DNA of 32,450 bases from an uncultured Thermomicrobiales bacterium (GTDB lineage: Bacteria > Chloroflexota > Chloroflexia > Thermomicrobiales > UBA6265), in contig CADCWF010000110.1 in NCBI GenBank assembly GCA_902806345.1, positions 1 to 32,450 on the forward strand, written 5' to 3'. The position numbers and the translations under genes are program-made. The notes under the pieces are model-generated. The model saw nothing but the letters and a program-made list of their open reading frames with translations, was not told the DNA's origin and made no database searches. This document shows, piece after piece, positions 1 to 32,450 of this stretch. The number at the start of each line of letters is the position of its first letter. Within the stretch, counting starts at the first letter, position 1.

Positions 1-2
1 TG

Positions 3-77
3 CGGGTGCCCAGGCGTCCGCTCCAGATCGGCCTCGCGGGCCTGCTGCTGAGCACCGCCTACACCCTGCTCCGCTAG
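3..77 (+). CDS. C-terminal end of a membrane protein (partial)
   Basis: An open frame enters from the left edge and stops at TAG 75-77. The 24 visible residues are a short basic stretch (RVPRRP) followed by one hydrophobic helix rich in Leu, Ala and Gly, ending TLLR. This looks like the last transmembrane helix of an integral membrane protein. A sulfate or sulfite transporter would fit beside sulfate-activation genes, but nothing visible proves it. The frame uses the same G/C-ending codons as the real genes around it. Confidence 0.5.
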   Translation, partial: RVPRRPLQIGLAGLLLSTAYTLLR

Positions 78-168
78 CCTCCGGTACCCTTTGCGGGAGA
101 CCCGTTCACCACGCGTCCGATGCGCCCGTCTCTCGTTGCCGGGCGGCAGCACACGAAGGAGAGGACCG

Positions 169-1932
169 TTGCAGACCACAACCGACGCGACCAAGACGAC
201 CCTGATTGCGCCCTACGGCGGCCACCTCGTCGACCTGATGGTGCCGGCCGCCGAGCTGGCCGAAGCCCGCGCCTACGCCAGCACCCTGCCCTCGATCCAG
301 ATTTCGGCCCGCGCCGTCTGCGACCTTGAGATGTTGGCCGGCGGTGCCTTCTCGCCGCTCGACCGCTTCATGAACGAGGCCGATTTCCGCCACGTCGTCT
401 CCGAGATGCGCCTCGCCGACGGCACCGTCTTCCCGATCCCGGTCACCCTGCCGGTCCCCGCCGACGCGGAGCTCCAGGTCGGCACCGACATCGCCCTCCG
501 CGACGCGATGAACGACCTCCTGGCGATCATGACCGTCGAGGAGCTCTACCCCTGGGATCCGACCGAGGTCGCCGAGAAGGTCTACGGCACCCAGGACGGC
601 AAGCACCCAATCGTCAACGAGATGGGGCGCTGGGGCCGGGTCAACGCCTCCGGCAAGCTGCGGATGCTCCAGCTGCCGCGCCACTACGACTTCCAGGAGA
701 TCCGCCGCACCCCGGCCGAGACGCGGGCGATCCTGGAGCAGACCGGGCGCGCCGACGTGGTCGCCTTCCAGACCCGCAACCCGATGCACCGCGTCCACGA
801 GGAACTGACCAAGCGGGCGATCGACGCCGTCGACGGCGTCCTCCTGCTCCATCCCGCGGTCGGCATGACCAAGCCGGGCGACGTCGACCACTACACCCGG
901 GTTCGCACCTACAAGGCGCTGGCCCAGAACTACTACGAGCCGGACCGGATCGTGCTCTCGCTGCTGCCGATCGCGATGCGGATGGGTGGCCCGCGGGAGG
1001 CGCTCTGGCACGCGATCATCCGGCGCAACTACGGCGCCAACCACCTCGTCGTCGGCCGCGACCACGCCGGTCCCGGCAAGGACTCCCACGGCACCCCCTT
1101 CTACGGGCCGTACGACGCGCAGGAGATGGTGGCCGAGTACGCGGCCGAGACGGGGGTCCAGATGGTCCCCTTCGAAGAGCTGCTCTACCTGCCGGACGAG
1201 GACCGCTACGAAGAGGTCTCGAAGATCCCGGCCGGCGCCAGGACGATGAACATCTCCGGCACTCAGGTGCGGGAGGAGTACCTGGCCAAGGGCAAGCTGC
1301 TGCCGGCCTGGTTCACCCGGCCGGAGACGGCCGAGATCCTGGGCGAGGCCTACCCGGCCCGCCACCGCCAGGGCGTCTGCCTCTGGTTCACCGGCCTCTC
1401 CGGCGCCGGCAAGTCGACCACCGCCCGCGTCCTCTCCGAGCTGCTGCTGGAGGCGGGTCGGCAGGTGACGGAGCTGGACGGCGACGTGGTCCGCACTCAC
1501 CTCTCGAAGGGGCTCGGCTTCAGCCGGGAGGACCGCGACACCAACATCCTGCGGATCGGCTTCGTCGCGGGCGAGGTGGTCCGCCACGGCGGCACCGTCA
1601 TCTGCGCAGCGGTCTCGCCCTACCGTGGCACACGCGAGGCGGTGCGGGGGATGATGGGCGAGGACCAGTTCGTCGAGGTCTTCGTCGACACCCCGCTCTC
1701 GGTCTGCGAGGTGCGCGACGTCAAGGGGATGTACGCCAAGGCCCGGCGCGGCGAGATCAAGGAGTTCACCGGGATCAGCGACCCCTACGAGCCGCCGCTG
1801 AACCCGGAGATCACGCTCGACACTGAGACCCACACGCCGGAGGAGAACGCCCGCCTGATCATGGCCTGGATGGCCGAGCGCGGCTTCGTCCGGGCCGAGC
1901 CGGCGGCCAGCCAGAACGGGCGGCACGCATAG
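169..1932 (+). CDS. sat-cysC: Bifunctional sulfate adenylyltransferase / adenylylsulfate kinase
   Basis: The protein (587 aa) activates sulfate: ATP plus sulfate gives APS and pyrophosphate, then APS is phosphorylated to PAPS in the cytoplasm. Residues about 1-390 are ATP sulfurylase: a PUA-like N-terminal part, the substrate motif QTRNPMHRVH at 201-210, GRDHAGPG at 296-303, and ISGTQVRE near 360. Residues about 400-580 are APS kinase: P-loop GLSGAGKST at about 409-417, an LDGDVVR motif, the serine of VSPYR that carries the phospho-intermediate in this family, and the FTGISDPYE lid motif. A TTG start at 169 is chosen because GAAGGAGAGG lies just upstream and family homology begins there; the open frame reaches back to 91 but reads as basic noise. 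The Sat-CysC order occurs in Aquifex and several Chloroflexota (family knowledge). No cysN/cysD is visible. A hairpin at 1953-1994 ends the unit. Confidence 0.95.
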   Translation: MQTTTDATKTTLIAPYGGHLVDLMVPAAELAEARAYASTLPSIQISARAVCDLEMLAGGAFSPLDRFMNEADFRHVVSEMRLADGTVFPIPVTLPVPADAELQVGTDIALRDAMNDLLAIMTVEELYPWDPTEVAEKVYGTQDGKHPIVNEMGRWGRVNASGKLRMLQLPRHYDFQEIRRTPAETRAILEQTGRADVVAFQTRNPMHRVHEELTKRAIDAVDGVLLLHPAVGMTKPGDVDHYTRVRTYKALAQNYYEPDRIVLSLLPIAMRMGGPREALWHAIIRRNYGANHLVVGRDHAGPGKDSHGTPFYGPYDAQEMVAEYAAETGVQMVPFEELLYLPDEDRYEEVSKIPAGARTMNISGTQVREEYLAKGKLLPAWFTRPETAEILGEAYPARHRQGVCLWFTGLSGAGKSTTARVLSELLLEAGRQVTELDGDVVRTHLSKGLGFSREDRDTNILRIGFVAGEVVRHGGTVICAAVSPYRGTREAVRGMMGEDQFVEVFVDTPLSVCEVRDVKGMYAKARRGEIKEFTGISDPYEPPLNPEITLDTETHTPEENARLIMAWMAERGFVRAEPAASQNGRHA

Positions 1933-1952
1933 GCAGAGAACGGGGCCTTCGC

Positions 1953-1994
1953 CACGAAGCGGGCCGGTGACGAACATGGCCGGCCCACTTCGTG
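1953..1994 (+). terminator. Hairpin terminator after sat-cysC
   Basis: Two 15-base arms (1953-1967 and 1980-1994) pair with one mismatch around a 12-base loop, 20 bases after the stop codon. The following TCTGCT is only weakly T-rich, so termination strength is uncertain. Confidence 0.55.
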
Positions 1995-2511
1995 TCTGCT
2001 GAACGGCCAAAGGTCTTGGGCGTTTGCCCGGTACGAAAGCCGGTTGCACCTTACGTCTCGTTGGCCGAGTCCTCACGCCTGCCGTTCCCGTCTCCCGCCA
2101 CGGCAGGAGACGAGGAATCGTGAGACCGACGGGTTGAGACGGTTGCCACCCGCGGTGCTCCGAAAAGCTGCGAGTGGGCGTCGAGTAGGAGCGGGAACCG
2201 TGCCGGGCGGCGCAGCCCCTCGGAGACTCCGGGCGGCGTGCTTCCTTCGGTAGACTCTATCGGCCGCGGGTGCACCCGCGCCCGCGTCCGATCGGAATGG
2301 TCGACCGCGATGTCGGGCGTCCCGGCCTCGGCGGCCTGCCGACCCTCGTCCCGGTTCCTCGACAAGAGTGGGCCATCGCGTTGTCACCTGGCGGCGCGAG
2401 AGCGCCTCGGCCGGACCCACCGCCATGCTTGTACGTACACCTGTCTCCTGGTAAGCTGCCGCCTCCCCGCTTCGCCCCGCGCCGTGACCCTAACCAGGAT
2501 GCGAGGGGCCG
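1995..2511. other. Intergenic region with no supported gene
   Basis: Both strands have overlapping open frames here, but their composition is Arg/Pro/Ser-rich noise without a fold-like pattern, and none has a convincing ribosome site. The only structure seen is the 10-base palindrome TGTACGTACA at 2430-2439. It overlaps a weak promoter-like pair (TTGTAC at 2429, TAAGCT at 2452, 17 bases apart) that could serve the gene starting at 2512. Confidence 0.4.
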
Positions 2512-3114
2512 ATGCGCTGTTCCTGCCTGGGGAGAGCGTCTCTGCTCGCCCTGCTGCTGCTCATGCTGATCCTTTCCATCATGCGCGGTGTCGCCGGGTC
2601 GTGGGACGCGACGCCGGTGGGGTTCGTCGACTGGGGGGCGTTCGGCGCCGGCATCGGGGAAGGTGGGACGGCGCTGCTCGGCGCCGCCGGTGATCTCCTC
2701 GGCCGGTTCTTTGGCGCGCTCTGGTCCGGCGCGACGGCCGTACCGTGGTTGAGCGCCGGTGCCGCCATCGCCGGCTTGATCGGCGCCACCATCGCCGGCT
2801 TCCTGGCGTTGCTTCGTGACCTCGGTTCAGCGCTCGTCGCAGCCGGTGGCGCCCTTGTCGGAGGCATCGCCGACCTGTTCACGGCCGCTTGGGGAGGAGT
2901 TGCCCGATGGACCCGCTCGCTTGCCGCCGGTCCATCGGGCGAGCCCCTCGACCACGGCCGCGTAGCCTTGTTTGCCGCTGGCTGGGTTGCCCTCCTCATC
3001 TTGATCGCCTGGCTGATCGTCAGGCTGATAACGGGAAAGGTGCGTTTGCTTGTCGGCCGAGTGCTCAACCGTAGCTGCTCGCCCTCGCGGCGCCGATTCC
3101 GCGCCCGCGCCTGA
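2512..3114 (+). CDS. Small integral membrane protein, unknown function
   Basis: A 200-residue protein I do not recognise. It opens with a Cys-containing hydrophobic segment (residues about 7-28, LALLLLMLILSIM) that could be a signal anchor. Long Gly/Ala-rich membrane-compatible stretches follow at about 45-70 and 80-125. A strong helix lies at about 150-172 (ALFAAGWVALLILIAWLIV). It ends in a very basic tail (SPSRRRFRARA), expected to stay cytoplasmic. The middle has repeated GA/GG pairs typical of packed helices or amphipathic glycine-zipper segments. Third positions are G/C-rich, as in neighbouring genes. The ATG at 2512 follows GATGCGAGGGGCCG, a fair ribosome site. It stands alone on the plus strand. 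Confidence 0.55.
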   Translation: MRCSCLGRASLLALLLLMLILSIMRGVAGSWDATPVGFVDWGAFGAGIGEGGTALLGAAGDLLGRFFGALWSGATAVPWLSAGAAIAGLIGATIAGFLALLRDLGSALVAAGGALVGGIADLFTAAWGGVARWTRSLAAGPSGEPLDHGRVALFAAGWVALLILIAWLIVRLITGKVRLLVGRVLNRSCSPSRRRFRARA

Positions 3115-3739
3115 CGCCGATCCCCTGCGCCCGACGACCAAGTCATGCACGTGGGCCACGAAACGGCAACCGATGACCTTCGGCTCCTGACGGTGCCTTG
3201 CGCCGAATCCCCACGTCCGGTTTCTGCGGTGACGAGACCGATCTCGGATTGCCGAGGCTGACTGCACTGATGCTGCCTAGGCGCGAGGTTGGACGTTCGG
3301 TACCACCCGAAGAACGACGATCCTTGGCAGGCGGACGTGAATCACCTACCCGTCGATCGTTCAGGGAACCTGACCCCTTGGCCACCCGGGACCGGGATCG
3401 ACCGCAGCACCTGGGGCAGCACGGAGTCCTTTTGCTCGAGCTCGTCGCGACAAAGGTGAGCCGGGGTTCCCGATTCAACGTGCCCGACAAGCGGATAGGT
3501 CGCCGTCGGCGCCTACCGCCCTCACTCCGTGATCCGGCCGCCGATGCTCCGACCGCGTCCCCGGTGCTCGCTCGCTCCATCCAACAGGCCTCCTCTAGCA
3601 GAGCGATCACGTCGCCGGACCTCCGAAGAGTGACTACAAGGAGTCGGCTAAGGCGTCCCGAGCTGCGTGCCGGTCGCTGCCCCACGGAGGTGAGGTGACG
3701 CGGGGCCGATCGTCGCTCGCCCCTGATCCGTCGTAGCGG
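3115..3739. other. Non-coding or decayed stretch
   Basis: About 625 bases with a visibly lower and less regular G+C pattern than the genes. The open frames on both strands (for example 3198-3698 plus and 3143-3685 minus) give Arg/Ser/Pro-rich sequences with no recognisable domain and lack the third-position G/C bias of real genes here. No tRNA-like T-arm was seen. It adjoins the mfd-like remnant and may be decaying DNA. Confidence 0.4.
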
Positions 3740-3965
3740 TTACGACCAGTGAAGTTGCTTTACCGCTTCCTGCCAGATCGCCTCCGCTGCCACCCCGGCC
3801 TCCTTCGGCCGCACCCGCTCCACCGCCTCCCGCGTGGTGTCGATCGCCCGGTGCCATGGCGCCGTTGGGTCCGCCAGGCCGAAGGGGATCGAGTTCAGCG
3901 CGATCGAGCGCTTTGCCCGGTCGCCACCCGACGCCGGTCCTGGCGGACGGCAGCTGTCTCACAGC
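3740..3965 (-). pseudogene. Remnant resembling the C-terminus of Mfd
   Basis: Read on the minus strand, this frame ends at a TAA at 3742-3740 and is blocked upstream by a TGA at about 3966-3964, with no ATG or GTG start. Over 31 ungapped residues it matches the extreme C-terminus of the intact Mfd encoded at 10213-13767. Both read NSI, then D-x-T-x-P-W, AIDT and AVERVRPK at identical spacing, about 20 of 31 identical by my count. The DNA is also close: 20 of 24 bases match over the AVERVRPK codons. After the match it continues with an unrelated AEAIWQEAVKQLHWS tail. It lies in the same orientation as mfd, directly downstream of the histidine kinase. I infer a leftover of a duplication or rearrangement; a small conserved domain shared by both proteins is the alternative. 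Confidence 0.6.
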
Positions 3966-4005
3966 CTCCAGCCCGTTGGCGCCGCCGGAGGAGGCGGGCC
4001 GTCAT

Positions 4006-5487
4006 TCACAATCGGCTCGGGCTGGATGCGACCGGGCCGGACCGCTGCGTCGGCAGTCTCTCGGTCGCCACCGGTGCCTCGGCGACCTCCGGCGCCAGCG
4101 GCAGGGTCAACGAGAAGGTTGACCCCCGCCCGGGCTTGCTCTCGACCTCGATCCGGCCACCATGGGCCTCGGCGACCTCGCGGGCGATCGCCAACCCCAG
4201 CCCGGTGCCGCCGTCGCCGCGGGACCGCCCCTGGTCGACCCGGTAGAAGCGCTCGAAGATGCGCTCCCGCTCGGCGTCCGGGATGCCCGGGCCGGTGTCG
4301 CGCACGCGGACCACCGCGGCGTCTGCGTTACGCGCGACCTCGATCCTGACCGTGCCGCCCGTGGGCGTGTAGCGGAGGGCGTTGTCGACCAGGTTGAGCA
4401 GCACCTGCTTGAGGCGGTCGGCATCGCCGACGACCTCGGCTCGGTCCCAGGCGCCGATCTCGAGACGGACCCCCTCTGCCAGGGGCCGTTCCTGGTGGTA
4501 GACCTCGAGCACGAGTTCGTCGAGCGCCAGCGGCCGGCTCGCCAGCCGCTGACCGGCGTCCACCCGGGCCAGGGTCAGGAGGTCGTTGATCAGGCGGGCC
4601 ATCCGGTCGGACTCGCGGAGGATCGCACGCAGGCTCTCCTCCCGTTCGGCGGGATCGCCGTCGGCGCGTCGGAGAAGCCCCTGGGCGTTGGTCTGGACGA
4701 CGGTGAGGGGGGTGCGCATCTCGTGGGAGGCGTCGGCGAGGAAGCGGCGCTGCGTCGCCGAGGTCTCGGCCAGGCGGCCGAGCATCCAGTTGAAGGTCCG
4801 GGCGAGTCGCCCGAGCTCATCGGCCTGCGGCGGTTCCGGGAGGCGCCCGGTGGCCTCGCCTGCCTCGCCGATCGCGCGGGCGGCCTGGGTCAGGCGGTCG
4901 ACCGGGCGCATCGCGGCCGAGGTGACGACCCAGCCGATCCCCCAGGCCAGGAGGGTGGCCACCGCGACTACGCCGGCGAGGAGCCACCGCCAGCCGGCGA
5001 GCGCCTCTTCCATCGGCCGCTCCGAGGCGACGACGAAGACGGCACCATCGGCCCGGCCGTTGGCGAGGTCGACCCCTTCGCCGAAGAGCCGGAACGGCTC
5101 GCCCTCCACCGAGATCTGCTTGGGGTCGTCGTCGCCAGCGGCCACGTGCTTCGCGAGGGCGGGCGGAATCTCCAGCGATGGGGGCAGGTTCCCGGTGCGG
5201 GCGATGGTCGTGCCGTCGGCGTCGACCAGAGTCGCGGCCAGGGCATCGTCGCCAAGGGCCCCCGCCATCGCAGCAGCGATCTCGGCAGACGTGCGGGTCT
5301 CCGTCGATCTGTCCTGCTTCAGCTTCTGGTAGGCCTCCTGGATGTCCCCGGCTTCCGCCCGCAACCGCAGGTCGAGCCGGGTCGTCTCCTGCTCGGCGAC
5401 CGCGGTGTAGACGAGGGTCGCAAAGGCGGCCAGGACGAGGGCGAGCAGGGCGGTTTGCCAGAGGGTGAGGCGGAGGCGGATCGACAC
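4006..5487 (-). CDS. Two-component sensor histidine kinase
   Basis: A 493-residue membrane kinase that should phosphorylate the response regulator encoded immediately upstream. Order of parts: TM1 about residues 9-31, an extracytoplasmic sensor of about 130 residues, TM2 at about 167-190, HAMP linker to about 242, HisKA with the phospho-acceptor His255 in ADASHEMRTP, and HATPase_c with N-box Asn369 (LVDNALRYTP), G1 box DTGPG at 397-401, F box FERFYR and G2 box GGTGLGL. All catalytic boxes are intact. The GTG start at 5487 lies one base after the regulator's TGA, so the pair is surely co-transcribed and probably translationally coupled. The last 35 or so residues are a variable, disordered tail. 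The sensor domain has no recognisable ligand fold, so the stimulus is unknown. Confidence 0.93.
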   Translation of the reverse strand: MSIRLRLTLWQTALLALVLAAFATLVYTAVAEQETTRLDLRLRAEAGDIQEAYQKLKQDRSTETRTSAEIAAAMAGALGDDALAATLVDADGTTIARTGNLPPSLEIPPALAKHVAAGDDDPKQISVEGEPFRLFGEGVDLANGRADGAVFVVASERPMEEALAGWRWLLAGVVAVATLLAWGIGWVVTSAAMRPVDRLTQAARAIGEAGEATGRLPEPPQADELGRLARTFNWMLGRLAETSATQRRFLADASHEMRTPLTVVQTNAQGLLRRADGDPAEREESLRAILRESDRMARLINDLLTLARVDAGQRLASRPLALDELVLEVYHQERPLAEGVRLEIGAWDRAEVVGDADRLKQVLLNLVDNALRYTPTGGTVRIEVARNADAAVVRVRDTGPGIPDAERERIFERFYRVDQGRSRGDGGTGLGLAIAREVAEAHGGRIEVESKPGRGSTFSLTLPLAPEVAEAPVATERLPTQRSGPVASSPSRL

Positions 5488-5488
5488 G

Positions 5489-6169
5489 TCAGCCGCCCTC
5501 CCGCAGCACGTAGCCGGCGCCGCGGACCGTCTGGATCAGGCGGGGCTCGCCGGCCGCTTCCAGCTTGTCGCGCAGGTAGCCGACGTAGACCTCGATCACC
5601 TTCGACTCGCCGACGAACTCGTACCCCCAGACGCGCTCGTAGATCTGGCTCCGGGTGAGCACGTGGCGGGGGTGCTGGAGGAAGAGGCGGAGCAGTTCGT
5701 ACTCGGTCGTCGTCAAGGCGATCGGGCGGTCGCCCCGGCGCGCTTCCCGGGCCGCTGTATCGAGGCTGAGATCGGCGAAGCGGAGCTCACGTGCGGCGTC
5801 CGGTTCGTGACGGCGGAGGCGGACCCGGATCCGCGCCAGCAACTCGTCGAAGGCAAAGGGCTTGACGAGGTAGTCGTCGGCGCCGCTCTCGAGTCCGGAG
5901 ACCCGATCCGGGACGGCGTCGCGGGCGGTGAGAAGGATGACCGGCAGGCGTTCGTCGGCTTCCCGCAGTCGGCGCACGACCTCTAGCCCGTCGAGGCGGG
6001 GCATCATGATGTCGAGGACAGCCAGGTCCGGCGCCTCGTCGCGGATCTGGCGGAGCGCCTCGTCGCCGTCGGCGGCGATCGTGACGCGGTAGCCCTCGTA
6101 GGCGAGGTTCCGCCGCAGGGTGGTGCGGATCGCCTCGTCGTCGTCGACGACCAGGACGTGCGCCGCCAT
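5489..6169 (-). CDS. OmpR/PhoB-family response regulator
   Basis: A 226-residue transcription factor. The receiver domain (about 3-115) has the acidic pocket VVDDDE, phospho-acceptor Asp53 in [10 protein letters not shown], Thr81 and Lys103 (LVKPF). The winged-helix DNA-binding domain (about 125-224) has [11 protein letters not shown] and ends in the typical [11 protein letters not shown]. The start is the ATG at 6169, preceded by GGAAGGAACGAG; an upstream in-frame ATG at 6211 adds a poorly conserved leader with no ribosome site. The gene leads the operon with the histidine kinase. The receptor family binds tandem direct repeats about 10-11 bases apart, and such repeats lie upstream at 6398-6428. 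Confidence 0.94.
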
Positions 6170-6340
6170 CTCGTTCCTTCCGCCTCGCTCGGTAGGTGTT
6201 CCGAGCGGCATGCGTCACCACGGATTCGTTCCGCCTTGGCGCGGAGGTCCCCACGCAGGCGGACGGCTTCCTCCGCGGACCGTCGTCCATTCTCGCAGGT
6301 TCGTCGGCTTCGGTCGGTCTTCCTGGCCGCCCCGGCGATC

Positions 6341-6369
6341 ATGAATGACCGGTCGGGCAGGCACGTCAA
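6341..6369 (-). promoter_or_regulatory. Probable promoter of the two-component operon
   Basis: On the minus strand TTGACG (6369-6364) is followed after 17 bases by ATTCAT (6346-6341). The -35 is a 5 of 6 match; the -10 is weak (3 of 6), which fits a promoter needing activation. It would give a leader of about 165 bases before the regulator's start. The inverted repeat 6370-6393 abuts the -35. Confidence 0.4.
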
Positions 6370-6393
6370 CCGCTCCCAAATATCCGGGAGCGG
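6370..6393. promoter_or_regulatory. Inverted repeat, candidate operator
   Basis: Eight-base arms CCGCTCCC and GGGAGCGG flank an 8-base A/T-rich centre (AAATATCC). The arm centres lie 16 bases apart, about one and a half helical turns. The site sits between the divergent two-component operon and the DoxX cluster, directly upstream of the likely -35 of the former. It could bind a dimeric regulator. Confidence 0.45.
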
Positions 6394-6397
6394 TCGA

Positions 6398-6428
6398 TTC
6401 TTACCCCGCTCTTGACCGCTTCTTGCCC
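6398..6428 (+). promoter_or_regulatory. Three direct repeats at 11-base period, candidate response-regulator site
   Basis: TCTT followed by a CC-rich half recurs at 6399, 6410 and 6421, exactly 11 bases apart (TCTTACCC, TCTTGACC, TCTTGCCC). This head-to-tail spacing is what OmpR-family dimers recognise (family knowledge). The middle repeat contains the likely -35 of the DoxX-cluster promoter, so binding could control that cluster. Confidence 0.45.
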
Positions 6429-6439
6429 TCTTCTAGACG
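6412..6439 (+). promoter_or_regulatory. Probable promoter of the DoxX-SH3 cluster
   Basis: TTGACC (6412-6417, 5 of 6) and TAGACG (6434-6439, 3 of 6) are separated by 16 bases, placing a transcript start near 6446, about 80 bases before the DoxX-like start codon. It overlaps the 11-base direct repeats. Confidence 0.4.
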
Positions 6440-6523
6440 ACGCCGACGAGAGTGGTTCCACCCCGGGCGGGCGGCCGGACGGACCGGCCTTGCCCCTCCC
6501 CCCGGTGTCGGAGGCCACCGCCG

Positions 6524-7651
6524 ATGTCGTTCCCGCGCGCCTCGCTGCCCGCTCCCGGGTCACGTCGCCCCCCGTTGCCGCCGCCATCGCCGCCGCTCGC
6601 CGGACCTCCGCGGTTGAGCGAACGCCCGCAGCGCGGGTCCGTCCTGGCGCGGTTGCAGGAGGAAGCGCACCTGCCCGGGATGGTCCTGGTGCCGGCGCGG
6701 GCGTTCATCGGCCTCGGCTGGCTGCGCGCCTGTGCCGAGAAGCTGGCCGATCCGGGCTGGCGCGACGGGGCGAGTCTGACGGCATTCCTCGAGCGTCAGG
6801 TGACCGAGGGGGCGGTCGCCATCCCGCTCTACGAGCAAACGATCGAGAGTCTCTTCATCCCCGGCGCCGCGGCGCTCGGGATCGTCGTCATCGTCGGTCA
6901 GTTCCTGGCGGGCGCCGCCATTCTCGCCGGCGGGTTCACCAACGCGGCGCTGCTCGGTGCGCTCTTCATGAACGCCAACTTCCTGCTCGCCGGCGAGCCC
7001 AACCCGAGCGCCTTCTACGTCGTCGTCCAGGCGATCCTGCTCGTGTCCCAAGCCGGGGCGGTCCTCGGCGTCGACGCCGAGCTCTCGGCGACGATCCGCA
7101 ATCCCTACCTCGTCGCGCAGCCGCCCGGGCGGGGAACGGTCGGCGGCGCCGGGCGCGGCCTGCTCGCCGCGACCGCGCTCGCCTGCCTCTTTGTCGCCGT
7201 CGTCGCCCTGTCCCACGTCGCCGATTGGAGTGCGGCCGGGAGCGTCCACGATCCGGCGATGGTCGTTTCCATCCTGGCGGGCCTCGGCGCCGCCTGGGCG
7301 GCAATCGGCTGGCTCCGCGTTGACCCCCCGATACCCAGCGCACCCCTCCGCCGTCACCGTCGCTTGTTCGACCTCGACGCCGGATTGGCCGGCGCCCCAC
7401 TTGGCGATCCGTGGCCCAGCCGGGCAGAGGGCAGCTGGCGGCTGCGACGGAAGGTGGCCGCCGGGCCAGCTCGCGGGACCCTGGGCGGCGCCGCGATCCG
7501 CGACGCGGACGCGGATGCCCTCCGATGGGAGGTCCGCGAACGAGTGCTGGTTGGCGAGCCCGGTCCGATGTCCGGTCCGTCCCCGCGTCACGCCGCCATG
7601 CCGTCCGCTTCGCCGGAGATCGACCGAGTCCAAGGAGATCGCCCACGATGA
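6524..7651 (+). CDS. DoxX-like membrane protein
   Basis: A 375-residue protein. After a Pro/Arg-rich N-terminus, the region around residues 55-200 resembles the DoxX/DoxD family: PARAFIGLGWLRACAEKLAD begins the first helix, then helices with GQFLAGAAILAGGF and the conserved-looking NANFLLAG segment. A further pair of helices lies at about 205-265, and a soluble cytoplasmic tail of about 100 residues follows. DoxX relatives are quinone-linked or thiol-redox membrane proteins; the exact reaction here is unknown. The ATG at 6524 is chosen because GGAGG precedes it by 9 bases; the frame stays open back to 6452. Its stop overlaps the next start (ATGA at 7648-7651), implying coupled translation with the SH3 protein. 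Confidence 0.7.
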   Translation: MSFPRASLPAPGSRRPPLPPPSPPLAGPPRLSERPQRGSVLARLQEEAHLPGMVLVPARAFIGLGWLRACAEKLADPGWRDGASLTAFLERQVTEGAVAIPLYEQTIESLFIPGAAALGIVVIVGQFLAGAAILAGGFTNAALLGALFMNANFLLAGEPNPSAFYVVVQAILLVSQAGAVLGVDAELSATIRNPYLVAQPPGRGTVGGAGRGLLAATALACLFVAVVALSHVADWSAAGSVHDPAMVVSILAGLGAAWAAIGWLRVDPPIPSAPLRRHRRLFDLDAGLAGAPLGDPWPSRAEGSWRLRRKVAAGPARGTLGGAAIRDADADALRWEVRERVLVGEPGPMSGPSPRHAAMPSASPEIDRVQGDRPR

Positions 7652-8415
7652 CCGAATCTGCCGCTCTCACCAAGCGGGCGCTGGTCCGCCCGCTCGTCGT
7701 CCTCGGGATCGCGACCGCCGTTGCCGGCGCGGGTACCTTCGGCTGGGCGGCGGTCGAGCCACCGGCGCCACCGTCGGCCGGGGCGCAGGGGATCCCGGCT
7801 TCCCCGCTTCCGACGGTGGCGTCAGACGCCGACGAGACGACGCCCGCAGCCGCCACGGCCATCCCACCAGCGGCCACTCCCCACATCCCCGCTACCAGGA
7901 CATCGACCGCGGTGGTCGTCCCCGCGGCCGAGACGGCCGCGGCACTCCCGGTGCCGACCGTCCAGGCCCCGCCGCCAACCATCGAGGTCCCGACGGCCCC
8001 GCTGCCGACGCCCGAGCCGACCACGCCACCGGACTCCGTCGAGACACCTGAGCCGGCTGCCGAAAGGCGATCCGCCGTGGTCGCCACCGGCGTGCTGAAC
8101 ATGCGTGCCGAGCCGGGGCTCGCGGGCGAGATCGTCGCCACGCTTTCGGCCGGCGATTGGGTGGCCGTGCTCGCCGGGCCGACGACCGTCGACGGGCTTG
8201 CCTGGTACCGCATCGACACGGCCGGCGTCGTCGGCTGGAGCGCTGCGGACTACTTGCGGCTCGACGAACCCCGTCTCGACCTCGCCGCGCCGGCCGCCCC
8301 GCTGATCCGGAATCTCCCAGGTTCGCCCGCGCCCGCCGACGATGGCCAGGGTCGGTTCGCCACCGTTCTCGACGACGCTGTGCCGGTTTCGGGGGTGGTC
8401 CATGCCTCGATCTGA
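7648..8415 (+). CDS. Membrane-anchored bacterial SH3 (SH3b) protein
   Basis: A 255-residue exported protein. TM or signal anchor at about 14-34, then a Pro/Thr/Ala-rich disordered linker of about 105 residues (many PTP, PEP and PAA units). An SH3b domain at about 143-207 follows, with the hallmark LNMRAEPGLAGEIVATL start and the VGWSAADYL end. Such domains usually bind peptidoglycan or other ligands outside the cell. A short unstructured tail follows. AAGGAGATCGCC precedes the ATG, which overlaps the DoxX-like stop by four bases. No enzymatic domain is attached, so it may be a wall-tethering or sensing subunit for the DoxX-like protein (inference). Confidence 0.8.
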   Translation: MTESAALTKRALVRPLVVLGIATAVAGAGTFGWAAVEPPAPPSAGAQGIPASPLPTVASDADETTPAAATAIPPAATPHIPATRTSTAVVVPAAETAAALPVPTVQAPPPTIEVPTAPLPTPEPTTPPDSVETPEPAAERRSAVVATGVLNMRAEPGLAGEIVATLSAGDWVAVLAGPTTVDGLAWYRIDTAGVVGWSAADYLRLDEPRLDLAAPAAPLIRNLPGSPAPADDGQGRFATVLDDAVPVSGVVHASI

Positions 8416-8559
8416 CCGCCACCCCGACCGGCCGTTCCCGCGTGGCCCGCCGGCCGGTTCCGTTGGTTCCACGTCCGCGGCGGTCTCCGTCCCGATCGAG
8501 GGGGCGCGATGTCGCCGCTGCCTACCTTCAACGCATCCAGCATACGGAGACCCCACCTC

Positions 8560-9000
8560 ATGGTTCACTACGATTCCCCCCGCTCCAACCGCTCGCTCCC
8601 GGGACGGGCTCGCCGCCTCGTCCTCGGCTCCGCCCTCTCGCTCGGTGCCCTCGTCGGCGTCGCCGGAGGCATCGCCGCCCACCATTCCTACAGCGCCTCC
8701 TACGACCTCTCGCGCACCGTCGCGGTGGAAGGGGTCATCACCGAGCTCTCCTACGCGAACCCCCACGTCGAATTCGTCGTCGAGGTTCTCGACGACCCCG
8801 CGACGGCTGTCGTCGAGCCGACCGAATCGTGGCTGATCAGCACCTCCGGCCCCTTCCGGGCCGAAGGGGTTGGGCTGACGGAGGAGGTCCTGGCCGTCGG
8901 CGGGGAGGCCGCCGTCGTCGGCTGGCCGGCGTGGGACGGCTCGAGCGAACTGGGCGCCTCGACCATCACCGTCGGCGACCAGACCTTCCAGATGCGCTAG
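8560..9000 (+). CDS. Exported DUF6152-like protein
   Basis: A 147-residue secreted protein. Basic residues at 8-20 precede a hydrophobic signal segment (about 22-40, SALSLGALVGVAGGIAA). The mature part starts AHHSYSASYDLS, with His41-His42, then VEGVITELSYANPHVEF. This matches from memory the DUF6152 pattern AHHSF..., G-x-V-x-x-x-x-x-x-NPH. The His pair next to the cleavage site and the NPH motif look like metal-ligand candidates, but no biochemistry is established that I can cite. The ATG at 8560 follows ATACGGAGACC; an in-frame ATG at 8509 lacks a ribosome site. In other genomes this family commonly sits beside DUF6644, as here. Confidence 0.72.
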   Translation: MVHYDSPRSNRSLPGRARRLVLGSALSLGALVGVAGGIAAHHSYSASYDLSRTVAVEGVITELSYANPHVEFVVEVLDDPATAVVEPTESWLISTSGPFRAEGVGLTEEVLAVGGEAAVVGWPAWDGSSELGASTITVGDQTFQMR

Positions 9001-9076
9001 CCCGAACCACAGGAATCGCCCGGTACGGTCGGGGCAGCGCCGGCTCGGCCGTGCCGGAGCGGGAGGATCTACTTCC

Positions 9077-9568
9077 TTGGAACTGGGCGCGAGATTCTTG
9101 GCGTGGCTCGGCGAGACCGGCCTGTCGCGGGCGATGCAGGGGTCGCCCTGGCTCTACCCGGCGGCGGAGACCGTCCACCTTCTCGGCCTGGCCCTGCTGG
9201 TCGGCACGGCAGCGATGTTCGACCTCCGGCTGCTCGGCCGCTCGTCGCACTGGCCGGTGGCCGAGGCGGCCCGCTCCCTGCTGCCGCTGGCCCACGCCGG
9301 GCTGGTGGTCGCGACCGGGTCGGGGCTGGCCCTCTTCGCGGCCGACCCGGCCGCGATGTGGGCCAACCCGGCCTTCCGGGCGAAGCTCGTGCTGCTGGTG
9401 CTGGCGGGGCTCAACGCGGCGGCATTCCACGCCTGGCCGTTCCGCTCGGTCGCCGGCTGGGATGCCGAGACGGCGACGCCGGCAGCGGCCAGGGCGGCGG
9501 CCCTCGTCTCGCTCGTGCTCTGGGCGGCGATCGTGGCCGCGGGCCGGCTGATCGGCTACCTGGAGTGA
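9077..9568 (+). CDS. DUF6644-like four-helix membrane protein
   Basis: A 163-residue integral membrane protein with four predicted helices (about 28-50, 70-92, 105-125 and 140-160). The first helix carries ETVHLLGLALLVGTAAMFDLRLLG, the signature I associate with DUF6644. Its His and a second at HAWPFR are possible heme or metal ligands (inference). It starts at TTG 9077, supported by GGGAGGATC upstream; no ATG gives the conserved N-terminus. It lies 76 bases after the DUF6152-like gene, and the pair probably act together at the membrane: the first exported, the second membrane-bound. Confidence 0.75.
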   Translation: MELGARFLAWLGETGLSRAMQGSPWLYPAAETVHLLGLALLVGTAAMFDLRLLGRSSHWPVAEAARSLLPLAHAGLVVATGSGLALFAADPAAMWANPAFRAKLVLLVLAGLNAAAFHAWPFRSVAGWDAETATPAAARAAALVSLVLWAAIVAAGRLIGYLE

Positions 9569-9691
9569 CGGACTCGCCCGGCGGCCGGACGACGGTTTGG
9601 CGCTGGCAATCCCCCCGATTCCTTCGTTGTCCTTCGGTTGAATGCCGTCTGGCCGCCGGGCGCCGCGGCGCCTCTCCCCTCGGAGGTCCCC

Positions 9692-9940
9692 ATGTCCGAT
9701 CCCAGGTCCTTGCTCGCCGCGATCGGCGCGACCGCGCTCGGTCTCCTCGTCTCGATCGGGTTCGCGGCCGCCACGGACGCGGCCCCGCGCCGGCCAGCCG
9801 TGGAGGCATCGGTGGTTGCGCCACTGGCGGCGCAACCGACCGGCGAGGTCTATCCGGCGGAGGCGGTGGTGGTCCCTGCGGCCACCCAGTCGACAGCGCC
9901 CGACCGCAACTGGGCGATCGCGGCCATCTCCCCCAAGTAG
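9692..9940 (+). CDS. Small single-anchor exported protein
   Basis: An 82-residue protein of unknown function. SDPRSLLAAIGATALGLLVSIGFAAATDA provides a signal peptide or N-terminal anchor (about 6-28). The rest is Ala/Pro/Val-rich and ends DRNWAIAAISPK. The ATG at 9692 has CTCGGAGGTCCCC upstream, an excellent ribosome site, which is the main support. No Cys or known motif. It follows DUF6644 by 123 bases in the same direction and may be a subunit or tether of the cluster. Confidence 0.6.
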   Translation: MSDPRSLLAAIGATALGLLVSIGFAAATDAAPRRPAVEASVVAPLAAQPTGEVYPAEAVVVPAATQSTAPDRNWAIAAISPK

Positions 9941-10047
9941 CTCCATCGCCTGGCCAATCGCCGAGACCGATGCCGTGGGCTCAGGCCAGGCGCGACGCCG
10001 GCGATGCCGTCGGAGGCCTTCCCCAGCAGGGAGTAGGGGACCCGCCG

Positions 10048-10164
10048 ATGCCGTTCCAGATCCAGCTCGAACCGGCGCTCGTCGTCGCCCTGTTGGTGCT
10101 CGTCTGGGTCGGGGTCGATCCCCCGACTAGACGCAAGCGACCGGGCAGCGAGGGCCGCCAGTGA
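10048..10164 (+). CDS. 38-residue single-helix microprotein
   Basis: A very short frame: MPFQIQLEPALVVALLVLVW, then a Gly-Val-Asp-Pro turn and a basic, hydrophilic tail (TRRKRPGSEGRQ). One central hydrophobic helix (about 8-23) followed by positive residues predicts an N-out, C-in membrane microprotein. AGCAGGGAGTAGGGG lies 8-15 bases upstream of the ATG. It ends the plus-strand series, just before the convergent mfd stop. With no homologue known to me, coding is plausible but not proven. Confidence 0.42.
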   Translation: MPFQIQLEPALVVALLVLVWVGVDPPTRRKRPGSEGRQ

Positions 10165-10212
10165 CGGTCGTTTGGGTCGGGGCGGCAGCGGCTAGATTGC
10201 TCCAACGGGCGC

Positions 10213-13200
10213 CTACCGGGCCGCCCGCCCGCCCGCCTCGATGCCAGCCTCGCCCGCCTTCGGTCGCACTCGCTCGACCGCGGCCAGCACCGTATCGATC
10301 GCCTCCTGCCAGGGCACCGTCAGGTCCGGCAGGCGGAGGCGGATGGAGTTCGGCGTCAGCTTGACGGCGACGCCGAGGGCCGAGCGGAGCGAGCGCTCGA
10401 TGCCGGCCGTCGCCACCGGCCGGATCACGATCTCGCGTTCCCGTTCGACGACCGATTCGATGCCGAGCGCCTCCGCCCGCTGCCGCAGCGAGATCAGGGC
10501 CAGCAGGCGCTCGACCTCGACCGGGATCGGGCCGAAGCGGTCCTCCATCTCGTCCCGGATCTCGACGAGTCCCTGCGCCGTCGTCACCCCGGCGACGCGA
10601 CGGTAGGTGGCCAGCCGCAGCTCCGTGTCGGCGATGTAGTCGGCCGGGATCAGCGCCGTCAGCGGCAGGTCGAGCGTCACCGGCCCGCTCTCTTCGACCG
10701 GCTTGCCGCCGCGGATCTCCTCGACCGCCTGGCCGAGCAGGCGGATGTAGAGCTCGTAGCCGATCGCCCCGATGTGGCCGCTCTGCTCGGCGCCGAGGAT
10801 GTTGCCGGCGCCCCGGATCTCCATGTCGCGCATGGCGACCTTCAGGCCCGCTCCCAGCTCCGTCGCCTCCTGGATCGCCTCCAGCCGCTCCTGGGCCTCC
10901 TCCGAGAGGGCCTTGTGCGGCCGGTAGAGCAGGTAGGCGTAGGCCCGGTTGGTCGAGCGGCCGACCCGGCCCCGGAGCTGGTAGAGCTGGGTCAGGCCGA
11001 GGGTGTCGGCGTTGTCGATCACGATCGTGTTGACGTTGGCGATGTCGATCCCCGACTCGATGATCGTCGTCGAGACCAGCACGTCGTAGTCGTGGCGGAC
11101 GAAGCCGAGGATGATCTCCTCCAGCACCTCCTCGTCCATCTGACCGTGGCCGACCCCGATCCGCGCCTCCGGCACCAGCTCCCGCAGCTTGTGGGTCAGG
11201 CGGTCGATGTCGTGGACCCGGTTGTGGACGACGTAGACCTGGCCGCCGCGGTCCATCTCCCGCAGCAGCACCTCGCGCACCAAACCGTCGCTGAACTCGG
11301 TCACGAAGGTGCGGATCGGCAGCCGGGCCTGGGGCGGCGTGTCGATGATGGAGATGTCCCGGATCCCGGCCAGCGCCATGTGCAGCGTCCGCGGGATCGG
11401 GGTCGCGCTCATCGTCAGGACGTCGACCTCGGTCCGCAGTTGCTTCAGCGCCTCCTTCTGGCGGACGCCGAAGCGCTGCTCCTCGTCGATGACGACCATG
11501 CCGAGGTTCTTGAACTTGACGTCCTTCTGGACCAGGCGGTGGGTGCCGATCACGACATCGACCGAACCCTCCGCCAGCCCGGCCAGGATCTGCCGCTGCT
11601 CGGCCTTCGTCCGCAGCCGGGAAAGCATCTCGACCCTGACCGGGAAGGGCGCCATCCGCTCGGCAAAGGTCGTGAAGTGCTGGAGGGCGAGCACCGTGGT
11701 CGGCACCAGGACGGCCACCTGGCGGCCGTTGTTGACCGCCTTGAAGGCGGCCCGAATCGCGACCTCCGTCTTGCCGAAGCCGACATCACCGCAGACGAGC
11801 CGGTCCATCGGCTCGTCGTCCTCCATGTCCGACTTGACCGCGTCGATCGCCCGCTGCTGGTCGGGCGTCTCGGTCCACGGGAACGACTCGGTCAGCTCGC
11901 CATCCCAGGTCGTGTCCCCGGGGTAGCGCGGCCGCTTGACCGTCTCCCGCGAGGCGTAGAGCTGGATCAGCTCGAACGCCATCTCGCGGACGGCCTTGCG
12001 GACCCTCCGCTTGACCTGGACCCATTCGCCGGAGCCGAGCTTCGTCGGCGTCGGCTCGACGCCACCGCCGGCGTAGCGGGAGACCCGGTCGCTCTGGTCG
12101 ACGGGGACGTAGAGCTTGTCGCCGCGGGCGTACTCCAGGAGCATGTACTCACGCTCGACGCCGCCCGTCACCAGCCGGACCAGCCCGACGAAGCGGGCGA
12201 TGCCGTGGTCGATGTGGACGACGAACTGGCCGGGGGTTAGGCTGGAGAGGATGCCCGCCTCGCCGCTGAGGCGGCGGCCGTGGCGGCGGCTCTGCTTGCG
12301 GAACCCGAACACCTCAAGGTCCGAGAAGAGGACCAACCTGGCGGCGGGGAGGACCCAGCCGCCGCTGCCGTCCGAGCTGCGGACCTCCAGGGTGGCGGGC
12401 GGAGGCGGCGTCGCGGTTTCGTCGGTCGCGTCGCGCCGCTTCTCCGTCCTGGGGAAGATGTCGTGCTCCTCGAACAGCTCGGTCAGGCGTTCGACCTGGT
12501 CGGTCGCGACGACGACCCGCCAGCCGCCCCTGAGGCGCGACCCGACATCGTCGATGAACTCTCCGAGGCGGCCGAGGTACCGGGGCGGGTCGGTCACTCC
12601 GTCGAGGATGACGACGCCTGCCTCGTCCGTGCCAACGCCAAACGCCAGCGACCGCGGACGGCGGAGGGCGGGGGAGACTCGGCCCCACTCCGCGATCGGG
12701 CAGCGCAGCCCCGGCGGCAGCTCCCCGTTGCCCACGAACGCCGCCTCCAGCTCGCCCGCCTGGGCCTCCAGTTGCCGCCCCGCCAGGTCGACCGCGTCCG
12801 GCTCGTCGACGACCACCAACGCGTCGGCGGGGATGTAGTCGGCCAGCGTCGCCGGCGTCTCCAACAGGTAGGGGGCAAAGAGGTCGACCGAGGCCGGGGT
12901 GGTGCCAACGGCGATCTGCTCGAGCATCCGCTCCCACTCGCCGCGGACCTCGTCCCGGAGGCCAGAGCGGTCGAGCGCGGCCAATGCCGGGGCGATCTCG
13001 GGCAACCGCCAGAGCGGCAGCTCCGACGGCGGCAGGAGGGCGGCCGACGAGAGCCGCTCGACCGAGCGCTGGGTCGAGGGGTCGAAGCGGCGGATCGTCT
13101 CGACCTCGTCGCCGAAGAGGTCGATCCGCAGCGGCAGGTCGGCGCCGGGTGGGAAGATGTCGAGGATGCCGCCGCGGCGGGCGATGGAGCCAGGCTCCTG

Positions 13201-13767
13201 GACGAGGGGCGCGGTCTGGTAGCCGAGCGAGACGGCCCAGGCGAGAAGTCCGTCCACGTCGAGCCGGCCGCCGACGCGGACCGTGCGCGTCCGCTCGGCC
13301 AGTTCGCCGGGGGTCATCAGCAGGTGGACCAGGCCGTGGGCGGTGGCGACGACGACCGGCGGCGCCTCCGCCCGCGTGCGGGTACCGGCGTCCGTGTTTG
13401 AACCGGCACCGCCGTCGCGCCACCGCCGGAGTAACCCGAGGAGCGCGACGCGGCGGGTCGAGGATTCGAGGTCGAACGGCAACTGCTCGAACGGGAGCGC
13501 GTCCGGCGCGGTCCAGACAAGCGGTTGGCGGTCCGCCGGCAGGTACTCGCCGACCGCGCCGGCGAGCGCGTCGGCGCGGTCGGCCCGGGCGGCGATCAGT
13601 AGTGCAGGCCGGTCCGTGCGGGCGACCGCGGCGGCAGCAACGGCGGGCCGGATGGCGGCGGGAGCGTCGGCGATGCGGACGGGTCCACGGCCGGCGGCGA
13701 GGCGGTCGAGCCCGGCGGCGATGCGCCGATCGTCGGCCAGGAGCGGCAGGAGGTGCTGGAGCGACAT
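10213..13767 (-). CDS. mfd: Transcription-repair coupling factor Mfd
   Basis: A 1184-residue ATP-dependent translocase that removes stalled RNA polymerase at DNA lesions and recruits UvrA. Order of parts: N-terminal UvrB-like domains (about 1-340), the RNA-polymerase-interacting CarD-like domain near 505-575 (PGQFVVHIDHGIARF), and RecG-like helicase domains. The Walker A GDVGFGKTEVA is near 660-670, DEEQRFG near 757-764, the SATPIPRTL motif follows, and DTLGLTQLYQLRGRVGRS lies in the second helicase lobe. The C-terminal TRCF domain comes last. Full family length and all motifs intact. The ATG at 13767 opens the sequence MSLQHLLPLL; the frame runs on to 13803 but the extra residues look like noise. 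It is divergent from comEA, and its last 31 codons have a degraded look-alike at 3740-3965. Confidence 0.97.
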   Translation of the reverse strand: MSLQHLLPLLADDRRIAAGLDRLAAGRGPVRIADAPAAIRPAVAAAAVARTDRPALLIAARADRADALAGAVGEYLPADRQPLVWTAPDALPFEQLPFDLESSTRRVALLGLLRRWRDGGAGSNTDAGTRTRAEAPPVVVATAHGLVHLLMTPGELAERTRTVRVGGRLDVDGLLAWAVSLGYQTAPLVQEPGSIARRGGILDIFPPGADLPLRIDLFGDEVETIRRFDPSTQRSVERLSSAALLPPSELPLWRLPEIAPALAALDRSGLRDEVRGEWERMLEQIAVGTTPASVDLFAPYLLETPATLADYIPADALVVVDEPDAVDLAGRQLEAQAGELEAAFVGNGELPPGLRCPIAEWGRVSPALRRPRSLAFGVGTDEAGVVILDGVTDPPRYLGRLGEFIDDVGSRLRGGWRVVVATDQVERLTELFEEHDIFPRTEKRRDATDETATPPPPATLEVRSSDGSGGWVLPAARLVLFSDLEVFGFRKQSRRHGRRLSGEAGILSSLTPGQFVVHIDHGIARFVGLVRLVTGGVEREYMLLEYARGDKLYVPVDQSDRVSRYAGGGVEPTPTKLGSGEWVQVKRRVRKAVREMAFELIQLYASRETVKRPRYPGDTTWDGELTESFPWTETPDQQRAIDAVKSDMEDDEPMDRLVCGDVGFGKTEVAIRAAFKAVNNGRQVAVLVPTTVLALQHFTTFAERMAPFPVRVEMLSRLRTKAEQRQILAGLAEGSVDVVIGTHRLVQKDVKFKNLGMVVIDEEQRFGVRQKEALKQLRTEVDVLTMSATPIPRTLHMALAGIRDISIIDTPPQARLPIRTFVTEFSDGLVREVLLREMDRGGQVYVVHNRVHDIDRLTHKLRELVPEARIGVGHGQMDEEVLEEIILGFVRHDYDVLVSTTIIESGIDIANVNTIVIDNADTLGLTQLYQLRGRVGRSTNRAYAYLLYRPHKALSEEAQERLEAIQEATELGAGLKVAMRDMEIRGAGNILGAEQSGHIGAIGYELYIRLLGQAVEEIRGGKPVEESGPVTLDLPLTALIPADYIADTELRLATYRRVAGVTTAQGLVEIRDEMEDRFGPIPVEVERLLALISLRQRAEALGIESVVEREREIVIRPVATAGIERSLRSALGVAVKLTPNSIRLRLPDLTVPWQEAIDTVLAAVERVRPKAGEAGIEAGGRAAR

Positions 13768-13934
13768 TGGCGAGTCTCGGAGGGGCGAGCAGGCGGCGCG
13801 CACGGCGACGGGCGGCAGGGCCGCCGCGGTCCCGCCTCCCAGACGGGCGAGGGTAGCACGATCCGTGCTTGCGCTCTCCCTGGCCGGTTGCCAAGATACC
13901 GCCCTTCGCGTCGGCGGCTCGACGAGGGCAGACG

Positions 13935-14597
13935 GTGTCGCGGCTCGTGGTCGGGGTGCTGGCGGCGGTCGCCGCGGTCGTGCTCGTCGGGGCGCTCTTC
14001 CGCCTCTTCGACTCGGCCTCGGCGCCGCCGATCGTGATCGCCGACCCGCCGGGGCCGGAGGAGATCGTCGTCGCGGTGGAGGGGGCGGTGGCGACGCCCG
14101 GGCTCTACCGCCTGCCCGGCGACGCCCGCCACGGGGACGCGATCGCCGCTGCCGGCGGCCTCGCCGGGGATGCCGACCAGGCGCTGGTCAACCCGGCCCG
14201 CCGCCTCTACGACGAGGACCGACTCGTCGTCCCGAGCCGTGCCCCGGTCGAGACGGCGGCACCCGCAGCCGCAACACGGGACGACGCGGCGGCCGAGTCC
14301 ACCACGATCTCTGGCGACCGCGACGACGATGACCCTTCGCCAACCGAACCGCCCCTGGCACCGATCGCGGTGACCGCGTCAAACGGAGGCGGCGGCCCGA
14401 GCCCGATCGACATCAACGCCGCCTCGGCCGCCGAACTCGACGCCCTCCCGGGGATCGGGCCGGCGCTTGCCGAACGGATCGTCGACCTCCGGAGCGAGCG
14501 CGGGGCGTTCCGCTCGGTGGAGGAGCTGGAGCAGGTCGAGGGCATCTCGCCGCGGATGGTCGAGGAGATCCGGCCACTGGTCAGCCTCGGCGGATGA
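13935..14597 (+). CDS. comEA: Competence protein ComEA (DNA receptor)
   Basis: A 220-residue membrane-anchored DNA-binding protein of the transformation apparatus. An N-terminal anchor (about 4-24), an SLBB domain (about 43-100, VAVEGAVATPGLYRL), an acidic, low-complexity linker (about 105-155), and a helix-hairpin-helix DNA-binding domain at about 157-218 with INAASAAELDALPGIGPALAERI. The family binds incoming double-stranded DNA and hands it to ComEC. A GTG start at 13935 is chosen because it places the anchor at the N-terminus and follows GAGGGCAG; a TTG at 13869 would add 22 residues. The stop overlaps the comEC start (ATGA at 14594-14597). Confidence 0.92.
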   Translation: MSRLVVGVLAAVAAVVLVGALFRLFDSASAPPIVIADPPGPEEIVVAVEGAVATPGLYRLPGDARHGDAIAAAGGLAGDADQALVNPARRLYDEDRLVVPSRAPVETAAPAAATRDDAAAESTTISGDRDDDDPSPTEPPLAPIAVTASNGGGGPSPIDINAASAAELDALPGIGPALAERIVDLRSERGAFRSVEELEQVEGISPRMVEEIRPLVSLGG

Positions 14598-16114
14598 CCG
14601 GCATCTTCGCCGGCCTGGCGCTGGTTTTCGCGGCCGCCGGCGGTTGGATCGTTGCGGCGGGCGTTGGGCTCGCCGCGGTCGCCGCCCTGCTCGTGGCGCC
14701 CCGGCCGACGCTTCGGCTGGTGCCGGCGGTCGTCGTCGTCGTCGCCGCGCTGCTCGGGGCCGCCCGCGCCGTCCCCCGGCCCGACGCCGCACCGCTCCCG
14801 TGGGCCGACGGCGTAGAGGCGGTCCGCGGCACGGTCACTGCGGCCCCGGTGAGGAGCGGCCTCAGCCAGCGGTTCGTCGTCCGGGTCGCAGAGGCGGAGG
14901 TCGAGAAGCGGTGGCTTTCGGCGGATGCCCTGCTCTGCGTCGTCGCCCAGCCGGAGCCAGTGGTCGGGGACGGCGATCGCCTCTGGCTGGCGGGCGGAGC
15001 CGTGCGGATCGACGACGTCGAGACCCGCTTCCGTCCGGTGATGCGGAGCCGAGGCTGCGGGGCAAGCATGTATGCCCGGAGCGTCGCCATCGACGAGCGA
15101 GGCCTCGGCTGGCGGCGTGCGATGGCGGAGGCGCGGGACGGCCTGGGCGGCGTGTTGGAGCGGTTGGCGCCGGGCGACATCGGGGCGCTGATGAGCGGGC
15201 TGGTCACCGGCGACGACGACGCGCTTTCGCCGGACATCCAGGACGCCTTCGTCGAGACTGGGACGACCCACATCACCGCGGTCAGCGGCTCCAACTTCAC
15301 GACGCTGCTGGTCGCCTTCGTCGCCGCCGGGCGGGCCACCGGGTGGCGCCGCCGCCTGCCTTGGCTGCTCCTGGTCGTCGTCGCCGTCTGGGCCTACGCC
15401 GCCTTCGTCGGGCTCAACCCGCCGGCCACCCGCGCCGCGCTCGTCGCCACCGGCGCCTCGCTCGCCCTCCTCGTCGGTCGCCGCCCGGAGATCGTGACGC
15501 TCATTGTCGTCGCGGCGGGGTTGATGATTGCTATTAATCCAGCACAGGTCTGGAGCCTCTCGTTCCAGCTCTCGCTCGCCGCCTCGCTTGCGATCGCCGC
15601 CGTCGCTGCCGTTCCGGAGGTGGGTGGGGCGCGAGCGTGGCTCGCGGCCGCAATCCTCGCAACACTCGTTGCCCAGGTGGCGACGCTGCCGATCCTGCTC
15701 CCGATCTCGGGTGGCGTCTCGATGATGAGTCTGCCGGCCAACCTGGCGATCGGACCCCTGGTTGCCCTCGCGTTCCCGCTCTCCGCCACCGCCGGTCTTC
15801 TCGGTGCCGTCTGGCCACCCCTTGGCGCGACCATCGCCGTCCCGGCCCGGCTGACCTGCGAGGCGATCGTCGGCATCGTCGCTTGGTCGGCGGCCCGCGG
15901 TGGCGCAGTCGGCATCGGGGATCTGCCCCCGTGCTCCCTGCTCATGGTTTCGCTGCTGGTCGCCGGCGCCTGCCTCGTCGCCAGTCGGGATGGCCAACGG
16001 ACGTGGCGGCGTTGGCCACGGCTCTGGGCCGGCATGGGGGAGCGGGAGCGGTGGCTCTGGGGCGCCGGCCTCATGGGCTCCATCGCAGCGCTGGTGATGG
16101 GCCTGGTCGTGTGA
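14594..16114 (+). CDS. comEC: ComEC/Rec2 DNA-uptake channel, short form
   Basis: A 506-residue polytopic membrane protein that would pass single-stranded DNA into the cell. N-terminal helices (about 2-60), an OB-like extracellular region (DUF4131, about 70-165), then the competence core: GLVTGDDDALSPDIQDAF and the family signature THITAVSGSNFTTLL at about 225-239, followed by about seven helices. It stops at 506 residues, so the C-terminal metallo-beta-lactamase-like domain of many ComEC proteins (usually 700-800 residues) is absent. Short forms exist in other lineages, so this need not be truncation; the frame ends cleanly before a strong hairpin. Translation is coupled to comEA. Confidence 0.92.
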   Translation: MTGIFAGLALVFAAAGGWIVAAGVGLAAVAALLVAPRPTLRLVPAVVVVVAALLGAARAVPRPDAAPLPWADGVEAVRGTVTAAPVRSGLSQRFVVRVAEAEVEKRWLSADALLCVVAQPEPVVGDGDRLWLAGGAVRIDDVETRFRPVMRSRGCGASMYARSVAIDERGLGWRRAMAEARDGLGGVLERLAPGDIGALMSGLVTGDDDALSPDIQDAFVETGTTHITAVSGSNFTTLLVAFVAAGRATGWRRRLPWLLLVVVAVWAYAAFVGLNPPATRAALVATGASLALLVGRRPEIVTLIVVAAGLMIAINPAQVWSLSFQLSLAASLAIAAVAAVPEVGGARAWLAAAILATLVAQVATLPILLPISGGVSMMSLPANLAIGPLVALAFPLSATAGLLGAVWPPLGATIAVPARLTCEAIVGIVAWSAARGGAVGIGDLPPCSLLMVSLLVAGACLVASRDGQRTWRRWPRLWAGMGERERWLWGAGLMGSIAALVMGLVV

Positions 16115-16244
16115 CGCCGCTTCTGGTTGGAGCCTTCGCCGCGGAACCTCAAGTCACCGCGTTGGCACAGTCTGACGAGCTACGACGATGACCCGTCGAA
16201 CCAATCTCTCCCACGGATCGAGGTTTTCCGGGTCCGCAAAGGGC

Positions 16245-16274
16245 GAGGGCCGCGAGACGAATCTCGCGGCCCTC
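16245..16274. terminator. Bidirectional terminator between comEC and the convergent gene
   Basis: Perfect 13-base arms GAGGGCCGCGAGA / TCTCGCGGCCCTC close a CGAA tetraloop. It sits between two convergent stops (16114 and 16297), so it can serve both strands. There is no long T tract on either side. Confidence 0.75.
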
Positions 16275-16296
16275 GGTGTTCGACCCGGACTCCGGT

Positions 16297-17736
16297 CTAG
16301 CGTTTGCGGCGACGGGTGTTCTGGCTCTGCTGGGGGAAGAGCCAGCGGGCGCCCTTGCCGCCGACGCGGACGACCCGGTACAGCATCCATGCGATCAGAA
16401 GCGCCTGGAAGATCACGCCGATTCCCTGGATCTGGGCGAGGCTGTCGCGATTGATGTTGCCGATGCTTTGCCCGCCTCTCTGATAGAGCCATATGACCAG
16501 CACAACCACCGACAGAATTGTGAAAGCGAGGATCTGGCGCTTGCGAGCCGCCTGCTTGAACGCCTCCTCCGGGGCGTCGTCCGGGATGATTAGGCCGGCG
16601 CGGCGAAAGAACAGGCTGACCCGTCCCGGCTCGTCGCCGTCGTCGGGTTCACCTTCCCGCGCCTCCTGCCGAAGCAGCCGGTTCTGGCGACGCTCGGAGT
16701 CCTTGAGGTCGACCGACATCTGCTGGTCGATCTGCTCGGCCAGCGCCCCCGTCTCGTCGAGTAGCTGATGCCGCAGGGCGTCGCGCTCAGCAGTCAGTCG
16801 GCCGATCGTGATCTGAGCCTCGTTCAACTGCATGGTGACGTTGTTCACATGGCGGACGAGCGGCGCGACGGCGGCGGTGACCTCCGGCAAGTCGAGGATG
16901 ACCTTCTCGGCCGCCTCTTTCTGGACCCGCATCCGCTCGACCGCGCGGGGAGGCTGGTTGGCCGTGTCGATGACCGGGGTGACCAGAACCCCCCGCCGGG
17001 CCTCCGCCTGCTGGAGTTCGATCGGCGGCCGGGCGGCAGCGGGGATCGTTCCAGACGGCGCCGCTACGGTGTCGACTGTGGCGCCAACGCCCGCCGCCGG
17101 TGCCGGGAGCTCCCCGGCGACCTTCTCCGGTTGGCCCGGATTTCCGTCCGGCTCGGCTGACCCGAGATGAATCGAGCGGCCGGCGTCGGCGGCCGGGGAA
17201 GCGGCGGACACCACCTCGCTTTGGGAGACGGACGAGTCCTCCTTCGAGGCCGGATCGAGTTCCGGGGATGTGCTTCGCCGACGCGCGCGCTCGTCGCGGG
17301 TCGGCCGCTCCGAGCGGCTTCGTTCGCCCCGTTCGTCCCGGCCACGCTCCCGGCGCTCCCCGGTGCGACGGGAACCTTGGCGAGACTCGATCGCGATCGG
17401 TTCGGAGCCCTCCGTCTCGGCGGCCTCGTCGCTGGTGGACTCCGTAACCGGTGCCGTCTCGGCGCCGACAGCCGTGCCACCGGCGGCATCGTCGTGGGGC
17501 TCGGCGTCCAGTCCCATCCGGTCCGTAACCGCGGGCTCGGCGGTGGCCGGTTCCTCGTCGCGATCCGGACGACCTCCTGCGAACCGCTCGGCGGCCACGA
17601 GCGGCACGACAGCGAGACCCGCCACCGCGACGGCGACGATGGGTGCCACCGCGTCGAGCGGATTTGGGATCACCCGACCGCCGGACGGGGCAGGCGTGGC
17701 GCCGTGAGGCGGCGTGGCGTTCTGGTTCTCCGACAA
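16297..17736 (-). CDS. Three-helix membrane protein with coiled coil and charged disordered linker
   Basis: A 479-residue protein I do not recognise. TM1 at about 30-50 is followed by a disordered stretch rich in Glu, Ser and Thr. A strongly mixed-charge segment lies at 118-158 (repeats of RGER, RDERGERSR). A Pro/Ala linker follows, then a helical coiled-coil region (about 265-355, with heptad-like ERMRVQKEAAEKV and ITIGRLTAERDAL), and two C-terminal helices at about 401-418 and 438-457 before a basic end (QNTRRRKR). The start is TTG 17736, supported by GGAGGGAAGGG just upstream. Tail-anchored coiled-coil proteins of this build often scaffold or tether complexes, but no function is assigned. 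It is a single gene, convergent with comEC and divergent from the tRNA. Confidence 0.75.
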   Translation of the reverse strand: MSENQNATPPHGATPAPSGGRVIPNPLDAVAPIVAVAVAGLAVVPLVAAERFAGGRPDRDEEPATAEPAVTDRMGLDAEPHDDAAGGTAVGAETAPVTESTSDEAAETEGSEPIAIESRQGSRRTGERRERGRDERGERSRSERPTRDERARRRSTSPELDPASKEDSSVSQSEVVSAASPAADAGRSIHLGSAEPDGNPGQPEKVAGELPAPAAGVGATVDTVAAPSGTIPAAARPPIELQQAEARRGVLVTPVIDTANQPPRAVERMRVQKEAAEKVILDLPEVTAAVAPLVRHVNNVTMQLNEAQITIGRLTAERDALRHQLLDETGALAEQIDQQMSVDLKDSERRQNRLLRQEAREGEPDDGDEPGRVSLFFRRAGLIIPDDAPEEAFKQAARKRQILAFTILSVVVLVIWLYQRGGQSIGNINRDSLAQIQGIGVIFQALLIAWMLYRVVRVGGKGARWLFPQQSQNTRRRKR

Positions 17737-17829
17737 GCCCTTCCCTCCAGAGCGGACGATCGAACATCGGCCGGGCGACGACGGTGACCCCGTCGGCGTC
17801 GGGGGAGCGCCGCCGCGGCCGCCACGGCG

Positions 17830-17859
17830 TTGACACCGGCCGCGGCCGGCCGCTATTGT
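17830..17859 (+). promoter_or_regulatory. Promoter of the tRNA-Glu gene
   Basis: A perfect TTGACA (17830-17835) and TATTGT (17854-17859, 4 of 6) are 18 bases apart, with a very GC-rich spacer. The transcript would start a few bases before the mature tRNA. Confidence 0.65.
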
Positions 17860-17868
17860 TCGGGCAAG

Positions 17869-17942
17869 GCCCCCATAGTCTAGCGGCCCAGGACGTCACC
17901 CTTTCAAGGTGAAGATCGCGGGTTCGAATCCCGCTGGGGGTA
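17869..17942 (+). tRNA. tRNA-Glu (anticodon UUC)
   Basis: A complete cloverleaf: acceptor GCCCCCA pairs with TGGGGGT (G1 wobbling with U72), D-arm with the AGCGG loop, anticodon stem TCACC/GGTGA with loop CTTTCAA giving anticodon TTC, and T-stem GCGGG/CCCGC with loop TTCGAAT. The discriminator is A at 17942. CCA is not fully encoded (CCG follows), so it would be added enzymatically. Confidence 0.96.
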
Positions 17943-17945
17943 CCG

Positions 17946-17972
17946 GAAGCCCACCGCAGCGCGGTGGGCTTC
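17946..17972 (+). terminator. Terminator of the tRNA-Glu transcript
   Basis: Perfect 12-base arms GAAGCCCACCGC / GCGGTGGGCTTC around a 3-base loop begin four bases after the tRNA. The 3' arm ends in TTC followed by TGTC, a short T-rich end. Confidence 0.8.
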
Positions 17973-18324
17973 TGTCGTGGCGCGTCCTTCGCGCGGGGAC
18001 ATTGCCGGCCACCCTTTCGTGCGTGCAACGGTACCGCGAGCGGCGGAAGATTGCAAGGACCTAAAAATGACAAAATAAGACGGCGAGACGATAACGATCG
18101 TCCTCAGATTAGTTCGTACGGCTCCGGTGTTGTCCAAGGCGGGCATTCTGGCCCGCAGACCGAGCCGTGGTGCAGACCATTGACACCCCTCCTGGGCGGT
18201 GGTAGCGTGGCTTGGGGTTTCCAGAACAGTCGCGTGGCCGCCGGTGTGCGCCCGGCGTCCGTCGTCGCGTCGTTCATGGCAACGGGTTGAGGGAAGTCGG
18301 ATCCATCGAGGGAGGGTTGAAACC
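17973..18324. other. Intergenic region with an A/T-rich patch
   Basis: No gene is supported. An unusually A/T-rich stretch lies at about 18060-18080 (CTAAAAATGACAAAATAAG) in otherwise GC-rich DNA, next to a small inverted repeat (GACGAT/ATCGTC, 18087-18102). The promoter of the Gly-rich gene lies at 18180-18208. Confidence 0.5.
18180..18208 (+). promoter_or_regulatory. Probable promoter of the Gly-rich gene
   Basis: Perfect TTGACA (18180-18185) and TAGCGT (18203-18208; 3 of 6) with 17 bases between. The predicted start near 18215 leaves a 5' leader of about 110 bases before the GTG at 18325. Confidence 0.45.
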
Positions 18325-18600
18325 GTGGCGAACCTGATCTTCGGCCAAGTTGTCGAGACCGCATCGGCCGGCAACGGCGGCGGTGCCCTGGCAAGCGCCA
18401 ACGGCGGTGCGGTGTCCGTCGGCGACATCGGCTCCGGCGGCAACGCCGGCAGCGTGATCGGCGTCGGCGACACCATTGGCGACGTGGCGGTTTCGGGCGG
18501 CTCGTCCGCCAACGCGACCAACCTGGGCATCGCCGCCAACGGTGGCACCGCCATCGCCGATGCCTCCGGCGGCGACAACAACGTCGCCTTCGTCAGCTAG
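18325..18600 (+). CDS. Gly/Ala/Ser/Asn-rich low-complexity protein, 91 residues
   Basis: A compact protein of unknown function: MANLIFGQVVETASAG, then imperfect repeats in which GG or GN pairs alternate with small and beta-branched residues (GNGGGALASANGGAVSVGD, GSGGNAGSVIGVGDTIGD, ANGGTAIADASGGDNN). There is no Cys, Lys or Pro, almost no charge except Asp, and no signal peptide. The pattern of hydrophobic residues separated by Gly/Asn turns suggests a beta-solenoid or an assembling filament (inference). GTG at 18325 follows GAGGGAGGGTTGAAACC. It has its own promoter and a very strong hairpin downstream, so it is a monocistronic unit, perhaps highly expressed. Confidence 0.72.
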   Translation: MANLIFGQVVETASAGNGGGALASANGGAVSVGDIGSGGNAGSVIGVGDTIGDVAVSGGSSANATNLGIAANGGTAIADASGGDNNVAFVS

Positions 18601-18678
18601 GCTCCGAATCCCGGCGCACGACCAGGGGGTTCCGGGCTGAACGCCTCGGCCCGCCAGGGCCGACGGCACGACGAAGCA

Positions 18679-18726
18679 GACAACGGGCGGGAGGGGGTCG
18701 AGATCGACCCCCTCCCGCCCGTTGTC
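18679..18726. terminator. 23-base perfect hairpin after the Gly-rich gene
   Basis: Arms 18679-18701 and 18704-18726 are perfectly complementary, with only two bases between them (a slightly larger loop would form in RNA). The core is GGGCGGGAGGGGGTCGA and its complement. It lies 79 bases after the stop and 88 bases before the convergent phosphoesterase stop, so it can end both transcripts. No T tract follows on either strand; mRNA 3'-end protection is an alternative role. Confidence 0.7.
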
Positions 18727-18813
18727 CTGAACCGCACGGGAGCGCCAGTTCCCGTCTTCGCCCACCGGGTTCCGCGGCGGCCGTTCGTCGCTCGCCCGGT
18801 ATCCCTGGCGCGC

Positions 18814-19542
18814 CTACGGCCCCGCCTGGCGCCGGTAGGAGGCGCGCTCCAGCTTGCGGAGTGCCTTCTCTGGGTCCGGCATCCCGCCTGCCAGCATCTG
18901 TTCGGCGGTGGCCTCCAACGGGTAGGGGAGGCGCCGGATCTCCGCGTCCCAACGGCGCTCCCCTGCGTCCCAGCGGACGATGCCGTACTTGGCGCGGAGG
19001 TCGCCGTCCTTCGGGTTGCCGACCGCCGAGACATCGACCAGCAGCATTCCGTCGAGTCGGCGGACGTACGCCACGTGGTGGTGGCCGAAGGCGACCGCAC
19101 CGGCGACCGTGTCGCCCAGCACCTCCCGCAGCCCGCGGTCGGTCATCTCGGGGAGCAGCTTGCGGTCGAGGTCGTACGGGTTCGCGTGGAAGACGAGCAG
19201 GTCGTCCCCCGGTGATTCGCCCCCTGGCGGGGTGAAGCGGTGGCTGAGCGGCAGGGAGGCGAGGTAGGCGAGGCCATCCGCTCCGATCTCGGCCAGTGCG
19301 TAGTCGACCCCGGGGCTCGACCAGCGATCCCCCTCGCCGAGGTCGCGGTCGGTGTTGCCCTGGACGACGACGAAGTCTCGGCCGCGAAGCCGGTCGAGGA
19401 CTCCGGCCGGGTCCGGACCGCCCTCGCAGAGGTCGCCGGCGACGACGACCGCGGCGAACGGCCCCTCGCGCGCGATGTCGGCGAGAACGGCGTCGAGTGC
19501 CAGGCTGAAGCCGTGGATGTCGGACATCACCGCGATGCGCAT
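18814..19542 (-). CDS. Calcineurin-like metallophosphoesterase (YfcE/MJ0936-like)
   Basis: A 242-residue cytoplasmic phosphodiesterase-type protein. The bimetal site is complete: Asp8 and His10 (SDIHG), Asp37 (AGDLCEGG), Asn63 (GNTD), His119 (VFHANP) and His154-His156 (FGHHH). The family hydrolyses phosphodiesters, often with Mn2+; the natural substrate is not predictable. ATG 19542 follows GAGGAGGGGTCCG; the frame remains open to 19734 without plausible protein features. It is divergent from the secreted paralogue at 19765. A -10-like TACAAT lies at 19595-19590 on the minus strand, without a good -35. Confidence 0.92.
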   Translation of the reverse strand: MRIAVMSDIHGFSLALDAVLADIAREGPFAAVVVAGDLCEGGPDPAGVLDRLRGRDFVVVQGNTDRDLGEGDRWSSPGVDYALAEIGADGLAYLASLPLSHRFTPPGGESPGDDLLVFHANPYDLDRKLLPEMTDRGLREVLGDTVAGAVAFGHHHVAYVRRLDGMLLVDVSAVGNPKDGDLRAKYGIVRWDAGERRWDAEIRRLPYPLEATAEQMLAGGMPDPEKALRKLERASYRRQAGP

Positions 19543-19764
19543 CGGACCCCTCCTCGCGGCCGCACGGCGCTTCAGTCGCGGCGCCGGCGATTGTAGTGCG
19601 CCGCGAAGCGCCCGCCGGGGCGCGAGTCGGGGCGACGGGCGACGAACCAAGAACCCGAGACCTGCTCTCGTGCGTAGTAGGGTCAGGAACGACGAACTCC
19701 GAGGGCGACTGGTCGGGGCCGGGCCAACCGGCACCCGGTGCTGCCGCCGGAAAGGGAGAGCGAC

Positions 19765-21891
19765 GTGGGAGACGGGCCAACCCTCGGCACGGGCAGGAAG
19801 CTGGGCGCTACCCTCCGAGTCGGTGCGCCGCCGCGGCGAGCGGCAGTCCTGCTGGCGCTACTGGCGGCGATCGTCGCGCTGCCGGCGGCCGCGTTTCAGG
19901 CGGTGCTCCTGGCGCCGGACGGACCGTCGCCGGCGGTCGGCCACGCACAGGTCGTCGCCCAGGGGGTGGCACCGATGCCCGCCCCCGAAGTCGCCTGGCG
20001 CGTCGTTCTCGATTCGGCTGAGCTGCCCGCCGCCGCGATCGTCGAGGAGCGGGCCCTCGGGTTCGCCCTTGCCGACCGGGCGGCGGTGGTCGTCGACGAC
20101 CAAGCGACCGGAGTCCAGACCAGGCTGGCTGGCGGCGAGGCGTTGTTCGTGCCGACTGGCGCCCGCCAGCGCCGGGCCGCTCTCGGGCCGGCGCCCACGC
20201 CCTACTACCGGCTCGCCCTGGTCCCTCCGGAGCACGCCACCGACGCCGGCGGCGACCGCCTCGTCTTCGCCGGCAACCAGTTCGCCGCCCCGGTCGGCCG
20301 CGCCTTCGACCTCGACCTCCTCCGTGACGTGCTCGACCCAGGCGAGGAGCGCCGTCTCTCGGCGACGGGGACGCCAACGCTGGTGCTGGCGACGGCCGGC
20401 ACGGTTGACGTCAGCGCGGGCGGTGCCACGCCGGTCCGGCTTGCCGCCGGGCAGGCTGGAGCCTTCGCTGGCGCGTTGACCGTCTCCGGCGAGGGTCCCC
20501 GCCAGTCGGCTTTCGTCGCCGCTGTCATCGGCCCGGAGGTACCGGCGCCACCGGTGCCCCCGACCGGCTCGATCTCGATGGATGTCCGTGCCTGCCCGGC
20601 TGGTCTCGACGCCGTCGAAGCCGCGGCAACGGGGTTCGCCGCCGACATCCTCGCTAGCTGCGTCCCCCAGCCCCTCGACCCACTCCCGGCCCTGATCCTG
20701 GCCGGCGGTCAACTGTTGCCGCCCGACGTGCCTGACCCAACCGCCGGCCGCTACACCTGGACGGGGCTGCTCTACAGCCCGTTCCCCTTCGCCGACCCCG
20801 CGATTCCGCGGCCGTTCCGTGACTGGGTGCTGGTCGATCCGATGACCGGCGTCGTCACCGCCTCGGAGGGCGCGGGCGTCCAGCCGACGGTCGCCGATCC
20901 TGGCCTGCTCGTGGTTGGCTCGGCGCGTCCGGATGTGACGGCAACACTCTACCTGTTCTCCCGTGGCGAGGGCTTGGTGACGCTCCGCACCTTTGCCTGC
21001 CCGGCCGGAATGACCGAGGCGACGTTCGATCCCAGCGCGTGCGAGCCGCTGGCCGACGGCATCGCGGCAAGCCTAACAGGAGAGAGCGACGGTCAGTCGG
21101 TCGACCTCGCGCAGGCGGTCGTGGCGGCCGATGGTAGCCGCCAGTGGGAACAGTTGGCGCTCGGGGAGTATTTGCTCGCGGTAACGGCGCTGCCGGCGGG
21201 GTACGACCGGACCGTGGCGACCGGTGCCGAGCCCGACGCGGCGACCGGCGGCTATCGCCTCTCGCTCGAGACGACCGCGGCGGCGGCCGATGTCGCGTTG
21301 TACGCCCTGGCGGACGCGGCCGGCAGCAAGTCGATCGGCGTCCGCGTCTACGACTGCCCGCCGGGGATGGACCGGGCGACATTGGCCGGCGATTTCTGCG
21401 ACGCTGGGGACCCCGGCAGCGTCTCGGTCATCGGTCCAGACGGGACGCCGCTCGGCACGGCGACGGTTAGGGGCAACCTTGCAACCTGGGTCGCTTCGAC
21501 GGAGGGCCCATACACCGTGGTCGGCGGCATCGGCGAGGCGTTCGTCGACGCCTTCGCCCCGGGCGCCTTGGAGGTGGGGCCGGGGCAGTTCCAGGTGACG
21601 CTGACGGCCGAAGCGCCGGCGGTCGAGACCGCGATCTACCGATTCCAGCCGGACGACGCGCCGGTGGCCGACGCGGACGGCGACGGCCTGAGCGACGCCT
21701 CCGAAGCGCAGGTCGGCACCGACCCTGGGGACCCCGACACGGACGGCGACGGCCGCGCCGACGGCGACGAGGTCGGCCCTCGGATCGTCAACACCGACCC
21801 CTTGAACCCCGACACCGACGGCGACGGCGTCGACGACGGCGACGAGATCGCGGCCGGGATCGACCCGAACGATCCGACCCTTACCCCGTGA
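19765..21891 (+). CDS. Secreted cupin-like / Cys-module / Tsp3-repeat protein
   Basis: A 708-residue exported protein of unknown function. A signal anchor at about 25-48 (RRAAVLLALLAAIVALPAAA). Two cupin-like beta modules (about 55-160 and 165-260) lack the metal-binding histidines. Three modules begin with a CP-x-G-[LM] motif (Cys277, Cys412, Cys531), each with a second Cys some 14-20 residues later, suggesting disulfide-closed beta domains. Residues 636-706 carry three calcium-type repeats (DADGDGLSD, DTDGDGRAD, DTDGDGVDD) and end FNDPTLTP-like at the C-terminus (actual end DPNDPTLTP), with no anchor motif. GTG 19765 is preferred over GTG 19738 because AAAGGGAGAGCGAC precedes it. The next gene is a paralogue. 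Confidence 0.8.
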   Translation: MGDGPTLGTGRKLGATLRVGAPPRRAAVLLALLAAIVALPAAAFQAVLLAPDGPSPAVGHAQVVAQGVAPMPAPEVAWRVVLDSAELPAAAIVEERALGFALADRAAVVVDDQATGVQTRLAGGEALFVPTGARQRRAALGPAPTPYYRLALVPPEHATDAGGDRLVFAGNQFAAPVGRAFDLDLLRDVLDPGEERRLSATGTPTLVLATAGTVDVSAGGATPVRLAAGQAGAFAGALTVSGEGPRQSAFVAAVIGPEVPAPPVPPTGSISMDVRACPAGLDAVEAAATGFAADILASCVPQPLDPLPALILAGGQLLPPDVPDPTAGRYTWTGLLYSPFPFADPAIPRPFRDWVLVDPMTGVVTASEGAGVQPTVADPGLLVVGSARPDVTATLYLFSRGEGLVTLRTFACPAGMTEATFDPSACEPLADGIAASLTGESDGQSVDLAQAVVAADGSRQWEQLALGEYLLAVTALPAGYDRTVATGAEPDAATGGYRLSLETTAAAADVALYALADAAGSKSIGVRVYDCPPGMDRATLAGDFCDAGDPGSVSVIGPDGTPLGTATVRGNLATWVASTEGPYTVVGGIGEAFVDAFAPGALEVGPGQFQVTLTAEAPAVETAIYRFQPDDAPVADADGDGLSDASEAQVGTDPGDPDTDGDGRADGDEVGPRIVNTDPLNPDTDGDGVDDGDEIAAGIDPNDPTLTP
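21670..21885 (+). repeat. Tsp3-like calcium-binding repeats (3 copies)
   Basis: In-frame copies of D-x-D-G-D-G-x-x-D-x-x-E, with codons mostly GAC/GGC, produce DNA-level GACGGCGACGGC repeats. In thrombospondin-type-3 and related repeats, the Asp residues bind Ca2+ (family knowledge). Confidence 0.85.
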
Positions 21892-22004
21892 CCGGCCGGC
21901 ACGACATCGGGGTATCCTTGGCCGGCGCCGTTCCCTTCGCCGGCGCCCCCCGCCCGAACCCCGGCCGCGACCGCGGCGCGCCGACCACCTGGAGGTCTTG
22001 AACC

Positions 22005-23510
22005 GTGATGTCTACTCCAACCCAGGCGACCGGCGGTCGAAGCGCACCGCGACGGTGGCGGGCTTGCGTCCTGGTCGCCGCGGCCCTCGCCCTGCCGGTC
22101 GGCGGCGTCGCCGCGCTCCGCCAGGCACCGGCCGACCCTTCGCCCGCAACCGGCGACGCCAAGGTCATCGCCCAGGGGGTGGTTCCGATTGGCCCGGGCG
22201 ACATCGTCTGGCAAGTTGCCCGGGGGACCGCCCAGACCCCGGCCAACGCCGCCGCGGTCGAAGCCGAAACCGGTTTTCTCCTGGCGGCCGACGGCGCCAT
22301 CCTGGTTGAGGACGACGCGGGCAGCCAGCTTCGGCTCGCGGCCGGCGAAGCGGGACTTTCCGAGGCCGGCGTGGGCCAAACGCGGGCGGCGCTCGGTTCC
22401 AACGCGACCGACTTTTGGGCACTGGAGCTGATCGAGGCACCCGGCGGCGGCGGCACGGGCGCCGGCGACCCGACGTTCACCAGCTCGCCCTTCACGGGGC
22501 CGGGAAGCCGCCACGATCTCGACTTGGTCGGTGCCACGCTCGACCCGGGCGAAATCCTGGACGTGCCTGCGGGCGCGCTGCCGTCGCTCCTGCTGGTGCT
22601 GAGCGGTTCGGCCGAGATCGCCGCCGGCGAGGACGAGTCCGTCTCGGTTGGCGAGGGCGAGGCCCTTACCGTCGACGGCGGGTTCACCGTCACCGGTCTC
22701 GAGGACGGGGCCGAATTGGCGGTGGCCGTGGTCGGCCCGGCCGTTCCCCGCCTCGGCTCCGGCGGTGCGGCGACTCCGATCCCCACCGAAGATGCCCCGA
22801 CTGACGAAGCGCAGGCGGCCGCGACGATCGCGGCGCCGGGGGACGACGAGGAGACCGGCGACGAGACTCCGGTCGCCGCAGCGGCCGCGGTCGAGGAGAC
22901 TCCGACCGCGGCCGAGACCCCTGTCGCCGACGAAGCCGCCGCCGTCGAGGAGACCCCGGCTGCGGACGAGACGGTCGCCGTCGTCTCCGAGGCGCCCGCC
23001 CTCTCCGAGGACGCGGCCGAGACCGACATCGATACGGACGGCGACGGGCTGAGCGACGCAGTCGAGCTTGAACTGAACACCGATCCGGCCGTTGCCGATA
23101 CCGACGGCGACGGGCTCACCGACGACGAGGAGGCCAACGTCTACGCGACGGCCCCGCTCGCGACCGACACCGACGGGGACGGCGTGACGGACGGCGACGA
23201 GATCGCCATCGGCACCGACCCCTTCGACGGAGGGGTCGCGGCGGAGGCGCCGGCCGAGCCGGTGGCCGAAACACCGGCCGAGCCCGGAACCGGCCTCGAC
23301 AGCGACGGCGACGGCCTGACCGACGACTTCGAGATCGAGCTCGGCATCGATCCCTTTGTCGCCGACAGCGACGGGGATGGTCTGATTGACGGCCAGGAGT
23401 ACGGCGCTTACGAGACCGGGTTGCTCAACCCAGACAGCGACGGCGACGGCGTCACCGACGGTGACGAGGCGCTGAACGGGACGAACCCGAACGACCCGGC
23501 GAGCAACTAG
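22005..23510 (+). CDS. Secreted cupin-like / Tsp3-repeat protein, paralogue of the upstream gene
   Basis: A 501-residue exported protein. Signal segment at about 17-38 (WRACVLVAAALALPVGGVAAL). The region at about 48-145 aligns with the upstream protein: both have AQGV-P then W-x-V, a GF-x-LA strand and RAALG. A second cupin-like module lies at about 160-250 (LDPGEILDVPAGALPSLLLV), again without metal-binding histidines. An Ala/Glu/Thr/Pro linker follows (about 265-340), then six DxDGDG repeats (343 to about 500). It lacks the CP-x-GM modules of the larger paralogue and has no Cys in the mature part. GTG 22005 lies 9 bases after GGAGG; ATG 22008, one codon later, is equally possible. It is 113 bases after the first gene. 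Confidence 0.82.
   Translation: MMSTPTQATGGRSAPRRWRACVLVAAALALPVGGVAALRQAPADPSPATGDAKVIAQGVVPIGPGDIVWQVARGTAQTPANAAAVEAETGFLLAADGAILVEDDAGSQLRLAAGEAGLSEAGVGQTRAALGSNATDFWALELIEAPGGGGTGAGDPTFTSSPFTGPGSRHDLDLVGATLDPGEILDVPAGALPSLLLVLSGSAEIAAGEDESVSVGEGEALTVDGGFTVTGLEDGAELAVAVVGPAVPRLGSGGAATPIPTEDAPTDEAQAAATIAAPGDDEETGDETPVAAAAAVEETPTAAETPVADEAAAVEETPAADETVAVVSEAPALSEDAAETDIDTDGDGLSDAVELELNTDPAVADTDGDGLTDDEEANVYATAPLATDTDGDGVTDGDEIAIGTDPFDGGVAAEAPAEPVAETPAEPGTGLDSDGDGLTDDFEIELGIDPFVADSDGDGLIDGQEYGAYETGLLNPDSDGDGVTDGDEALNGTNPNDPASN
23031..23500 (+). repeat. Tsp3-like calcium-binding repeats (6 copies)
   Basis: Six in-frame D-[ST]-D-G-D-G-[LV]-x-D-x-x-E units: three, a Pro/Ala/Glu spacer (about 23230-23290), then three more. 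The spacer splits the array into two blocks, as expected from an internal duplication. Confidence 0.85.
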
Positions 23511-23561
23511 ACCGGCTTGCGGTGAGGAGCCCCGTCGACCAAGAAGCCCTCGCCCTTCAGC

Positions 23562-23588
23562 CCCCTCTCCCGGTCCGCGGGAGAGGGG
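23562..23588. terminator. Hairpin between convergent genes
   Basis: Perfect 11-base arms CCCCTCTCCCG / CGGGAGAGGGG enclose a 5-base loop. It sits between the stops at 23510 and 23611 and can terminate both strands. The pyrimidine/purine arms resemble short interspersed palindromes I associate with GC-rich genomes; only one copy was seen here. Confidence 0.6.
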
Positions 23589-23610
23589 AAGCCGCTTCCC
23601 CCGACCGCCG

Positions 23611-23976
23611 CTAACGCTCCGGCCTGCCCGGAAACGTCGGCGGGTGGGTGCGCCGTGGCGCCAGGGCGTTCAAGGTCTCAACCGGCTCGTCGCCGACCAC
23701 GCGGGCGCCGTGTTCCGTCCCGCCCGGCAGGACGGCGATGTCGCCGGCGACGAGGAGGTGGGTGGTTCCCGCGGTCACGAACTCGATTTGACCGGAGAGG
23801 ATCGCGGTGATCTGCTCCTCGGGGTGGGCGTGGACGGGGAACACCGAGCCGGGTTCGTACCGGTAGCGCACGAGCGTCTGCCGCTCGCCGTCGACGACCC
23901 ACCGCTTGATCCCGGGAAGCACTGTCTCGGCCGGCACCCGATCCCACGAACGAACGGTCGCGCCCCGTTCCGTCAC
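23611..23976 (-). CDS. Small cupin_2 protein
   Basis: A 121-residue single-domain cupin. Motif 1 is present with metal-ligand candidates His49 and His51 (FPVHAHPEEQITAILSG), and motif 2 with His89 (LPGGTEHG). Such proteins bind a divalent metal or small ligand and may act as isomerases, dioxygenases or sensors; no substrate can be inferred. The GTG start at 23976 overlaps the preceding stop (GTGA at 23976-23973), so it is translated together with the membrane protein upstream. Confidence 0.85.
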   Translation of the reverse strand: MTERGATVRSWDRVPAETVLPGIKRWVVDGERQTLVRYRYEPGSVFPVHAHPEEQITAILSGQIEFVTAGTTHLLVAGDIAVLPGGTEHGARVVGDEPVETLNALAPRRTHPPTFPGRPER

Positions 23977-24281
23977 AGGAGGAACCAGGCGGCCAGCAGG
24001 CCGACGATCAGCAGCACCAGGAGCGGGGTGGCCGCGCCCATCCCCCAGGCGGCCCAGGCGAGGGCCGAGAGCACGACCAGGATCGACAGGGCGACGAGGT
24101 AACGGAACTCGCCGCGGGGGCCGAGGATGAACCGCTCCGACGCACCGAGCGGGTCGTCGGGCGGGGTCAGGTCGGCGCCGGAGAAGACCTGGCGCGCCTG
24201 CCGCGTTCGGGCGTAGCGCTCTTCGGCGGTGGGGCGCTCGGGGGCGCCCGGATCGTCGTCGTCCGCCGGCGTCATCGTCAC
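23973..24281 (-). CDS. Two-helix membrane protein of the cupin mini-operon
   Basis: A 102-residue protein of unknown function. The acidic, hydrophilic N-terminus (DDDDPGAPERPTAEERYARTR) is followed by a short soluble part and two helices (about 60-78 and 82-101), ending LLAAWFLL at the extreme C-terminus. It starts at GTG 24281, overlapping the previous stop by four bases, and its own stop overlaps the cupin start in the same way. Confidence 0.7.
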   Translation of the reverse strand: MTMTPADDDDPGAPERPTAEERYARTRQARQVFSGADLTPPDDPLGASERFILGPRGEFRYLVALSILVVLSALAWAAWGMGAATPLLVLLIVGLLAAWFLL

Positions 24282-24511
24282 CCCTCGACGGAAGAGGCCA
24301 CCCCCGGGTTGCTCCCGAGGTGCCGCCAGAGGGCGACGACGACGACCTTGACGATGCCCGCCCAGAACAGGAAGAGACCGACCAGGAGCAGGGTTGGGCT
24401 CAGCCAGCCGGCCACGGACGCGGCGGCGAGGGCAAGCCCGACGACGGTCATCAAGACGGAGACGAGGCGGATGTGGCGCACGGAGCCTCCCAGGTCGCGG
24501 CCCGCCGGCAC
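24278..24511 (-). CDS. Two-helix small membrane protein, first gene of the mini-operon
   Basis: A 77-residue protein with helices at about 14-35 (LVSVLMTVVGLALAAASVAGWL) and 39-62 (PTLLLVGLFLFWAGIVKVVVVAL), and a short polar tail. Unknown function. A start further in, at Met21, is possible, but the first helix would then be cut. The stop TGA lies inside the next start (GTGA at 24281-24278). Confidence 0.65.
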   Translation of the reverse strand: MPAGRDLGGSVRHIRLVSVLMTVVGLALAAASVAGWLSPTLLLVGLFLFWAGIVKVVVVALWRHLGSNPGVASSVEG

Positions 24512-24647
24512 GGTGGACCCGAGCGAATGCTAGCGGCCACGACGGGCCGCCGGCAAACCGTCCGCTGCAGCCGACGGAAGCGGGACGGAGCGGTGCCCGT
24601 TCGTGGTGGGTGGACCCAGGGAACCCCTAGGCCAGGTGCTTGGAGGG

Positions 24648-25151
24648 TCAGCCGGGGACGAACATCGGCACGTCCGCGTCGGCGTCCGTGACGAGCGGCT
24701 CCGGTTCCTTGCCGACGAGCCTGGCGACCGTGTCGGCGAGCTCGTTCATCTGCGGCTTCATGAACCCCATCGAGGTCCAGGCGACCGCGCCGTCCTTGTC
24801 GATCAGGAAGACGGTCGGCGTGGCCACCACGTCGTAGGCGAGCGTCACCGGGTAGTCGGGGCCTTCGATCAGGATCGGGATCGTGAGGTCGAGACGGCGG
24901 GCGAAGGAGCGCGTGACGTTGGCCGAATCCTGGGCGACGCCGAAGACCGTCAAGCCCGCCTCGCCGTAGCGGTCGGCCAACCGCTGGAGGAAGGGAAACG
25001 CCGTCTTGCTGGCCTGGCAGGAACTCTTGTAGACGCCGAGCACGAGCGGCCCTCGGGAAAGCGCCTCGCCAATGGCGTGGGCGTTCCCGTCCGCGTCGTC
25101 GAGCGTCATGCCTAATGCGGGCGCTTCGGCGCCCGTTCCGATCGTCGCCAC
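24648..25151 (-). CDS. TlpA/AhpC-like thioredoxin-fold protein with one active-site Cys
   Basis: A 167-residue redoxin-type protein, apparently cytoplasmic (no signal peptide). Features of the fold: LVLGVYKSSCQASKTAFPFL after the first strand, FGVAQDS, and the cis-Pro segment VVATPTVFLID. The usual CxxC is replaced by C45-x-x-S48 (CQAS), leaving one catalytic Cys, as in 1-Cys peroxiredoxins or mixed-disulfide reductases. Peroxide reduction or thiol exchange is likely, but the substrate is unknown. GTG 25151 follows GGGGGGACAACCG. It has its own promoter and lies 106 bases after the PLP-enzyme stop on the same strand. Confidence 0.85.
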   Translation of the reverse strand: MATIGTGAEAPALGMTLDDADGNAHAIGEALSRGPLVLGVYKSSCQASKTAFPFLQRLADRYGEAGLTVFGVAQDSANVTRSFARRLDLTIPILIEGPDYPVTLAYDVVATPTVFLIDKDGAVAWTSMGFMKPQMNELADTVARLVGKEPEPLVTDADADVPMFVPG

Positions 25152-25199
25152 CGGTTGTCCCCCCAGACCCTTCGCCGCGTCTGTCGGCCACTACCTGCG

Positions 25200-25228
25200 A
25201 TGCTAGACCGGTTGCGGTCCCGAGGCAA
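25200..25228 (-). promoter_or_regulatory. Promoter of the redoxin gene
   Basis: On the minus strand TTGCCT (25228-25223) and TAGCAT (25205-25200) lie exactly 17 bases apart, each matching 4 of 6 positions. The transcript would start near 25193, with a leader of about 42 bases. Confidence 0.5.
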
Positions 25229-25257
25229 GGCGCCCGCCCGATCCGCCCCGATCCGGA

Positions 25258-26427
25258 CTACCGAGCGGCCAGCACCAGGGCCGCGGTTTCGACCGCCGCC
25301 AGCCCCGCCGCTATGTCGCGCTCCAGGTCGACGCCGTCCTCGATCCCGACCGAGAGGCGGATCAGGTCGCGGCCGTGCCAGGGCCAGGCGAGGGTACCAA
25401 CATCGCCGAGGCTGACCGCGATGGTGCAGAGCGAGAGGGCGTTGAGGAACCGCCGGTTGGCCGCGCAGCCGTCGACCAGGGTGAACGAGACCATACCGCC
25501 GAAGCCGCGCCGGCCACCATCCAGCATCCTGCGGGCGACCGCGTGGCCTGGATGACCCTCCAAACCGGGGTAGTTCACCCGGGCGACGGCCGGGTGGGCG
25601 GCGAGTTGGCGGGCGACGGCAAGCGCGTTGGCGCCGTGCCGCTCCATCCGCAGCGGCAGGGTCTTGATCCCGGCTAGCAGCGTCCAGGCGGCGAACGGCG
25701 GCATCTGGCCGCCGAGCATCACCATCTTCTCGCGGATCGGCCCGACCACATCGCGGCGGCCGCAGACGAACCCGCCCTGCACCTGACCGTGGCCCGAGAG
25801 GTACTTCGTCGCGCTGTGGACCACGACATCGGCGCCGAGCGTGAGCGGGCGGAGGAGGGCGGGGGAGAGGAACGTGTTGTCGACCACCAGCAGCACGCCG
25901 CGGCGGCGGGCGATCTCGGCGATGGCGACGATGTCGGCAACCCTGAGCAGCGGGTTGGAGACGGGCTCGACGTAGATAGCCCGCGTCTCCGGCTCGAGCG
26001 CTGCCTCGATCGCCGCGGGGTCGGACGCGTCGACGAAGGTGGCTCGGCCACCGTAGGTCGGAAGGTCGCGGTCGAGGAGGGTGCGGGTCAGTTCGTAGAT
26101 CTCGTCCGAGGCGACGACGTGACCGCCGCCAGCCAGGAGGGCGAGGAGGGTGGCGCTGATGGCCGCCATGCCGGACGCCGTGGCCACCACGGTCTCCGCT
26201 TCCTCGAGGTCGGCCAGCTTGAGTTCGAGGCAGCGGACCGTCGGGTTGCCGCGCGGCGAGTAGGTGAAGCGGGGTGCCTCGCCGGCGCGCATCGCGTCCA
26301 CCTGCTCGGCGGAATGGAAGGCGTAGGTCACGTTCTGGTAGAGGGGCACCCCGTGGGCGCCGGTCGAGGGGTCGGGAGCCTCGCCGGCGTGGATGCACCG
26401 CGTCGCGAATCCGGATCGCTCGTCCAT
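25258..26427 (-). CDS. Cystathionine gamma-synthase/lyase family PLP enzyme
   Basis: A 389-residue cytoplasmic fold-type-I PLP enzyme of the Cys/Met metabolism family. The start FATRCIHAGE, tyrosine motif YSPRGNPT (substrate/PLP phosphate contacts), ASGMAAI, Asp183 (VVDNTF, pairs with the pyridine nitrogen), Lys208 (HSATKYLSGHG, Schiff base), and the C-terminal LIRLSVGIED all fit. Methionine gamma-lyases carry a Cys in a YGCT-like motif; here it is YELT (residues 111-114), which argues against classical MGL. Gamma-synthase, gamma-lyase or O-acetylhomoserine sulfhydrylase activity cannot be separated from sequence. ATG 26427 follows CAGGAGCGAC. Its role in methionine or cysteine metabolism fits with the sulfate genes at the left end. 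Confidence 0.9.
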   Translation of the reverse strand: MDERSGFATRCIHAGEAPDPSTGAHGVPLYQNVTYAFHSAEQVDAMRAGEAPRFTYSPRGNPTVRCLELKLADLEEAETVVATASGMAAISATLLALLAGGGHVVASDEIYELTRTLLDRDLPTYGGRATFVDASDPAAIEAALEPETRAIYVEPVSNPLLRVADIVAIAEIARRRGVLLVVDNTFLSPALLRPLTLGADVVVHSATKYLSGHGQVQGGFVCGRRDVVGPIREKMVMLGGQMPPFAAWTLLAGIKTLPLRMERHGANALAVARQLAAHPAVARVNYPGLEGHPGHAVARRMLDGGRRGFGGMVSFTLVDGCAANRRFLNALSLCTIAVSLGDVGTLAWPWHGRDLIRLSVGIEDGVDLERDIAAGLAAVETAALVLAAR

Positions 26428-26914
26428 GTCGCTCCTGCCGCGGCCGCGCCGCTTTGCCATCACCAGCGTCGATCCAGCCTTGGGTGAATCGGCGAAGCGT
26501 AGCGCATGACTGCGCGGCAGGGGTCGGCACGATGCCGGGCGTGGTCGGCTCCCGACCTGGCAAATGCTTCGGACCCGCCGTTGGACGCCTGAACCCGGCG
26601 CCCGAGCGCAGGACGGAGGAGAGCAAGCCTGACCGGCGGCCGAGCACCGTGGCGGTGCCGTCGCCGGCAACCAAGCGCCGCGCCGCTCGAAGCGTCGGCA
26701 GAGGTCGTCAACTTGGCGTTGGGATGCGGGGACGTGGTGCTGGCGGCCCAGGGCCAATCAGTAGGTCTTGGGGTGGCGCTCATCGGCTGTTGCCGATCGG
26801 TGCGACCGTTCTCAACTCCCGCGCGGGCCGTCGTGCGTTCGGTCCGGGATGCGATCGCTTGGCTAGGGAGCGCAGCTGCCGGCCGCTGCACCGTACTCTG
26901 CCCGGAACGGCAGC
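26428..26914. other. Intergenic region between Usp and the PLP enzyme
   Basis: About 490 bases without a supported gene; frames on either strand are Arg/Ala noise. I searched the minus strand for a SAM riboswitch and saw none. A weak 6-base hairpin (ATCGGC/GCCGAT, 26782-26797) could end the Usp transcript. Confidence 0.45.
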
Positions 26915-27868
26915 TCAAGACGGGGCGCCCTCGCCAGCACCCTGCCGGCCGGCGGCCGGGACGAGCATGACTGGGGCCGGGGCGAAGCGGATCAGCTCTT
27001 CGGCGACGCTACCCAGGAGCACACGCTGGATGCCGGCGCGGCCGTGGCTGGTGAGGACGACGAGGTCGCCCGCCTGGATGGCGCCGGCAATCGCCGCATA
27101 GGGCGATCCGACCCGGAGCTCGGTCGTCGCCGTCAGTCCCTCGCTGGTGAGCCGGGTGGTGGCCTCGGCGAGTGATTGCCGGGTCGCGGCTTCGACCTCG
27201 TCGTAGACCTGCTCGTAGAGCTCGCCCGAGATCGGCATCGCCGAGCCGGGGACGGCCATCGGGGTCATGCTCGCGACATCGACCGCGGTCAGCAGGTGGA
27301 GCGGCCAACCGTGGGCGTGGGCCAGCCCGGCCGCCACCGGCAACGCCTGCATCGCGGTCTCCGACCCGTCGAGGGGCAGGAGGAGACGGCGGAACACCGC
27401 CGGCGCCGACTGGGCTTCGGGATCCTCCGGCCGGACGATGAGCACCGGTACCGGGCTCTCCCGAGCAATGCGGTCGGCGACCCCCCCGAAGACCCAGCGG
27501 CCGACGGCGCCTCGGCCGTGGCTGGCGATGACGACCCCGCCGACTCCTAACGAGGCGACCGACGTCAGGATTGTCGCGGCCGGGTCACCGGCCGCTGTCA
27601 CCTGCTCGACGCCCGCCCTGCCGTCGAGGAGCTTCGCCGACCGCCCCAACTCCGCTCGTGCCGTCGCCTCGTTGTCGTGGGCCGTCTCCCCGCCGGAGCC
27701 GAGACGGTCGAGCACGCCCTCGAGGCCGCCTTTCGAGGCGATGACTCGGAAGAGGACGATCCTGGCGGCGGGCGCGGCAACCGCGACGGCGGCGGGGATA
27801 GCGTGGTCGGCCAGGGACGACCCGTCGAGCGGCACGAGCAGGGACTGAGTGACGGGCGGATGCTCCAT
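26915..27868 (-). CDS. Tandem universal stress protein (two Usp domains)
   Basis: A 317-residue cytoplasmic protein of two fused Usp domains (about 7-147 and 160-304). Both start with the strand-loop LLVPLDGS and end with an ATP-binding loop: SHGRGAVGRWVFGGVA at 116-131 keeps G-x2-G-x9-G, and SHGRAGIQRVLLGSVA at 274-289 has the same frame. ATP binding is thus likely in both. Proteins of this type help survival under starvation, oxidative and other stress. ATG 27868 follows GGAGCGCGACG; the frame extends upstream as noise. It is divergent from the DUF3618/HdeD pair. Confidence 0.93.
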   Translation of the reverse strand: MEHPPVTQSLLVPLDGSSLADHAIPAAVAVAAPAARIVLFRVIASKGGLEGVLDRLGSGGETAHDNEATARAELGRSAKLLDGRAGVEQVTAAGDPAATILTSVASLGVGGVVIASHGRGAVGRWVFGGVADRIARESPVPVLIVRPEDPEAQSAPAVFRRLLLPLDGSETAMQALPVAAGLAHAHGWPLHLLTAVDVASMTPMAVPGSAMPISGELYEQVYDEVEAATRQSLAEATTRLTSEGLTATTELRVGSPYAAIAGAIQAGDLVVLTSHGRAGIQRVLLGSVAEELIRFAPAPVMLVPAAGRQGAGEGAPS

Positions 27869-27957
27869 CGTCGCGCTCCTCGCCGCGAGCGATCCAGTGC
27901 CAGAGGTCGGCACCCGCCACTCTACCAAAGCCGCTCCGGGAGGATGCCGGCGGCGGC

Positions 27958-27985
27958 TGGACATCGCCGAAGTGCCCGCTAGAAT
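27958..27985 (+). promoter_or_regulatory. Promoter of the DUF3618-HdeD unit
   Basis: TGGACA (27958-27963, 5 of 6) and TAGAAT (27980-27985, 5 of 6) with a 16-base spacer; one of the best promoter matches in the window. The start would be near 27992. Confidence 0.55.
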
Positions 27986-28073
27986 GCAGGTGGATGAGGA
28001 TGAGAAGGCGTGACCGGACGGGGGTTGCCGTGGCACCCGCCGCCACCGGTCTGCACGGCCGGAGGAGGACCGC

Positions 28074-28418
28074 ATGGGCGACGAGACCAGGGGCAGCGGG
28101 ATGCCGCGATCGGCCGAGGACATCCAGCAGGCGATCGCCCGCATCCGCGGCGAGCTGACCCGTCTCAGCGGCGAGATCGAGCGGACCGCCACCGAGCAGT
28201 TCGAGCAGCGGAAGCCGGAGCTCCGCGGCTCGATGGACGACCTGGAGGCGGCCATCGACTCCCTGGCGACCAGGGCCAAGAGCCTCCTGGGCGACCTCAA
28301 GGCGAAGTTGGACGACGCCGGGGCCGAGGCGGGCGAGCGCGCCGACAGCGCCGGCAAGGGCGCGGCCGCCGACGGCGCGGGCGAGCGGGCCGACTCGGCG
28401 ACCTCCGAGACTCGTTAG
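28074..28418 (+). CDS. DUF3618-like coiled-coil protein
   Basis: A 114-residue, highly charged helical protein. SAEDIQQAIARIRGELTRLS (about 13-32) resembles the DUF3618 opening (R-x-x-E-x-I-x-x-x-I-x-x-x-R-x-E-L). A continuing coiled coil to about 80 and an Ala/Gly/Asp/Glu-rich tail follow. It lacks the transmembrane helix often found in DUF3618 proteins. ATG 28074 follows CGGAGGAGGACCGC. It lies 35 bases upstream of the HdeD-like gene and probably shares its transcript, so a membrane-stress role is inferred. Confidence 0.75.
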   Translation: MGDETRGSGMPRSAEDIQQAIARIRGELTRLSGEIERTATEQFEQRKPELRGSMDDLEAAIDSLATRAKSLLGDLKAKLDDAGAEAGERADSAGKGAAADGAGERADSATSETR

Positions 28419-28453
28419 CGACCGGCGGCCGAGAGCGAATCGGGGGGAGCAGC

Positions 28454-29026
28454 ATGGTTCCCGATACCCTGGCGCGCGACCTCGCGCGCAACTGGAAAGC
28501 GGTTCTGGTCCGCGGCGTTCTGGCGATCCTGTTCGGACTCGTCTTCCTCTTCGCGCCCCTCGAGTCCCTCGGGATCCTCGTTCTCGTCCTCGCCGCGTTC
28601 GCGATCGTGGACGGTGTCATGGCGCTCGTCGCCGGCGTCCGCAGCTCGAGCCCGTCCCGGAACCAAATGATCCTGGAGGGGGTGCTGGGCATCGTGGCCG
28701 GTTTTATCGCCTTCTTGTGGCCGGGTCTGGCGCTCATTACCGCCCTCTACCTCATCGCCGGTTGGGCGGTGGTGACCGGCATTATCCAGATCGTCCAGGC
28801 AATCAAGGTCCGGGAGGAGATCGACAACGAGTGGTGGTTGGTGCTCGGCGGCGCCGCGTCGGTCGTGTTCGGCGTCCTGATCGCCCTCCAGCCGGTCCTC
28901 GGGATCCTCACGGTCGGCTTCCTGATCGGCATCTACGCGCTGATCTTCGGGATCGCGATCGTCCTGCTGGCCCTCAAGCTGAGGGACCACGAGGGGCAGC
29001 CGACCCGAGCCGTGGCGGCCTCCTGA
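28454..29026 (+). CDS. HdeD-like membrane protein (DUF308)
   Basis: A 190-residue protein with six helices in three similar pairs, typical of the HdeD/DUF308 family: WKAVLVRGVLAILFGLVFLF, then VLAAFAIVDGVMALVAGV, a central LEGVLGIVAGFIAFLWPG, and LVLGGAASVVFGVLIALQP with a final long helix. The repeated G-[IV]-L-x-x-x-x-G-x-x-x-x-P pattern reflects internal duplication. HdeD is linked to acid resistance in E. coli; here only a general stress role is safe. ATG 28454 follows CGGGGGGAGCAGC. Confidence 0.9.
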   Translation: MVPDTLARDLARNWKAVLVRGVLAILFGLVFLFAPLESLGILVLVLAAFAIVDGVMALVAGVRSSSPSRNQMILEGVLGIVAGFIAFLWPGLALITALYLIAGWAVVTGIIQIVQAIKVREEIDNEWWLVLGGAASVVFGVLIALQPVLGILTVGFLIGIYALIFGIAIVLLALKLRDHEGQPTRAVAAS

Positions 29027-29048
29027 GGAGACCGTCCGCAGCGACCGC

Positions 29049-29097
29049 CAACACAGGGGAGGTCCACGCCGACACGACGTGGACCTCCCCTGTGTTG
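29049..29097 (+). terminator. Strong hairpin after the HdeD-like gene
   Basis: Perfect 20-base arms (29049-29068 and 29078-29097) surround a 9-base loop. The 3' arm ends in TGTGTTG. It begins 23 bases after the stop. Confidence 0.8.
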
Positions 29098-29562
29098 AGC
29101 TTCGGCACGGCGACTCAGCTTGCGCCCTGCTCGGTCACGCACCCGTGGTGCGGGCATCGAACGCCCGATACCGGAACAAGTTCGTCCATCGGAGCTACGG
29201 CATTTGAGGGATTGGTGCTTGGCGAGCGAAACCCTAGCCTCGTTTCGGTTCGCAGACGAAGGACGGCGATCGATAGCGGTCTGGCGTTGTGAAACCATCT
29301 CGCGCCAATCAGACGGTCGGCACGGTGGGCCTCGCGGTGAACTTGCCGGTGCCGCACCGTGGCCTTGCCCGTAGCCGCATCTCCGATCGCCCCGATCCCC
29401 CCGGCTCGACAGGAAGGTCCTCGCCCGGAGGAGGTTGGTCATAATCGAACACGTCCCGTCGACCGCTCTTCGATCCGCGCGAGCCCGAGGTTTCGGAGAC
29501 GGTGGTCGTTGGCGGCGCGCATCGGCAAGCCTGATCGAGGTAGTTCGCTCGACGTGCCGGGG
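29098..29562. other. Intergenic region before the DUF2071 gene
   Basis: About 465 bases of lower G+C with small overlapping frames on both strands that look non-coding. A -10-like CATAAT (29440-29445, 5 of 6) could belong to a promoter for the DUF2071 gene, though no good -35 sits at the right distance. Confidence 0.4.
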
Positions 29563-30363
29563 ATGCCGGTGGCCTGCCCGTTCCTGACCGCCGAATGGCG
29601 GGACGTCGTCCTGGTCAACTACCGGGTCGATCCGGAATTGCTCCGGCCCTTCCTGCCGCCCGGGAGCGACCTCGACACGCCCGATGCCGAGCCGGGGGTC
29701 CATCTCGTCTCGGTGGTCGCCTTCACCTTCGCCCGCACGCGGGTATTCGGCGTCCCGCTGCCGACCGCTCAGCGGTTCGGCGAGGTCAACGTCCGGTTCT
29801 ACGTCCGCCGCGGCCCGATGCGGGCGACCGTCTTTCTGCGCGAGTTCGTGCCCTCGCCCCTGGTCGTCGTCGGCGCCCGGTGGCTCTACCGCCAGCCCTA
29901 CGCCCTCGCTCGGATTGACCACCTCGTGGAACGATCTGGCGGCGAGGTGGTCGTGCGGACCCGCTTCGCCCGGGGCCGGGTCGGGGGTGAGATCACCCTT
30001 CGCGCGGCCAACGAGCCGGCGGTGCCGCCACCGGACTCGGTCGAGCACTTCCTGAAGGAGCACTACTGGGGGTTCGACCGCGACTGGCGCGGGCGGTCGT
30101 TCCGCTACCGGGTCGACCATCCCGTCTGGCGGACCTACCCGGTCGTCGCCGCCGATGTCGGCCTCGATCCGGGTAAGCTCCTCGGCGGCGTCTGGGCTGC
30201 AGTCGATTGGGAGGCTAGCCGGGTTTCGGTGCTGCTGGCCGAGGGATCTCGGGCCGTCGTCTCCACGCCCGAACCGCTGGTCAACCCCGACCTGATCGGG
30301 CTGGTGGATCCGGGCCAACCGGCGGTTTCGGAGCGACGATCACGGGCGGATCTGGCCGGGTGA
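29563..30363 (+). CDS. DUF2071 (YqjF-like) protein
   Basis: A 266-residue cytoplasmic protein of a widespread family of unknown function. Hallmarks: PFLTAEWRDVVLVNYRVDPELLRPFLPPG at the start, LVSVVAFTF, NVRFYVRRG, and the middle FLREFVPSPLVVVGARWLYRQPY segment. The family fold resembles acetoacetate decarboxylase-like beta barrels, without a known catalytic role. ATG 29563 gives the family start; GTG 29554 is an alternative. Its 3' end overlaps the convergent XRE gene by 24 bases, so the two transcripts are antisense to each other there. Confidence 0.87.
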   Translation: MPVACPFLTAEWRDVVLVNYRVDPELLRPFLPPGSDLDTPDAEPGVHLVSVVAFTFARTRVFGVPLPTAQRFGEVNVRFYVRRGPMRATVFLREFVPSPLVVVGARWLYRQPYALARIDHLVERSGGEVVVRTRFARGRVGGEITLRAANEPAVPPPDSVEHFLKEHYWGFDRDWRGRSFRYRVDHPVWRTYPVVAADVGLDPGKLLGGVWAAVDWEASRVSVLLAEGSRAVVSTPEPLVNPDLIGLVDPGQPAVSERRSRADLAG

Positions 30364-30948
30364 TCGCGGGCCGTCGATCACGAGCAGGAACTCGCAGGGC
30401 TCGGCGGCGGGGTTCCGGAAGCCGTGCGGCACATCAGCCGGGAAGGCCGCCGAGTCGCCTGTACTCAGCCCGATCTCGATCTCTCCGATCCGCCCCACCA
30501 ACTCCCCCCGCATCACCGTGACGTGCTCCCTCGTCCCCGGTCGATGCGGCGGGAACTCGCCCGTCTCCCTACCAGGGGGCACGACGTACAGGACCACCTC
30601 GACCCCGGCCCGGCGCGGATTCGGGGACAGGAGCCGGCGTTCCACCCCTGAGTCTGGGTCGACCAGCACCGGCCGGTCGGGCGCCCGCAGGATCGAGACG
30701 ACGTCGTTCGGGCGGTCGCCCGGCGGACCGCTGAGCAGGTCCGAGACCGAGCAGCCCAACCCCTCCGCGATCTGGCAGAGCACCCGGATCGTCGGGCTCT
30801 TAGCTCCGCGCTCGACGTCGGAGAGCATCGCCCGGCTGACCCCGCTGCGGGCCGCGAGGCCGTCCAGCGTCAGGCCCAGGGTGAGCCGCCACTGGCGAAC
30901 GGCACCGCCGAGCCCGGAGGAGAGGTGGTCGGCGTCCATGCCCGCCAT
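30340..30948 (-). CDS. XRE-family regulator with C-terminal cupin
   Basis: A 202-residue transcription factor. A helix-turn-helix at about 15-73 (LTLDGLAARSGVSRAMLSDVERG) and a cupin_2 sensor domain at about 115-192, with His135, Glu141, His142 (PPHRPGTREH) and His175 as metal or ligand contacts. In this family the cupin binds a small metabolite and modulates repression, often of a neighbouring transporter or enzyme. It is divergent from an EamA transporter with 44 bases between start codons. ATG 30948 or ATG 30939 could be the start. Confidence 0.9.
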   Translation of the reverse strand: MAGMDADHLSSGLGGAVRQWRLTLGLTLDGLAARSGVSRAMLSDVERGAKSPTIRVLCQIAEGLGCSVSDLLSGPPGDRPNDVVSILRAPDRPVLVDPDSGVERRLLSPNPRRAGVEVVLYVVPPGRETGEFPPHRPGTREHVTVMRGELVGRIGEIEIGLSTGDSAAFPADVPHGFRNPAAEPCEFLLVIDGPRSPGQIRP

Positions 30949-30976
30949 TCTAGCGGCCCCCGGCTCTTCACCAATT

Positions 30977-30988
30977 CCGCTATAGTGG
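30977..30988. promoter_or_regulatory. Operator-like palindrome over the EamA -10
   Basis: CCGCTATAGTGG is symmetric at 10 of 12 positions (CC-x-CTATAG-x-GG). It covers TATAGT (30981-30986, 5 of 6 to TATAAT), the probable -10 of the EamA gene. The site lies in the short divergent gap, where the XRE-cupin regulator could block transcription. Confidence 0.5.
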
Positions 30989-30992
30989 AGAG

Positions 30993-31922
30993 ATGGCCGA
31001 TGCGACCGAACGTCTCAACGATCGAGGGAGGGAACCACTCGGCCTCGCCGCGGTCGGCGGTCGGGACGACACGCGCGGGCTGGTCTTCGGGCTGCTCGGG
31101 GTGCTCGCGTTCAGCTTCACCCTCCCGGCGACCCGGATCGCGGCGCCGGCGCTGGGCGGTGTGGTCGTCGGTCTCGGCCGCGCCGAGATCGCGGCGCTGC
31201 TCGCGGCCGTCCTCCTCCTGATCCGGCGGGAGCTGCCCCCACCGCGCCGGTGCTGGCCGGGCCTGGCGATCGTCGCCGGCGGCGTGGTCGTCGGGTTCCC
31301 GCTGCTGACCTCGTTCGCCCTCCGCCAGGTGCCGGCCGCCCACGGCGCCGTCGTCGTCGGGCTGCTGCCGGCAGCGACGGCCATCATGGCGGTGGTCCGC
31401 GCCGGCGAGCGGCCGTCCCCGTCGTTCTGGGGCGCGTCTGCCGCCGGGGTCGGCGCCGTCCTGGTCTTTGCCGCGGCCCAGGGAGCCGGCACCCCGCAAC
31501 CGGCCGACCTCCTCCTCCTCGCCGCGGTCGCGCTTGCGGGTTTGGGGTACGCCGAGGGCGGGCGCCTGGCGAGGGAACTGGGCGGGTGGAGGGTCATCTG
31601 CTGGGCGCTGGTCCTGGCCGCCCCGTTCCTGCTACCGCCGGCCGCGATCGCGGTCGCCCGGGGCGGGGTCGCGGGCGACGGACGAGCCTGGGCCGCGTTC
31701 GCCTACGTCTCGGTCGTCAGCATGTTCCTCGGGTTCTTCGCCTGGTACCGCGGGCTCGCCCTCGGCGGCATCGCCCGGGTCGGCCAGGTCCAACTGATCC
31801 AGCCGGTGCTGACCCTGGCATGGGCGGTACTCCTGCTCGGGGAGACGGTCGACCTGCCGACGCTGATGGCGGCGCTGCTCGTCGTGGCCACAGTCGCGCT
31901 GGGCCGCCGGGCTCGCGCCTGA
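30993..31922 (+). CDS. EamA/DMT-family transporter
   Basis: A 309-residue membrane protein with about ten helices in two EamA repeats. Repeat 1 starts GLVFGLLGVLAFSFTLPATRIA and ends with a helix containing FALRQVPAAHGAVVVGLLP. Repeat 2 starts LLLLAAVALAGLGYAEGG and has FFAWYRGLALGGIARVGQVQLIQPVLTLAWAVLLLGE, the family signature. The family exports metabolites or amino acids; the substrate is unknown. ATG 30993 is only 6 bases after the predicted -10, so the mRNA may be leaderless. The divergent XRE-cupin protein is the likely regulator. Confidence 0.92.
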   Translation: MADATERLNDRGREPLGLAAVGGRDDTRGLVFGLLGVLAFSFTLPATRIAAPALGGVVVGLGRAEIAALLAAVLLLIRRELPPPRRCWPGLAIVAGGVVVGFPLLTSFALRQVPAAHGAVVVGLLPAATAIMAVVRAGERPSPSFWGASAAGVGAVLVFAAAQGAGTPQPADLLLLAAVALAGLGYAEGGRLARELGGWRVICWALVLAAPFLLPPAAIAVARGGVAGDGRAWAAFAYVSVVSMFLGFFAWYRGLALGGIARVGQVQLIQPVLTLAWAVLLLGETVDLPTLMAALLVVATVALGRRARA

Positions 31923-32222
31923 CGAGGTTGGCCTGGCAGGGACGGTTGGCTGCAGGAACGCCATGGCGACCGGTCCGATCCTGGCGAAGACACCAGGACC
32001 GACCGTGCCGGAGCCGGTGCCCGGTTGTTCCACGGTCGAGGCTTGCCACTTGCGGGTCGGCGTGGACGGCGTAACCCGATCGAGGAGGGTCGGGGCCCGC
32101 CTTCGCCAGGATGCACGTTTGACCGGACGCATCCGGGGACGACGTCCGACAGCTTCGAACGAACCGGCGACGATGGGATCGGCACAGGATGGCCCAGTCC
32201 GGGGATACGGGGGAGGGCGACG
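31923..32222. other. Intergenic region before the secreted gene
   Basis: About 300 bases with no supported gene or hairpin. Frames on either strand are shadows or noise. A promoter for the gene at 32223 must lie here, but no clear -35/-10 pair was seen. Confidence 0.4.
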
Positions 32223-32450
32223 ATGCGATCGATGGTGCTCGCGACCTGGATGGTGGCGACCGCTGCCCTGTCCGGGGCTTCGGACGTCCCCGCCCAGGAT
32301 CTGTTCCCAACCCCAGAAGGGCGCCTCGGCGGCCGCGAGCCGCTGCCGACCCCGGCCGTCGTCGCGCCGACGCCAACGCCGTCCTTGCCGACGCCCACGG
32401 CCGTGGCCACCCCGACCCCGACTCCGACGGGCACCGCGACGGTGACGGCG
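32223..32450 (+). CDS. Secreted Pro/Thr-rich protein (partial, runs off the right edge)
   Basis: The frame opens at ATG 32223 and is still open at the edge, giving 76 residues. A signal peptide (RSMVLATWMVATAALSGA) with a likely cleavage site near DVPAQD precedes a low-complexity PTP, PTPT and TATVT region, typical of a linker leading to an extracellular domain beyond this window. GGGGGAGGGCGACG just upstream is an excellent ribosome site. A similar Pro/Thr linker occurs in the SH3b protein at 7648, so an exported enzyme or wall-binding domain may follow (inference). Confidence 0.7.
   Translation, partial: MRSMVLATWMVATAALSGASDVPAQDLFPTPEGRLGGREPLPTPAVVAPTPTPSLPTPTAVATPTPTPTGTATVTA

Follow-up and report, generated by a model that had tools for sequence, protein, structure and literature searches.

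A multi-copy family of Gly/Asn/Ala-rich module proteins, short and LPxTG-like, in uncultured Thermomicrobiales

The module gene and its flanking elements

The window analyzed here is a stretch of 32,450 nucleotides from an uncultured Thermomicrobiales bacterium (contig CADCWF010000110.1 of assembly GCA_902806345.1). It contains a gene for a 91–amino acid (aa) protein made of a single Gly/Asn/Ala-rich module, which lies beside a tRNA-Glu gene and is followed by a long inverted repeat. The features of the locus are the following:

14594-16111: ComEC (Pfam Competence)
16300-17736, minus strand: 479-aa protein with no Pfam match, present at the locus in 10 of 11 family-bearing genomes
17869-17944, plus strand: tRNA-Glu (TTC), identified by ARAGORN and as Rfam tRNA; conserved upstream neighbor
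18180-18185, plus strand: −35 box TTGACA, part of a recurrent promoter-like pattern
18200-18208, plus strand: extended −10 box TGGTAGCGT after a 17-nt spacer; its TG-extended TAGCGT recurs at the orthologous locus
18310-18315, plus strand: Shine-Dalgarno sequence GGGAGG, nine bases ahead of the start codon, read from the sequence
18325-18600, plus strand: 91-aa single-module protein with a GTG start, a TAG stop at 18598-18600, and a C-terminal -AFVS
18355-18597, plus strand: family module, 82 profile positions (profile match at E 1.0e-29)
18679-18726, plus strand: 23-bp inverted repeat, a terminator-like hairpin without a clear U-tract

Two neighboring proteins with bacterial TSP3 repeats are encoded at 19738-21888 and 22005-23507.

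The window protein contains 22 Gly, 17 Ala, 10 Val, 10 Ser, and 9 Asn residues and lacks Cys, Lys, Pro, Arg, His, and Trp. The first-pass annotation had described 91 residues free of Cys, Lys, and Pro, as the counts confirm, and its span of 18325-18726 comprises exactly the gene and the hairpin, the promoter at 18180-18208 falling outside. The window genome (5.08 Mb, 377 contigs) encodes additional copies, of which the four best matches share 83, 76, 73, and 86% identity with the window protein. The search for paralogues with the opening MANLIFGQ, which had been proposed as a check, returned the near-identical openings MSNLIFGQ (twice), MSNLLFGQ, MNLLFGQ (twice), and MSEFVFGQ. When the codons of 58 short genes of the family were compared, the 1570 pairs gave a median pN/pS of 0.53, with pN below pS in 99.6% of them, and a third-position excess was seen. 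Paralogues differ in length by whole codons, the Shine-Dalgarno sequence and the stop are conserved, and GGGAGG or GGAGG precedes most starts across the family. Since paralogues are present in the genome itself and in relatives, pN is below pS, and the locus is conserved (see below), the open reading frame (ORF) is a real gene, and it is near certain that it is coding and not a product of chance. The frame is conserved in relatives and under purifying selection, which settles the doubt raised earlier as to whether the transcript might be noncoding. A structured noncoding RNA with an incidental ORF could explain the very strength of the hairpin, and spurious ORFs abound in this GC-rich stretch; however, the codon signals, the whole-codon length changes with conserved Shine-Dalgarno sequence and stop, the lack of any Rfam match other than tRNA, and the nonconserved hairpin sequence make this reading extremely improbable.

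A TTGACA-like box separated by 16 to 18 nt from TAnnnT was present in 27 of 63 upstream regions, versus 0.5% of Markov resamples, and the −10 element was TG-extended in 25 of these 27. TAGCGT with the TG extension occurred in eight of the 63 regions, every one at the window’s orthologous locus, where TTGACA-17-TGGTAGCGT is nearly unchanged in other genera. The promoter-like site is generally missing from the second genes of tandem pairs. Inspection had hinted at a conserved structure of the 5′ untranslated region, but this is not claimed, since folding gave a mean z of −0.75; 25 of 63 regions had z under −1, and the region of the window gene had +1.4.

The arms of the inverted repeat (18679-18701 and 18704-18726), each of 23 nt, are 100% complementary and separated by 2 nt; the repeat begins 78 nt past the stop of the window gene and would form ~22 pairs with a 4-nt loop as RNA. 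The 3′ region folds with z = −6.3 (none of 200 shuffles was equally stable), and a hairpin of equal strength appeared in none of 100 shuffles. The perfect 23-bp hairpin noted in the first-pass annotation is thus real, but it is not exceptional. With L043 and four short genes having less than 130 nt downstream omitted from the count, 36 of 43 single or last short genes had a stem of 12 or more pairs in the 130 nt past their stop. The corresponding counts were 22 of 132 for control ORF ends, 16 of 215 for shuffles, and 3 of 10 for the stretches between tandem module genes. The window hairpin is therefore an ordinary 3′-end element of the module gene family. As in intrinsic (Rho-independent) terminators, a strong GC-rich hairpin stands soon past the last gene and is mostly absent between tandem copies; unlike in those terminators, a T-rich tail follows the stem in just 12 of 40 cases, and the tail at the window, CTGAACCGCA, is not T-rich, so that the U-tract is absent there. 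The pattern suggests a terminator-like element or a 3′ stabilizer. The hairpin matched no Rfam family, and we rejected a repeated or mobile element since the sequence is unique in the genome. High expression, which had also been proposed, is consistent with the sequence marks of the locus, namely, an extended −10 promoter, a strong Shine-Dalgarno sequence, and a terminator-like hairpin belonging to the gene itself.

Range of the family and its conserved locus

A profile search of the class yielded matches at E ≤ 1e-5 in 11 of 158 genomes, belonging to 5 of 78 genera, with 9 to 27 module matches per family-bearing genome. Among the matches listed for 61 genomes searched, the strong ones fell in genera g1, g5, g7, g13, and g14, all of one taxonomic family. 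In a phylum-wide draw of 400 genomes, the window’s own genome was the sole match, while a named sequence collection contributed 69 loci whose records are Thermomicrobiales, Chloroflexi, or Chloroflexia metagenome-assembled genomes or simply “bacterium.” The 80 relative regions were hand-chosen among the matches listed, and the family counts refer to this chosen set. No relative of the module was found in Pfam, NCBIfam, PHROGs, or the Protein Data Bank sequences, and the literature as far as searched holds no description of a Gly/Asn/Ala module family of this kind. A phage origin was considered and rejected, as there was no relative in viral_contigs and no PHROGs match to the module better than E 0.26. 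The module thus appears to define a previously unnamed, multi-copy family limited to a small number of genera among the uncultured Thermomicrobiales (Chloroflexi).

The order at the locus is ComEC, the 16300-17736 protein, tRNA-Glu, one to three module genes, and a metallophosphoesterase and/or a TSP3-repeat protein. Module genes lie beside ComEC/tRNA-Glu in all 11 family-bearing genomes examined, some neighbors being off-contig; tRNA-Glu adjoins the module gene in 10 of them (in L072, the contig starts past the tRNA), and the metallophosphoesterase is present in 6. In genera without the family, ComEC is next to tRNA-Glu in 11 of 13 regions (L225 to L237), one of the other two ending before tRNA-Glu and one lacking it, and no module follows tRNA-Glu in the stretches covered. 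Since ComEC and tRNA-Glu stay together without the module, the tRNA is an old landmark beside which the module gene has been gained or lost. On the ComEC tree, four changes are needed to account for family presence; the tree is poorly resolved, so one gain, several gains, and losses are indistinguishable. Other module copies likewise share neighborhoods between genera.

Short and long forms of the module

The module is ~82 aa long, with the consensus DTASAGNGGxATASANGGAVxxGDVNSGGNAGxAIGVGDTxGxVxVDGGxVxNSTxLxVSAxGGTAIADASGGDYNLAFVS. GG pairs occupy consensus positions 18, 27, 38, 58, 73, and 82, and the motif NGGxAxAxAxGG is common to both halves, so the repetitive character ascribed to the protein earlier holds. 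Among 95 module ORFs found, nine were omitted from classification, either as fragments or open ends (L040, L044, L062, L069, and one of L076) or as stop-broken (L053 twice and L090 twice). The remaining 86 proteins were classified as 58 short, 20 LPxTG-like, and 8 other. Several observations were made alongside. Two copies with an in-frame stop (TGA, TAG) at L053:3547-4158 and L090:4283-4798 are probably decaying paralogues. In L045, L081, and L099, modules lie within otherwise different, Tat-like or Cys-rich proteins that look exported. Short members from L039, L054, L064, L137, L153, and L164 have a two-Cys insert (e.g., CDKYGKC) between the module halves, at the place of a Cys-bearing loop in long members. 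A second small, secreted-looking family with no Pfam match (L076:1378-1872; L086 and L115 hold relatives) is found beside short module genes, and its C-terminal motif, GVAISDASGGNYNASATRR in L076, is similar to theirs.

Long proteins contain one to five modules and are mostly built of a signal peptide, the repeats, a Pro-rich linker, L-P-x-T-G, a hydrophobic stretch, and RRR, the plan of LPXTG wall-anchored repeat proteins. A signal peptide was recognized at the start of 17 of the 20 LPxTG-like proteins. The class assignment refers to the motif as read from the sequence, since, unlike established LPXTG-anchored proteins, long members score below the profile cut-offs (14.4 bits versus 15.9 for TIGR01167 and 13.8 versus 20 for PF00746); short members have no such tail. 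Three PF04203 sortase genes exceed the cut-off in the window genome, and sortase is found in 58 of 61 relatives, with or without the module family.

By a crude home-made rule, a signal-like N terminus is present in 15 of 58 short proteins and absent from the other 43, including the window protein; the first gene of L109 is probably a false positive of this rule, and L043 and L105 are probably false negatives. Several leaderless short proteins begin at the mature N terminus of signal-bearing relatives, as in MAQDTAAAGNGG versus ...AGAAAQDIAASGNGG, and short starts of the M..FAQ/FGQ type pair with ...AAQE in signal-bearing relatives. The leaderless forms look as if a signal peptide had been dropped. 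These N termini, the Gly/Asn-rich, acidic composition, and the lack of a HlyD-type type I exporter subunit (TIGR01843) in the window genome, on which type I secretion was rejected, would also suit leaderless proteins that stay inside the cell and form gels, filaments, or granules or protect against desiccation, the signal having been lost while long relatives still reach the surface. We consider this possible though rather unlikely, as the same module occurs in apparently exported, anchored proteins, some short members do have signal-like N termini, and the conserved turn pattern is unlike that of a disordered protectant.

The short, single-module proteins also share their C terminus, which is FVS in 53 of 58, FLS in 1, and PFS in 2. 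The FVS ending is retained in L080 and L089 despite long inserts before it, whereas all 28 proteins classified as LPxTG-like or other end differently. Such a distribution could reflect a signal peptide–independent export route that recognizes the C-terminal -FVS. This seems improbable: The ending may be just the last strand of the fold, and a search of one genome for one exporter family (TIGR01843) gave no match. Hemolysin-type Ca-binding repeats (RTX) had no Pfam match in 13 short members.

AlphaFold2 modeled the window protein with a pLDDT of 66 and a pTM of 0.27 and a three-module relative with values of 47 and 0.27, and Foldseek found no match. The solenoid-like fold and the filament suggested by the first-pass annotation therefore lack a confident model or structural relative. 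As to its third suggestion, a surface-layer component, the missing signal peptide of the window protein speaks against an S-layer subunit of the simple secreted kind; Pfam searches of this protein and of 13 short and 6 long members revealed no SLH or other known S-layer domain. What stands of the proposed structural or assembling role is its general sense, as a repetitive module that also occurs in multi-module secreted LPxTG-like proteins would fit a role in assembly or at the surface.

A possible subunit-and-anchor assembly at the envelope

The presence of the module in exported, probably sortase-anchored proteins and in a high-copy short form suggests a subunit-and-anchor surface assembly. 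According to this reasoned guess, which we hold tentatively and at somewhat less than even confidence, short subunits self-assemble at the envelope and long, sortase-attached proteins tether them. The module would form β-arches with turns at NGG/SGG and would self-associate; short proteins would be mass-produced subunits assembling on or under the cell envelope, and long proteins, attached by sortase, would tether the assembly. Localization and assembly are what we infer, as a signal peptide is missing from the majority of short forms and no usable structural model was obtained. Counting against the model are the 43 leaderless short proteins, the lack of a confident fold, the subthreshold LPxTG profiles, and the occurrence of sortase irrespective of the family. 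Its chief competitors are the internal role and the export route through the C terminus described above. A more elaborate version, a two-compartment system in which leaderless short proteins supply the self-associating module in quantity and anchored long proteins display it, with the free C-terminal FVS as an export or polymerization signal of the short form, is doubtful.

The closest parallel to the subunit-and-anchor assembly is provided by the chaplins of Streptomyces. PMC5618241 describes short chaplins (ChpD to ChpH) with one module, long ones (ChpA to ChpC) with more modules and a C-terminal sorting signal, and several paralogues per genome. The module family likewise combines short single-module and long LPxTG-like members (58 and 20 of 86) with multiple paralogues. 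In contrast to the chaplins, the module here is Gly/Asn/Ala-rich, nearly Cys-free, and unrelated; PF03777 matched neither the window protein nor any of 13 short and 6 long members; and, by the home-made rule, a signal peptide is carried by only 15 of 58 short forms.

Curli-type CsgA proteins, with small Gly/Asn-rich curlin repeats and regularly spaced turns, resemble the module too. However, Pfam curlin has no match in the window protein or 13 short members, and the GG turns of the module, spaced by 9, 11, 20, 15, and 9 residues, form no regular repeat. Most likely, the window protein associates with the envelope and self-assembles, small and anchored forms dividing the work as in chaplins.

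If this is so, the route by which signal-less subunits exit the cell becomes a puzzle. An unnamed family with a chaplin-type plan would represent an independent invention of the small-subunit-plus-anchor architecture, and the module family offers a simple way to ask whether bacteria evolved surface assemblies of this kind on more than one occasion.
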